This document shows, in pieces, positions 1-54,425 of a stretch of 54,425 bases of DNA (position 1 is the stretch's first letter; the number at the start of each line of letters is the position of its first letter). The translations under genes and the position numbers were made by a program. This stretch comes from Akkermansia muciniphila (GTDB lineage Bacteria > Verrucomicrobiota > Verrucomicrobiia > Verrucomicrobiales > Akkermansiaceae). The notes beneath the pieces are model-generated. The model was not told the DNA's origin, made no database searches, and saw only the letters and a list, made by a program, of their open reading frames with translations. The DNA lies in assembly GCA_945874895.1 (NCBI GenBank), contig CAMCIC010000020.1, positions 1 through 54,425 on the forward strand, read 5' to 3'.

Positions 1-639
1 ATCAGCGCGGTCGTCCATATCGAAATCACAGCGGGAAGCAACCCTACCCAAAAAGAGGAAAAAAAAGTCGAACTCATCGGCACCGTCCTTTCCAAGGATG
101 GCCTCATCGTCGCTCCGCTGAGCACACTGGACCTTGCCAACGCGATGGACGGACGCATGGTCAACACATCCAGCGGACCCATGAAAATTTCCGCCAAATC
201 AGAAATCAAGGAAGTGAAGATCATTATGCCCGATGGCTCTGAAACCGATGCCAAGGTCGCACTCAAAGACGCGGACTTGGACCTGATTTTTTTGAAACCT
301 GTCAAGCCCGCTGAGAATTTCACTCCGATCGACACCAAAAACGCTGCGCCACTGCAGTTGCTTGATGATGTGATCGTCATAGGCCGCATGAACAAAGAAC
401 TCAACCGCGAACCGATGGTAGTCACCGGAGAAGTCATATCCGTGATCAAAAAGCCACGTCTTTTTGGCAAAATCACTGCATCGGCAACAGGCATGCCAGT
501 CTTCAATCAGGAGGGGAAATTTCTCGGCATCGGCATCAACCGACTGAGCTCGAAAAGCTCGGGCGAGGGCAACGTCACCGGGTCCGCTGTCTTACTCCCT
601 GCAGCCGATATTACAGAGAGCGCTTCGCAGGTGAAATGA
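1..639 (+). CDS. Trypsin-like (HtrA-type) protease-fold protein, 5'-truncated by the window edge
   Basis: The reading frame is open from base 1, so only the C-terminal 212 residues are visible; the first in-frame ATG (145) lies inside the domain and is unlikely to be the true start. The visible part has the late beta-strands of an S1C/HtrA barrel: a 'GTVLSKDGLIVAPLS' strand, and near the end 'PVFNQEGKFLGIGI', which matches the segment following the catalytic serine in HtrA (usually GNSGGP.xNxxGxxxGI). Here the motif reads SATGMP, so the nucleophile serine position (codon 487-489) is Thr and the oxyanion-hole glycines are altered. Catalysis is therefore doubtful, and a binding or scaffold role is possible. 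No PDZ domain follows. The N-terminus, including any signal peptide and the His/Asp residues, is out of view. Confidence 0.7.
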   Translation: MSAVVHIEITAGSNPTQKEEKKVELIGTVLSKDGLIVAPLSTLDLANAMDGRMVNTSSGPMKISAKSEIKEVKIIMPDGSETDAKVALKDADLDLIFLKPVKPAENFTPIDTKNAAPLQLLDDVIVIGRMNKELNREPMVVTGEVISVIKKPRLFGKITASATGMPVFNQEGKFLGIGINRLSSKSSGEGNVTGSAVLLPAADITESASQVK

Positions 640-850
640 TTTTTAATATAACTACAAAAAATGAATCACCCCTCAGAGCTATAGAATTGAGAGATTTTTT
701 GAAGGAAGGCATATTTTTACCCGATGACACAAATTTTGCTCATTTTTCTTGGCAGCGCATTACTCAGGAAAGAGAGTAATGATCGTCAATGACACAAACC
801 TTGCTGCATCTCTAGCTTCCACAAGGCAAACAAACCCAAAACCTACACTC

Positions 851-3800
851 ATGAAACCGCGTCGTCCAAATTTCAGCCGCGTCTCCGACTGCATCCAGTC
901 CTCAATAGCAACTCTCACCATCGCCGTGTGTCTAACTGGCCACATGCATGCCGCCAGCGGAACATGGCTGGCCGCTCCGGTGGATGCCAACTGGAGCAAT
1001 AATTCCAACTGGTCGGCAGCCTTCCCCAGTGCTGTCACTGAGACTGCGACTTTCAGCAATGCCATCACCACCTTTGGAGGCAGCGCCAATCCGATCACCT
1101 TGTCCTCCGCCATCGCCCTGCAGAACATCGCGTTCTCCGGGTCGGCGGGTGCCTACGTAATCGGTGCTCCCGCAGGCACGAATGCCCTCTCTTTCCGCAA
1201 CTCCGCCGGAGGAGGAAACAGCATCAGCATAGCCGCGGCCGTGACCAATCCCCAAGTCATCGCAGCCCCCATCTTGTTCACGGCCCCGTCCTCCACCAAC
1301 GGAGCCTTCACGTTCTCAAACAACTCCACCACCGCCTCCGCCACGCTGAGCTTCACAGGAGCCATCACGGCCAATACCAGCACCACCCGTCCGGGCCGCA
1401 TCCTGCTCAGCGGCTCAAACACCGGTGACAACATCATCAGCTCGAACATCAACTCGCCCAGCTTCTCGCAAGATGTCTCACTGCTTGTGAAGAGCGGCAC
1501 GGGCACCTGGATCCTCTCCGGTAGCAACACATTCAATGGCCTCAGCATGACCAGTGCCACCGCCGGCTCAGGCATCCAGGTGACTGCCGGAATCCTTTCG
1601 GTCCGGAACAACAACGCCCTCGGCTCCAGCGCTACGGCCGGCCAGCTCCAGGTCCGTCTCAATGGCGGCATCCTCGATCTGGCTAACGCCATCACCCTCG
1701 ACAACGGTGTCAATCTCAACCTCAATAACGCTGGAACGATCCGCAGCACGGGGAGCAACACGATCAACTCAAGGGTCACCCTCACAACCGTTGCCGCCTC
1801 GTCAGCCACGCTCTCGACTTCTGCCTCCACTGACGTCCTGACTCTCGGCAACGCCGCCAACGACCTCACCGGTGGAGCCGCTGACACGATCCTCAATGCC
1901 GATGGTCCTGGCACCATCGCGCTCGCCCAAACAAGCAACTACGCCGGCGGCTGGTCGATCAACACCGGCACCCTTCGTCTTGGAAACAACTCAGCCCTTG
2001 GCGCTGCGGCCTCTGTCGGCGTGACCTTCGGACCGTCCTCGACCGCCACCCTCAGGCTCAACGGCTTCAGTCCAACGATTAGCCGACTCTCCACGAACGC
2101 TACGGTGGGCACTCCAGTCATCGAAAACGGCAATTCCGGAACCTCCACACTGACCGTCAACACCTCCGTCGCCAACACCTTCGCCGGAACCCTGAGTGAT
2201 GGCTCTTCCGGCGTTCTCGCCCTCACCAAGAGCGGATCTGGCTCCCTCACTCTCTCTAGCACGAACGGCTATACTGGCAACACCACCATCAGCGCTGGCA
2301 CCCTCTCGGTCAACGGTTCGGCCGCCACATCCGCCGTCGCCGTCAACAGCGGCTCCACCCTCAGCGGCACAGGCACCATCTCCGGCACCGTGACCGTTGC
2401 CTCTACCTCCCGTCTTGCTCCAGGAAACGGGGTCGGCACCCTCACCATGGGCGCCCTCACCCTCTCCAACGGCTCCATCGTCGATTGCGAATTCAAGACC
2501 GAGCCCAGCTCTAACGACCTTGCCGTCGTCACCAACAGCGACGGACTCATCCTCGACGGCGGCGGATTCAACCTCTTCCAAGAAGGAACCACCACCCAGT
2601 TCAGCACTCCGGGCACATACACCCTCATTTCCTACACCGGCACCTCCTCCGTCTCGACCAGCAACCTCTCCGTGCTGAATCCAGATCCCACCAAGAACTA
2701 CTCGTTCACCTCGGATGCCACCAGCGTCAAGCTAACCATCACGGCCTCCGTCATCTCAGATTGGGCCTCGTCGACCGGCGGCGACTGGGCCACCAGCGGC
2801 AACTGGACCGGCGCAGGCGTGCCCAATGCTTCGGGTTCCACCGCCATCTTCGGAAGCACGGCCACCTCGCCTGCGACCATCACCCTGAATGGCGACAAGA
2901 CGGTATCCACACTGGCCTTCGACAACGCCAACGCCTACACGATCGCTCCAGCGACCACTGAAACCCTCTTCCTGGACAACACGGCCAATGCCGGCCAGGC
3001 CCAGATCATCGGCACCTCCGGCAGCCATGTGATCTCCGCTCCCGTCAGCCTCACCAGCAACACTGTCGCCTCGGTTGCCAACTCTGTGGACACGATCAGC
3101 CTCAACGGAATCGTCTCCGGAGCAGGCTCTCTCAGCAAGAGCGGCCCCGGCACCCTCCATCTCGGAGCCGTCAACACCTACAGCGGCGGAACCACGATCG
3201 GCAACGGCACGCTGTCCTTCGCCACCGGTGGTATCAGCACCACGGGGCCGATTTCAATCAGCACCTCCACCCTGCGATGGGCCACCGGAAACACGGATGA
3301 CCTCTCGCTGGCACCGCTCGTCTCCCTGCCTGCGGGAAATGCCATCTTCGACACCAACGGCAACGACGTTGCCTTCACGGCTGGAATTGGCGACAACGGT
3401 GCGGGCAACCTCGTCAAGGCCGGTGCCGGAAAGCTCTCGCTTGCGGCGGGAAACTCTTACGGAGGGACCACGTCCATCGACGCTGGCACTCTATCGATCG
3501 CAGTAGACAGCTCGCTCGGCCCCGTGCCTGGAACGGCCACGCCGGGTGAGATCACCATCGGCAACGCCACCCTCCAGTCCACCGCCAATCTGACGATCGC
3601 CGCCAACCGTGGCATCGCCCTCACCTCCGCCACGTCGGCAATTGATGCCGCATCCGGTAGCACCTTGACCTACAACGGCATCATCGCCGGCAGCGGTAAA
3701 CTGAACCTCACAGGCAACATCAACCTCGGCGGCGCCAACACCCATTCGGGTGGCACCGTCATCAACACCGGTGCTCTGATCAACCTGAGCGGTGCCAATA

Positions 3801-5734
3801 CTTACACGGGTGGCACCGTAATCGAGGCAGGTGCTCTCGTTACACTCAACTCCGGCACAGCCTTGGGCACAGGACAGACAGAACTGCGCGACAGCCAGTT
3901 GACGATCAACGTCGCCTCCACGACTTTCAACAACATTTTCGTAGCAAGCGGAAAAACTGGCACCATTGATGGAGGTGTGCAAATCAGACCTGGCGTTTCT
4001 GGTCTCAGCGGTGGCGGTGATGTCACTTTCCTCACGCGTTCTGGTGGAACTAACTCTGGAACCAACGCCTTCGGATTCAGATTCCAGGGGAGCTACGCCG
4101 GCTTCAATGGTTCCCTGTTTCTCAAGTCAGCTGTGTCCAGCACTGTCAATAGCTTTGTCTTTTTTTTCAATACCGGTGGTTTCTCAGGAGATCTTACCAA
4201 TGCCACCATCATACTAAGCGATAACGCGCGCCTCTGCGGCAACAATAACAGCGCAGGAAACACCGTAAACATCGGAGCACTCGAAGGGGACAATACGACC
4301 TTCCTCGCAGGGGCCGACTACGCTGGCTCCCAGACCTACAATATCGGTGCGAAAAACCTCGATACCACCTTCGATGGACTCATCACCAACGGCAATGCAG
4401 GCAATGCAAACCTGATCAAATCCGGCACTGGCAAACTCACCCTGACCGGAGCAAACACCTACCTCGGCACCACCGCGATTGCCGCGGGAACGCTTGCGAT
4501 CACAAATGAATCTGCCCTGGGGTCAAACACGACTGGCACCACCATCAACGGTGGCGATGTGAACGGAAACCTCGCCCTGAGTGGCAGCTTGGTCCTCACT
4601 GAACCACTCACCCTAGGTGGTCGCCAAGGCTTGAATTTCGAGTCCGCTCACATCGTGAATGTCAGTGGCAATAACCAACTCACCGCCGCTGCCATCACAC
4701 TTGCCACGGGAGGCAATAGCTACAATTTCCAATCCGATGCCGGACTATTGAGCATCTCCGGAAGCTTCATTCCATCGGGCGCGGTCACAGGTGCCCGCTA
4801 TCTCCAATTGTTCGGAGAGGGCAATGGTGAATGGCTCGGCAACATCCAAAATGGAAGCGCTGCCATCTCCCTCAACAAAAATGGAACGGGCACATGGACT
4901 CTATCGGGAGCTCTCAGCTACAGTGGTGATACCACGGTCAATGCAGGAACCCTATCCCTCACATCGACTAGCGAGCTGACTTTGTCCCCCACCACCAACG
5001 GCACCTCCAACAAGGTCTCCGGCACGGGCACGGTTTCTCTGGATGGCAAAATCAACCTCAACCTTGCCGCGGCCAATGTGACCCATGGCAACAGCTGGCT
5101 GCTTGTCGATGTGGCCAACCTCACGGAAACATACGGTTCCAACTTCTCCATCACCGACTTCACCAAGTCCGGCACCGATTGGGTCAAAGTCGATGGGGCG
5201 AACACATGGACCTTTAGCGAGACGACGGGAACCCTATCGCTCTCGGTCTTAACCGATCCTTTCATTCCATGGATCGGCAGTTATTTCCCCGGTGAAAGCA
5301 ATGCCTCGATCATCGGCAAGAACGCGGATCCGGATAACGACGGACTCAATAACCTCGCCGAGTTTGCCCTCAACAGCAACCCATCGAATTCCACTACCAG
5401 CGGGAAAGTCATCGGAAAAGTAGCGACCCTTAGCGGCAATCAAGTCATGACTCTAACACTGCCAGTGCGTGCAGGCGCTACGTTTGCGGATGGTGCAACC
5501 ACTCACGAGGAAATCTCAGGAATCACGGATGGAGTGATCTACCGCATCCAAGGTAGCGCTAACCTATCGGCTTGGACTCTGGACGTTTCCGAAGTCGGAG
5601 CCGGCAGTGATCTCGATGCCATTCAGGCCGGACTACCAACTCTCGATGCCGGATGGATCTATCGCACTTTCCGCACACCAGGCACAGTGTCCAGCGATGC
5701 ATCAAACTTCCTCCGCGTCCAGTTGACCGAATGA
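851..5734 (+). CDS. Autotransporter-associated beta-strand repeat (PATR) exported protein, 1627 aa
   Basis: This is a large, low-complexity, Gly/Ser/Thr/Asn-rich protein made of repeated beta-helix-forming PATR units of the form 'LTKSGSGSLTLSSTNGYTGNTTISAGTL'-like pieces, first clear near residue 200 and dense between about 450 and 1450. The start is set at ATG 851 because the residues after it form a signal peptide (basic MKPRRPN, hydrophobic core, cut near HMHA) and because the other large PATR protein in this window also starts MKP-basic-R-x-N. An upstream ATG at 779, with a purine-rich stretch before it, cannot be excluded. The C-terminal 150 residues carry a 'DPDNDGLNNLAEFALNSNP' block typical of Verrucomicrobiota extracellular proteins. 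No autotransporter beta-barrel is present, so export is probably Sec-dependent with another route across the outer membrane. Function is unknown; a surface adhesin or matrix protein is an inference. Confidence 0.85.
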   Translation: MKPRRPNFSRVSDCIQSSIATLTIAVCLTGHMHAASGTWLAAPVDANWSNNSNWSAAFPSAVTETATFSNAITTFGGSANPITLSSAIALQNIAFSGSAGAYVIGAPAGTNALSFRNSAGGGNSISIAAAVTNPQVIAAPILFTAPSSTNGAFTFSNNSTTASATLSFTGAITANTSTTRPGRILLSGSNTGDNIISSNINSPSFSQDVSLLVKSGTGTWILSGSNTFNGLSMTSATAGSGIQVTAGILSVRNNNALGSSATAGQLQVRLNGGILDLANAITLDNGVNLNLNNAGTIRSTGSNTINSRVTLTTVAASSATLSTSASTDVLTLGNAANDLTGGAADTILNADGPGTIALAQTSNYAGGWSINTGTLRLGNNSALGAAASVGVTFGPSSTATLRLNGFSPTISRLSTNATVGTPVIENGNSGTSTLTVNTSVANTFAGTLSDGSSGVLALTKSGSGSLTLSSTNGYTGNTTISAGTLSVNGSAATSAVAVNSGSTLSGTGTISGTVTVASTSRLAPGNGVGTLTMGALTLSNGSIVDCEFKTEPSSNDLAVVTNSDGLILDGGGFNLFQEGTTTQFSTPGTYTLISYTGTSSVSTSNLSVLNPDPTKNYSFTSDATSVKLTITASVISDWASSTGGDWATSGNWTGAGVPNASGSTAIFGSTATSPATITLNGDKTVSTLAFDNANAYTIAPATTETLFLDNTANAGQAQIIGTSGSHVISAPVSLTSNTVASVANSVDTISLNGIVSGAGSLSKSGPGTLHLGAVNTYSGGTTIGNGTLSFATGGISTTGPISISTSTLRWATGNTDDLSLAPLVSLPAGNAIFDTNGNDVAFTAGIGDNGAGNLVKAGAGKLSLAAGNSYGGTTSIDAGTLSIAVDSSLGPVPGTATPGEITIGNATLQSTANLTIAANRGIALTSATSAIDAASGSTLTYNGIIAGSGKLNLTGNINLGGANTHSGGTVINTGALINLSGANTYTGGTVIEAGALVTLNSGTALGTGQTELRDSQLTINVASTTFNNIFVASGKTGTIDGGVQIRPGVSGLSGGGDVTFLTRSGGTNSGTNAFGFRFQGSYAGFNGSLFLKSAVSSTVNSFVFFFNTGGFSGDLTNATIILSDNARLCGNNNSAGNTVNIGALEGDNTTFLAGADYAGSQTYNIGAKNLDTTFDGLITNGNAGNANLIKSGTGKLTLTGANTYLGTTAIAAGTLAITNESALGSNTTGTTINGGDVNGNLALSGSLVLTEPLTLGGRQGLNFESAHIVNVSGNNQLTAAAITLATGGNSYNFQSDAGLLSISGSFIPSGAVTGARYLQLFGEGNGEWLGNIQNGSAAISLNKNGTGTWTLSGALSYSGDTTVNAGTLSLTSTSELTLSPTTNGTSNKVSGTGTVSLDGKINLNLAAANVTHGNSWLLVDVANLTETYGSNFSITDFTKSGTDWVKVDGANTWTFSETTGTLSLSVLTDPFIPWIGSYFPGESNASIIGKNADPDNDGLNNLAEFALNSNPSNSTTSGKVIGKVATLSGNQVMTLTLPVRAGATFADGATTHEEISGITDGVIYRIQGSANLSAWTLDVSEVGAGSDLDAIQAGLPTLDAGWIYRTFRTPGTVSSDASNFLRVQLTE

Positions 5735-5745
5735 TTGGCACTCGA

Positions 5746-5783
5746 TGGCTCCCGCGATATCCATCGATGAGAGGCGGGAGCCA
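5746..5783. terminator. Stem-loop between convergent genes
   Basis: A perfect 10-bp stem (TGGCTCCCGC / GCGGGAGCCA) with an 18-nt loop lies between the plus-strand PATR gene (ends 5734) and the minus-strand HAD gene (ends 5788). There is no U-tract on either side, so it may be a bidirectional mRNA 3'-end hairpin and not a classical intrinsic terminator. Confidence 0.5.
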
Positions 5784-5787
5784 GCTC

Positions 5788-6453
5788 TTACAGCCATTCT
5801 TCTAGGGACTCGACAACCCAGTCGGCACCGTGTTGGCGCAGGGCATCGATCTGAAAGCAACCGGTTGCGACCGCTAAGCAACGGGCACCCATCGCATGGG
5901 CGCAGGCAATGTCGCGAGGTGTATCGCCAATGATAAGAGTGGATGCAGGAGAGAAGTCGCGGCCATGATGTTGGCTTGCGCGCGACAGGGCTACAGGGCC
6001 TAACAGATTTCGATCTGCGTGATCATCGCCGAATGCTCCGTAGGGAAAATACTCGTGCAGGCCAAAATGCCGCATCTTGATCGCAGCACCTTGCTGAGAA
6101 TTGCCCGTCAACAATCCAGTGGCTATGCCCTGCTTCGCTCCTGCCGAAAGACATTCGCGGACTCCCGGCAAAACGCGACCGCCATAGCGGTTAGATGCGA
6201 GATGTTGTGAGAGAAGTGCGTGGTATTGATCGAAAAATTCCGCCACATCCATGGCTCCGGCATCATGCCCGTAATGAGTCAGCAGATTTCGAATGATGCC
6301 GAGATCCGTGCTACCTGCGAGATCGAGCGTGGGTGCAGGCGCGCCGAAATACTGCTCCGCTGCTGCCGTGATCGCCGCCATGCCGGCACCACCCGTATCC
6401 ACGAGTGTGCCGTCGATGTCGTAGAGCAACAAATCAAAGTGACGGAAATCCAT
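5788..6453 (-). CDS. HAD-superfamily phosphatase, phosphoglycolate-phosphatase-like
   Basis: The 221 residues match the usual length of Gph/PGP-type HAD phosphatases. All four HAD motifs are visible: DIDGT near residue 12 (nucleophile Asp and acid Asp), TGLLTGN (Thr/Ser motif II) near 113, a Lys in 'AIKMRHFGL' (motif III), and IGDTPRD (motif IV acidic pair). The helical cap between motifs I and II is of the C1 type. The ATG overlaps the infC stop codon by one base (TGATG), which suggests translational coupling to IF-3. The substrate cannot be read from sequence; phosphoglycolate or another small phosphate monoester is the family expectation. Confidence 0.88.
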   Translation of the reverse strand: MDFRHFDLLLYDIDGTLVDTGGAGMAAITAAAEQYFGAPAPTLDLAGSTDLGIIRNLLTHYGHDAGAMDVAEFFDQYHALLSQHLASNRYGGRVLPGVRECLSAGAKQGIATGLLTGNSQQGAAIKMRHFGLHEYFPYGAFGDDHADRNLLGPVALSRASQHHGRDFSPASTLIIGDTPRDIACAHAMGARCLAVATGCFQIDALRQHGADWVVESLEEWL

Positions 6454-7151
6454 CAGTCCTGCTGCTCGTCGTGTTCCTCATCGGCATGATCACCGTCTTC
6501 GTGATCATCCTCATCGAACTCATCCTCGTCTTCGTCTTCGTGATCATCCTCCTCCAGCAATTCACCGTGGAAGAGGTGGAACTTGCGCTTGCGTTGCCCC
6601 TGCGGCAGTGGAGAAAGAGTCATGGCAATGACGCGACCTCCGAGACGCGGTGCTTGATCGACGTTTGACATGGTTTTCAAATCCTCGATGATGCGCTGCA
6701 TCGCCACAAATCCGAGATCCTTGTGGGCATTTTCGCGTCCTTTGAACTGGATGACTACGCGCACCTTGTGACCCGTATCGAGGAATCCTTCGACCCGTCC
6801 CATCTTAATGTTGTAATCGTGTTGACCGGTTCCCACCCGCAACTTGATTTCCTTCATCCTCGTGGCGGACTTGGATTTTTGTTTTTTCAACTTCGCCTGC
6901 TCATACTTGAACTTGCCGTAGTCGATGATCTTGCAGACAGGCGGATCCGCTTGTGCAGCGATCTCGACCAAATCCAGGCCCTGAGACTGAGCCTTCAGAA
7001 GTGCGTCGCGCACGGTCATCACTCCCAGCTGCTGTCCATCAGATCCGACAACACGGATTTTGGGAGCACGAATGCGGTCGTTGACGCGGGTTTGATCGCG
7101 GTTGCCCATGCGACCGCCCTTCGATTGATTGTTTTTCGTTTGTTTGCTTAT
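6453..7151 (-). CDS. infC: Translation initiation factor IF-3 with an AUA start and an acidic C-terminal tail
   Basis: IF-3 binds the 30S subunit, keeps subunits apart and checks start-codon and initiator-tRNA pairing. The N-domain (TRVNDRIRAPKIRVV...), linker helix and C-domain (MKEIKLRVGTGQHDY, KGRENAH) are all recognisable. I place the start at the ATA codon 7151-7149: a GGAGG Shine-Dalgarno lies 9 nt upstream, an in-frame TGA lies just before that, and no ATG or GTG occurs in between. The first ATG (7109) is 14 codons downstream with no ribosome-binding site. Rare IF-3-discriminated start codons are the known basis of infC autoregulation. The C-terminus carries about 35 extra residues, almost all Asp/Glu/His, not found in the standard 180-residue protein. 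The gene is not next to rpmI/rplT here. Expected length from ATA is 232 aa. Confidence 0.92.
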   Translation of the reverse strand: MSKQTKNNQSKGGRMGNRDQTRVNDRIRAPKIRVVGSDGQQLGVMTVRDALLKAQSQGLDLVEIAAQADPPVCKIIDYGKFKYEQAKLKKQKSKSATRMKEIKLRVGTGQHDYNIKMGRVEGFLDTGHKVRVVIQFKGRENAHKDLGFVAMQRIIEDLKTMSNVDQAPRLGGRVIAMTLSPLPQGQRKRKFHLFHGELLEEDDHEDEDEDEFDEDDHEDGDHADEEHDEQQD

Positions 7152-7495
7152 GGCGTTAGTCCTCCGGTGGGTTCATGCTGCGCCCCGATTCGATTTCCCA
7201 CGAGGGGAGAGATCCACTCTAAGGCGAGAGTGATGCGATGATGATTCCGTCCGAGCAAGTTCATGATCTAAAAGACATGGCTGCGGGTTGCCCGACTTGC
7301 GGGACAACCGTGGAGTTGGAGTTGTAATACGGAATGACGATCATCAAAAAAATTGGCTTCAAAAACGTGCCGTGCTTCGCATTGCATGCTGGGCTCGCTC
7401 CAACGGATAGCGACGAAGTGCTGACAGAGCAAGCGAAAAACATCCAGAATCGGCAAAAAACCCCTATTTCTCCATCGAATCGCACCCGCCATGAT
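7152..7495. other. Intergenic region between uvrD 3' end and infC 5' end
   Basis: This stretch of about 340 bases has no gene I can support. It should contain the infC promoter and leader and the end of the uvrD transcript. The one clear structure is a 9-bp stem with one bulged base (GGTTGCCCG, 7287-7295, against CGGG-A-CAACC, 7301-7310) with a 5-nt loop. It has no U-tract, so its role as terminator or leader hairpin is open. Short open frames here do not look like proteins. Confidence 0.5.
7161..7165 (-). promoter_or_regulatory. Shine-Dalgarno that decides the infC start
   Basis: On the minus strand this reads GGAGG and is followed after 9 nt by ATA, in frame with infC. An in-frame TGA lies 6 codons upstream of the SD end, so the only start codon in reach of this site is ATA at 7151-7149. 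Confidence 0.7.
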
Positions 7496-9532
7496 TCAAA
7501 ACGGATCGTCATCTTCTTCCCAAGAATTTCCCACTTTCCACTCTTCCACCATCGATGCAGGGAAATCATGGAGAAACCTAGATGGCTGCTGCATGACTTC
7601 CCCGGTGTAGGATTTGGGATTGATCATGGGATAAAGCAGATAGAGCTGGTCTTTGGCACGCGTGATGGCCACATAAAACAATCGGCGCTCTTCTTCGAGC
7701 ATGGCATTGTCATCCGACTCGAGAATGCGACCATTGGGAAATTGACCTTCGGCCAACCAGACAAGAAACACCACTTTCCACTCCAGCCCTTTGGATTGAT
7801 GGATGGAGGATAAGGTAACCTTAGCCTGATCGTCCTCTTCCTGCTGCGCATCGTTTTCGGTATCCGTATTGCTCAGCAGAGACATCTGTTCGAGAAAGAG
7901 CTCGATGTCATCGAAGCCACTGCTGAACTCCATCATTTTTTCGATATCACTGCGGCGGGCATCGTAGTTATCGAAGGTGGCCTTGAGATAATCATCATAC
8001 ATCCCTTCGAGCACGCTGAAGATCATTTCCGTAGGCTTGGCGAATCCTTCCACTCGCAGCATTTCATCGAGAATGTATCCGACCTGCCGCCAGTCCGCCG
8101 CCGTTTTTTTCGGCACTGGCAGCGTCTCAAACACCGTGGAAAACTTTTCCGGCGGCAATTCTTTTTCCGCCCATCCCGTTTTCCACCATGCGCTCCACAT
8201 CTTATCGGAGGAAGTGGCGCCCACACCTGGCAGGAGTTCGACCATTCGTTTGAACGCGACTTCATCACGACGGTTTGTCACGAAACGCAGGAATGCGCTG
8301 ACGTCCTTGATGTGGGCCTGCTCGAAAAAGCGCAATCCGCTCGTAATGGCGAAGGGGATGCCACGCATTGTCAACTCCATCTGAACCTCGAGACTCTGAA
8401 AATGCGCGCGATACAAAATCGCGATTTCATCCAAGGAAACCCCCTCGTCCTGCAGCTCCAAAATGCGCTGCCCCACGAATGCCGCCTGCATCTGCGGGTC
8501 CTCGACCACTACCATCGCCGGCTTCATGCTCCCGCCCTCGCGCTGGGCTCTGAGATTTTTGTCAAACCGCTCGGTATTCGCGCGGATGGCCTCATTCGAA
8601 AGCTCCAAAATCTCAGGCACGCTGCGGTAATTCGTCTCAATGGCAAAAGTGCGACAAGGTTTGCCCTGATCGGGGAATGCTAGGATGTTTCTCATGTTAG
8701 CACCTCGCCATGAGTAGATCGATTGCGCATCATCACCCACCACCATCAGGCTGTTGGATTCCCCTTCCAACAATTCAATCAACTCGCACTGGACCTGGTT
8801 GGTATCCTGAAACTCATCGACGAGAATGTGACGGAACTTTTTCCGATAGAGAGCCAGCAAGTCGGGTCGTGAACGCAAAAGCTCTACGGTCTTGACCAAC
8901 AGGTCATCGAAGTCCATCGAGTTCGTCTTTTGTTTTCTCTCGATGTAGGCCAGGCGAATTGCATCGATTTCTTCGAACCACTCGTCAAAATACTCGTATC
9001 TCTCAGCGATCACATCTTCGAGAAGTTGTCCCGTGTTGACCACCAAGCTAAAGATCGTAGCGAGTACATCTGCTTTGGGAAAACGCTTTTTTTCCTCTTT
9101 GCGGTCGCGTTTCCCGATGATCGTTTGCAACATCGACTTTTGATCGTCGCGATCGAGGATGGTCAAGGAACGCGTGTAGCCGATTTCCTCGGCGTGTCGG
9201 CGCAGAATACGGCTGCCCACCGAGTGGAAGGTGCCGGCCCACAGGTCTGAGGTATCCTGTGTCACCAGTTCGCGCACGCGACCGATCATTTCCCGCGCCG
9301 CCTTGTTGGTGAACGTCAGCAAGAGAATGTTGCGCGCCTCGACTCCCTGATCCAGCAACCAGGCCACACGATAGGTCAGCGTGCGGGTTTTTCCTGAGCC
9401 AGCTCCTGCGATGACCAGGGCACGTCCCTCCGGCGAACTCACCGCCGCATATTGCTCGTCATTAAGCTCCTTGCGGTAGTCGATTCCCGAGGGATGGGCG
9501 CTCTTTCGATGGAGTTGGTATTGCCTTGTCAT
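7496..9532 (-). CDS. UvrD/PcrA-type superfamily 1 ATP-dependent DNA helicase
   Basis: This is a 3'-5' SF1A helicase of 678 residues, in the range of UvrD, PcrA and Rep (650-750). Visible motifs in order are the Q-motif (LNDEQ, residue 24), Walker A AGAGSGKT (42-49), Ia TFTNKAA, II DEFQDTN (near 240), III GDDAQSIYSWRGA, IV region TNYRS, V SSIHQSKGLEW and VI VAITRAKDQLYLLYP. Family roles are nucleotide-excision and mismatch repair and removal of recombinase or stalled polymerase; Rep-like fork rescue cannot be separated by eye. The C-terminal Tudor-like RNAP-binding segment of PcrA is not evident. The start ATG at 9532 gives a natural N-terminus before the Q-motif. A glutaredoxin-like gene is divergent from it. 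Confidence 0.93.
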   Translation of the reverse strand: MTRQYQLHRKSAHPSGIDYRKELNDEQYAAVSSPEGRALVIAGAGSGKTRTLTYRVAWLLDQGVEARNILLLTFTNKAAREMIGRVRELVTQDTSDLWAGTFHSVGSRILRRHAEEIGYTRSLTILDRDDQKSMLQTIIGKRDRKEEKKRFPKADVLATIFSLVVNTGQLLEDVIAERYEYFDEWFEEIDAIRLAYIERKQKTNSMDFDDLLVKTVELLRSRPDLLALYRKKFRHILVDEFQDTNQVQCELIELLEGESNSLMVVGDDAQSIYSWRGANMRNILAFPDQGKPCRTFAIETNYRSVPEILELSNEAIRANTERFDKNLRAQREGGSMKPAMVVVEDPQMQAAFVGQRILELQDEGVSLDEIAILYRAHFQSLEVQMELTMRGIPFAITSGLRFFEQAHIKDVSAFLRFVTNRRDEVAFKRMVELLPGVGATSSDKMWSAWWKTGWAEKELPPEKFSTVFETLPVPKKTAADWRQVGYILDEMLRVEGFAKPTEMIFSVLEGMYDDYLKATFDNYDARRSDIEKMMEFSSGFDDIELFLEQMSLLSNTDTENDAQQEEDDQAKVTLSSIHQSKGLEWKVVFLVWLAEGQFPNGRILESDDNAMLEEERRLFYVAITRAKDQLYLLYPMINPKSYTGEVMQQPSRFLHDFPASMVEEWKVGNSWEEDDDPF

Positions 9533-9726
9533 GGTTTTCAGGAATGTTCGCCGCGTTAGGCTCGCTCAAGCGCCGTGCCCGCGATCCACCGTTTTCGATC
9601 GTGCCCGTCGGGTCTCTTGCTCCTTACCCACGCAAATTGGCAAACCCAACCAGAGGAGACAAGCACGAATTCCCCGCTTGCACGCGCGCGTCCGTCGATT
9701 ACAGTATCGGCGCACCACTTTCTATC

Positions 9727-10098
9727 ATGAGCGAATCGACACCAAAAATCACTGCCTATCTGAAAACCTTCTGCGGCTGGAGTGAGGGCGTGCGCGCCAT
9801 CATGCGCAAATACAACCTGCCCTTCGAGGAAAAGGACATCATCAAGAATCCGGCATTCCGCTGGGAAATGGAAACCAAGAGCGGACAACCACTCTCCCCT
9901 TGCGTCGAAATCAACGGTCAGATGCTGGCTGATATTTCCGGTGCAGAAGTGGAAACCTGGATGATCGCGCAAGGATTGGTGCAACCCATCGATGCCGAGG
10001 CAGATGCTCCGACCGATTCCGCTTGCAGCGATGAACAACACGCCGCCATGGCGCGCTCGCAGATGCCGCAGGTCTCGAAGATCAAGTTTCTCGACTGA
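9727..10098 (+). CDS. Glutaredoxin-like monothiol (CGWS) protein
   Basis: The 123 residues show the glutaredoxin/thioredoxin-fold pattern: first strand ITAYLKTFCGWS with active-site Cys16 in CGWS, then RAIMRKYNLPFEEKDI, a cis-Pro equivalent in 'SPCVEINGQMLADISGAEVE'. The second active-site Cys is Ser, so a monothiol, GSH- or Fe-S-linked mechanism is expected if it is active. ATG 9727 is chosen because the fold begins there; the open frame extends further upstream into the divergent uvrD promoter without homology. A 35-residue C-terminal tail with one further Cys follows the domain. It ends 4 bases before the convergent coiled-coil gene, with no terminator in between. Confidence 0.8.
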   Translation: MSESTPKITAYLKTFCGWSEGVRAIMRKYNLPFEEKDIIKNPAFRWEMETKSGQPLSPCVEINGQMLADISGAEVETWMIAQGLVQPIDAEADAPTDSACSDEQHAAMARSQMPQVSKIKFLD

Positions 10099-10101
10099 TC
10101 C

Positions 10102-10563
10102 TCACTGAGCTCCGGCTTTTTTCAACTGCGCCACAGCCTCTTCGAGCTTTTTCCTCAGCGCGAGCAAGTCTTCGTTCCGCTCGATGATTGCTCGGTCTCG
10201 TTCCTGAATGGCGGCCTCCCATTGCGTGATTTGCGCACGCAGCGCATCACGCTCAGCAGTGGTTTGGTCGCGCACCGTGTTCGCTGCCACCAGCTGCTCC
10301 GTCTGCTCTTTGTTTCGTCGCGATGCTTCATCCGCTGCTTTTTGTGTTTCCAAGAGCGATCGCTTCAAATCTGCCAGATCAGCGGTCAGAGAATCCACGC
10401 GTTGCAAGGCCTGGTCTCGCTGATCTTGCACAGCGTGGGCGTCAACTTGCAGGCGTCGATTCAGGGCGCGATGGCTTTCGTTTTGCCGCCACTGAACGGC
10501 AGCAATGACGCAGAGGGCCGCACAGCCCACGGCGTTGATCAGAGGAAACAGAGCGGACTTCAT
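10102..10563 (-). CDS. Membrane-anchored coiled-coil protein, fourth gene of the TonB operon
   Basis: This 153-residue protein has one N-terminal membrane helix (about residues 5-25) followed by a long, charged, heptad-like helix rich in Gln/Glu/Arg/Leu (about 30-150). It is not a recognised family to me. The start codon overlaps the exbD stop (4 nt), so it is translated with the TonB-ExbB-ExbD energiser. The topology (N-in, coiled coil in the periplasm) would allow it to reach toward the cell wall or to act as an assembly factor for the ExbBD motor. That role is inferred from position only. Confidence 0.75.
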   Translation of the reverse strand: MKSALFPLINAVGCAALCVIAAVQWRQNESHRALNRRLQVDAHAVQDQRDQALQRVDSLTADLADLKRSLLETQKAADEASRRNKEQTEQLVAANTVRDQTTAERDALRAQITQWEAAIQERDRAIIERNEDLLALRKKLEEAVAQLKKAGAQ

Positions 10564-10985
10564 GGCTTGGGTGTCTTGCTTTCAAAACTCACGCGCTCGA
10601 TTCCCGCCGCTCGCACGGCATCGAGCAACCGCATCACCTGTTGGTGACGAGCGTTCGCGTGAGCCGCGATCAGAACGTTGACTTCCTCGCGATTTTCCAG
10701 CACCGCAAGACGCTCCGTGACTTCGGTGGCCGTGAGAATCTCTTCCTTGAGGGTGATCACTCCCTGCTCGTTGAGCGCAAAGTGATAGGGCGGCACGGAT
10801 TTTTCTGAGAGAGCGGCTTGGGCATCAGGTAGCTCGATGGGCACGCGACTGAGCTGAGTCATGCTGAGGCTCACCAACATGAAACTGGCTAACAGGAAAA
10901 ACATGATGTCGATGAGTGGCACGATCTCGATCCGCGCCTCGTCGTGCCCGTCCTGATCCGCAGTGCTGGAAAGTTTGATCGGCAT
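10560..10985 (-). CDS. exbD: ExbD/TolR-family biopolymer transport protein
   Basis: The 141 residues match ExbD length. One N-terminal membrane helix (about 22-43) contains the conserved proton-path aspartate in 'PLIDIMFFLL' (Asp26), and a periplasmic ExbD domain follows, with the typical 'VNVLIAAHANARHQQVMRLLDAVRAAGI' end. With ExbB it forms the proton-driven motor that energises TonB at the inner membrane. It lies 8 nt after exbB and overlaps the next gene by 4 nt, all on the minus strand. Confidence 0.9.
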   Translation of the reverse strand: MPIKLSSTADQDGHDEARIEIVPLIDIMFFLLASFMLVSLSMTQLSRVPIELPDAQAALSEKSVPPYHFALNEQGVITLKEEILTATEVTERLAVLENREEVNVLIAAHANARHQQVMRLLDAVRAAGIERVSFESKTPKP

Positions 10986-10993
10986 GGCAGGAT

Positions 10994-11647
10994 TCAGGGA
11001 CGAGGTGCTTTGAAATCGCTGAGATCATGGCCATGCGCTTTCGCGTTTCCAGCCAACAATTCGCAATGGTTGATCCAATGCTCCAATTTACCCCGCAGCA
11101 GCGAGGTTTTTTTGCGGAAAAAATTGAAGGGAAGAAGGCAGAGAATGGCGATTCCCAGACCCGCCGCAGTGGCGATGAGTGCCTCGGCAATCCCACCGGA
11201 CACCTTGGTCACGGCCAGTTGATCATTGCCCACGAAGTTGAACGATCCCATGATGCCCACGACCGTCCCGAGCAATCCGAGCAAAGGCGCGAGTGTGATG
11301 ACAGTGCTGAGAACCCACAGCCGAGCCTCTGATTTTTCTAACAGATTGCTCGCATGCAACTGCATGGCAGCTAGGGGCGAAGTCGCCGCATGAGAAAGCC
11401 CATCGCGGAGATTTTGCAGAAAAGGATCAGAGGTTTCTGTGGACTTCCAGGCTTTTTCAAACTCACCCAGTCCCAGCGCCTCGCGGGCCGTTTCTTGGGC
11501 AGCAAGATGGATTCGGGAGCGAAGTTTCATCCACCAGACCACGCGATCGAGAATCACGCAAAGGGCGAGAAAAAACAACAGCGCCATGGGCCACATAATG
11601 GGGCCGCCTTTTTCAAAGTATTCGACAAGGATATGAGATAGTATCAT
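10994..11647 (-). CDS. exbB: ExbB/TolQ/MotA-family proton channel protein
   Basis: The 217-residue protein carries the MotA/TolQ/ExbB domain: a first membrane helix near residues 18-35 (PIMWPMALLFFLALCVIL), a cytoplasmic stretch, and two C-terminal membrane helices (about 110-135 and 150-175) with the 'LLGLLGTVVGIMGSF' and 'GGIAEALIATAAGLGIAI' signatures. It forms the pentameric channel around ExbD. The gene lies 5 nt after tonB. The neighbourhood (TonB first, no TolA/TolB/Pal) favours ExbB over TolQ. Confidence 0.92.
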   Translation of the reverse strand: MILSHILVEYFEKGGPIMWPMALLFFLALCVILDRVVWWMKLRSRIHLAAQETAREALGLGEFEKAWKSTETSDPFLQNLRDGLSHAATSPLAAMQLHASNLLEKSEARLWVLSTVITLAPLLGLLGTVVGIMGSFNFVGNDQLAVTKVSGGIAEALIATAAGLGIAILCLLPFNFFRKKTSLLRGKLEHWINHCELLAGNAKAHGHDLSDFKAPRP

Positions 11648-11652
11648 AGGGA

Positions 11653-12366
11653 TCAGTTCAAACGGAAAATGATGGGCACACGGTAGCGTTGCGCTTGGCC
11701 AGCAGGAAACTTCCAGCGGCTGCGAATCGTTGAAAGAGCAGCGCTGTTGAGAGATTCATAGGGACAGGGCGTCTTGACCCAAGCGCTCAGAACCTTGCCA
11801 TCCACACCCACGATGAACTCGACTACCACCGTGCCCTGCTGGTTGTTACGACGCGCTTGAGTGGGATAGGTCGGAGCTGGTTGCCGCCCCGCACCGGTGC
11901 CAAAGGAGAGCGTGGTAGCAGTCGATGGCGCCGAAGAACCATACGATCCCCTTACAGATGGAGTACGCGCTGTGTTACTCGATGCGGAGGGAGCTTTTTG
12001 AGCTGGAGCCACAGCTACCTGGGAGGCGGTTTTTTTGATGACGGGAATTGGCATTTCGGGAATGTCCGGCAAGTCTGCCATCGGTGCCATTTCCGGCATG
12101 GGAGGCGGCGTGGGTGCCACCGCCGTCACGGGAACGACCTCAGGTTGGGCAATCGTTTCTGCCTCTGTAGATGCATGGTCTGAAGCAAGTGCCGGATCGG
12201 CCGGCGCGATGTCCACGGAGCTCAAAACTTCGAGACGGGCCGGCTTGATGGCAAACGTCACCTTCCAGTCCTGACGCACCGCAAAACCTACCAACGCCCC
12301 CAATGTCACACTCAGCCACGTGGCCAGTGTGATCACATTCAGGGCATGGTAGGCTCCTTTGTTCAT
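11653..12366 (-). CDS. tonB: TonB energy transducer
   Basis: This 237-residue protein has an N-terminal membrane helix (about 11-30), a Pro-rich periplasmic spacer ('PTPPPMPEMAPMADLPDIPEMPIPV', about 85-110), a Ser/Thr-rich linker and a C-terminal TonB domain with 'PTYPTQARRNNQQGTVVVEF' and the terminal 'STIRSRWKFPAGQAQRYRVPI' strand. It transmits the ExbBD proton motive force to TonB-dependent outer-membrane receptors, so a diderm cell is implied. No receptor gene is in this window. It is the first gene of tonB-exbB-exbD-(coiled-coil), and a Fur-type palindrome lies 15-36 bases upstream of the ATG. Confidence 0.92.
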   Translation of the reverse strand: MNKGAYHALNVITLATWLSVTLGALVGFAVRQDWKVTFAIKPARLEVLSSVDIAPADPALASDHASTEAETIAQPEVVPVTAVAPTPPPMPEMAPMADLPDIPEMPIPVIKKTASQVAVAPAQKAPSASSNTARTPSVRGSYGSSAPSTATTLSFGTGAGRQPAPTYPTQARRNNQQGTVVVEFIVGVDGKVLSAWVKTPCPYESLNSAALSTIRSRWKFPAGQAQRYRVPIIFRLN

Positions 12367-12381
12367 GTTGCTCGCGGATAC

Positions 12382-12402
12382 TATTGAGACTGATTCTCAA
12401 TA
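12382..12402. promoter_or_regulatory. Fur box upstream of tonB
   Basis: The site is a perfect inverted repeat TATTGAGA-N5-TCTCAATA. Read on the tonB strand it contains TGAGAAT-C-AGTCTCA, which differs from the classic 7-1-7 Fur half-site arrangement TGAGAAT-N-ATTCTCA at one base. It lies 16 nt upstream of the tonB ATG, where it would cover the promoter. Iron-dependent repression of the TonB system is a well-known pattern; its use here is inferred. Confidence 0.75.
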
Positions 12403-12434
12403 ACGCAAGTGGTTTTTTCAGAAACCCAGAACCT

Positions 12435-13838
12435 TTATGCCGATTCCACTGCCTGAGCGACGCGCAACAACAGAGCTTCCTGCAAATGAGGGGTGATAAT
12501 TTGCAAGCCGATGGGTAAGCCGTCTGTCGGCAGTGGGACGGAAATGGCGGGCAGTCCCGCGAGGTTCACGGGGATGGTGCAAACATCGGCCAGATAGTCT
12601 TCCAGCGGGTTCGAGCAATCACCGATCTTGCGCGCGGGACTGGGGGCGATGGGGGAAACGATGGCGTCTACTTGCTGAAACGCTTGTTCGAAATCGCGAC
12701 GAATCAGTGTGCGAACTTTCTGTGCCTTGTTGTAGTAGGCATCATAGTATCCGGAGGACAACACATAGGTGCCTAACAAAATCCGGCGTTTCACCTCAGG
12801 ACCAAATCCCTCCTCACGCGATTGTTGGTAGAGAGACATGATGTCCGCGGGCTGGGAGGTTCGGTGACCATAGCGCACGCCATCGAAGCGCGAGAGATTG
12901 GAAGATGCTTCCGCTGGAGCAATGATGTAATACGTCGCTACGGCGTATTCGGTGTGCGGCAGGGAAATCTCTACGATGCTTGCACCGAGTTGTTCCAGCT
13001 TGGCCACGGCCGCCATGCTGGCAGCTCTCACGGCAGGATCGAGACCATCGGCAAAGTATTCTTGCGGAATGCCGATCCGCAAACCTTTGACACCATGGTG
13101 CAGACTTGCGAGATAATCGTCCACCGCGACCGGAAGACTGGTGGAATCCAAAGGATCATGGCCCGCCATGTGTTGCAAGAGCAAGGCAGCATCCTCGACT
13201 GTATGCGTCATCGGGCCGATTTGATCGAGCGACGAAGCGAAAGCCACAAGGCCGTAGCGCGAGACGCGTCCGTAGGAGGGCTTGAGACCCACGATGCCGC
13301 AATGAGAAGCAGGTTGGCGAATGGATCCACCCGTATCAGAACCCAGCGCGGCCGGGACAAAATGGGCAGCAACAGCAGCTGCCGAACCGCCCGAGGAACC
13401 GCCCGGGATGTGCCCCAGCGCCGCAGGATTGTTTGTCACACGCAGAGCGGAGTTTTCCGTGGCGGAGCCCATCGCGAACTCATCCATGTTCGTTCTCCCG
13501 AAGAGAATGGCTCCCGCCTCACGCAATTTTCTGATCACGCCCGCATCGTAGGGAGAACGATAGTTTTCCGATAGAAATCGGGAACCGCAGGTGCAAGGTT
13601 CATCAAGCGCGTTGATGTTGTCCTTGATCGCGATGGGAATGCCGCCCAGGGGAAGCGACAGGTCCGCTTGATCAGCCGCCGCACGGATGCGTTCCGCATC
13701 GATCGACAGAAAAGCCCCCACTTCCCCATCGCGCTGCGAGGTCTGGAGGAGCAGGTCATCGACAATGTCCCGCGCGGAAATTTCCCCTTTGCTCAACAAG
13801 GAACGCAGGCCGGAGATGGATGTGTGAGATAGACTCAT
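12435..13838 (-). CDS. gatA: Aspartyl/glutamyl-tRNA(Asn/Gln) amidotransferase subunit A
   Basis: GatA releases ammonia from glutamine for the transamidation of Glu-tRNA(Gln) or Asp-tRNA(Asn). The 467 residues fit the amidase-signature family. Visible catalytic elements are the Lys in 'PIAIKDNIN', the Gly/Ser-rich 'GGSSGGSAAAVAA' with the cis-Ser, and 'GSDTGGSIRQPA' with the nucleophile Ser. gatC lies directly upstream (17-nt gap), which argues for GatA over an unrelated amidase. gatB is not in the window. The ATG at 13838 gives the standard N-terminus. Confidence 0.95.
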   Translation of the reverse strand: MSLSHTSISGLRSLLSKGEISARDIVDDLLLQTSQRDGEVGAFLSIDAERIRAAADQADLSLPLGGIPIAIKDNINALDEPCTCGSRFLSENYRSPYDAGVIRKLREAGAILFGRTNMDEFAMGSATENSALRVTNNPAALGHIPGGSSGGSAAAVAAHFVPAALGSDTGGSIRQPASHCGIVGLKPSYGRVSRYGLVAFASSLDQIGPMTHTVEDAALLLQHMAGHDPLDSTSLPVAVDDYLASLHHGVKGLRIGIPQEYFADGLDPAVRAASMAAVAKLEQLGASIVEISLPHTEYAVATYYIIAPAEASSNLSRFDGVRYGHRTSQPADIMSLYQQSREEGFGPEVKRRILLGTYVLSSGYYDAYYNKAQKVRTLIRRDFEQAFQQVDAIVSPIAPSPARKIGDCSNPLEDYLADVCTIPVNLAGLPAISVPLPTDGLPIGLQIITPHLQEALLLRVAQAVESA

Positions 13839-13855
13839 GGAAAGAAAAAAATGGG

Positions 13856-14149
13856 TTAGGCATCGGCGACCACCTTGGGAACACGCACTTGTTGTTGGGC
13901 TTGATCAGGAGCATTTTGCAACAGAGCCTGTTGTGGCAAACTTTGCCATGGCGTGTCATCCCGCATGGGGGCATCGATGGGCATGGGATACGCCGTAGGC
14001 TCGATTCCGGTGACATCGAGAGCGGACAACTGCTCGATATGCCCCAGAATGGCATCAAGCTGAAGGGTGAATGCATCCACCTCCGCATCGGAGAGTTCGA
14101 GACGAGCGAGCGTGGCAATGCGGCGGACATCCATATGGGGCTGCGACAT
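13856..14149 (-). CDS. gatC: Aspartyl/glutamyl-tRNA amidotransferase subunit C
   Basis: GatC is the small belt subunit of GatCAB. The 97 residues show the family pattern 'MDVRRIATLARLELSDAEVDAF...LDAILGHIEQLSALDVTGIEP', with the C-terminal 'RDD' segment. I start it at ATG 14149 (MSQPHMDV), because the 22 residues reachable further upstream have no family counterpart and run into the divergent promoter. It precedes gatA in the same direction. Confidence 0.9.
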   Translation of the reverse strand: MSQPHMDVRRIATLARLELSDAEVDAFTLQLDAILGHIEQLSALDVTGIEPTAYPMPIDAPMRDDTPWQSLPQQALLQNAPDQAQQQVRVPKVVADA

Positions 14150-14249
14150 GCGCGCACAGTAATGAATGCGGCGGTAAAACGCCACTGATTTCAGAGCAAG
14201 CCATGATTTTTCCATCGCATCACAGGGGATTTGCCTTCATACTGCTGCC

Positions 14250-15620
14250 GTGCAAGCACTTGCGGTATTGAACATTGTCGGACTCTCGTCGCGTTGTTTC
14301 GGGGCATCGACGCCGCGGCTGAACGCCTTTCGCGATCGCGCGGGACTGCAGTCATTCGCACCTGCTTTTCCCGCCGTCACGTGCACCGCACAAAGCCACA
14401 TGCTCACGGGCACAGATGCCTCAGGTCACGGCATTGTCGCGAATGGATGGCTGGATCGCGAGTCCGCCGAAGTGCGGTTTTGGAAACAGAGCAACCGATT
14501 GGTGCGCGGTGAAAAGATCTGGCATGTGCTGCAGAAGGAGATTCCCGGCTTCACCTGTGCGAATTTGTTCTGGTGGTATAACATGGCCACGGATGCCGAT
14601 CTCGCTGTCACGCCGCGCCCACTGTATTTGGCCGATGGCCGGAAATCCTTTGACATTCATACCCAACCGATGGCTTTACGCGAGTCCCTCAAGCAGGAAT
14701 TGGGACCCTTCCCCTTCCCCAGCTTTTGGGGACCAGCCGCAGGCATCGCCTGCTCCGATTGGATCGCCCGTTGCGCGCGCTGGATCTATCAGAATCATCA
14801 ACCATCCCTCAACCTCGTCTACCTCCCACACCTTGATTACGGACTGCAGAAATATGGTCCCGATGCTCCGGAAATGGAGCAGGAACTCTCGCAAATCGAT
14901 GAAGTGGCAGGCAAGTTGATCGACTTTTACGAACAACAGGGCGTGCGTGTTTTGATCGTATCCGAATACGGCATTTCGTCTGTGCGGCAACCCGTCCACC
15001 TCAACCGCGTCCTGCGCGATGCGGGTTTGCTCTCCATCAAGGATGAACTCGGACGCGACGGATTGGATTTGTTTCAATCAGAAGCGGTCGCTGTGGCCGA
15101 CCACCAAGTGGCGCACGTCTATCTCAAAGATCGCAAAAAACTCGATGTTGTCAGAGCACTGCTGGAAAAAGTCCCAGGAGTGGAACGTGTGCAACACGCA
15201 GAGGAAATCTGGCAATCGGGCATCGCGCTGGAGCGCGCAGGCGACTTGGTCGTGACAGCCAATGCCGATGCTTGGTTCACGTATTATTTCTGGGAGGATG
15301 ACGCTCGTGCGCCGGACTATGCGCGCTGTGTGGATATCCATCGCAAGCCCGGCTACGATCCCGTGGAATTGTTTCTCGACCCGAAAATCCCCTTCCCTCG
15401 ACTAAAAATAGCCGCATTTTTGCTCAAAAAAGCCATCGGTCTCCGCGGCCTCATGGAAGTCATTCCGCTGGATGCATCACTGGTCAAAGGATCCCATGGA
15501 AGGTGCGATGTAGCCCCGGGTGAACAAGCGATTGTCATAGGATCAAAGCAATCCATCCACCGGGCCGAGGATCTTTTCAGAGAAATGAAGCAACATTTCC
15601 TGCCTCCCACGGCAGGGTGA
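14250..15620 (+). CDS. Alkaline-phosphatase-superfamily phosphodiesterase / nucleotide pyrophosphatase-like protein
   Basis: This 456-residue protein belongs to the type I phosphodiesterase (NPP-like) branch. It starts at GTG 14250 directly with the first core strand (AVLNIVGLSS). The metal/nucleophile site is 'PAVTCTAQSHMLTG' with Thr44 as likely nucleophile. Other metal ligands are visible in 'YLPHLDYGLQKYGPD', 'VSEYGI' and 'VADHQVAHVYL'. There is no signal peptide, so it acts in the cytoplasm, which is unusual for this superfamily but typical of this clade. The substrate is unknown. It is divergent from gatC. Confidence 0.85.
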   Translation: MQALAVLNIVGLSSRCFGASTPRLNAFRDRAGLQSFAPAFPAVTCTAQSHMLTGTDASGHGIVANGWLDRESAEVRFWKQSNRLVRGEKIWHVLQKEIPGFTCANLFWWYNMATDADLAVTPRPLYLADGRKSFDIHTQPMALRESLKQELGPFPFPSFWGPAAGIACSDWIARCARWIYQNHQPSLNLVYLPHLDYGLQKYGPDAPEMEQELSQIDEVAGKLIDFYEQQGVRVLIVSEYGISSVRQPVHLNRVLRDAGLLSIKDELGRDGLDLFQSEAVAVADHQVAHVYLKDRKKLDVVRALLEKVPGVERVQHAEEIWQSGIALERAGDLVVTANADAWFTYYFWEDDARAPDYARCVDIHRKPGYDPVELFLDPKIPFPRLKIAAFLLKKAIGLRGLMEVIPLDASLVKGSHGRCDVAPGEQAIVIGSKQSIHRAEDLFREMKQHFLPPTAG

Positions 15621-15687
15621 TCCCTCGTATTTTTCGTCTTATCCTTTCCTCTTGTCAGCACGGGGATGATCAGTCAGCATAGCGCTG

Positions 15688-16866
15688 ATGTTTTTCACAC
15701 CGAAATGGAAAAAGGAAACGCAACTGCTGCTCAAGGGAGCGCAAAAGTTTCTGCATTACAAACGCGACCTACTCAAACAGGACCGCATCGATGAGATCGA
15801 ATCGCGGCTCAGTGACCTGCGGGCGGCCTTGAAGTCCGGTAAACGCGACGCGGTGGATGAATGCTCCAAGCAATTGCGCGCCACATGTGAGAATGCCCTC
15901 CCCCACCACAGCGCACCACGTTGGTTCGAGGAAAATGTAGAAGTGATTTTTGTCGCTCTGGTGGTAGCCTTGGGCCTTCGTTCCTACATCATCCAGCCAT
16001 TCCGCATTCCCACGGGATCCATGCAACCGACGCTCAATGGCATCATCGCCACCCATCACCCCGAGAAAAACTACGAGCAACCATGGGTGGGCAAGCAGGT
16101 CTACGATTGGGCATTGCGCGGGCGGCGCTGGTATCAATACAAGGCACCAACATCCGGTCGCATCGTCGGGCGGGTCGATGTATCCAAGCTGTTTTTTTCG
16201 CGCACCAAGATTCTCTTCGATGACGGAACATCCATGGTTTTCCCGGCACCCATCAACGAAACCGATCAGGCCATGAATGGCGGCCTCAGTCAGATGAGTT
16301 GCATCGGCAAAAGCTTCAAGAAAGGGGATGTCATGTTCCAAGGAACGGTCGATGGCGGAGACCTCGTGCTGGTCGACAAAATTTCCTATCATTTCCGCAA
16401 ACCCGTTCGGGGAGAAGTGTATGTCTTCGATACGCTGGGCATTGAGCGGCGCATCGGCAAGTTCAGCGGCAGCGATCAGGCCAAGGCCACCCACTACATC
16501 AAACGTCTCTGCGGTGTGCCGGGTGATACACTTGCGATCGAAAGTCCCCACCTCTATGTGAACGGCAAAATTGCCAGTGAAAAAGGCATCAACAAGGTCT
16601 TCGAGTTTCCCAACCAAGGGCGCATGGGGGGACATGGCTATTCTTACGGCGATCACCCGCTGGCGGAAATCCTCCAGTCGGGAGACGAACTCAAACTTGC
16701 CGCGACTGCTCCGCGAGGAATGCGCGAATACGCAGCCTTAGGAGACAATTCGGGCAACTCGCTGGATTCCCGTTACTGGGGAACGGTCAAGGAGTTCAAT
16801 CTCGTCGGACCAGCACTCTTCGCCCTCTGGCCGATCACAACAGGACACTGGGGTTTGATCAAATGA
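15688..16866 (+). CDS. lepB: Signal peptidase I
   Basis: LepB removes signal peptides from Sec/Tat substrates. The 392 residues are longer than usual because about 80 charged, helical residues precede the membrane helix (about 83-98). The S26 Ser/Lys dyad is present: Ser111 in 'IPTGSMQPTL' and Lys272 in 'HYIKRLCGVPGD'; box E 'GDNSGNSLDSRYWG' follows near residue 350. A long insertion (about 120-230) lies between the Ser box and the Lys box. The squalene/phytoene synthase start overlaps its stop by 4 nt. Confidence 0.95.
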   Translation: MFFTPKWKKETQLLLKGAQKFLHYKRDLLKQDRIDEIESRLSDLRAALKSGKRDAVDECSKQLRATCENALPHHSAPRWFEENVEVIFVALVVALGLRSYIIQPFRIPTGSMQPTLNGIIATHHPEKNYEQPWVGKQVYDWALRGRRWYQYKAPTSGRIVGRVDVSKLFFSRTKILFDDGTSMVFPAPINETDQAMNGGLSQMSCIGKSFKKGDVMFQGTVDGGDLVLVDKISYHFRKPVRGEVYVFDTLGIERRIGKFSGSDQAKATHYIKRLCGVPGDTLAIESPHLYVNGKIASEKGINKVFEFPNQGRMGGHGYSYGDHPLAEILQSGDELKLAATAPRGMREYAALGDNSGNSLDSRYWGTVKEFNLVGPALFALWPITTGHWGLIK

Positions 16867-17678
16867 CCTCATCGGAAATCACTCGCAAGGCAAAATCCAA
16901 CCTCGCCTTCGCACTCCACATTCTCCCGCGCGAAAGGCGCGAGGACATGGTGGTGTTTTATGCCTACTGCCGGGTGATTGACGATATCGCAGATGAGGAA
17001 AGCCGGCCAGTGGCGCAGCGGATCAGCGACCTACAAGCATGGCGGCACGGTCTCGAAAACGGCTTTGCCGCGCCCACCGCGTTCGAACAAGAAGTCATCG
17101 CACTACAAAAAAAATACGCCATCCCCACCGACCTGCTGGTTGCGATCATCGATGGTTGCATGATGGACACCAGCCCCCAACGTTTCCAAACGTGGCAGGA
17201 ACTTCAAGGCTACACCTGGAAAGTGGCATGCGCGGTGGGACTGATTTCGTTGAAGCTTTTCGGCGCGATCGATCCGCAGTCTGAATCCTATGCGGTGGCG
17301 TTGGGTCATGCCTTGCAACTGACCAATATCCTGCGCGACATCGGTGAAGACATCGATAACGGCGGACGCATGTATCTTCCTTTGGCTGATTTGCAACAAT
17401 TCGGACTTAGCGAAGTCGACCTCATGCAAAAGACCTACGACGACCGCTTCGTCGCACTGATGAAACATGAAGCCGCGCGCGCCCAGAGCCTTTATGAAGA
17501 GGCGCACCAAAACTTGCCGACCGGCGATCGCAAAGCCCTGATGGCCGCAGAGGTCATGCGCGAAATCTATCAAACCGTTCTGGAACAAATGCAGGCCGAT
17601 GGTTTCCGCGTTTTCGAAAAACGCTATTCGTTATCGAGTTTTCGCAAGATGGCCATCCTCGCCAAGCACATGATCTAA
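16863..17678 (+). CDS. Squalene/phytoene synthase family protein (HpnD-like)
   Basis: The 271-residue enzyme joins two prenyl diphosphates head to head. Both aspartate-rich motifs are present: DDIADE (residues 40-45) and 'NILRDIGEDIDNGGRMYLP' (about 156-174), with the family 'YCRVIDDIAD' context. Length and motif form fit presqualene diphosphate synthase (HpnD) or phytoene synthase; no hpn or crt partner is adjacent, so the product is not decided. ATGA overlap couples it to lepB. It ends 3 bases before the convergent queD. Confidence 0.85.
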   Translation: MTSSEITRKAKSNLAFALHILPRERREDMVVFYAYCRVIDDIADEESRPVAQRISDLQAWRHGLENGFAAPTAFEQEVIALQKKYAIPTDLLVAIIDGCMMDTSPQRFQTWQELQGYTWKVACAVGLISLKLFGAIDPQSESYAVALGHALQLTNILRDIGEDIDNGGRMYLPLADLQQFGLSEVDLMQKTYDDRFVALMKHEAARAQSLYEEAHQNLPTGDRKALMAAEVMREIYQTVLEQMQADGFRVFEKRYSLSSFRKMAILAKHMI

Positions 17679-17681
17679 CGA

Positions 17682-18047
17682 TCAAAACTCGCCCCGGAAC
17701 GAACAACTTGCCGTGGGCGTCTCGTAAATGCAAATCTCATCGAGTCCCGGCAACTGGGCCTCGATCTTACGCCAGAACCATGCACACATTTTTTCGATCG
17801 TGGGACTCTCCAGACCCTCGATGTCATTCAAATACCCGTGGTCCAGGAGTTCGATCAAGGGATTCATCGCATCTGATATTCTCTTGTGATCATAGATCCA
17901 ACCGATCGATTCATCGACCTCGCCTTCCACGGTAACGGTAACCTTGAAACTATGGCCATGCATGTTGCGGCACTTGTGCCCCTCGGGCAGGCTGGGCAGG
18001 GTGTGTGCAGCTTCGAATCGGAATTCCTTGGTCAGGCGTGCGCGCAT
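17682..18047 (-). CDS. queD: 6-carboxy-5,6,7,8-tetrahydropterin synthase
   Basis: QueD converts dihydroneopterin triphosphate to CPH4 on the way to queuosine/7-deazaguanines. The 121 residues match the family. Zinc ligands His15, His30 and His32 and the catalytic Cys26 are visible in 'EAAH' and 'CRNMHGH'; the C-terminal 'IYETPTASCSFRGEF' holds the conserved Glu. No queC, queE or queF is adjacent. It lies 12 nt after murJ on the same strand. Confidence 0.93.
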   Translation of the reverse strand: MRARLTKEFRFEAAHTLPSLPEGHKCRNMHGHSFKVTVTVEGEVDESIGWIYDHKRISDAMNPLIELLDHGYLNDIEGLESPTIEKMCAWFWRKIEAQLPGLDEICIYETPTASCSFRGEF

Positions 18048-18059
18048 GAGGTCACTGAA

Positions 18060-19709
18060 TCATTTCCCCGCCTTCGGCGCAAATCTTTTCAAGCCCGGAA
18101 TCCGCCGCAACAACATGCCGAGGCAGTCGCGGGCCTCGCTCACGCCCAAGACATAGCAGAGACCGAAATACACACCTGCACCTATGGCAATGACCACACC
18201 AAGCGCAATCGCTTGGAACAGCCAGCCCATGTCCCCCAGAGTCGAGAGCACATGGCGGTTCGCAGCCCAGCAGATGCCCCCCATCAAAGCGGCGGCGATC
18301 GCGCAGCGCGCTAAGGTGGCAACCAGCGAACGCCACGACATTTCCTCGACGAAGCGCCGCAAGGTCGATACCAGCAGAACAAAGTTCCATGCCGCGATCA
18401 GACTTGTGGTGAGCGCCAGAGATTCATGCCCCCAATGCATGACGCGGACAAAATACCAGTTCAAAGCGAAGTTCATCACCATGGACACGAAGCTGATCGC
18501 CATCGGCACCCAGCGTTTGTCGATCGCATAGAAGGCAGGTTGAACGATCTTGATCCAGCTGTAGCACACCAGACCGTATGCATAGCACTGCAGCGCGGAC
18601 GAAATCATCATGGTGCTGCGATGATGCATGTCGCCGCCTTTGAAAATGACGGCCACCAGAGGAGTTGCGAGCAGACAAAGCCCCACTGCGCAGGGTAAGA
18701 CCAGAATGGTCACCAGATTGATTCCGCGCAGAAGTGTGGGGGCAAATTGAGTTCCGATTCCGCCTACAGCAGCACGCGAAAGCGCTGGCAACGTGACGGT
18801 CGCCACAGCAACGCCGAACACCCCGATCGGTAGCTGCATCAGACGGAAAGCGTAGTTCAGAGCTGATACCCCACCCTCACCCGTGCTGGTCGCAAACATC
18901 GCATTTACCATCACATTCACCTGCACCGCACTGGCCGCAATCATCGCCGGGCCCATGAGCGCTAGGATTTTTTTCACTCCTGCATCACGCCACATCATGT
19001 CCCAACGAAACCGGAAGCCTGCTCTGCGCAACGCGGGGAACTGAACCACCAGTTGCCCCATCCCCCCTAACAGAACGCCGCAACTGATGCCGATCAGACT
19101 TTTCTCCCCCCACTGCGGATCGAGCCAGTAGCCGATCGCACCGCCACCGATGATGCAGCCGAGATTGAAAAAACAAGATGCCAGCGCCGGCATGCCGAAA
19201 ACCTGCTTGGCATTGAGCATGCCCATCACCAACGCGGCCAAACTGACGAGCAGAAGGAAAGGATACATGATACGGGCCAACAGCACGATCAGGTCCCGCT
19301 GCTCGGGGCCGAACGAACGATCCGCAAATGACAGAATCAAATCCACGATCCAAGGGGCTGCCAGCACGCCCAGTAAAGTCACTCCACTCATCGCCACGAC
19401 GACGAGCGAAAGCACTCGATTGGCTAAGGCCCAAGCCGATGCGTCACCCTCTTCTTTCAGTCGCTTGGAAAATGTCGTGACAAAGGCTTGAGATAAGGCC
19501 CCCTCCGCAAAAAGATCGCGCAATAGATTGGGGATCTTAAAGGCGAGATTGAAACAATCTGCCAAAACACTGGTGCCAAAAAGCCGCACCATAAAAATAT
19601 CACGCAACAACCCAAGCACTCGGCTCAGCATCACCGCTAGACCAATCTTGCCCGTGGCCTTCCCCGCCTTGCGGTTCTCATCGGCTGCACTGGTAGGTTC
19701 TTCGGCCAT
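18060..19709 (-). CDS. murJ: Lipid II flippase MurJ
   Basis: MurJ moves lipid II across the inner membrane for peptidoglycan synthesis. The 549 residues have about 14 membrane helices of the MviN/MOP fold, with the typical opening 'GLAVMLSRVLGLLRDIFM' and 'FNLAFKIPNLLRDLFAEGALSQAFV', including the conserved Arg residues. Its presence indicates a peptidoglycan-making cell. The N-terminal 20 residues are charged and cytoplasmic. It is flanked on the same strand by a polyprenyl diphosphate synthase (16 nt upstream), which makes the lipid-carrier precursor, so the pairing is functionally sensible. Confidence 0.95.
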   Translation of the reverse strand: MAEEPTSAADENRKAGKATGKIGLAVMLSRVLGLLRDIFMVRLFGTSVLADCFNLAFKIPNLLRDLFAEGALSQAFVTTFSKRLKEEGDASAWALANRVLSLVVVAMSGVTLLGVLAAPWIVDLILSFADRSFGPEQRDLIVLLARIMYPFLLLVSLAALVMGMLNAKQVFGMPALASCFFNLGCIIGGGAIGYWLDPQWGEKSLIGISCGVLLGGMGQLVVQFPALRRAGFRFRWDMMWRDAGVKKILALMGPAMIAASAVQVNVMVNAMFATSTGEGGVSALNYAFRLMQLPIGVFGVAVATVTLPALSRAAVGGIGTQFAPTLLRGINLVTILVLPCAVGLCLLATPLVAVIFKGGDMHHRSTMMISSALQCYAYGLVCYSWIKIVQPAFYAIDKRWVPMAISFVSMVMNFALNWYFVRVMHWGHESLALTTSLIAAWNFVLLVSTLRRFVEEMSWRSLVATLARCAIAAALMGGICWAANRHVLSTLGDMGWLFQAIALGVVIAIGAGVYFGLCYVLGVSEARDCLGMLLRRIPGLKRFAPKAGK

Positions 19710-19725
19710 GCGATCGGTCCCGTTA

Positions 19726-20733
19726 TCAGCGACGGCACTTTTCTAACAAAGATCCGAGAAAACGGGCGATTTGGTGAAGAGCCTTTGAGCTCTCGTTCTC
19801 GGGTAGCACGGAAAGATCATCATGACATTTGTTGAGGAGACCCTTGGCCGTATCGATGGCACTCTCCACTGCGCCCTCGTATTCAGCGATGCCAACCAGC
19901 ACCGGCAGATCCAGCGATTGCTGATTGATGATACGGGCGGTGAGCTTCATGCGTTGGGCATCACTGGCCGACTCTAACAAATTCAAAATGGGCAGGGTCA
20001 ACTTGCCTTTCTCAAGATCGGTGCGCAAGGTCTTACCCACATCCTTTTCATCCCCCACCAAGTCCAGGCAATCATCGTAAATCTGATAGACGGCACCCAG
20101 TCTCATGCCATAGTCATACATGCGTTTTTCCACTTCCTCGCTCGCGCCGGACAGCTTTGCAGAAAGACCCGCAGCCGCCGCGAAAAGAGCGCCGGTTTTC
20201 ATTTCCATGATCTGGAAATATTCCTCCTTGGTCAGAGTGAGATCAAAGCGGCGCTGGGTCTGCATGATTTCCCCCTGACACACCTCGCGTGCGGCGTGAC
20301 CCACTTTTCGACAAATGTCGATCGAATCGAAGTCCGTGGCCAAGGTCAAAGCATGAGAAAACAAGGCATCTCCTAACAACACCGAAAGACCATTGCCCCA
20401 CTTCGCATTCGCAGTAGGCACCATGCGGCGGGTGGTAGCACCATCGATGATATCATCATGAACCAAGGTGGCCATGTGGATGAGCTCCAGAATCACACCA
20501 ATCTTGCGATGCTCCTCACGCGCTTCGCCCAAGGCTCCCCCTGTCAATACCGCAAGGGCCGGCCGAATGCGCTTGCCCGAGGTATTGCACACGTAGGAAA
20601 CGTAAGGCTCGACCATAGGATCGAAGGCGCGCACTTGTTCGCGGATGGCCACTTCTACCAACTCAAGATGCGGACGCACCAGTTCGAATGGAAAAGAGTC
20701 GCTGTGTCCCTGCTGCGTAGTGATGACTGACAT
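19726..20733 (-). CDS. Polyprenyl diphosphate synthase
   Basis: This 335-residue trans-prenyltransferase carries both Asp-rich motifs: FARM 'VHDDIIDGATTRR' (Asp93, Asp94, Asp97) and SARM 'YQIYDDCLDLVGDEKDVGKT'. Small residues before the FARM (MATL) and the overall form fit long-chain synthases (IspB/HepT-type, for quinone side chains) more than FPP synthase, but the chain length is not certain. A CRP-type palindrome lies 14 nt upstream of the ATG. murJ follows after 16 nt. Confidence 0.9.
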   Translation of the reverse strand: MSVITTQQGHSDSFPFELVRPHLELVEVAIREQVRAFDPMVEPYVSYVCNTSGKRIRPALAVLTGGALGEAREEHRKIGVILELIHMATLVHDDIIDGATTRRMVPTANAKWGNGLSVLLGDALFSHALTLATDFDSIDICRKVGHAAREVCQGEIMQTQRRFDLTLTKEEYFQIMEMKTGALFAAAAGLSAKLSGASEEVEKRMYDYGMRLGAVYQIYDDCLDLVGDEKDVGKTLRTDLEKGKLTLPILNLLESASDAQRMKLTARIINQQSLDLPVLVGIAEYEGAVESAIDTAKGLLNKCHDDLSVLPENESSKALHQIARFLGSLLEKCRR

Positions 20734-20746
20734 GTGTGCTGAAGCT

Positions 20747-20762
20747 TGTGAAACATTTCACA
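20747..20762. promoter_or_regulatory. CRP/FNR-type palindrome upstream of polyprenyl synthase
   Basis: The site TGTGAAACATTTCACA is a perfect 7-2-7 inverted repeat and fits the CRP consensus TGTGA-N6-TCACA exactly. It lies 14-29 bases upstream of the polyprenyl synthase ATG, a position more typical of repression than activation. No CRP-family gene is in the window, so the binder is unknown. Confidence 0.5.
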
Positions 20763-20998
20763 GGCATGCCACTTTAGCAAGTAAGAACCCGCTGCATTTT
20801 GCGGGATTCCGCGGCAGCCAAATCCACCCGCCCCCCCCTCCCAGAACACTCCGATTCACCCATGCCGTTCGGAAAAATGGCAAATTTCTTTCCCATCTGA
20901 TGCTCTGCAAGCAGCGACGACGGATGTGAGGACTCGATCAGAGATCGCTCTCTTTCCCCCCAGTTTCATCCGCTGAGAGAACGAGAAAGATCAAACAA
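20763..20998. other. Remainder of intergenic region before the polyprenyl synthase gene
   Basis: About 330 bases separate the polyprenyl synthase start (20733) and the giant PATR gene end (21064). Apart from the palindrome at 20747-20762 and the terminator at 20999-21031, I see a C-run and pyrimidine-rich tracts near 20830-20845 and 20950-20965, and no gene or RNA I can support. Both flanking genes are on the minus strand, so the promoter of the synthase must lie here. Confidence 0.4.
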
Positions 20999-21031
20999 AC
21001 ATCCGGCTTTCCCGCAGGAAGAGCCGGATGT
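20999..21031 (-). terminator. Intrinsic terminator of the giant PATR gene
   Basis: A 10-bp stem (ACATCCGGCT / AGCCGGATGT) with a further TTCC/GGAA pairing near the loop lies 33 nt after the stop codon. On the minus strand it is followed by TTTGTTTGATCTTT, so it is a good Rho-independent terminator. Confidence 0.85.
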
Positions 21032-21063
21032 TGTGCATCGATCGTTGCCGATTTGACTTTGCT

Positions 21064-24000
21064 TTACTGCGCCGCGCCTATCGTGACGGCCAAACGAGCG
21101 AATTTCTTGGTATCCGCTCCCATCGGCACCGTCAGGGTGATGGTCTGGGTATTGTCAGGTGCATTGTCAACCACGGTAACTCCTGGGTTGTTCGTCACAG
21201 GAGCATCTGGCACGGCAAAGAAGTTCGCGCCACTCGTCGGCCAGGTTTCCAAGTCTGCATTGACTTGAACCGCCACTGCCACATCGGGCGTAATCGACTC
21301 CTTGCTGCGGGTAAACGTGAAGATCAGGTTAGCACCATCACTGGTTACTTGCGGCAACTTATTACGATCACTCGTATCTTTGGTGCCACCCAGAACGTAT
21401 TCCACTCCGTTGCTGACACCATCGCCATCGAAGTCATCGTTGGCATTGCCGGTAGGTGCGTTCACAGAAGCCCATGAATTGTATCCAGACTTCGCAATCT
21501 TGATGACTCCAGCAGTGCTGTAATCGATCTCATAACCGGCAGGCAAGGCGGGCGAAATGGTGAACTCACCGGTGCGAGTTCCCGTGTAGGTCGCAATCGT
21601 GTAGCTCGATGCAGTCATCGTCCCACTAATGGCGAGCGTGGATCCTGTGAGGTCGAGATTGCCATTGACGGCCAAGACATCCGTTTCCGTGCCATCCACA
21701 TCACAGGAGTAGCTGCCTGCGAGCGCAAGTGCACCCGTGGTCAGTTGGCCGACTGTCACACCCGGATCAATGGTGGCTGAGCTAAGCACCGTGACGGTGC
21801 CGGAGATGCTGCCCGTTCCGCCGAGCACCGCGCCGGCACTCACAGAAACCGAGCTCGTTCCCGTTGCTGAGCCAGAAGTATTGTTGGCCAACAAGGTGCC
21901 TGCCGCCACAGTAGTCGCGCCTTCGTAGGTGTTGCTACCCGTGAGGGTCAGAGTGCCGCCAGCATTCTTGGTCAAGGTTCCGGTTCCGGAAATTGCGTTG
22001 GCTACCGTGAGAGCATCACTGCGATTGAAGATCAAGCTCGCATTGTTGGTCACTGCGCCCGAACCCAAAGTTCCCGCTGTGCCACCAGAGCCAATCTCAA
22101 GGCTACCCGCGCTGATGAGAGTCGCACCTTCGTAGGTGTTGCTACCCGTGAGGGTCGTCACCCCTGTGCCCTGCTGGGTAAGCGTTCCCGTGCCGGAGAT
22201 ATCCCCCGCAATGGCCAGAGCTGAATCGCGAAGGAGCACCAGGGCCGCATTGTTCACAACGGCACCACTGCCCATCGTTCCAGTAGCGCCGCCAGAGCCG
22301 ATCTGCAGAGTGCCCCCATTGATCGTAGTGGTTCCCGTGTGGGTGTTGTCACCTGTGAGCGTCAAGCGACCTGCAGTCACGGTAACGGCCCCATCGGTCA
22401 CAATCGAGTCCACCAGAGTCAGCGCACCAAGACCCGCCTTGGTAAAGGGTTTGTTGATGTTGCCATCCGTGCCGCTGAAGGTGAGCGAAGCCGTCTCACT
22501 CACGACATCAATGGTCTTGTTCTGGCTGCCAGTATCAATCCACAGGTTACGAGCAGTGGTCTCAGCACCAGTGCCGGTGTATCGGAACGTCGCGTCATTC
22601 GCGATGCCCAAGTAGCCCGTGCCAATGCGACCCGCAGAAGCCACATCGGCCACGGAAGCCGCTTCCAAAACGCCGCCGTTCACAGCAGTTCCGCCAGTGT
22701 AGCTGTTGTCCGCACCTGTAAGAGTGAGTGTTCCCACGCCAGTTTTCACCAAACTACCAGCGTTGGTAACATTCCCTGATAGGGTCAGGTCAGCCGCTGG
22801 CGAGGAAGTAGCATCAGAGACGTTCCAGTTCGCATTTCCCACTTGGCTGACGCGGCAGGCAACGGTGGAAGCCGATGTTCCGGTTACCGACCAGGCTGTA
22901 GCCGAATTGGAAGCTCGCATTTCGCTGGCGCCGTTAATCGTGCCTCCATTCAGTGACAATTGAATAAAATACTGTTCCTGATTGAGGGTCAAGGTTCCTC
23001 CGTTAATCACGAATGACTCGGTCATATTGACATTGTCACCGCCGAAGGCATGCGCAGCTCCAGCAGGCACGACTAGGGTTCCCGCAGCATTGATCGTTAC
23101 CACACCGTTACCCTCCATACGGTTCGCACTGAAACCACCCCCTGTGGCGGTGACGGTTCCTGCATTAACGACGAGGTTGGTAGAAAGTGATGCACTCAGG
23201 CTCAAATTGCCAGTACCGTTTTGTGCCACTGTTCCCGCACCAGTCGTGGCGCGACTCAGGGTCTGAGCATCCGAGCGGTTGATTTCCAGTGTTCCAGCAG
23301 AACCAATCGTAATGTTTCCTGCGCCACCCAGAGCGCCCGTTGTGCCGCCATTGCCGACGCGAACCGTTCCAGCGTTGATGGTCACTGCGCCAATGTAGGT
23401 GTTATTGTTCAACAATGTGACCGTGCCCGTATTGAACTTCTGGAACGTGCCAGAACCCGTAATCGGATCACCTTGCAGCGTGTAATTCGCCTCAGCATCA
23501 AACTGAACCGAAGAGGGATTGATCGTGCCAGCCAACGTAACGTTGGGAGTCGCGGCGCCGATGTCAGTGAATCGAACCGAATCAAGGTCGTAGAAATTGC
23601 TGGGCGAAGCATTGCTGAGTGTCTCCCAGTTCGCTGTGGTATTCACGTCCCAAGTGCCGTTGACATCACCTTTCCACAACACGGAATCGAGCCCCTCGAT
23701 CACCACATTTACCACCGTGTTCACGGTATCGTTTTCCAAGCTCAAAATGTAGTGAGGATTGCCGGCCGCGGTGGCTGTGAGTCCATCGAAGCCTGCAGCA
23801 CCGCCAATCGTGCCATTGTAATCGATGAGCGGGATTCTATCTCCTGCAAACAAGTCGCTGCCTGGAATCACGGTCATAGCCGTAGGACTGTCGACGTTGA
23901 AAGCATCCGTTCCAGAAACGAGGAACCGGTCGCCGTATGCGCCACCGTTGTAGTTGGCGCGGAAGGTGGGATTGCCACCGTTGAGAGTCAGTGATCTCAC

Positions 24001-27000
24001 ACTCACAGACGCTGCTGTCGCAGGGATGCCAGGCTGAATCACAGCGCCAGCGGATGACGCCACGGTTGCCGCGGACCATGCGGTCGAGCCGAAATATACT
24101 GTCCCTGCGGTAGCTGTAGCCGTTCCAGAGAAAGAACCACCCCCCGTGAGCACGAGAGTTCCCGCTCCCGTCTTGGTGAAGCCACCAGCGCCCGAGAGAG
24201 CACCGCTGAGAGTGACAGTGCGTGCCGTCGTGCTGTTCACCGAATCCAGCGTGTTGATGGTCACGTTTCCGCCCGTGCCGGTGAGGTTCATGGGCGTGGA
24301 GGAAGACCAGTCAGCACTTGCACCGAGCACACCACCGCCCAAGTTCACGATGGCCGTGCCAGGATTGCGAATCCCCCATTTGCCGATGTTCAGGCGACCG
24401 CCCGTCAAGTTAAGCGTGTCTTGGGTCGTCCCTCCCCGTCCATTGATGACCAAGGAACTGGTATTGACCACACCCGTTCCGGAAATGTTCAGATTGCCTG
24501 TGCCATCGATACCAATAAAGAGGTTCGCTTGCACTTCACTCGTGGCACTGGTCGCAGTATCCGGTTGATTCAAAGAGCCTGCTGAGATGTTGTAAACGTT
24601 GGCTGTCGTCCCCGCCCAGTGACCCAAACGAATGTCGTTCGTCACAGTCAGATTTCCCGCTGTATGGTTGATGGTGTGGTTGTTATTCGTACTCTCCTGC
24701 ATTCTGAGTACGCCCACGGTGCCAGAACCAATGGCAATGTTCGTGGTTCCAGTCCAGAATCTCAGGCCGCCTGGTACTGTGAGAGTAGCACTGTTCAGAT
24801 TGGTTGTAATGTTTCCACCCACCCGGAATTCGGAGCCTGTGCCCAAAATGACATTGCCGTTGAATGTCTGAGATCCACCGTTGCTCTGCAAACCAATTCC
24901 CCCTGAGATGCCAGAGATATTGATATCTCTGTTGACGATGAGCACACCCGAGTTGTCCGGCTTATTGAAAGAGCCGGTTCCCGTGATGGCACCATCGATG
25001 GTGAGAGTATTGCCCGCGCCGGGGTCATAGCTTGTGCTGCCAGTGCCCCCTTGAAAGATCCCTTGCGTGGCACTGCCAATCGTGCCACTTGTTAGCGCTG
25101 TGATGGTGCCGAGTTGCAAGGTCGATGCATTGGTGCCCGTTCCTAGGGTGATCACATCCGCTCCCGTAGCCGTGCCGAGAGCCGCATTGTTTTCGATACG
25201 AAGCGTGCCCGTCGTGTTGATGATTTTTCCGCTGAATGCTGATGCCGTGTTCTGAAGCACCAAGGTGTTAGCACCAGCACGCGTGATGTTGCCAGATCCG
25301 GCAAGAGCACCATCAATGACCAAGTTGCCATCGGTTTGGAAATTGACATCACCGGCCGCTGTAATCGTGCCCGTCCATGTGCCATTGCCACCACCGATGT
25401 TGATCAACTGGGTTCCCGCGTTGAGAGTCACGTCGTTCGGGATGGTGCGGACGCCCCATGTTCCTAGGGCCGATCCGGTGTTGTTGACGACGATGGGATT
25501 ATTGCCAGATGAGGTATCCACATCCTCAAAGCCAAGTCGTCCCGCATTGACGACATACGTCACACCCGTAGCAGGCCCACGAGCTTGGATCGAGTTTGTG
25601 CCGACTTTTGTCAGAGTAAAGCCGTTGCCATTGATCGCTCCTCTTCCGGCTATGTTGGCATGTCCAATGTCAAAACGGCCCGTTCCACCGATGGAAGCAT
25701 CGCCCGTGAGATTGAGGGTCTTGACACCGCCACTGGATGCCACATCCGTAGCAACGGCCGCTGTGTTATGGATGGCACCAGCATTCGCCACGCCGGTCCC
25801 CTGAATATTATAGGTGTAGCCTCCTGTGGCAACACCGCCTGGGCTCTGACCGTTGATGTTGACGGAAGCGCCATTAGCAATCGTCACACCGGAAGAAACA
25901 CCAAAGGCATCACGGCTGCCCATAGACAAGGTCCCCTCATTGACCGCGATCGCACCAGTGAAGTTCTGCCCGTTGGCACCGCCCAAGGTCACGGTGTTCG
26001 TGCCGTTTTTGGTAATGCCCGTCGTGCCGACAATTTTCCCTGTGGTGGCAACGAGGCTGTAACTGAAATTGCTGTTATTAAAAGTGATGCTGAAAGGCTG
26101 CACGTCGACAGCCATGTTGACCGTCTGGTTGGCACCTGGGCCGTCGTTAAAGATGACACCATCGCCAAAGAAGAACCTTGATGCAGCAGGAACGGAGTTG
26201 TTCCAGTTGCTGGTGGTGTTCACATCCCAGTTTGCGCCACCGGTTCCGGTCCAGGTCAGATCCGTATTGCCTAGGGTGAGTTCTACGTTCGTAGCATTCA
26301 CCGTAAAGGAAGGGTTGCGATAGCTGGCAGAATTGGCGAGAGCAAAGTTAGACACTGTCGCCAGAGTGCTACCGAAGTTCAGAACTCGAATGGGCCCCGA
26401 TCCCGGAGATCCACCCGCGAAGCTCACTGTGGCGATACCCGTCATGGTGAGATCACCAGAGGCGGTCAGAGCCTCGCTAGTTCCGGGATTGATCACCAAG
26501 TTCCCCGCACCCGAGTAGGTCAGTGAACTCATCGAGCCTTCACCCCGCAGGGTGGTTCCCGCGGCCATGGTCACAGCGGACCCCGTGACAGCGCCCGTGA
26601 GGTTGAGCGTGGATGTACCGTTGACATTGACTGCTCCGCCGCCAGTCTGTGTGCCCAGAATGTTGAAGGTGCCTGCCGTAATGGTCGTAGTGCCTGAGTA
26701 ACTGTTGGTTCCGCTGAGGGTGTTGGTACCATTCAAGGCCGTAATGGCCAAGGAAGTAGCTGTGCCGTTGGAAATGTTGCCACTCAGTGTAGACCCAGTA
26801 GCGGCATTGGCTGTTCCCAGGGTCAATGTCATGGCACTGGCTGCGCCGCCGGCGACCGCTCCGGTCAGCGTTCCGCCATCACCACCGATGGTTGTGTCTC
26901 CGGCCAAAGTGATACTGCCATCAACGGTAGTGGCAAGACGGATCGCTCCCCGCGCCTCGGAGTTACCCGTTCCTGAAACTGTGATGCCACCAGAAAAACT

Positions 27001-29937
27001 GCAGGCCGTTGTGTTAGGATACAAAGTAGAACCACTATCAATCACGAGTGGAGCACTGGTTATCACACCTTGCGCACCCCATTTATCAGCATTCGTTCCC
27101 GCGTTGGACAACTGAATCGTGCCGTTGAACCCAGCGATACCCGACAAAGCTGTATTTCTCGCTGTGGTGTTGGCGGTAAAGTTCACACGCAACAAACCAG
27201 CACCAGTGATCGTGTTGGCAAAAGTCACAGTGTTACCCGATGTGTTGTTATTGTCCAGAATCAGAGTCGCCCCTGATGCAATCGAGACGGCCCCCGTGCC
27301 CACGGAGTTCTGGGTGGTGTTGACTCTTGCATTGATCACACCGGCGGAAAGGGTGGTGCCTCCCGTGTAAGTGTTCACACCTGTGAGAGTCAAGGTTCCC
27401 GCACCGAGTTTGACGATCGATCCCAAGGTTCCGGCAATCGTTCCCGCAAAGCTCGTATTGGTGGCATCTCCCACCGTGAGAGCATTCCCCTGCAAATTCA
27501 GCGTTGTGCTCGCCACGGATGAAATGGATCCGATGGTTTCGCTGGCATCAAGTCGAAGCACGGCACCCGAGTTAGTGATCGAGACCGCAGTAACATCAGC
27601 AAGGGCAGCCCCTCCCGTCAGGGCCAGCGTGCCGCCACTCACGGTCGTGGTGCCGGTGAAAGTATTCGCGCCGCTGAGCACAGCGACGCCCGTGCCCGAT
27701 TTGGAGAAAGCAATGATACCGGTGCCGTTATCAACGATCGAGGATCCGATGGTGGTGGCCAAAGCACTGTCATTGAACAGATCCACCGAGCCAGCCGTGT
27801 CTGCGGCTCCACCAGCTGTGAGGCTACCGTTATTGAAGGTGAGACCATTCGTTCCGGCGGAAATCGTGCCCAGATCATTCAGCCTGAGGATATTGCCAGC
27901 GCCAATATCGATGATGGTAGGATTGGCAGTGCCCGCATTGAAGATGGTTCCCACCGTAGTGGTTCCCGGTGCGGAGAGCGTGACATCACCTGAAGTGCCC
28001 CCTTCGACGATGCGAATGCCAGCCCCAGGAGAATCCACAATCACGCCACCCAAGCGATTGACATCGGTGTAGCTGTTGTAAGCGATGATATTGTTATCCA
28101 CATCCTTGGTGGCAGGTGCGCCGTTCACCGTGATGTAGGAAGGAAGAAGACCATTGGTCAGGGGCAAAGTCGTAGTGGCGATGTTGTCGCCCGCGATTGC
28201 CAAGGAGCCCCCCACGTTGGTGATGATACCGAGAGCAATTTTATTCGCGCTGCTGCCGCTGCGGGTAATGGACACGGCTCCGGTGATGGTAGTGGAGGCA
28301 ACGGTTTCCACGTGGGTGGAGGCCGTGGAACTGGTGAGATTCAGCGTGGTGCCGCCCGCGAGAGTCAGGCTCGCAGCATCGGCGAGTTTGCTATTGTCTT
28401 GAGTGCTGTAGTTCAGCGAGAGCGTGCCAGTGGATACCGTCATAGCCCCAGAAGCGGTGTTTGCGCCTGAGAGAGTAAGCGTTCCAGCACCCACTTTGTT
28501 CAAGGCCACAGTGCCAGAAATGATGCCGGAGAGTCCCGCATTCACTCCATTACTACTGACCGTGGTATTCGCCAGCAGGCTTACCGGATTGCTAAGTGTG
28601 ATCGCATTTTCGAAACTCAAGTCACCCGATGAGCTGTTGTTCGAGTTCAACTCCAAAAGGTTGGTCGAGGCTCCCAGCGAAGAAGCATTGGTCACGATGA
28701 GTCTACCACGGAAGATTTGCACCGTGCCCGTGAAAGTGTTGGTTCCCGCCAACCGATAGCTGGTGGTGGTGTCTCCGCCCGTATTGCTGTTCAGAAGCAA
28801 TTTGGCACTCGCACTACCACCCGTCAGGTTACCCGTGAGGTTGAGCTGGGTGCCTGTCGTAGCAGAAGCCGTGTTTTTGATAATGCTATAGTTCTGAGCA
28901 GATCCCGGGGCAGGGAGCTGGATGTTATTGGCTAGTGTGAGTGCACTGTTATTAGCAACGATCAGCGATGCGCCGGAGGTGCTAGTGATGTTCAGCGCAC
29001 CCGTGCCCAGACCACTCGCAGATGCAATGCTTACCGTGCCCGAGGACAAAACGGTGCCACCAGAATAGGTATTGCTCGCATTAGTCAGCAATACGGTGCC
29101 ACCACTAGCATTGACCGTAACCAGCCCCGAACCGGAAACCACTCCACTCAAGGTGAGGTTTTTTCCGCTGTATACCGCTTGCAATGTCGTACCCGATGCA
29201 CCCACAGCCAAGGTGCCAGACATCGTGTGGTTACCGTCTTGGTTGAGAATAGTGCCCCCATTGACGGTCAGGTTATTAGCGATCGTATTAGCAACATCGT
29301 TTTTGATCCATAAGCGGAGCGTCGCTCCACTGTTGACAGTCACAGCACCTGTGCCCAAAGCATCCACGCGGGAAGTGACTGCAGCTGTGCCGCCCGTTCC
29401 CAAAGAGACGATGCCACCATTGATGATAGTACCGCCCGTAAAGGTATTGGCCGCAGTTGTGTTATTGAGCGTAAGTGTACCGGCACCATTTTTATTCAGT
29501 CCTGTGGTTCCTGCCAGCACGGAACTGATCGAGGCACTGATATTAGTGGCCATGGTGATCTCTGGAGTGGGCCCACTTAGCGTCAAAGTGTTACCGGTCA
29601 ATGAATATCCCGTCGTGGAAAAAATGAGTTTGTTCGCCGATACCCCTGCGCCCAATGTCACTGTGCCAGCCGTTCCACCAAAGTTCGCATAATCGTTATT
29701 GGCATTAACCCAAGCAACGCGAGTGACTGCGCTGCCTCTGTCCCAGTTCGTAGCGGTGGTGTTCCATGTCGATGCTCCACCTTGGCTCACGCCATCGCCG
29801 TTGCCCGTAGTGGTGGCACCATCCCAAAAACGATTTTCGTTCGCTGCGTTTGCCGTGAGAATCAACGAGCTGATGAATGCAGGAGCTGCGCATCGGAGAA
29901 TGTGCTGAATGAGGTAATTGCTGCGCTTTGGTTTCAT
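21064..29937 (-). CDS. Giant autotransporter-associated beta-strand repeat protein, 2957 aa
   Basis: This single open frame of 8.9 kb encodes a Gly/Ser/Thr/Asn-rich exported protein. The signal peptide (MKPKRSN..., cut near ANA, about residue 31) is followed by dozens of PATR units of the type 'LSKVGAGTLTLSGANT...GTTTVSGGTL', predicted to stack as a right-handed beta-helix. Between them are interruptions with 'WTGTGGANWDVNTTSNW' or 'WKGDVNGTWDVNTTANWE', which look like domain borders (about residues 40, 1350 and 2160). The last 140 residues hold 'DFDGDGVSNGVEYVLGGT', the C-terminal block common in Verrucomicrobiota secreted proteins. No beta-barrel is present. DNA-level repetition is high near the 3' end. 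No ribosome-binding site is obvious. The role is unknown; adhesion or a surface layer is an inference. Confidence 0.9.
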   Translation of the reverse strand: MKPKRSNYLIQHILRCAAPAFISSLILTANAANENRFWDGATTTGNGDGVSQGGASTWNTTATNWDRGSAVTRVAWVNANNDYANFGGTAGTVTLGAGVSANKLIFSTTGYSLTGNTLTLSGPTPEITMATNISASISSVLAGTTGLNKNGAGTLTLNNTTAANTFTGGTIINGGIVSLGTGGTAAVTSRVDALGTGAVTVNSGATLRLWIKNDVANTIANNLTVNGGTILNQDGNHTMSGTLAVGASGTTLQAVYSGKNLTLSGVVSGSGLVTVNASGGTVLLTNASNTYSGGTVLSSGTVSIASASGLGTGALNITSTSGASLIVANNSALTLANNIQLPAPGSAQNYSIIKNTASATTGTQLNLTGNLTGGSASAKLLLNSNTGGDTTTSYRLAGTNTFTGTVQIFRGRLIVTNASSLGASTNLLELNSNNSSSGDLSFENAITLSNPVSLLANTTVSSNGVNAGLSGIISGTVALNKVGAGTLTLSGANTASGAMTVSTGTLSLNYSTQDNSKLADAASLTLAGGTTLNLTSSTASTHVETVASTTITGAVSITRSGSSANKIALGIITNVGGSLAIAGDNIATTTLPLTNGLLPSYITVNGAPATKDVDNNIIAYNSYTDVNRLGGVIVDSPGAGIRIVEGGTSGDVTLSAPGTTTVGTIFNAGTANPTIIDIGAGNILRLNDLGTISAGTNGLTFNNGSLTAGGAADTAGSVDLFNDSALATTIGSSIVDNGTGIIAFSKSGTGVAVLSGANTFTGTTTVSGGTLALTGGAALADVTAVSITNSGAVLRLDASETIGSISSVASTTLNLQGNALTVGDATNTSFAGTIAGTLGSIVKLGAGTLTLTGVNTYTGGTTLSAGVINARVNTTQNSVGTGAVSIASGATLILDNNNTSGNTVTFANTITGAGLLRVNFTANTTARNTALSGIAGFNGTIQLSNAGTNADKWGAQGVITSAPLVIDSGSTLYPNTTACSFSGGITVSGTGNSEARGAIRLATTVDGSITLAGDTTIGGDGGTLTGAVAGGAASAMTLTLGTANAATGSTLSGNISNGTATSLAITALNGTNTLSGTNSYSGTTTITAGTFNILGTQTGGGAVNVNGTSTLNLTGAVTGSAVTMAAGTTLRGEGSMSSLTYSGAGNLVINPGTSEALTASGDLTMTGIATVSFAGGSPGSGPIRVLNFGSTLATVSNFALANSASYRNPSFTVNATNVELTLGNTDLTWTGTGGANWDVNTTSNWNNSVPAASRFFFGDGVIFNDGPGANQTVNMAVDVQPFSITFNNSNFSYSLVATTGKIVGTTGITKNGTNTVTLGGANGQNFTGAIAVNEGTLSMGSRDAFGVSSGVTIANGASVNINGQSPGGVATGGYTYNIQGTGVANAGAIHNTAAVATDVASSGGVKTLNLTGDASIGGTGRFDIGHANIAGRGAINGNGFTLTKVGTNSIQARGPATGVTYVVNAGRLGFEDVDTSSGNNPIVVNNTGSALGTWGVRTIPNDVTLNAGTQLINIGGGNGTWTGTITAAGDVNFQTDGNLVIDGALAGSGNITRAGANTLVLQNTASAFSGKIINTTGTLRIENNAALGTATGADVITLGTGTNASTLQLGTITALTSGTIGSATQGIFQGGTGSTSYDPGAGNTLTIDGAITGTGSFNKPDNSGVLIVNRDINISGISGGIGLQSNGGSQTFNGNVILGTGSEFRVGGNITTNLNSATLTVPGGLRFWTGTTNIAIGSGTVGVLRMQESTNNNHTINHTAGNLTVTNDIRLGHWAGTTANVYNISAGSLNQPDTATSATSEVQANLFIGIDGTGNLNISGTGVVNTSSLVINGRGGTTQDTLNLTGGRLNIGKWGIRNPGTAIVNLGGGVLGASADWSSSTPMNLTGTGGNVTINTLDSVNSTTARTVTLSGALSGAGGFTKTGAGTLVLTGGGSFSGTATATAGTVYFGSTAWSAATVASSAGAVIQPGIPATAASVSVRSLTLNGGNPTFRANYNGGAYGDRFLVSGTDAFNVDSPTAMTVIPGSDLFAGDRIPLIDYNGTIGGAAGFDGLTATAAGNPHYILSLENDTVNTVVNVVIEGLDSVLWKGDVNGTWDVNTTANWETLSNASPSNFYDLDSVRFTDIGAATPNVTLAGTINPSSVQFDAEANYTLQGDPITGSGTFQKFNTGTVTLLNNNTYIGAVTINAGTVRVGNGGTTGALGGAGNITIGSAGTLEINRSDAQTLSRATTGAGTVAQNGTGNLSLSASLSTNLVVNAGTVTATGGGFSANRMEGNGVVTINAAGTLVVPAGAAHAFGGDNVNMTESFVINGGTLTLNQEQYFIQLSLNGGTINGASEMRASNSATAWSVTGTSASTVACRVSQVGNANWNVSDATSSPAADLTLSGNVTNAGSLVKTGVGTLTLTGADNSYTGGTAVNGGVLEAASVADVASAGRIGTGYLGIANDATFRYTGTGAETTARNLWIDTGSQNKTIDVVSETASLTFSGTDGNINKPFTKAGLGALTLVDSIVTDGAVTVTAGRLTLTGDNTHTGTTTINGGTLQIGSGGATGTMGSGAVVNNAALVLLRDSALAIAGDISGTGTLTQQGTGVTTLTGSNTYEGATLISAGSLEIGSGGTAGTLGSGAVTNNASLIFNRSDALTVANAISGTGTLTKNAGGTLTLTGSNTYEGATTVAAGTLLANNTSGSATGTSSVSVSAGAVLGGTGSISGTVTVLSSATIDPGVTVGQLTTGALALAGSYSCDVDGTETDVLAVNGNLDLTGSTLAISGTMTASSYTIATYTGTRTGEFTISPALPAGYEIDYSTAGVIKIAKSGYNSWASVNAPTGNANDDFDGDGVSNGVEYVLGGTKDTSDRNKLPQVTSDGANLIFTFTRSKESITPDVAVAVQVNADLETWPTSGANFFAVPDAPVTNNPGVTVVDNAPDNTQTITLTVPMGADTKKFARLAVTIGAAQ
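21920..21949 (-). repeat. Exact 30-nt repeat inside giant PATR gene, copy 1
   Basis: This copy is identical to 22127-22156 over 30 nt. Both encode the LTGSNTYEGAT core of a PATR unit in the same frame, 207 nt (69 codons) apart, which points to recent unit duplication or conversion. Confidence 0.85.
22127..22156 (-). repeat. Exact 30-nt repeat inside giant PATR gene, copy 2
   Basis: This is the partner of 21920-21949; similarity extends 6 nt further upstream on the plus strand with one mismatch. The spacing of 69 codons marks the length of the duplicated unit. Confidence 0.85.
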
Positions 29938-30075
29938 AATTCAGTGGTTTTTCGTGAGTTAATGAATTTCAAGTTGAATGTGGGACAACAAAAATAATCT
30001 ACGTAGTTTTTTGATACAGAAACCTTTTAGATACGAAATCGCGCCAAGGCAAGGAGAAAAGTAGATGAACCCCCC

Positions 30076-30103
30076 ATTTTTTTTAAAAAAAATGAAAATT
30101 TTC
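30076..30103. other. Paired A/T palindromes in the divergent promoter region
   Basis: Two palindromes lie side by side between the giant PATR gene (minus) and the DUF1080 gene (plus): ATTTTTTTTAAAAAAAAT (30076-30093) and GAAAATTTTC (30094-30103). They end 26 nt before the DUF1080 ATG. They could bend DNA or form an operator; no binder can be named. Confidence 0.5.
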
Positions 30104-30128
30104 TTCTCGCTCCCTACGTTATCCCCGC

Positions 30129-30812
30129 ATGAAACATTTTCAACCTTTCTTCCGCCTGTTTTTTTGCGTATGCTGCTTGACCCTCGTGAACCCAGCGAAA
30201 GCGACTGAGATCTTTGACGGCAAGACACTCACCGGGTGGTATGTCTACCTCAAGGAAGGTGGCAAAATCACCGGCGAGTCCGATGCATGCAAGGTGAGCG
30301 ATGGCATCATTCGCATCAGCGGCAAAACTCTGGGCTACCTATCCACACAGGAGGAACATTCTGATTACCAACTGACCTTTTCCTATCGCTGGGCCGATAC
30401 GCCACCAGCCCCTGTCGCGAGAAATTCGGGTTTGATTTATCACGCCATAGGAGAAGACCGCATGTGGTGCAACGGCATGGAATTTCAAATGCAGCAGGGC
30501 GATGCGGGCGATCTTTGGCTCATCCCCGGCACGGAGGCGAATGCATCGATCAAGGTGGAAGACAAACCCTACGGAGGAGTGAAAAAAGGCACTCGTATTA
30601 CCAAAACCGAAGGCAACGAAAAACCACTGGGCGAATGGAATGAAATGAAACTCATTTGCCGTGGCCACACCTTCGAACACTGGGTCAATGGCAAAAAAGT
30701 GTTATCCGGCATGACGATCGATCGCACCAAGGGGAAAATCCAGTTTCAGTTCGAAGGACACGAGGTTTGGATTCGCGACATCCAACTGACCGACCTGCGC
30801 GCGAAACCCTGA
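30129..30812 (+). CDS. Exported DUF1080 (3-keto-disaccharide hydrolase / LamG-like) protein
   Basis: The 227 residues begin with a signal peptide (hydrophobic core about 8-22, cut near AKA) and continue as a single DUF1080 beta-sandwich: 'IFDGKTLTGWYVY', 'DYQLTFSYRW', 'NSGLIYHA', 'CNGMEFQMQQGDAGDLW', 'WNEMKLICRGHTFEHWVNGKKV', 'GKIQFQFEGHEVWIRDIQL'. Members are abundant in Planctomycetota and Verrucomicrobiota; some act as 3-keto-glycoside hydrolases and others may only bind sugars. It acts in the periplasm or outside. The gene is divergent from the giant PATR gene. Confidence 0.9.
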   Translation: MKHFQPFFRLFFCVCCLTLVNPAKATEIFDGKTLTGWYVYLKEGGKITGESDACKVSDGIIRISGKTLGYLSTQEEHSDYQLTFSYRWADTPPAPVARNSGLIYHAIGEDRMWCNGMEFQMQQGDAGDLWLIPGTEANASIKVEDKPYGGVKKGTRITKTEGNEKPLGEWNEMKLICRGHTFEHWVNGKKVLSGMTIDRTKGKIQFQFEGHEVWIRDIQLTDLRAKP

Positions 30813-30871
30813 TGCTGCTCGTTGAGACCTGCGGTGGAAAGGCCACGCGGCATCCCTATTTTTTGATAAAA

Positions 30872-30899
30872 AAATTCCCGCCAGCAAGGGCGGGAATTT
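30872..30899 (-). terminator. Terminator of the metK-ahcY transcript
   Basis: An 11-bp stem (AAATTCCCGCC / GGCGGGAATTT) with a 6-nt loop is followed on the minus strand by a run of T residues. It lies 43 nt after the ahcY stop. It may also end the convergent DUF1080 transcript. Confidence 0.85.
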
Positions 30900-30941
30900 G
30901 TGATCATGGCTAAGCTTGATGCTGGGTGAGCACCACTAGAG

Positions 30942-32375
30942 TTAGTAACGGTAGTGATCCGCCTTGAAGGGACCATCGGGCGATACACCGATGTAGTCCG
31001 CTTGATCGTGCGTCAGCTTCGTCAACTTCGCGCCGATCTTCTCCAAGTGGAGACGGGCGACTTCTTCGTCGAGATGTTTCGGCAGAACCGTAACTTGACC
31101 CGCTTGGTAAACATCTTTGTTTTTCCACAGGTCGATCTGCGCGAGAGTTTGGTTGGTGAAGCTGTTCGACATCACGAAGCTCGGGTGACCGGTGGCACAG
31201 CCGAGGTTGACCAATCGACCTTCAGCCAGCATGTAGATGCAGTTGCCAGTGGAAAAGGTGTATTTGTCGACCTGCGGTTTGATATTGAGCTTGGTCACAC
31301 CGGGCGCTTTTTCCAGCTTGTCGATCTGGATCTCGTTGTCGAAGTGGCCGATGTTGCAAACGATGGCCTGATCCTTCATTTTCTCCATGTGCTCGAGGCG
31401 GATGATGTCCTTGTTGCCGGTGGTGGTAACGTAGATATCCCCCCAACCGAGAGTGTCTTCCACCGTCAACACGCGGAAACCTTCCATCGCCGCTTGCAGG
31501 GCACAGATCGGATCGACTTCGGTCACGACCACTTGCGCACCTTGACCGCGTAGGGCTTGAGCACATCCTTTACCCACATCGCCGTAGCCGCAAACGACGC
31601 CGACTTTGCCGGAAATCATCACGTCGGTGGCACGCTTGATGCCATCCACCAAGGACTCACGGCAGCCGTAGAGGTTATCAAACTTCGACTTCGTCACCGA
31701 GTCATTCACATTGATCGCGGGTACGAGCAAGGTGCCGGCTTTCGCCATTTGATAAAGACGATGCACTCCGGTGGTCGTTTCCTCAGACACGCCTTTCCAC
31801 TCTTTTACGATCTCATGGAAAATGCCAGGCTGCTCCTTGTGAATTTGTTTCAAGAGATCCTTGATTACCTGCTCTTCGAGACTGCCGGAGGCCGTGTTCA
31901 CCCAATCCGAGCCATTCTCTAGTTCATAGCCTTTGTGGATGAGCAAGGTCGCATCGCCACCGTCATCGACGATCAACTGCGGACCGAGACCTTGCGGGTT
32001 GACCAGAGCTTTCCAAGTGCACCACCAATATTCTTCCAGCGTCTCCCCTTTCCAGGCGAAAACCGGAATGCCGCGGGCAGCAATCGCAGCAGCGGCGTGA
32101 TCTTGAGTGGAGAAAATGTTGCAACTCACCCAACGCACTTCGGCGCCGAGATCGACGAGTGTTTCGATCAACACAGCGGTCTGAATCGTCATGTGCAGCG
32201 AGCCCATGATGCGCACTCCTTGCAGAGGCTTTTCCTTGCCATACTTTTCCCGAGTTGCCATCAGGCCGGGCATTTCGTGCTCAGCGATGTCGATTTCCTT
32301 GCGGCCGAATTCTGCGAGGCCGATGTCGCGTACTTTGTAGTCGTTCATGTTGGTAGAGGTAAGATTTTCAGACAT
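30942..32375 (-). CDS. ahcY: Adenosylhomocysteinase (SAH hydrolase)
   Basis: AhcY splits S-adenosylhomocysteine into homocysteine and adenosine and removes product inhibition of methyltransferases. Visible features are '[14 protein letters not shown]', '[16 protein letters not shown]', the NAD-binding '[18 protein letters not shown]', '[10 protein letters not shown]', and the canonical C-terminus KADHYRY. I give ATG 32375 ([15 protein letters not shown], 477 aa); ATG 32348 (MNDYKV, 468 aa) is equally possible, and neither has a clear ribosome-binding site. ATG 32375 lies within the left inverted repeat of the four-helix cassette, so the cassette may have supplied this start codon. It is the last gene of metK-(cassette)-ahcY. 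Confidence 0.95.
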
Positions 32376-32393
32376 AAGACATAAGACTTGAGT
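32368..32393 (+). repeat. Left inverted heptamer-repeat arm of the four-helix cassette
   Basis: It reads TCA, then GACATAA twice, then GACTTGAGT. The reverse complement of the right arm (32840-32879) begins TCAGATATAAGAC and ends GACTTGAGT, so the two arms are inverted copies that differ by two heptamer units and a few bases. The arm overlaps the ahcY start region. Confidence 0.8.
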
Positions 32394-32427
32394 CTGCGAA
32401 TCGAATTGTTTTGTGTTGGTGTGTTGG

Positions 32428-32814
32428 TTAGATAAAAAGTGATACGATTTTATTAATAAATCCATCGCCACCGAGACGCTTGCGGAATGCCTGGATCATG
32501 GCCGCAATCTCTCTGGTTTCCGCTATGAGGGGTGTGCATTCTTCCGTGGTTAGAATCTCCGCTTTAACTGCGATGTAGATTTGAATGCGCAGCTCGGCAA
32601 GAGAACCTTTGGCGATGGATAAAAATCTGCGGAACTCTTTGTCGCTGTCCCGCTCCGCGCCTTCGGCAATATTCGAAGGAACGGAAATCGCGCTTCGTGA
32701 CATCTGGTCGCGAAGAGCTTGAATGGTAATTTTGTTAGTCAGAAATAAAACCGATACCGCAAGACGTGAACTTCTTTTCCAAATCTCCAATTCTTCAAAA
32801 TGATGATGTGCCAT
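32428..32814 (-). CDS. Four-helix-bundle protein (23S-IVP / S23 family)
   Basis: The 128 residues fit the four-helix-bundle family (TIGR02436, related to the intervening-sequence protein of 23S rRNA and to Avd of diversity-generating retroelements). The hallmarks are '[15 protein letters not shown]', '[22 protein letters not shown]', '[16 protein letters not shown]', then a last helix ending '[10 protein letters not shown]'. Its role in cells is not established. Here it is not inside an rRNA gene but between metK and ahcY, same strand, enclosed by inverted heptamer repeats. Confidence 0.9.
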
Positions 32815-32839
32815 ATTCAGATTGGTTATGGATCAAATC

Positions 32840-32879
32840 ACTCAAGTCTTACGTCTTACGTCTTACGTCTTATATCTGA
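32840..32879 (-). repeat. Right inverted heptamer-repeat arm of the four-helix cassette
   Basis: On the plus strand it reads ACTCAAGTC, then TTACGTC three times, then TTATATC and TGA. It is the inverted counterpart of 32368-32393, with two more heptamers. It lies just after the metK stop (32892). Confidence 0.8.
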
Positions 32880-32891
32880 TTGTCTGACAGT

Positions 32892-34085
32892 CTACTTCAC
32901 CGCCTTTTTCAGCGCCTCCACCTTGTCCGTGCGCTCCCAGGTGAGATCAGCATCGTTTTTGCCGAAGTGGCCGTAGTTGGTGGATTTCGAGTAGATGGGG
33001 CGCAGCAGGTTGAGTTGCTTGACGATGTCGGCGGGCTTAAAGGAAAAAACTTTTTCCACGGCAGCCAGAATCGCGGCGTCGCTGCGAGTGCCGGTGCCAA
33101 AAGTATCGATGTGGATGCTCACTGGGCGAGGATGACCAATGGCATAGGCGAACTGCACTTCGCATTTCTCGGCAAGACCAGCGGCTACCACGTTTTTCGC
33201 GACCCAGCGACCCATGTAGGCAGCACTGCGGTCCACCTTCGAAGGATCTTTGCCCGAGAAAGCCCCACCGCCGTGACGTCCCATGCCACCGTAGGTATCC
33301 ACGATGATCTTGCGACCGGTCAGGCCGCTATCACCCTGTGGCCCACCGATGACAAACTTGCCCGTAGGATTGATCAGATACTCCGTGTCTTTGGTCAACA
33401 TGTTTTTCGGCAGTACCCGCTTGATCAGGGCGATGCAGAATTTTTCGATCTCCGCATGCTCCACCGTCGCCGCATGCTGGGTGGAAATGACGACGTTGAC
33501 GATGCGGGTCGGCTTGCCATCGACATACTCGACAGACACCTGGGACTTGGCATCAGGGCGAAGCCACTTGGCGACCTTACCTGCCTTGCGGACTTTCGTC
33601 AGCTCACGACCTAACAAATGAGCATACATGATGGGAGCTGGCATCAACTCGGCCGTCTCGTTGCAAGCGTAACCAAACATGATGCCCTGATCCCCAGCAC
33701 CCTGCTCCGCGTGTTTCTTGCCCTTGGCTTTTTTGGCATCCACGCCTTGAGCAATGTCGGGCGACTGGGTCGTAAGGTAGTTGTTGATGAAAATCTGGTC
33801 GGCATGGAACACATCGTCGCCATTCACGTATCCGATCCCGCGCACGGCATCACGAATGATTTTATCGATATTGATCGCCTCGCCAATCGACTTCTGGCCG
33901 ATCTTGGGAATGGTGATCTCTCCCCCCACGACGACAATATTGCTTTTCACAAATGTCTCGCAGGCCACGCGGCTGCTAGGATCCACGCGCAGGCAGGCAT
34001 CGAGGATCGCATCGGAAATGGTGTCGGCCACTTTGTCAGGATGCCCTTCACCTACGGATTCGGAGGAAAAAATGTAACGGCTCAT
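32892..34085 (-). CDS. metK: S-adenosylmethionine synthetase
   Basis: MetK makes SAM from methionine and ATP. The 397 residues start at ATG 34085 ([18 protein letters not shown]); eight further upstream in-frame residues run into the operator region. Signature motifs are GEGHPDK, '[12 protein letters not shown]' and '[19 protein letters not shown]'. Its start is 54 nt from a divergent ArsR-methyltransferase gene, which leaves no room for a SAM riboswitch; control by that regulator is the simpler reading. ahcY follows on the same strand after the inserted cassette. Confidence 0.96.
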
Positions 34086-34099
34086 AATAAGTAATTTTC

Positions 34100-34127
34100 G
34101 TATCGTCAAATCGCGATGCGTTGATAC
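34100..34127. promoter_or_regulatory. Candidate SahR-like operator between metK and the ArsR-methyltransferase gene
   Basis: The palindrome is GTATC-N5-ATCGCGAT-N5-GATAC, symmetric about 34113.5, the middle of the 54-nt gap between the two divergent starts (34085 and 34140). A further CGTAT/ATACG pair (34099-34103, 34129-34133) nearly coincides. The position would let one bound dimer control both genes. Confidence 0.65.
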
Positions 34128-34139
34128 AATACGAGCAAG

Positions 34140-35060
34140 ATGAAACTGTCAACCTTGAAATGCCTGAAACTTCTCGCCGATCCCACGCGATTGCGCATCG
34201 TGCTCTTGTTGCACAGTCATCCGCTGTCGGTGGTAGAGCTGCAGGAAATTCTCGGCATGGGTCAGAGCCGGATATCCACCCAGCTTTCCTTATTGAAACA
34301 GGAGGGGCTAGTGACGGATCAGCGCTCGGGAAAAAACAACATCTACCACTCGGAGTTGCCCGAAGAGCTGTTGCCCATCGCGCGCGATGCCGCTGCCGAG
34401 TTGCCCGAATCCGCCAAGGATCAAACCGCACTGAAGCACCTCAATCGCAAGCGCAAGGACAAGGCCCGCGCCTACTTTGACGAACTGGCGGGCAAATTCG
34501 GAAAAAACTACGTGCCCGGTCGATCCTGGAAAGCCCTCGCCGAGGCTCTCCTCAAAGTTTTGAACTACGAGGTCGTGGCCGATCTCGGCGCGGGCGAGGG
34601 CACTCTCTCGCAACTGCTCGCGCAGCGTGCCAAGCATGTCATCGCGGTCGATATTTCCCCGAAGATGGTGGAGTTCGGAAAAACGCTCGCCCGCGACCAT
34701 GATCTGCCGCATCTCGAGTTCCGCCTCGGTGAAATCGAAGACGTGCCCATCGATTCAGGCAGTGTCGATCTCGCCATCTTGAGCCAAGCCCTACACCATG
34801 CTGAGGAGCCGACTCGTGCTTTGACTGAAGCCTATCGAATTCTAAAACGAGGCGGCTGCCTGCTCATCCTCGACCTCGCCAAACACAGTTTCACCAAAGC
34901 CCACGAGCTCTACTCCGATCGTTGGCTCGGCTTTTCCGAGGGCGAACTGGCCGAGTGGTTGGAGCTAACCGGGTTCCAGCAGGTAGAAACCTCCATCGTC
35001 GATCGCGAAACCAAAGCACCGAAGCTGCAGACGCTGGTGGCGACGGCGAGGAAGGGATGA
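34140..35060 (+). CDS. ArsR-family regulator fused to a SAM-dependent methyltransferase domain (SahR-like)
   Basis: The 306 residues contain an ArsR winged helix (about 1-90: '[16 protein letters not shown]', '[26 protein letters not shown]') and a class I methyltransferase domain (about 110-300) with motif I '[16 protein letters not shown]', acidic '[14 protein letters not shown]' and '[16 protein letters not shown]'. This architecture is that of SahR, the SAH-responsive regulator of methionine/SAM-cycle genes in Proteobacteria, where the methyltransferase-like domain is the likely ligand pocket. The divergent metK, the downstream ahcY and the central palindrome support that role. It lacks the Cys pairs expected of a metal-sensing ArsR. 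The assignment outside Proteobacteria is my inference. Confidence 0.85.
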
Positions 35061-35073
35061 ATCGCGCGCACGG

Positions 35074-36576
35074 TCACTTCGGCGCTTTCACCACCTGATA
35101 CCACGCCTTGTTGCCTAACACTTTTGCGCCATCTTTTCCAACAAGGCCCGTCATGTCGATGAGGTGCAGGTATTTTTCCTTGAGGGCACCGATCTCAAAG
35201 GTGAGGTTCAGTCCATCGGCGGAGAGCTTGGCATTTTTCACATCGAGTTGGGTGAGGTCTTTTTTCGGAGCACCATAGGCGGAGTGATAATCATAGGTGT
35301 GGCGGGTAACGGTCAGTTTGTTCAATGTCGCAGCATCGAGGGGCTGACTGAAACGCAGGGTAAAACCTTCTTTTTGCGCCTTGATCTGATCGAGAGAAAG
35401 AAACACCTTGCCGTTCCACTTGATGCGCGTGATGCCCTTGCCGCCCGCCCAAGACAACTGTGTTTTTCCGACATAGAGCGAACCATCCTTGCCGAAGCCG
35501 AGGCGATTGCTGCCCATGCCGAGCGGCGAACCGTTGAAGACAGGCACCAAGGCCGTTTGCAGAGTGCCATCGACTTTGTCTTCCAGCACACGCACGAGAT
35601 TTTTTTGATTCATCTCGCCGATGAGTGTTTGTTTCGTCCAACTCGCAGGGAAACTGCCTTGCGGTATGATCACGGGCCATGTGGGCGAGTTCGCAAGCTC
35701 GCCTTGCGGGAAATAGCCGATCGAAGGAGTTTGCTTCTTGTCGAGTTCCGTTACAGGCATACTCAAGGGATCCTTGCCGTCCCAACCAGGTGTCCATACC
35801 AAGGAAGCAGGATGTCCGTAGAAGCCGCCTTTTTTTACGTCATAGAGTGGACTGGTGGGACGCCAGTCGCCTTGGTTGTCGGTGATTAGCAAGCGACCCG
35901 CGGCATCGAAGCCGATGCCATTGGGCGAGCGGAACCCACTGGCGAAGGGCTCCATCGTTTTGCCATCGGGGGATAATTTCAGCACCCAGCCACGCCATTT
36001 CACACGGGAATACATGCGACCGGCCGCTCCTCGGTTTTTGCCCCAGGTCTCGCGTGTGGTCATGCCGGCAAAGTCGACCTTGCCAATCTTGGAAAACTCA
36101 CCGCGGATCTCCTTTGCCATGGGAGCTCCATTCGATGCCACGCCTAACACAATGTAGAGATTCCCCTGGGCATCGCGCGCGGGACCGTAAGCGAACTCGT
36201 GGTAATTGCCGGACATGCCGAAATCATCGAACACCGTTTCGTATTCATCCGCGCTGCCGTCGTTATTGGTATCGCGCAAGCGGGTGAGCTCGGCACGTTG
36301 CATCACGAGAAGGCTACCATCCTTATCCGCGAGCATGCCCAACGGTTCCTGCAAGCCGCTGGCAAATGCGCTCCACGCCTTGTTCGATGGGTTATAGATC
36401 ATCACATCACCACGGTGGAAGGCCACCGCTATGCGACCGTCGGATAAAATTTCCATGGCTCCCACCTGGGGGTCCACACCTGGTGGACTGGCGATATCTT
36501 CAAAAGAAAAATGTTCCGTCCAAGCACCGGCTAAAAGACTCAATGACAACCATGCGAGTAGAGAAAACGATTTCAT
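35074..36576 (-). CDS. Exported beta-propeller protein, sorbosone-dehydrogenase / PVC membrane-bound dehydrogenase-like
   Basis: The 500 residues begin with a signal peptide (MKSFSLLAWLSLSLLAGA). A six-bladed propeller of the glucose/sorbosone dehydrogenase type follows (about 25-340): 'GAMEILSDGRIAVAFHRGDVMIYN', 'LQEPLGMLADKDGSLLVMQRAELTRLRDTNNDGSADEYE', 'SGFRSPNGIGFDAAGRLLITDNQGDW', 'GSNRLGFGKDGSLYVGKT'. A beta-sandwich end domain follows. Related Planctomycetota and Verrucomicrobiota proteins are often fused to or paired with cytochrome c. Here the cytochrome c gene overlaps its start by 4 nt (36573-36576), so the pair probably forms a periplasmic oxidation module. The substrate is unknown. 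Confidence 0.8.
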   Translation of the reverse strand: MKSFSLLAWLSLSLLAGAWTEHFSFEDIASPPGVDPQVGAMEILSDGRIAVAFHRGDVMIYNPSNKAWSAFASGLQEPLGMLADKDGSLLVMQRAELTRLRDTNNDGSADEYETVFDDFGMSGNYHEFAYGPARDAQGNLYIVLGVASNGAPMAKEIRGEFSKIGKVDFAGMTTRETWGKNRGAAGRMYSRVKWRGWVLKLSPDGKTMEPFASGFRSPNGIGFDAAGRLLITDNQGDWRPTSPLYDVKKGGFYGHPASLVWTPGWDGKDPLSMPVTELDKKQTPSIGYFPQGELANSPTWPVIIPQGSFPASWTKQTLIGEMNQKNLVRVLEDKVDGTLQTALVPVFNGSPLGMGSNRLGFGKDGSLYVGKTQLSWAGGKGITRIKWNGKVFLSLDQIKAQKEGFTLRFSQPLDAATLNKLTVTRHTYDYHSAYGAPKKDLTQLDVKNAKLSADGLNLTFEIGALKEKYLHLIDMTGLVGKDGAKVLGNKAWYQVVKAPK

Positions 36577-37445
36577 TTCAGGGAAAAGGTGAGAGTGAAA
36601 GCGGTGGCATCGGCAGGCGAGATGGTAAGCTTATCGCCTGACATCGTGCCTTTGTCGCTGGTGATGATCACCCCGTCTTGGGCGGTGAATTCCAGAGTCA
36701 TCGCGGCGGTGGGCGCGGGAGTGATGGTGAAGCTGCGTTGGAAGCCCGCGCCGTTTTTTGCGGGTGTGAAGCGCTCTGTGATCTTCTGCGCGCCGATGCG
36801 ATAGCGGAAGGTCGGCAGTTTGTCCTGCATCGCATAACCGAGAAATTTCACGTCTTTTACCTCGCCGAAGGGAGATTGAGCTTCTCTGTATTTCACCGTG
36901 CCGATCACCGACGCCACGTTACTGCCATTGCCGCGCCAATAAGGGAATCCATCGATGAAACCGCCGGTCCATGCATAACGCATACGGCACTCACCGGCAT
37001 CCCAGCAGAGGGAATTCGTCGCATCAAGCGCCACCGCAATCGCGGCAGGCCCGGCATTCGGCAGGAAAATCCGCTGCACCTGCGGCCGCGCGTTGTAGGT
37101 GGAAGATGTGGCATACGGATCCCCGGCCTCTTGTTTTTTGACCTTCACTCCCTCAGCCACCTTCATCACGTGAGCATAAATCGCACGCAATCCGTCATCC
37201 CCCACATGCACCATGGAAGGCATCTCGATCACGTTTTCTCGCTTCTTTTTCGGTGCCACGCACCATTTCACAAAGTCATCGGGCTTCCCCAGATAGAGTT
37301 GGCGCATTTCCGCCAGTGATGGCCCTACTACCATCTGGTCGAGCACGTGACAAGCCGCACAGTTGTTCGCAAACAACTGCGCGCCGTCTGGAGCGGCAGA
37401 GGCGCCCAGACAAGAAACGAATAATGAGAACAAGAGAAGTTTCAT
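36573..37445 (-). CDS. Exported monoheme cytochrome c with C-terminal beta domain
   Basis: The 290 residues start at ATG 37445 with a clean signal peptide (MKLLLFSLFVSCLGASAA); ten upstream in-frame residues are ignored. One heme site, CAACH (Cys29, Cys32, His33), sits in a class I cytochrome c domain, with 'EMPSMVHV' as the likely axial Met segment near residue 90. The remaining 180 residues are a separate domain with 'RIFLPNAGPAAIAVALDATNSLCWDAGECRMRYAWTGGFIDG'-type sequence often seen after cytochromes in this phylum. It would take electrons from the overlapping beta-propeller protein. Confidence 0.85.
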   Translation of the reverse strand: MKLLLFSLFVSCLGASAAPDGAQLFANNCAACHVLDQMVVGPSLAEMRQLYLGKPDDFVKWCVAPKKKRENVIEMPSMVHVGDDGLRAIYAHVMKVAEGVKVKKQEAGDPYATSSTYNARPQVQRIFLPNAGPAAIAVALDATNSLCWDAGECRMRYAWTGGFIDGFPYWRGNGSNVASVIGTVKYREAQSPFGEVKDVKFLGYAMQDKLPTFRYRIGAQKITERFTPAKNGAGFQRSFTITPAPTAAMTLEFTAQDGVIITSDKGTMSGDKLTISPADATAFTLTFSLK

Positions 37446-37675
37446 GAGATCAGCATGACTGCCAAGGCAGAGCACTTGCTAACGTGGATGCGTTCGCACA
37501 TCTGTCAACCGATTCGCTTTTGCTGCCGAAACGAACGACTCGTTTCCCATGCGATCGCGCGAAAAAATCGCCTCCTCATCGAGACCGTTTGCGGCATGAC
37601 AGGCAAAAAAAGCTTGCAATCGACTGATTTCACGCCCTAGTCAGCGTTCGCACAACATTTCGAGCCCTCACTCTC

Positions 37676-40339
37676 ATGGGAAAAATTTTGATCATCGCCG
37701 AAAAACCCAGCGTCATGACTGACCTCAGTCGCGCGCTGTCCAAACCCTTGGGGAAATTTGAAAAAGAAGGAACGGGACGGGAGACATGGTTTGAAAATGA
37801 CCGCGCCATCATTACCTCAGCGGTGGGTCATTTGATCGAATTGCGCATGCCCACTGGGCCGAACGGGAAAAACCTGCCATGGAAATTTGATGTCCTGCCT
37901 GCGATCCCACCACAGTTCGAATTGGATCCTATCGCCGACTCCGAGCCTCGCCTCAGACAAGTTCTCAAGCTCGCCAAACGCAAGGACGTAAGCGAAATCA
38001 TCAATGCCTGCGATGCCGGTCGCGAGGGAGAATTGATTTTCCAGTATATCATGGAATACGGCAAGGTGGACAAACCCGTAAAACGACTGTGGATGCAGTC
38101 GATGACCCAGGGTGCCATTCTGGAAGCATGGGACAACCTCCGCCCGGCGGCCTCCATGAAGAACCTGGCCGATGCCGCCAAGTGCCGATCCGAAGCCGAT
38201 TGGTTGGTAGGCCTTAACTCCACCCGTGCCCTGACTTGCTTTCGCTCGCGCCACGGCGGTTTCAACATCACGGCCGCGGGGCGCGTGCAGACGCCGACTC
38301 TGTCCATTCTCGCTCAGCGCGAAGCGGAGATTCAGGCTTTCGTGCCGCAAGCGTATTGGGAAGTCAGCGCGGTATTCCAAGTGGCCAAAGGTCAGTATCC
38401 TGCAACATGGATCGATGAAACTTGGAAGAAAGATGAAAGCAAACCTCATGGGAAGGCAGAGCGCATCTGGAACGCTCAGGAAGCCGAAGAGATCAAACAA
38501 CGCTGCCTCGATAAAACCGGCACGGTCACCGAGGAGACCAAGCCTCAAACCCAGATCGCTCCTCAGCTGTATGATCTCACTTCCCTGCAGCGCGATGCCT
38601 CTTCTCGCCTCGGGCTCTCAGCGAAAGCCACTTTGCAAATCGCGCAGGCACTTTACGAAAAGCACAAAATGCTGACCTACCCGCGAACGGACTCCAAATA
38701 CCTGCCAGAGGATTACCTCGGCACCGTCCGCACAACACTCGGTGAGATCGCCGATGGCTTCGCCCCCTTGGCCCCCTATGCCCGCGCTGTGCTGCAAGGC
38801 AAAGAACCCAACGGCCCGCAACTGGTCAAAACTCGACGGGTATTTGATGACAAAAAAGTCAGCGATCACTTTGCCATCATTCCGACCGGAGCCTTCAGCA
38901 AACTCAACGACCTTGAAGCCAAGGTCTACGACTTGGTGGCAAAGCGCTTCATTGCCGTGTTTTATCCCGCAGCAGAATTCGAACTGACGCGGAGACTGAC
39001 TCGCATCGTTCATAACAACGACCTTACGGATACGTTTCAAACCAATGGCAAAGTGCTGGTGAAGCCCGGCTGGATGGAAGTGTATGGCCGTCGCATCGGC
39101 GTTGCCGCCAACAAAGATGAGCTCGTAGCCATCAGCACAGGAGAAAAAGCCTCCGCCATTGAAGTGGAGGTCAAAGCAGACACCACCAAACCACCCGCCC
39201 GTTTCAATGAAGCCACGTTACTCTCTGCGATGGAAGGCGCTGGCAAACTCGTGGACGATGAGGCCCTCGCGGAAGCGATGTCGGAACGAGGCCTCGGCAC
39301 CCCCGCCACGCGCGCTGCCATCATCGAGGGATTGATTTCCCAAAAATATCTCGCACGCGATGGACGCGACCTGCATGTCACCCCCAACGGCATGACCCTC
39401 ATCCGTCTCGTGCGTGAAATGGAGATCGATGGCCTCAGCTCCCCCGCCCTCACGGGTGAATGGGAATACAAACTCCGCCAAATGGAGCAAGGCGAGCTCT
39501 CCCGCGATTTGTTCATGAGTGAGATTGAGAGCTACACCCGCGAGATTGTGGAAAGAGCTCGCACTCACGCAGAAGCCTCCAAGGGCCGGACATTTGATGA
39601 TTTGCTCGCCCCCTGCCCACGATGCGGCGCAACCGAACTGAAACAAACCGACGCGACCTATGAGTGCCGGGCTCCAGGTTGCCATTTCTCGTTCAAGAAA
39701 CACATTGCCGCAAGGGAATTGAGCATGGATGAGGCTCGAGAACTGCTGAGCAAAGGCATCGTCGGTCCTCTCAGCGGTTTCAAATCGCGCTTCAACAGAC
39801 CTTTCGATGCCTCGCTCAAATTGGACGAAAGGCAAAGAATCAACTTCCATTTCGACAACGAAGACACCGATGCCAGAGTGGAGCTTACGGAAGAAATGCT
39901 GATCGGAAACGCTACCCTACCCAATGGCTCCCAAGCCAAGGTCTATCAGACGGAAAAGGCTTACTACGTCCCTGCCATCGTCACACCTACGGACAAGGAA
40001 GGATTGCGGATTGGACGCTCGATCCTGCAAAAAGAACTGCCTGCGGAGGAAATCCTCAAACTGCTCAGCGAAGGCAGAACCAACCTGCTGAAGGGATTTG
40101 TATCAAACAGAACCAAGCGCAGATTTGATGCCTACTTGACGCTGGACCCTTCATCCTACAAAATCAATTTCGATTTCCCCGAACGCGAGCCTCGCATTCC
40201 TAAAACGGGTGATGGCACAGCACCCGCAGCAGCCAAAAAGACGGCGAAAAAATCCGCCCAACAGCCTGCCAAAAAAACGGCCAAAAAGGTCGCAAAAAAA
40301 GCTGCGAAAAAATCCGCGAAAAAACCTACGGAAGAGTGA
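37676..40339 (+). CDS. topB: Type IA DNA topoisomerase (topoisomerase III-like) with lysine-rich tail
   Basis: The 887-residue enzyme relaxes or decatenates single-strand-containing DNA. A Toprim domain opens the protein ('[18 protein letters not shown]', acidic '[10 protein letters not shown]'). The active-site Tyr335 sits in [10 protein letters not shown], the topoisomerase III form of the motif. After the core is a four-Cys zinc motif (CPRCG near 645, CRAPGC near 665), then two topoisomerase C-terminal repeats ('[24 protein letters not shown]' and '[25 protein letters not shown]'). The last 40 residues are a Lys/Ala-rich, histone H1-like tail. The length exceeds E. coli TopB (about 650). 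Symbol topB is chosen over topA from motif form, with moderate certainty. Confidence 0.88.
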
Positions 40340-40474
40340 GCATAACGCATTGAAAAGAAGGGGAAATCCACCGATTTTCAAACAAGCACGCGGTCGAGTA
40401 GCGCTTTGATTTCATGAATTATCCACTGGCATAATGCAGTGGTTTCATTACAGTCTGGAAGTCGCACGCAATTT

Positions 40475-43114
40475 ATGCCAGAGCCCACTCCATCCCCGCA
40501 GGCGCAGGCCATTCCCGAGAGCTTGAAACAATTGCTCGCGGAATATCGGCGCAAGCTCTGGCGCACCAAAATCATCGAAGCCGTGTTGGCTGGGATCATC
40601 GGCCTGGTGCTATCGTTCCTACTCGTTTTTGCACTGGATCGTTTTGTGCAAACTCCAGCGGTCCTGCGATTAGTGCTTCTGCTCGCCGGCACTTCCTTGT
40701 TTGCCGTTTTCGCCCCCCTTTGGATGCGACGTTGGATCTGGGGGCACAGACGCGAAAACGATCTCGCACGCCTGATCGCCCAAAAGCATCCTGACCTCGG
40801 CGACCGCTTGCTCGGCATCATTGAGCTTCAGGAGCAACAGGAAACCAAGGACTCGCTCTCCCCTCGCCTGCGCGCAGCTGCCATGGAAACCGTGGCAGCA
40901 GAAGCAGCAAAAGAAGGTCTTCAATCCGCCTTGCCACCGACGTGGATCAAAAAAGCCGTAGCACTGAGTTTGTTGCTCGCTGTCCTCACCGTGGCGGCCT
41001 TTCTCCTAGCACCACAAGCCGGGGTAAATGCGCTGCGTCGTTGGGCCATGCCACTGCAAGATACTGACCGCTACACTTTCACAAAACTGGAACATGTCCC
41101 ACATTCACTGGTGACACCTCATGGCGAAGCCTACACACTGACGATGGCTTTGGCATCGGATTCTGAATGGAAACCGGCGGTGGGTGAAGTTCGCATCGGC
41201 ACCAACCCCGCCATGACCTCGCCCCTAATGGATCGAGCCTATCGCTTCGACCTACCGGCTCAGTTTTCCCCCTGCAACCTGGCAGTGACAATCGGCGATG
41301 CACGCCACTCGATTCGCATCGAGCCGACCACCCGTCCTGTCATTCAAATCGCTCAGGCAGTTCTCCAATATCCCGGCTATCTTCAACGAGCGGACGAAAC
41401 CATCGATCTAAAAACGGGAGTAGCCACTGCGGTCCAGGGATCAAAACTCAGCTTTCAATTGTCCGCAGATCGCGCACTGGAACGAGCCACTCTGGGTCCA
41501 GTCGCTCACGTGCCGCAACCAGAAAAGCCTACCCCCCAGATACCAGTTCCGGGATTCTGTGAGGAGATGAGGGTTGATCAAAACGTGGCTCTATCGGCGC
41601 CGATCCCTGTAGCCGACCACTCCTACGACATTCCTTTTTTCTGGTCAGATTTGCATCAACTCGCCGGAGACAAACATTTTCGTTTGCGTGTGGAATCCAT
41701 CGCCGACAACGCCCCCTCGACCTACATTCAAGGTGTGGAGAGACAGCACGTCATGCTGCCAGAAGAGACGATCGACTTCGATGCGCTTGCGGAAGATGAT
41801 TTTGGATTGAACGAACTCGGACTCGAATGGACCGGTGAGACAGGTGCTACCGGATCAGCGAGCGCACTGGCGCAAGGGACACTCAAACTGCAAGTTGGAT
41901 CACCAAGCTCCAAGCGCCTCAGCAAGAGCACGGCGTTCTGTCCTGCGGCCATGAAAATCGGCCCGCAAAAACTGATCTTGCGCGCCTTCACGCAGGACTA
42001 CATGCCCGATCGGCCCAAGGTCTACTCCGAACCTGTCACGCTTTTCATCCTCACCCGCGATGAGCATGCCCAGATGCTAAAGAACCAGTTCGATCGTATC
42101 GTGGGCGAAATGGAAGACGCCACCCGACGCGAGCAAAATGCGAATGAGGAAAACCAAAGATTGGAGCGCCTGAGTCCCGAGGACTTGCAAAAAGAGGAGA
42201 ACCGTAAGCGACTGGAAGCCCAACAAAAGGCGGAACAGGAAAACACGCAGCGCGTGGGCGACCTTGAAAAACGCATGGAAGAATTGCTCAAAAATGCCGC
42301 GCGCAATGGCGAAATCGATAAGGACATCATGAAAAAAATGTCCGAAACCATGAAATCTCTCGGCGAACTGTCTCAGCAGGACATGCCCAAAGTCGAAACC
42401 AAACTCGGCGAATCACAGCAACCAAACAACACGCCTGAGCAGGCCAAGAAGGACGTGCAGAAGGCTGTGGAAGAGCAGAAAAAGGTGCTGGAAAAAATGC
42501 AACAGACCTTGGAAAAAGCGCGTGATGCGAATAAGAACATGGAAGCCTCAACCTTCGTCAATCGGTTGAAAAAAGCCGCTAGTGAAGAAGATTCCATCGC
42601 GTCAACCTTAGTCGAGCACTGGCAAAAGAGCTTGGGAATTTCCCTTTCCAAAGTGGACCCCAGCATACTCACCCTCTTGTCGGAAATCGATCGCAAACAA
42701 GCCAACAATGCCGCTGATATCCGCTGGATTCAAGAAGACCTCGGCCACTTCTTCACCCGCACCAACAAACAAGTATACAAGGATATTCTGGACGGCATGC
42801 GCGACAACTCCGCAGGCGCGAACATCGATTCATCGCTGGAGCAATTGCGTGACTTGTTAAAAAACAACAAGACCTCGCTCGCGACCAATAGCGCCAACTA
42901 CTGGTCCTCCAAGCTCAAGGAGTGGGCCAAAAAACTGGAGGGCGAGAAAGATCAGCCCAACGGTCAGGGAGGGGGCGGCGGACAAGGAAACCCTGAGGAC
43001 GAGGACTTTGAATTTATGCTTCGCGTGATGAAAATGATCCAACAGCAACAAGACCTACGAGCTACCACACGCGCCTTGGAAGAACTCAAACGCTCGGCCC
43101 AATTGCAGCCCTAA
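40475..43114 (+). CDS. Large membrane protein with coiled-coil domain (DUF4175-like)
   Basis: This 879-residue protein starts at ATG 40475; twelve upstream in-frame residues are non-homologous filler. Three membrane helices are visible (about 33-58, 62-84 and 160-182), then a beta-rich periplasmic region (about 190-530) and a long charged coiled coil (about 535-690). A helical region and a Gly-rich spacer with acidic end follow. The layout resembles DUF4175-type proteins, which are often near MoxR/DUF58/vWA genes; none of these is here. It is the first gene of a probable run with the small exported protein (13 nt gap) and an OppF-like ATPase. Function unknown. Confidence 0.75.
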   Translation: MPEPTPSPQAQAIPESLKQLLAEYRRKLWRTKIIEAVLAGIIGLVLSFLLVFALDRFVQTPAVLRLVLLLAGTSLFAVFAPLWMRRWIWGHRRENDLARLIAQKHPDLGDRLLGIIELQEQQETKDSLSPRLRAAAMETVAAEAAKEGLQSALPPTWIKKAVALSLLLAVLTVAAFLLAPQAGVNALRRWAMPLQDTDRYTFTKLEHVPHSLVTPHGEAYTLTMALASDSEWKPAVGEVRIGTNPAMTSPLMDRAYRFDLPAQFSPCNLAVTIGDARHSIRIEPTTRPVIQIAQAVLQYPGYLQRADETIDLKTGVATAVQGSKLSFQLSADRALERATLGPVAHVPQPEKPTPQIPVPGFCEEMRVDQNVALSAPIPVADHSYDIPFFWSDLHQLAGDKHFRLRVESIADNAPSTYIQGVERQHVMLPEETIDFDALAEDDFGLNELGLEWTGETGATGSASALAQGTLKLQVGSPSSKRLSKSTAFCPAAMKIGPQKLILRAFTQDYMPDRPKVYSEPVTLFILTRDEHAQMLKNQFDRIVGEMEDATRREQNANEENQRLERLSPEDLQKEENRKRLEAQQKAEQENTQRVGDLEKRMEELLKNAARNGEIDKDIMKKMSETMKSLGELSQQDMPKVETKLGESQQPNNTPEQAKKDVQKAVEEQKKVLEKMQQTLEKARDANKNMEASTFVNRLKKAASEEDSIASTLVEHWQKSLGISLSKVDPSILTLLSEIDRKQANNAADIRWIQEDLGHFFTRTNKQVYKDILDGMRDNSAGANIDSSLEQLRDLLKNNKTSLATNSANYWSSKLKEWAKKLEGEKDQPNGQGGGGGQGNPEDEDFEFMLRVMKMIQQQQDLRATTRALEELKRSAQLQP

Positions 43115-43127
43115 CATCTCGCCCGCC

Positions 43128-43745
43128 ATGAAAACTACTCTCGTGATGCTGATACTGTGCGGCTCGCTCTGCGCACAAGAAAAACCAAAAAAAGACACAG
43201 CCGCCATCATTACTGAACACCTCCAAGGAGCAAAAAAAACATCAGAAAAACAGGACGATCTCGCCGCGGATGTGCAGCAACTGCGCATCGAACAAACCAA
43301 TCCCAAGGTCATCACGCTGCTCGACGAAGTGGAAACCACCATGGACGAAGCCAGTGAGAATCTCGATGACGCCAATACCGGCGGTGATACGATCGCGGCC
43401 CAGACCGATGTGATTGAAAAGATTTTCGAGGCCGCCAAACAAAAGCAACAGGGACAGGGGCAAAGCCAAAGTCAGGGTGCTCAAGGCATGATGGAAATGA
43501 TGAAGCGGATGATGGGGCAGGGCGCCGAAGGCGATGAAAAAAAACCGGGAAATCAGCCAGGCAACCAACCGGGTGAAGGACAAAAAGGAGAATCCGATAC
43601 CGCCAATACCGCCCAGCAAGGAAGCGGCAAGGGTGATAAGTCGGATCAACGTCGTGTCCCAAAGGCGTCAGGAGCTAACTTGCAAGCGTTTCCCGAAGAG
43701 TTTCGCAAGGCCCTTGATGCCTACAACCGAGCCCTCAACCCCTAA
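43128..43745 (+). CDS. Small exported hypothetical protein, Gln/Gly-rich
   Basis: The 205 residues start with a signal peptide (MKTTLVMLILCGSLCAQ; the Cys at residue 15 is not in a clear lipobox). A helical, acidic N-terminal half ('LLDEVETTMDEASENLDDANTGGDTIAAQTDVIEKIFEAAKQKQ') is followed by a disordered, Gln/Gly/Met-rich spacer and a short helical end ('FPEEFRKALDAYNRAL'). No family is recognised. Its place 13 nt after the DUF4175-like gene suggests that it binds that protein's periplasmic part. Confidence 0.7.
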   Translation: MKTTLVMLILCGSLCAQEKPKKDTAAIITEHLQGAKKTSEKQDDLAADVQQLRIEQTNPKVITLLDEVETTMDEASENLDDANTGGDTIAAQTDVIEKIFEAAKQKQQGQGQSQSQGAQGMMEMMKRMMGQGAEGDEKKPGNQPGNQPGEGQKGESDTANTAQQGSGKGDKSDQRRVPKASGANLQAFPEEFRKALDAYNRALNP

Positions 43746-43750
43746 GATCC

Positions 43751-44554
43751 ATGTCCTACTTGGAACTGCGTCACCTCAAGACCCACTTCACTAAAAATAC
43801 GGGATCGGTATTTGCTCCTCAATCGGAAATCATCCGCGCTGTGGATGATGTTTCACTGAATCTGGAAAAGGGCGAGATCCTCGGCTTGGTAGGCGAATCC
43901 GGTTGCGGTAAGTCGACATTGTCGCGCACCGTCATGCAACTCATACCAGCAACTTCAGGGGAAGTGGTTTTGAATGGGGAATCGCTCACGCGTCTTGGCC
44001 CTCACGAGGTGCGTCAGCGCCGGCTGGATTTTCAAATGATTTTCCAGGACCCTTACGCGTCGCTCAACCCACGCATGACCATTTTCTCAACCTTGGAGGA
44101 GGCCATGCGTCAACGTCACCCAAGGCTCGATAAAGACGCATTGTATCACAAAATCATCGTTCTGATGGAAACCGTGGGCCTCGATCCGGCGGTGATGAAA
44201 AAATATCCTCACGAGTTTTCAGGCGGTCAGCGTCAACGCATTGCCATCGCCCGCGCGCTCGCACCGGAACCTAAGCTGATCATTGCCGATGAACCCGTAT
44301 CCGCGCTGGATGTATCCATCCAATCCCAGATTCTCAATTTGTTGCGAAAACTGCGCGATGAGTTCCAACTGACCATGATTTTCATCTCCCATGACCTTGG
44401 TGTGGTGCGCTACATGGCCGACCACATCGCGGTCATGTATCAAGGCAAAATCGTGGAATATGGAGATGCCGAGAAGGTATTTCATCACCCACAGCACGAA
44501 TACACCCAGCGCCTGCTCCACTCGATTCCCAAGCTACCGTCCACGGCCCGATGA
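43751..44554 (+). CDS. Oligopeptide/dipeptide-type ABC transporter ATP-binding protein (OppF/DppF-like)
   Basis: The 267-residue ATPase has Walker A GESGCGKS (48-55), Q-loop 'MIFQDPYASLNPRM', signature FSGGQRQR, Walker B 'LIIADEPVSALDVS' and the switch His in 'FISHDLGVV'. The subfamily-specific C-terminus ('IVEYGDAEKVFHHPQHEYTQRLLHSIP') is that of OppF/DppF and would be expected to pair with a second ATPase, two permeases and a binding protein. None of these is present, so it is an orphan in this window. It lies 5 nt after the small exported protein gene. Confidence 0.9.
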   Translation: MSYLELRHLKTHFTKNTGSVFAPQSEIIRAVDDVSLNLEKGEILGLVGESGCGKSTLSRTVMQLIPATSGEVVLNGESLTRLGPHEVRQRRLDFQMIFQDPYASLNPRMTIFSTLEEAMRQRHPRLDKDALYHKIIVLMETVGLDPAVMKKYPHEFSGGQRQRIAIARALAPEPKLIIADEPVSALDVSIQSQILNLLRKLRDEFQLTMIFISHDLGVVRYMADHIAVMYQGKIVEYGDAEKVFHHPQHEYTQRLLHSIPKLPSTAR

Positions 44555-44645
44555 CACAAACGCTGAAGCAATGGGTTTTGATTGCCGTCCGTTTGATCTA
44601 ACAGGCACACCGCATCGGCTCGATACCGATGAACCTGGAGATTCC

Positions 44646-46484
44646 ATGAAACACCCCTCAACTCAAAGCCATCCCCTTTCGGCAAGACGTCATCTTGCGA
44701 GCATACTCGTGAGTGCCATGCTGCCTCTGCTCATGCAAACGCAGCTGATGGCACAGAGCAGCCGCCTGGATGGTAAGAACTACACGCAACGAAGCGAGCA
44801 ACTGATTCGTTACTTTGCCAGTGCCAGCCCGAAAAATCCGAATTTCCCCAAGGATGCCATGCCCTTTCATGCTGCCCGCTTGGAACTTGGTATGGATGTC
44901 GCAGGGACATTAAAGAGCATCGAACAAATGCTGGATGTCACCCTAAAGTCGCGTCCTGACCCGTTCCATCTTCATGCCTGTATGCACGCCTATTTCCGTC
45001 ACAAGGAAAAACTCACGCCTGCCATCAGGGAAAAAATCAAGAAACTGGCCTCCAGTTGGAATTATTCAAAACCGATCGGAGTCAGCATGAACTATGAGCT
45101 GATGCGGGACGGTGCAGGTTACTTGGCGGCCCAAGAGTGGCCCGATCTTGTCGATGCCGCAGGAAACAATGCCGAAAAAATCCGCAAGAACTGTGATTCT
45201 TGGCTCTGGAGAATCTGGCGGGAAACGACCAACCGCAATGCCAGCGAGTATGACGCCCCCATCTACTACGGCACGGACTTCGCCCCCACGCGAATGATTG
45301 CCGAATACAGCCGAGATCCGCAGATGAGCCAAGCGGCCAAAATGACCTTGGATTTTATGTTGATCCACACTGGCGCTCACTGGCAGCATGGCTATCACAT
45401 CAGTAGCGCCGGACGCGGCAAGTACTGGGGATCACTGAACCTCGGACCAGATGCCGCAGCCCCCACCAATGGAATGGCGTTTCTCTTCTTCGGCTCCTAT
45501 CGCCCGTTTAACATCGCCTCGGCACCCCAAGCCTATTGGTTGGCGCATCCAGGCAAATCCCTATCGCCCGCCCTACTCACGTCATGGCAGGCATCGTTAC
45601 CAGATCAACGCACGGTTCTCGCCACTCACATCTGGCCCGGCCATGATGCCATCGTCCACAAATACGCTTGGTTCGATCCATCCTACGGATTGGCCAGCCA
45701 GCGCGAGGACGGCACTAGTTTCCGCAGCTATCTATTTAAGGAATGCCGCCGCACCATGCTCAAGTGGCAAAGCGACCAACCTGCGAGCAGCTTTACCGTC
45801 ATTCAACAGAACCGACGCAGACCGCAGGAAAAAATCGGAAATGCCTTTGCCTATGGAGAAAATCCCTACTGTCAGGTCACCCAGTATCGTAGCACGCTCA
45901 TTGGTGTGTATGACGTGCCCGAAGATTACGGCTTTTGGTTGACAAGAGCACCTTTCACCACCACGGGAGCCATCGTCTCTAAGGTCGAACGAAACGGCTG
46001 GGTGATTTGTCACGGCGGCTCCATGCTCTTCGCCTTCCGCTTCATGGGACAAGCCCGATGGGACAAGCCGGACGCGCGCGAGCGATTGGATCTCTGGCGC
46101 TGCGATGACAAACGCGGTGGTTGGATTTTGGAAACGTCCCCCTTGTCAAAGTTCGCAGGCGGGGGAACAAAGCAAGAACTCCAGCGGTTTGGGGATGCCT
46201 TGCTGCGATGCGAAATCAAAGACCAGACAAAACAATCACCACCGAAGCTGAGTTACAAAAATCTCAACGGAGACTTGATGGAAATCACATGGAAACCCTC
46301 GGCCGATCCCCTGAAAGACGAGTGCCGTGTCAATGGTAAGACACTCCGCTTCGATGAATACTCCTTGCTGAAATGCCCGAATGCGGATCAACCAAATGGA
46401 GGGTCACTTACGCTTGCCATGCCTGATGGAGCTTCTGTCATTTATGATTTCAAAAATTGGAAAATCATCAACGGCAAGCGGTAA
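44646..46484 (+). CDS. Exported protein of unknown function, 612 aa, possibly (alpha/alpha)-toroid plus beta-sandwich
   Basis: The start ATG 44646 has a GGAG 5 nt upstream and begins a signal peptide (basic head, core 'LASILVSAMLPLLMQTQLMA'). The in-frame extension further upstream overlaps the ABC gene and is rejected. The N-terminal half is helical, with repeated Trp/Tyr-rich segments ('LHACMHAYFRHKEKL', 'SWLWRIWRETTNRNASEYDAP', 'GAHWQHGYHIS'), and the C-terminal half is beta-rich ('NPYCQVTQYRSTLIGVYDVPEDYG', 'GWVICHGGSMLFAFRFMG'). This pattern recalls polysaccharide lyases and heparinase-like enzymes, but I cannot name a family. It is separated by 90 nt from the ABC gene. Confidence 0.75.
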   Translation: MKHPSTQSHPLSARRHLASILVSAMLPLLMQTQLMAQSSRLDGKNYTQRSEQLIRYFASASPKNPNFPKDAMPFHAARLELGMDVAGTLKSIEQMLDVTLKSRPDPFHLHACMHAYFRHKEKLTPAIREKIKKLASSWNYSKPIGVSMNYELMRDGAGYLAAQEWPDLVDAAGNNAEKIRKNCDSWLWRIWRETTNRNASEYDAPIYYGTDFAPTRMIAEYSRDPQMSQAAKMTLDFMLIHTGAHWQHGYHISSAGRGKYWGSLNLGPDAAAPTNGMAFLFFGSYRPFNIASAPQAYWLAHPGKSLSPALLTSWQASLPDQRTVLATHIWPGHDAIVHKYAWFDPSYGLASQREDGTSFRSYLFKECRRTMLKWQSDQPASSFTVIQQNRRRPQEKIGNAFAYGENPYCQVTQYRSTLIGVYDVPEDYGFWLTRAPFTTTGAIVSKVERNGWVICHGGSMLFAFRFMGQARWDKPDARERLDLWRCDDKRGGWILETSPLSKFAGGGTKQELQRFGDALLRCEIKDQTKQSPPKLSYKNLNGDLMEITWKPSADPLKDECRVNGKTLRFDEYSLLKCPNADQPNGGSLTLAMPDGASVIYDFKNWKIINGKR

Positions 46485-46544
46485 TCGGTTCAAAAAATTG
46501 TCGCCGCCCCCACCCCGGCGCTCGGGCACTGTTTACCCATGAAA

Positions 46545-46578
46545 CCGAAAACGCCATCCGTTAGAATTCCGTTTTCGG
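46545..46578. terminator. Stem-loop after the 612-aa protein gene
   Basis: A 9-bp stem (CCGAAAACG / CGTTTTCGG) with a 16-nt loop lies 60 nt after the stop at 46484. No U-tract follows directly; 3'-end function is plausible only. Confidence 0.4.
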
Positions 46579-46623
46579 AGAATTTCTGCAACCGCGTGCG
46601 TGAAGATCACACGTGAGAATGCT

Positions 46624-46653
46624 GATTTTTTTCAGGTGCCGCAGAAAAAAATC
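46624..46653. terminator. A/T-stem hairpin, possible bidirectional terminator
   Basis: A perfect 10-bp inverted repeat (GATTTTTTTC / GAAAAAAATC) with a 10-nt loop lies between convergent genes, 5 nt after the rhodanese stop. Both strands present a T-run within the stem, which fits a weak bidirectional terminator. Confidence 0.5.
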
Positions 46654-46657
46654 TCTT

Positions 46658-47125
46658 TCAAGGCCTGCGAGGAATCAATCCCGCCTGAGAGAGCGACTTC
46701 CATCCACCATGCAAAGCCTTAACGTCGGGAACCAGTTGATATTCGCGCAAACGTTGGGCGATCTCGCGACTCGTGCCACACCCCACATCCCCACAATACA
46801 CGACCACCCGCTTGTTCTTCTCTGCCAACACGGGGAATGCCTGCTCAAGAAGTCGATCAAAACTTTCACCCTGCGCCGTGGTCAGAAGCAATGACCCAGG
46901 CAATCCGTCTTTCTCCCAATCCACCCTGCGTCTGGCATCGATCCAAATGCAATCATTCTTCCAATCCTCGATGACCGTATGCAGACAAACTTCATCTGCG
47001 GCCAAAAGGGTCGGGTCACAAGCAACCACGGAAGTGACGATAGGATCGAAAAGACGTGTGCCCAAAGCGCCCATCCATGACACCCCTAGAATCAAGATCA
47101 ATTGTTGCCATCCATGCTTGAACAT
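46658..47125 (-). CDS. Rhodanese-domain membrane-anchored protein
   Basis: The 155 residues begin with a hydrophobic segment (about 8-24, signal anchor), followed by a rhodanese domain: 'CIWIDARRRVDWEKDGLPGSLLL', the active-site loop 'VVVYCGDVGCGTSREIAQRL' with the likely catalytic Cys in YCGDVGCGTS, and the final 'ALHGGWKSLSQAGL'. The hydrophobic start puts the domain outside the cytoplasm. It is the last gene of the sigma-factor operon, 20 nt after the DUF1573 gene. Sulfur-transfer or redox-sensing in the periplasm is inferred. Confidence 0.85.
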   Translation of the reverse strand: MFKHGWQQLILILGVSWMGALGTRLFDPIVTSVVACDPTLLAADEVCLHTVIEDWKNDCIWIDARRRVDWEKDGLPGSLLLTTAQGESFDRLLEQAFPVLAEKNKRVVVYCGDVGCGTSREIAQRLREYQLVPDVKALHGGWKSLSQAGLIPRRP

Positions 47126-47145
47126 ACAGCGTGTGGATCAGAACA

Positions 47146-47874
47146 TCACTCGGGTTGACCTCGCGGAGCGGGCTCCATCCGAGGTGTGCTGCTTGCCACT
47201 GGCAAATCGGGTCGGACGAGAACAAAAGCCAGCTGTTTTTTTTGTTTCTCAATGCTGCAGTCTGTCTCAATATGAACCACTGCCATGCCGGGAGTGACAT
47301 CAGGTTTCATCAACGGCTTGATTGTCAGCTCGTAGTCCTTTCCTTTCTCCATCGTTTTCCATTCCAACTCAAAACAAGGATGATTCATGGTAACGCGCAC
47401 GATCTCGATGGGCTCCGTATGATTCATATGAATCTTCATTACCTTGGCGTCCCAAGGTCCCTTCCCTTGCCATTCGAGAGTTCTTGGCTGGATCTCCACA
47501 AGGGTTGGTATGATAACATGCACCACCAAAGTGTGTGAGGGAGCCGACTCCTTGTCGCCCGCCAGCCACAAAACCACATTTTTGTTCACCTCGCCGATGA
47601 AATTCTGCATGTCGAAGTTGGCTCTCAGCACGCCTTTTTCCCCTGGACCAAATTCCAGTTTACCGTCTTGGAGCAACTCTACCGACATGCAGGAGCAAGT
47701 CGCTTTGTAGCGCTCGATTTTGATGACCTCTTTGCCTTTGTTTTCGAAGGCAAAATCACAAAAAATTTTGGTGGCATCAGGCGGAGCGTGGATGTCTTTT
47801 TTTTGCGAATCAAATACCAACTCCGCATTCAACAAAGCGGTCATGGCGAGGAAGAGGCATACGATTGATTTCAT
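47146..47874 (-). CDS. Exported DUF1573 protein
   Basis: The 242 residues start with a signal peptide (MKSIVCLFLAMTALLNA) and carry the DUF1573 immunoglobulin-like pattern: 'FCDFAFENKGKEVIKIERYKATCSCMSVEL' with the CSC cysteine motif, followed by 'FGPGEKGVLRANFDMQNFIGEVNKNVVL'. The second half looks like another Ig-like fold. DUF1573 proteins are periplasmic and their role is not known. It overlaps the upstream gene by 4 nt. Confidence 0.85.
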   Translation of the reverse strand: MKSIVCLFLAMTALLNAELVFDSQKKDIHAPPDATKIFCDFAFENKGKEVIKIERYKATCSCMSVELLQDGKLEFGPGEKGVLRANFDMQNFIGEVNKNVVLWLAGDKESAPSHTLVVHVIIPTLVEIQPRTLEWQGKGPWDAKVMKIHMNHTEPIEIVRVTMNHPCFELEWKTMEKGKDYELTIKPLMKPDVTPGMAVVHIETDCSIEKQKKQLAFVLVRPDLPVASSTPRMEPAPRGQPE

Positions 47875-48380
47875 GGAGCGGGAGAGAGTATCGGTTTTTC
47901 ATAAGGCGAGAGCGAGATGATCACGATCATCCGTCCCTGACGCCATTCAGGACCCAAGACATACATCGGATTACCCGCAGTCAAAGCGGCACCTGTCTTG
48001 AGAATTTTCTTTTGATTTAGCCACAACTCCATGTCCAGACGAGTCAATTCTTTGGACGGGCGGGCCTCCGCTTCAAAACGCACAAGGATGTCATCGGAAG
48101 CGGAAATCGGTTTGGCCCAGTTTTCGTAACTGCGGAACAAGGGCTTGGTATCGACGCCCAATTCGCGATAGTTTGCAAACTTCAATCGCGGATCTTTCAT
48201 CAATCGCTGCGATGTCGCCTCATCGAGCCGCTTGAATTTGGCCAAGCTGTCATCCTGTTGACCCGCACATGCGTGGATGAGAGTGACGGTGACAGAACCA
48301 ATGATGTCACGCCCCCGTTCGGCAAATGCGGATCCGGAAGGAACCAACACAAGGATGAGGATGACGAGGAAACGAACCAT
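47871..48380 (-). CDS. Exported hypothetical protein in ECF operon
   Basis: The 169 residues start at ATG 48380 with a signal peptide (MVRFLVILILVLVPSGSAFA). A longer in-frame reading that reaches 48605 would overlap the anti-sigma gene and gives an Arg/Ser-rich artefact. The mature part has 'GSVTVTLIHACAGQQDDS', 'LFRSYENWAKPISASDDIL' and 'LWLNQKKILKTGAALTAGNPMYVLGPEWRQGRMIVIISLSPYE', probably all-beta. No family is recognised. Overlap of 4 nt with DUF1573 and a gap of 13 nt to the anti-sigma gene place it in the operon. Confidence 0.7.
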   Translation of the reverse strand: MVRFLVILILVLVPSGSAFAERGRDIIGSVTVTLIHACAGQQDDSLAKFKRLDEATSQRLMKDPRLKFANYRELGVDTKPLFRSYENWAKPISASDDILVRFEAEARPSKELTRLDMELWLNQKKILKTGAALTAGNPMYVLGPEWRQGRMIVIISLSPYEKPILSPAP

Positions 48381-48393
48381 GAACGTAAAAAAA

Positions 48394-48963
48394 CTAGGGA
48401 GTGATGAGAGTTGCTTCCTTCTTCTGCGTCTCAGCGCCATGGTGTGAGTCCGTAGTCGACACCGAAGAAGTGGCATCCTGTGCAAATTCGTCGGGCAGCG
48501 CTTCGACACCGTTAAGAACGATGACGGTGCCCTCGGCAGGACTGGTTTCAAAAAACTCCGCTTTGACGCCCTGCTCTGGCGTGTAGGTGACGAGGGTTTT
48601 GGCACGATGCATGCGGTGATGCCAATGGTTGCCGCCCCAAAAGCCCAGCACCATCGCAGCCGCGATGCTCAGCGGAAGAATCCACTTGCTGGGCAGGACC
48701 ACGGTTGTGCGGGATGCTTGGATCGAGGAAGCAGAGGTGGCAATCGAGTGAAAGAGACGGGCTTGGAAAAACTCTCCTTGAGGAATCTCGCTGGAGTGCG
48801 ACATGATTTGAGGGAGATGACTTCTCCATCTGCGGGATGACTCACGCTTTTCCCACCAAAGGGGATGATTGGATGCCCATAGATCTACCAGAGCTTGCTC
48901 TTCCGCCGCAAGCTCATCCTCCAGCCAAAGCAACAGGGTATGATCATCGGGATTCGTATTCAT
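48394..48963 (-). CDS. Putative membrane anti-sigma factor
   Basis: The 189-residue protein has an N-terminal cytoplasmic helical part ('DHTLLLWLEDELAAEEQALVDLW') that looks like the sigma-binding domain of an anti-sigma factor, a membrane helix (about 94-110), and a periplasmic tail of about 75 residues. The HxxxCxxC zinc motif is absent. It overlaps the sigma gene by 20 nt. Function is inferred from this position and topology. Confidence 0.7.
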   Translation of the reverse strand: MNTNPDDHTLLLWLEDELAAEEQALVDLWASNHPLWWEKRESSRRWRSHLPQIMSHSSEIPQGEFFQARLFHSIATSASSIQASRTTVVLPSKWILPLSIAAAMVLGFWGGNHWHHRMHRAKTLVTYTPEQGVKAEFFETSPAEGTVIVLNGVEALPDEFAQDATSSVSTTDSHHGAETQKKEATLITP

Positions 48964-49609
48964 CTCTCAGCAATGTTTGTAGTTTTTGGCGGGCGTAGAA
49001 CAGGCGACTCATCACGGTCCCTATGGTGCAGCCCATGACATCGGCGATTTCCTTGTAAGCCATTCCTTGGACATCCTTGAGGATCACGATTTCCCTGTGT
49101 TCCGGAGAAATCTTCGACAAAGCCGCTTCAATTTTCGCCTTCAGCTCCCCCATTTCCATCTTTTGATCTGGACTATCACCCACATGAGGGATAGCCACGG
49201 CGGATGGATCAATCCGCTCGTTGTCAAAAAGATCATCACGCAACTCACCCGCCATTTCGTGTTTGCGTTTGCGGCTCCAATCATAGACGACGTTGTGTGC
49301 AATGCGATAGAGCCAAGTAGTGAACTTCGCCTTCGATTCGAAATGCACGAGAGCGTTCCACGCCTTAATGAAAACATCCTGGGTCAAATCCCAAGCGTCA
49401 GCTTCGTGATGTGTCATGTTGCGAATCATGGCAAAAATCCGGTTGCGGTGACGGATCACCAACTGATCGTATGCTTTCAAGTCGCCCGCCTGAGAACGAG
49501 CCACAAGTTCAGCATCGGCAGTCTCCTCAGCACCCTGACCGCCCCAAGGTGGTTCCAAATGCATAGGCCCCTGCGTGCCATAAGACGAATGAAGGCGCCA
49601 TTTATTCAT
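48944..49609 (-). CDS. ECF RNA polymerase sigma factor
   Basis: The 221 residues contain sigma region 2 ('LVARSQAGDLKAYDQLVIRHRNRIFAMI', 'DAWDLTQDVFIKAWNAL', 'FTTWLYRIAHNVVYDWSRKR') and region 4 ('ALSKISPEHREIVILKDVQGMAYKEIADVMGCTIGTVMSRLFYARQKL'). I start at ATG 49609 (MNKWRLH); ATG 49564 is also possible, and 24 residues reachable further upstream are not sigma-like. It leads a five-gene operon with the anti-sigma and three exported proteins, and is divergent from the pseudokinase-FGE gene. Confidence 0.93.
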   Translation of the reverse strand: MNKWRLHSSYGTQGPMHLEPPWGGQGAEETADAELVARSQAGDLKAYDQLVIRHRNRIFAMIRNMTHHEADAWDLTQDVFIKAWNALVHFESKAKFTTWLYRIAHNVVYDWSRKRKHEMAGELRDDLFDNERIDPSAVAIPHVGDSPDQKMEMGELKAKIEAALSKISPEHREIVILKDVQGMAYKEIADVMGCTIGTVMSRLFYARQKLQTLLRDEYESR

Positions 49610-49803
49610 GAATTTTGCAAAAAATCCGTAACTGGATGCGTTGGCAAGAAGGTAACATTCCGCACGCTCATGGCAATGCAAGATTTCCGCATCGAAAGTC
49701 CGGCTTTCTGAAAGCTACCACCAAGTCACAATCAAATGGGTGGATGTGCATTTTACTCTTTCCGATCGAACGGTTTTGCGGCATCTTTTCATCCGAGAGA
49801 CTT

Positions 49804-51285
49804 ATGTCATTTGAACCACCGAGCGATTACCAGCTGAGCCAACTTTTGGGAGTAAATCCAAAAACGAACATCTGGCTCGCGGAACAGCTCTCTGTTCGTC
49901 GCAACGTTGTTTTGGAACAACTGCTTGACCTCGATAGCGAGCATCGCGAGGACTTCCTCGCATCGGTCCGAGCGAAGGCAAGCATCGATCACCCGTTGAT
50001 TGCTTCGGTCTATGAAGCGATCAATGACGACGCGCATTGCTTCTTCACCCGCGAGTGGTTGCCAGGTGAGAATCTATCGGCTCTCGTGGAGCGTGGTGTC
50101 ACACTGAAACCGGCTCAACTTGCCCACATCATCAAACGCGTCGCCGAGGCCTGCATGCATCTTGAGGAACGGGGCACATCGACCGATGAACTGACATTGT
50201 CGCACGTCTATCTCAACGAACAACATGTCTTACGCTTATCGAATCTGGCCAAGTGGGGCAATCGTGAAGATCACAGGTCAGCCGATGACATGGCGGAAAT
50301 GGGAAGCCACTTGTTGCCGCTGATGGAACTGGGAGAATCCGGTTACACCCGTGTCCAAACTCTGTTGCATTGGATGACAGGCAAGGATCCGGAGCGCATC
50401 ATGCAATGGAAAAATGTCCGTCATTACGCAGACCAAATCGAACAGCAACTCGCCGCGCCGGTGGTTCCCATGCATCCTTCGAGCCAACCACAGCGGACCG
50501 CAGGGAAAAAAAACCAGAGGCAACTTGTGATTGTGGGTATCGTTGTCGCCATCATCGCCCTCGTTACGATGTTTTTTGTGTCGCAAAAACAAAAGCCTGA
50601 GAAAACAACGATCGCTCAGCTCGATGGCCCCATTCTCGTTCCAGAAGGCCTCTATCCTGGACCTGACGGCAATGAGAACAAGATTCGTGGCTTCTGGCTC
50701 GCCGCCCATGAAGTCACGATCGGAGAGTATCGTGAATTTCTCGAATCTCTCAAAGTTCTCGATATCGGACAACGCAAAATCTTCGATCACGAATCACAGC
50801 CGCTCACCAAGCTTCGTCACGAAACCGAGAATTGGACGGAAATCATCGCCGCTGCGGAAAACAATGGCATGTGGAAAAACCGTGTGCTGACCTTGAATAG
50901 TCCCGTGTTTGGTGTCGACTGGTGGGATGCTCATGCCTACTGCGAGTGGAAACGTGCACGACTGCCCACTCAAGAAGAATGGTATGCGGCAATGAGAATG
51001 AAGACCCATGATCCACGCTCTCTGATACCCGCGGCGTGGGGGGACGTGGTATCCCAAGACAAAAACGGTGCTGGATTTTTCGGCATGGCAGGCGGTGTGT
51101 CGGAATGGACACGTAAGCCCGCCAGCGATCCTTCCAACCCGCTGGGTGCCCGCTTATGGGTTCTCATTGGTGCATCCTTTGCCAAACCGACCAATGGCGC
51201 GCAAGCAAGAGAGTGGATCAATCATCGTGACCTTCGCCGTGACGACTTAGGTTTCCGCATCGCATACGATCACTTGCCGGAATGA
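49804..51285 (+). CDS. Pseudokinase - TM - FGE/SUMF1-like fusion protein
   Basis: The 493 residues form three parts. Residues about 10-215 are a Ser/Thr kinase fold ('YQLSQLLGVNPKTNIWLAEQ', 'ASIDHPLIASVYEAINDDAHCFFTREWLPGENLSALVE', 'QLAHIIKRVAEACMHLEERG') without the catalytic residues: the beta3 Lys is missing, HRDLKPxN is replaced by 'STDELTLSHVYLN', and DFG is replaced by LSN. A membrane helix lies at about 240-259. Residues about 275-493 are a formylglycine-generating-enzyme-like domain ('GFWLAAHEVTIGEYREFLESL', 'VDWWDAHAYCEWKRARLPTQEEW', 'DDLGFRIAYD') lacking the active-site Cys pair. Both halves thus appear non-catalytic: a signal-reading membrane protein is the likely role. ATG 49804 is the start; upstream in-frame codons are not kinase-like. 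It ends with a 16-nt overlap with ribD. Confidence 0.8.
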   Translation: MSFEPPSDYQLSQLLGVNPKTNIWLAEQLSVRRNVVLEQLLDLDSEHREDFLASVRAKASIDHPLIASVYEAINDDAHCFFTREWLPGENLSALVERGVTLKPAQLAHIIKRVAEACMHLEERGTSTDELTLSHVYLNEQHVLRLSNLAKWGNREDHRSADDMAEMGSHLLPLMELGESGYTRVQTLLHWMTGKDPERIMQWKNVRHYADQIEQQLAAPVVPMHPSSQPQRTAGKKNQRQLVIVGIVVAIIALVTMFFVSQKQKPEKTTIAQLDGPILVPEGLYPGPDGNENKIRGFWLAAHEVTIGEYREFLESLKVLDIGQRKIFDHESQPLTKLRHETENWTEIIAAAENNGMWKNRVLTLNSPVFGVDWWDAHAYCEWKRARLPTQEEWYAAMRMKTHDPRSLIPAAWGDVVSQDKNGAGFFGMAGGVSEWTRKPASDPSNPLGARLWVLIGASFAKPTNGAQAREWINHRDLRRDDLGFRIAYDHLPE

Positions 51286-52304
51286 TCTTTGCGAACCAGT
51301 GCGCGCAACCTCACATCATCTCCCAAGGTTTTCCACTCGGCTTGTTCAAGAGACAGCGGAAAGTCCGCTTCCCCTGCCATCGCGGGCAAGCCGCCGGTAA
51401 TCATGGGGGTCATGTAGATCACGCACTCATCCACCAGTCCCCGCTGCATCCAATCAGCAACGAGCTTTCCACCGGCTTCTACCATGACCGTGAGGACCCC
51501 GCGTTCCGCCAGTTCCTTGAGTATGGTTTCTGGTTCTGCACTGCTCACCCATGTGCGATCATGAAATTCATCCACAAACAAAGGCGCATTTCTGGGCAAA
51601 CTCTGCGGGTTACGAGAAATCACCACGCGCCATGGCGGCAGACGTCCCTCCATCAAGAGCGGCTGGCGAATGGTCAGTGACGGCAGATCTTGCCGGACTG
51701 TCTCGCCGGATGTAACAATCGCATCCGATTCCGCTCGCAGAGATTGGACATCATCCCGTGATGCGGGGCAAGACAACCAGGACGTCTCCCCCTTAGGGCG
51801 CGTGATCCGACCATCCAAACTCATGGCGATTTTCACCATCACCCAAGGCAGTCCCGTGCGCTGAACTTTCGCGAACGGACGCAGAATCTTTTCGCATGGC
51901 TCGCGCAGAACTCCCTTCACCACGGAGATTCCTTCCTTTTGCAAAAGCGCATCCGCACGACCCGCGTGAGCGGGATTCGGATCTTCACAAGCATACACCA
52001 CTCTTGTGATTCCCGCCTCGATCAAACCAGCCACACACGGAGGCGTGCGACCGAATGTCGAACAGGGCTCCAAGGTCACATAGGCTGTGGCACCCACCAG
52101 CGAATCAGGACCATACCGGTGTCGAGCATCAGCCATCGCCTCGCGCTCAGCGTGCGGCAGTCCCACCTTACGATGCCATCCTTTTCCCAGCAACATGCCA
52201 TCTTTGACGATGACTGCTCCTACGGGGGGATTCGGCGAGGTTTTACCTACGCCGCGACGAGCCTCTTCCAGCGCTAGGTTCATCCATGATTCGTCTTTCG
52301 TCAT
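51270..52304 (-). CDS. ribD: Riboflavin biosynthesis protein RibD (bifunctional deaminase/reductase)
   Basis: RibD deaminates and then reduces the pyrimidine intermediate of riboflavin synthesis. The 344 residues start at ATG 52304 (MTKDESWMNLALEEARRG). The deaminase zinc site is present (His51-Ala-Glu53, Cys81 and Cys90 in PCSTFGRTPPC). The reductase half follows from about residue 145 ('PWVMVKIAMSLDGRI', 'VMVEAGGKLVADWM'). ATGA overlap with the upstream methyltransferase suggests coupled translation. No ribE, ribA or ribH lies here. Confidence 0.94.
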   Translation of the reverse strand: MTKDESWMNLALEEARRGVGKTSPNPPVGAVIVKDGMLLGKGWHRKVGLPHAEREAMADARHRYGPDSLVGATAYVTLEPCSTFGRTPPCVAGLIEAGITRVVYACEDPNPAHAGRADALLQKEGISVVKGVLREPCEKILRPFAKVQRTGLPWVMVKIAMSLDGRITRPKGETSWLSCPASRDDVQSLRAESDAIVTSGETVRQDLPSLTIRQPLLMEGRLPPWRVVISRNPQSLPRNAPLFVDEFHDRTWVSSAEPETILKELAERGVLTVMVEAGGKLVADWMQRGLVDECVIYMTPMITGGLPAMAGEADFPLSLEQAEWKTLGDDVRLRALVRKDHSGK

Positions 52305-52882
52305 GGGCGCGCCTCCTTTTTTTGCATCGCGATCAACTCGGGTGCCGCCTGCCGCGTCGCCCATTTTTCATAATGCACCACATGCCAGTCCGCACCGCGT
52401 GCTAGGGCCCATGCTTTTACGGCCTCTGCTTCCTGATCGCCTCCCGGATGCCCGGGATAGCATACAACTGTCATCATTCCCCCATCAGAAATCAGACCTG
52501 CGGCGGACTCCAACGCAAGCACAGTTTCATCCGCGGATGTGATCCACGTATGATCGGCGCCGGGCAGATAGCCCAAATTGAACATCACGGCTTTGACCGA
52601 TCCTATGACAAAGTCTCCCATGCGCGCATGAGAAGCCAGATGCCATTGATAGACAGACTCAGGAATTCCATGGCGTAGCATCTGTTGCGTAGCTGATTCC
52701 AGTGCGAGTTCTTGAACATCAAAACCAATCACTTTTCCAATGGCACCGACACACTGAGCCAAAAAAAGCGCGTCATGCCCATTTCCCAGAGTCGCGTCAA
52801 TCACACGATCACCAGGCTCAATGATTTGCCGCAACCACATGTGAGCCATTTCCGTGGGTTTGGGGAAAATCAATGGTTTCAT
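52301..52882 (-). CDS. mnmM: tRNA 5-(aminomethyl)-2-thiouridine methyltransferase, MnmM/YtqB type
   Basis: The 193 residues fit the PF06962 methyltransferase family, characterised in Bacillus subtilis as MnmM (YtqB), which turns nm5s2U34 into mnm5s2U34. The SAM site DATLGNGHDA (residues 29-38) and the family hallmark 'FNLGYLPGADH' near residue 100 are both visible, as is 'MMTVVCYPGHPGGDQEAEAV'. The gene overlaps the FAD oxidoreductase upstream by 4 nt and ribD downstream by 4 nt. The oxidoreductase neighbour would make its substrate, as argued there. Confidence 0.82.
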   Translation of the reverse strand: MKPLIFPKPTEMAHMWLRQIIEPGDRVIDATLGNGHDALFLAQCVGAIGKVIGFDVQELALESATQQMLRHGIPESVYQWHLASHARMGDFVIGSVKAVMFNLGYLPGADHTWITSADETVLALESAAGLISDGGMMTVVCYPGHPGGDQEAEAVKAWALARGADWHVVHYEKWATRQAAPELIAMQKKEARP

Positions 52883-53877
52883 GTTTGCTCAGGCAAATTG
52901 GCAAAATACTCAGTGACACTCAAGGAGGAATCGAGTGGCACCGCATTCACAATCAGATCGACCAGTTGCCGCGAGGCCCATGGTGCGTAAAGCGATCCTT
53001 TGGAGCCTAGACCGTTGAGCACATAGACATCATCTGCCAGCATACCGGCCACTGGTTGACTTTTGCGCAAAATCGGACGCACCCCTGCCTCGTGAGCGAT
53101 GACCTCGAACTGATCACCGCCCAACGATCGAGCCATTTGCATCAAACGAAGCAGCCCTTCAGGACTAGGTCCCCGCTCCAGATCATCCCACTCGTAGGTG
53201 GCCCCCACTTTGTAGACATCTCCCCCCAGGGGTAGCAACCATCCCTTGCCAGTGACCAAGCGTTGCTGCTTCCATCCGGGGGCAGACACCGTGAGAATTT
53301 CTCCACGAGCACAACGGTGCCTCCATGGAATGGGATTGCCATGAATCAAGCCTCGGGAGCCTTCACAAAAAAGGGTCATAGCGTCCGCCACAGGCGCGAC
53401 AATTTCCCCCTCTTCGTAACAACCGCGAGCCCCAAAAAACTCCTGCGTTGCGAATAGAAACTTCGGCACATCGAGCCGCGCACCACCTCCCAGCAGAACT
53501 GCCACCGCATCAGGCCAGCGCCTATCTACCACGATGTCTCGCACCCAATGAGAGGCGGCACCTTGGGCAAACTTGTGCTTCTTTTTCTCAAATTCGATCG
53601 GATCGAGCAACCTCACGACTTCCAATTCATGCCAAAACGTATGAGCGGATTCACGTTCGCAGTTTTGATAAAACTGCGCGGCCTCGTCGCGCCGGATTTC
53701 AAAATCGTCCGCTACAGCGCATTGCTTTCCTGTTACCGCATGAATCAGTCCTGCCGCCACCTGGGAGCTACCAGGTCGACCACGATCGACCAAACGAAAT
53801 GGCACACCTTGCCGCCATAAATGCCATGCGGTACAAGCACCCGCCAGCCCCATGCCGACAATGACAATGGGCTTCAT
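52879..53877 (-). CDS. FAD-dependent oxidoreductase of the DAO family, MnmC(o)-like
   Basis: The 332 residues carry a dinucleotide-binding start ('IVIVGMGLAGACTAWHL', GxGxxG), 'VAAGLIHAVTGKQ', and 'VYVLNGLGSKGSLYAPWASRQLVD' near the C-terminus, a pattern of D-amino-acid-oxidase-fold proteins related to the oxidase half of MnmC and stand-alone MnmC(o)-like enzymes, which convert cmnm5s2U to nm5s2U in tRNA. It lies directly before the MnmM-type methyltransferase (4-nt overlap), whose substrate is that product. Another amine oxidase role cannot be ruled out from sequence alone. Confidence 0.72.
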   Translation of the reverse strand: MKPIVIVGMGLAGACTAWHLWRQGVPFRLVDRGRPGSSQVAAGLIHAVTGKQCAVADDFEIRRDEAAQFYQNCERESAHTFWHELEVVRLLDPIEFEKKKHKFAQGAASHWVRDIVVDRRWPDAVAVLLGGGARLDVPKFLFATQEFFGARGCYEEGEIVAPVADAMTLFCEGSRGLIHGNPIPWRHRCARGEILTVSAPGWKQQRLVTGKGWLLPLGGDVYKVGATYEWDDLERGPSPEGLLRLMQMARSLGGDQFEVIAHEAGVRPILRKSQPVAGMLADDVYVLNGLGSKGSLYAPWASRQLVDLIVNAVPLDSSLSVTEYFANLPEQT

Positions 53878-54203
53878 CGCAGGCGAATGCTTTCCTTCAG
53901 CGCGTCATTGGGATCAACCCGATCCGTCTGGTAGCCTTTGGCGTAATCAAAAAGCCAGTGATGATGGTATTCGAAGAACGATTCCTTCTGATCCTTGTTC
54001 AGGCAGTTCCAGATTGCAATGTTGAGAGCGCGAGTGACTTTTTGCATCGAGTGCAAAGTCAATTGCCGACCTTTGCGCGCCTTTTGCACTTGCTTGTGAT
54101 TCAATTGCTCTGGGGAAGCCTCCACCAGATCGTGATTGGTGAAACCCCACTCTTCCATCAGCCGTTCCATCGGCTGGACTCCATGATCTCTTTCTCCTGT
54201 CAT
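53874..54203 (-). CDS. Small conserved hypothetical protein, helix-turn-helix-like
   Basis: The 109 residues start at ATG 54203; a TTG seven codons upstream is possible but its GGAG would lie directly against it. The centre ('MEEWGFTNHDLVEASPEQLNHKQVQKARKGRQLTLHSMQKVTRALNIAIW') looks like an XRE-type helix-turn-helix with a basic loop. It is the first gene of the overlapping run with the FAD oxidoreductase, MnmM-like enzyme and ribD (4-nt overlap), so it may regulate them or bind RNA. Family name unknown to me. Confidence 0.7.
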   Translation of the reverse strand: MTGERDHGVQPMERLMEEWGFTNHDLVEASPEQLNHKQVQKARKGRQLTLHSMQKVTRALNIAIWNCLNKDQKESFFEYHHHWLFDYAKGYQTDRVDPNDALKESIRLR

Positions 54204-54286
54204 TTCCTGAAAATGATGTATCAACTCCTATGGGTTTTGCCCACAGAAAATTGTTCTCTTGTTCGTTCTACCCCGTCAAAAAAAGA

Positions 54287-54314
54287 GCCCCGTATGCATT
54301 TCTGCATACGGGGC
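54287..54314 (-). terminator. Intrinsic terminator of the rRNA operon
   Basis: A perfect 12-bp stem (GCCCCGTATGCA / TGCATACGGGGC) with a 4-nt loop is followed on the minus strand by TCTTTTTTT. It lies 5 nt after the 5S rRNA end. Confidence 0.95.
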
Positions 54315-54319
54315 ATATA

Positions 54320-54425
54320 CCTGGCGACGACCTACTCTCACAAGACCTATCGTCTCACTACCATTGGCGCTGAAGCGTTTCACTTCCGGGTTCGGAATGG
54401 GACCGGGTGGTTCCACTTCGCTCTG
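54320..54425 (-). rRNA. rrf: 5S ribosomal RNA, 5' end outside the window
   Basis: The minus strand gives the typical bacterial 5S sequence, including AGCGAAGTGGAACCACC, CCCATTCCGAACCCGGAAGT and the closing GTCGTCGCCAGG. About 106 of roughly 118 nt are present; the 5' end and the rest of the rRNA operon lie beyond base 54425. Confidence 0.95.

Follow-up and report, generated by a model that had tools for sequence, protein, structure and literature searches.

The gene at 49804-51285 (+) of the window (the whole 54,425-nucleotide stretch of Akkermansia muciniphila DNA analysed here) encodes a 493-residue protein in which a degenerate kinase fold is connected by a single membrane helix to an FGE/SUMF1-fold domain that lacks the catalytic cysteines. 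We tentatively propose that this protein and its relatives in the order Verrucomicrobiales are non-catalytic transmembrane scaffolds or receptors that position or gate a periplasmic wall-remodelling module, a reading whose contacts, signalling direction and wall process we infer and to which we give slightly less than an even chance. The main parts of the gene are the following:

49804..51285 (+): whole gene, pseudokinase, membrane helix and Cys-less FGE-fold domain (translation; homologues over both domains)
49825..50454 (+): kinase-fold domain, residues 8-217, catalytically degenerate (Pfam; PknB fold match)
50518..50589 (+): single membrane helix, residues 239-262 (structure model; hydropathy and charge)
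50614..51279 (+): FGE/SUMF1-fold domain, residues 271-492, presumed periplasmic (Pfam, 3.4e-23; fold match)

The kinase fold, membrane helix and FGE fold claimed in a preliminary description of this DNA are all confirmed by Pfam, by an AlphaFold2 model and by fold matches. In the 493-residue protein, Pfam recognizes PK_Tyr_Ser-Thr (PF07714; 8.1e-6, 25.8 bits, above the cut-off of 23.1), Pkinase (PF00069; 5.5e-5, 23.1 bits, below the cut-off of 31.7) and FGE-sulfatase (3.4e-23). Structure models were built of two single chains, this protein and the product of a neighbouring gene, c1, described below. The model of the pseudokinase-FGE protein, built from a 68-row alignment, has a mean pLDDT of 90.2 and shows helix 239-262 separating two folded parts, the relative placement of which is unreliable given a pTM of 0.51. 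Structure prediction of both halves, which the preliminary description had suggested as a check, yielded a PknB-like N-terminal half and an EgtB/FGE-like C-terminal half. More specifically, residues 2-214 match the PknB kinase domain (6b2p; Z 20.2, rmsd 2.7, 207 aligned), with a bilobal kinase fold and a shortened C-lobe, and residues 271-490 match EgtB (4x8b; Z 20.8, rmsd 2.8, 209 aligned), human FGE (1y1h; Z 19.6, rmsd 2.9, 193 aligned) and the FGE paralogue (1y4j; Z 18.5, rmsd 2.6, 183 aligned). This architecture is not a chance association, since homologues cover both domains in 50 of the 57 genomes searched, the window's own included. The charge around the helix is more positive on the N-terminal side in 67/109 sequences and on the C-terminal side in 28/109, the two sides being equal in the rest; together with the receiver-like N-terminal domain of relatives (see below), this bias favours a cytosolic pseudokinase and a periplasmic FGE domain, as a tendency rather than a proof.

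The catalytic residues were counted in an alignment of 110 rows, 109 of them distinct (the window, 67 Akkermansiaceae-type loci, 21 order loci and 20 further loci); the Akkermansiaceae-type rows, here as in the structure alignment (A4), represent 67 of 80 loci, 13 being left out. The FGE columns Cys336 and Cys341, placed by means of the C336S and C341S entries and the alignments, correspond to window residues 461 and 466. The relevant sites are the following:

49915..49917 (+): Glu38, at the place of the ATP-binding Lys (VAIK) (alignment)
50182..50190 (+): Thr-Asp-Glu, residues 127-129, at the place of HRD (alignment)
50233..50247 (+): Ser-Asn-Leu, residues 146-148, at the place of DFG, inside a conserved R-x-x-N motif (alignment)
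51184..51201 (+): Lys461 and Ala466, at the places of the FGE catalytic cysteines (structural and sequence alignments)

The losses noted in the window protein recur throughout this alignment. The VAIK Lys is kept in 4/109 sequences, the HRD Asp in 4/109 and the DFG Asp in 5/109; no sequence retains all three or even two of these residues, 96/109 have none, and the Gly loop is not retained in the alignment. The DFG Gly is present in 0/109 sequences and the DFG Phe is replaced by Asn in 108/109, so that the DFG region reads as R-x-x-N, with Arg144 in 98/109 and Asn147 in 108/109; this amounts to a conserved new motif rather than a random loss. Likewise, neither FGE catalytic column contains a Cys in any of the 109 sequences. 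FGE-fold proteins devoid of catalytic cysteines are common in general, so that this loss is by itself unremarkable. The DWWDA motif of the FGE part is found in 91/109 sequences. Four order members (L042, L043, L046 and L047) keep the VAIK Lys and have lost HRD and DFG.

Purifying selection acts on both domains: in the five of ten close-relative pairs with estimable dS, dN/dS ranges from 0.07 to 0.32 in the kinase part and from 0.04 to 0.23 in the FGE part, and in all ten pairs dN is higher in the linker and helix region than in either domain. The loss of catalytic residues is old, and the view that one helix separates two non-catalytic-looking ends, both conserved in that state, has held up, the charges favouring the kinase inside. 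The protein has the fold of an active Hanks-type Ser/Thr kinase, with Glu, Glu and Ser in place of Lys, Asp and Asp, and the fold of a formylglycine-generating enzyme without its cysteine pair. With a kinase fold that has lost its motifs, a helix and purifying selection, it would, by sequence and model, qualify as a bacterial transmembrane pseudokinase, which is a kind of protein rather than one family.

The seven genomes of 57 that miss the gene are G012, G013, G014, G023, G025, G026 and G044, the last of which retains a 176-residue remnant. A search of 288 genomes of the phylum with profile A1 gave matches at 1e-30 in 87, its listing omitting 181 genomes without a match. By the listed ranges, a match spanning part of the kinase and extending into the FGE part is found in 38 genomes, of which 37 belong to the window's order and the last, G179, to a different order of the same class; the other matches are kinase-only or FGE-only, and inspection by eye of seven FGE-only proteins revealed no kinase part. 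Other classes of the phylum contain FGE-domain proteins of about 600 residues with a DWFDA motif and a non-kinase N-terminal part (L214-L218).

Most members from the other families of the order are longer (630-800 residues), their first 120 residues or so being receiver-like. A profile of this domain (A3, made from 18 of 20 N-terminal pieces) matches response-regulator receivers in the PDB at 1.7e-10 and 3.1e-10, and Pfam Response_reg is found in two of ten proteins at 2.8e-4 and 0.005, both below cut-off. By eye, the phospho-Asp column contains no Asp in the 18 rows (Glu in 6, Ser in 2, a gap in 10), an Asp lying one or two residues away in three of the gapped rows (L034, L035 and L036). The G179 protein, from outside the order, is a long form too, its profile match starting at position 9, in the receiver part; the long form is therefore probably ancestral, and the window's family probably lost the receiver-like domain.

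The conserved neighbour of the gene is c1, which encodes an unnamed protein. In 89 of the 105 distinct loci outside the genus with enough sequence, c1 immediately precedes the gene on the same strand, at a median spacing of a few tens of bases, with a 4-base overlap in 14 loci. The 16 outside loci without an adjacent c1 are mostly of the Roseibacillus type, with a dihydrolipoamide-dehydrogenase-like gene upstream, and none of the ten genus loci has c1 at this place. Note that neighbouring genes were taken as longest open frames and that antisense frames hide some of them, so that these adjacency counts are lower bounds. Downstream of the gene comes c2, a secreted-looking protein without any Pfam family above cut-off, in 37 of 87 loci, followed by an N-acetylmuramoyl-L-alanine amidase (Amidase_3, 5.9e-51) in 21 of 87; in five of these 87 loci an ATP synthase subunit gene is found downstream instead. 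The gene also lies beside c1 and c2 in complete genomes (2.7-3.5 Mb) of one genus of the window's family (L200-L202 and L208).

Sequence and model suggest that c1 starts with a helix, continues through a Pro-rich stretch and TPR helices, and ends in a beta domain, and its charges favour a periplasmic location (34/43 versus 2). A structure search with the c1 model returned TPR matches only, the match to LpoP (Z 13.4) being no better than common helical arrangements would give. c1 is retained in 53/57 genomes, among which are 49 of the 50 with the pseudokinase gene, and c2 in 57/57; in the sole gene-bearing genome without c1 (G016), the pseudokinase gene sits at the end of a contig. In the window's genome, c1 lies on contig C2 (171323-172408) beside a seryl-tRNA synthetase-like gene, and c2 (C12:7721-8575) directly precedes an Amidase_3 gene (C12:8735-9235): the ancestral set is dispersed over three contigs, yet kept. 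Conversely, c1 is directly followed by c2, the pseudokinase gene being missing, at L195, L196 and L197 (G014, G023 and G026), and only the remnant stands between c1 and c2 at L198 (G044), which implies that the module can do without the pseudokinase gene.

Longer proteins from other genomes also contain the C-terminal domain of c1, and five of the six strongest cases were examined. Four of them (L224, L225, L226 and L228) display Amidase_3 above cut-off, located after an N-terminal part and before the c1-like domain; Pfam gives no match in the fifth. Where the operon amidase has a DPGHGG-like motif, these four proteins have DP(A/S)GGG; they have thereby lost a His that we take to be a zinc ligand, and they may be pseudo-amidases. 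Since the c1 domain is fused to amidases and c1 is encoded upstream of an amidase gene, these observations point to peptidoglycan remodelling.

The mechanism we propose is the following: (i) the cytosolic pseudokinase, preceded by the receiver-like domain in most other families, would dock a cytosolic partner; (ii) the membrane helix would couple it to the periplasmic FGE-fold domain; (iii) the latter would dock, most likely, the membrane-anchored TPR/beta-domain protein c1, or else wall material; (iv) the resulting complex would position or gate the periplasmic module formed by c1, the secreted c2 and the N-acetylmuramoyl-L-alanine amidase; and (v) this amidase module would remodel the wall. 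The computed basis of this scaffold proposal comprises the folds, the lost residues, their conservation, the c1 operon, the retention of the dispersed genes and the c1-domain/amidase fusions. Against it stand the facts that c1 is not adjacent in 16/105 outside loci and 10/10 genus loci, that c2 comes next in only 37/87 loci and the amidase in only 21/87, with the ATP synthase subunit gene in five, that three genomes keep c1-c2 without the gene and a fourth with its remnant only, and that TPR folds are generic, as the LpoP match illustrates. A bolder version, which we consider doubtful, is that a receptor made of retired enzymes (pseudo-receiver, pseudokinase and Cys-less FGE) constitutes an order-wide inside-to-outside switch of the amidase module, with R-x-x-N as a new binding surface and with the c1 domain fused in places to His-less amidase-like proteins. 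If the link to the wall is true, the protein would regulate a peptidoglycan hydrolase from the inside out, in a group of bacteria for which few envelope regulators are known. An order-wide family whose operon partner is kept after dispersal makes it possible to test concretely what role a dead kinase plays on a membrane helix.

A receptor controlling a true kinase or another cytosolic enzyme through pseudokinase docking, independently of the wall, seems to us rather unlikely. Pseudokinases provide general precedents for such control and the genomes hold other kinases, e.g. a 905-residue frame on contig C8 of the window's genome (G000:C8), but no conserved kinase neighbour was found and the conserved operon partner, c1, is predicted to be periplasmic.

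Several known proteins share one part or another of this architecture. EgtB, OvoA/OvsA and SenA have an FGE-like domain (EgtB 4x8b, Z 20.8; NCBIfam SenA, 8.8e-12), but the NCBIfam scores of the window protein are far below the equivalog cut-offs (45 versus 420 for SenA), and Pfam, at E values up to 1, detects no DinB-type iron-binding domain ahead of the FGE domain. Human SUMF1/FGE (1y1h) and SUMF2/pFGE (1y4j) share the FGE fold, FGE having the Cys pair that the window protein lacks and SUMF2 having, to our knowledge, neither a kinase domain nor the helix architecture. GldK and GldJ are FGE-like, non-catalytic structural lipoproteins that, as far as we know, are devoid of a kinase fold; the window protein scores 34.5/350 and 18.9/458 bits against them in NCBIfam, below the curated cut-offs. 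The identification of the protein as a sulfoxide synthase or as a gliding-motility (GldK/GldJ) relative was rejected on these scores. MviN, a mycobacterial protein tied to wall synthesis, differs from the window protein by its domain order and the absence of an FGE domain. In the 2025 review PMC12599244, MviN (ActPs3 pseudokinase) is a membrane protein with a degenerate kinase domain, like the window protein, and EssB/YukC resembles it in being a non-catalytic scaffold with a cytosolic pseudokinase, a degraded Gly loop, three lost motifs and one membrane helix; EssB/YukC differs in belonging to the T7SSb of Firmicutes, and the review mentions no FGE domain. Transmembrane pseudokinase scaffolds are thus already known from this source, and so are kinase-FGE fusions from PMC3581485: Chlamydia Pkn1, compared here by description only, has an N-terminal kinase and a C-terminal FGE-sulfatase domain and, unlike the window protein, is taken as active since it is reported to phosphorylate IncG.

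The window protein could instead serve a secretion or surface machine as a structural hub, comparable to EssB/YukC (T7SSb) or GldK (T9SS ring), which we judge unlikely. EssB, with all three motifs, Gly loop and activation loop degraded, indeed scaffolds secretion (PMC12599244), and the window protein has a weak NCBIfam match to GldK (1.4e-8); nevertheless, the GldK score is 34.5 for a cut-off of 350 and no secretion genes were noticed among the recurrent neighbours that were annotated. With respect to novelty, we found no description of a pseudokinase-helix-FGE family in the open literature, subscription journals being mostly outside this coverage. A term search of the text of the Verrucomicrobium spinosum essential-genome paper (PMC12283558) gave no hit, and a text search of the 2025 review, which describes bacterial pseudokinases as largely unexplored experimentally, gave no mention of FGE/sulfatase/formylglycine, receiver, Verrucomicrob or Planctomyc (PMC12599244).

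In the window, the gene is divergent from an ECF sigma operon, as first described, with the following neighbours and upstream element:

48944..49609 (-): ECF sigma factor gene, divergent, start MNK set by genus relatives; regarded as a neighbour rather than a partner (Pfam)
48394..48963 (-): anti-sigma-like gene, a neighbour (weak NCBIfam match, 0.043, below cut-off)
49748..49760 (+): GCATTTTACTCTT, possible part of a promoter, weak; similar in most of the eight linked genus loci (by eye)

The operon continues at 46658-48605 (-) with genes for an unnamed protein, a DUF1573 protein and a rhodanese-like protein, in an order kept in most linked genus loci. A vWA_Ro60 identity for the anti-sigma-like protein was rejected, the Pfam match being below cut-off.

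The preliminary description had suggested that the gene may report an outside ligand to this sigma/anti-sigma pair, and had named co-occurrence of the architecture with ECF operons as a check. The co-occurrence is seen within the genus, where eight of ten loci have an ECF sigma gene within their flanks, directly divergent in three; it breaks down outside, where such a gene is found in only 3 of the 78 loci whose flanks extend 3.5 kb or more upstream and 3 kb or more downstream, and one of these is a weak match (1.8e-9). Moreover, two genus members are unlinked, and in five of the eight linked loci (L052-L056) two unrelated genes, ArsR-like and CoA-disulfide-reductase/rhodanese-like, both absent from the window, intervene between the sigma and the pseudokinase genes. 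Relatives of the anti-sigma protein are found in 39/57 genomes, many of them weak, and in the closed genome G027 the relative lies 1.76 Mb from the pseudokinase gene. An ATTGCCA-containing motif upstream of sigma is common to six of seven aligned genus loci, and no such motif was seen by eye upstream of the pseudokinase gene in the genus alignment; a scan of the window's own genome gave three matches versus two for the reversed control and is therefore uninformative beyond the sigma gene. Similarly, a scan for GCATTTTACTCTT gave one match in the window for 0.29 expected, and 28 of 100 shuffles have one. The conserved linkage expected of an ECF-coupled transmembrane sensor is thus not observed, and sensing on behalf of the divergent pair is, in our opinion, very unlikely. 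As relatives in the order usually adjoin likely cell-envelope genes, the sigma genes are probably chance neighbours and the link local, although a genus-specific connection to ECF may exist. The order-wide comparison thus corrects a plausible but local reading drawn from one adjacent operon.

Even less probable is that one end is still catalytic through unusual residues. The near invariance of R-x-x-N at the DFG place could be taken in this sense, and SelO and SidJ set a precedent on kinase folds (PMC12599244), but the Lys, HRD Asp and DFG Asp subsist in only 4, 4 and 5 of the 109 sequences and the Gly loop is lost. Finally, a decaying gene or an artefact, which the loss of the gene from several small genomes might evoke, can be dismissed, as it is contradicted by dN/dS values well below 1 in both domains of an open frame found order-wide. 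A diversity-generating retroelement target was also considered and rejected, the window's genome (97% complete) giving 0 RVT_1 matches. The 905-residue frame of this genome has its kinase-like match at G000:C8:14793-15140 (L002), and frames of about 900-950 residues matching it are present in several members of the genus.
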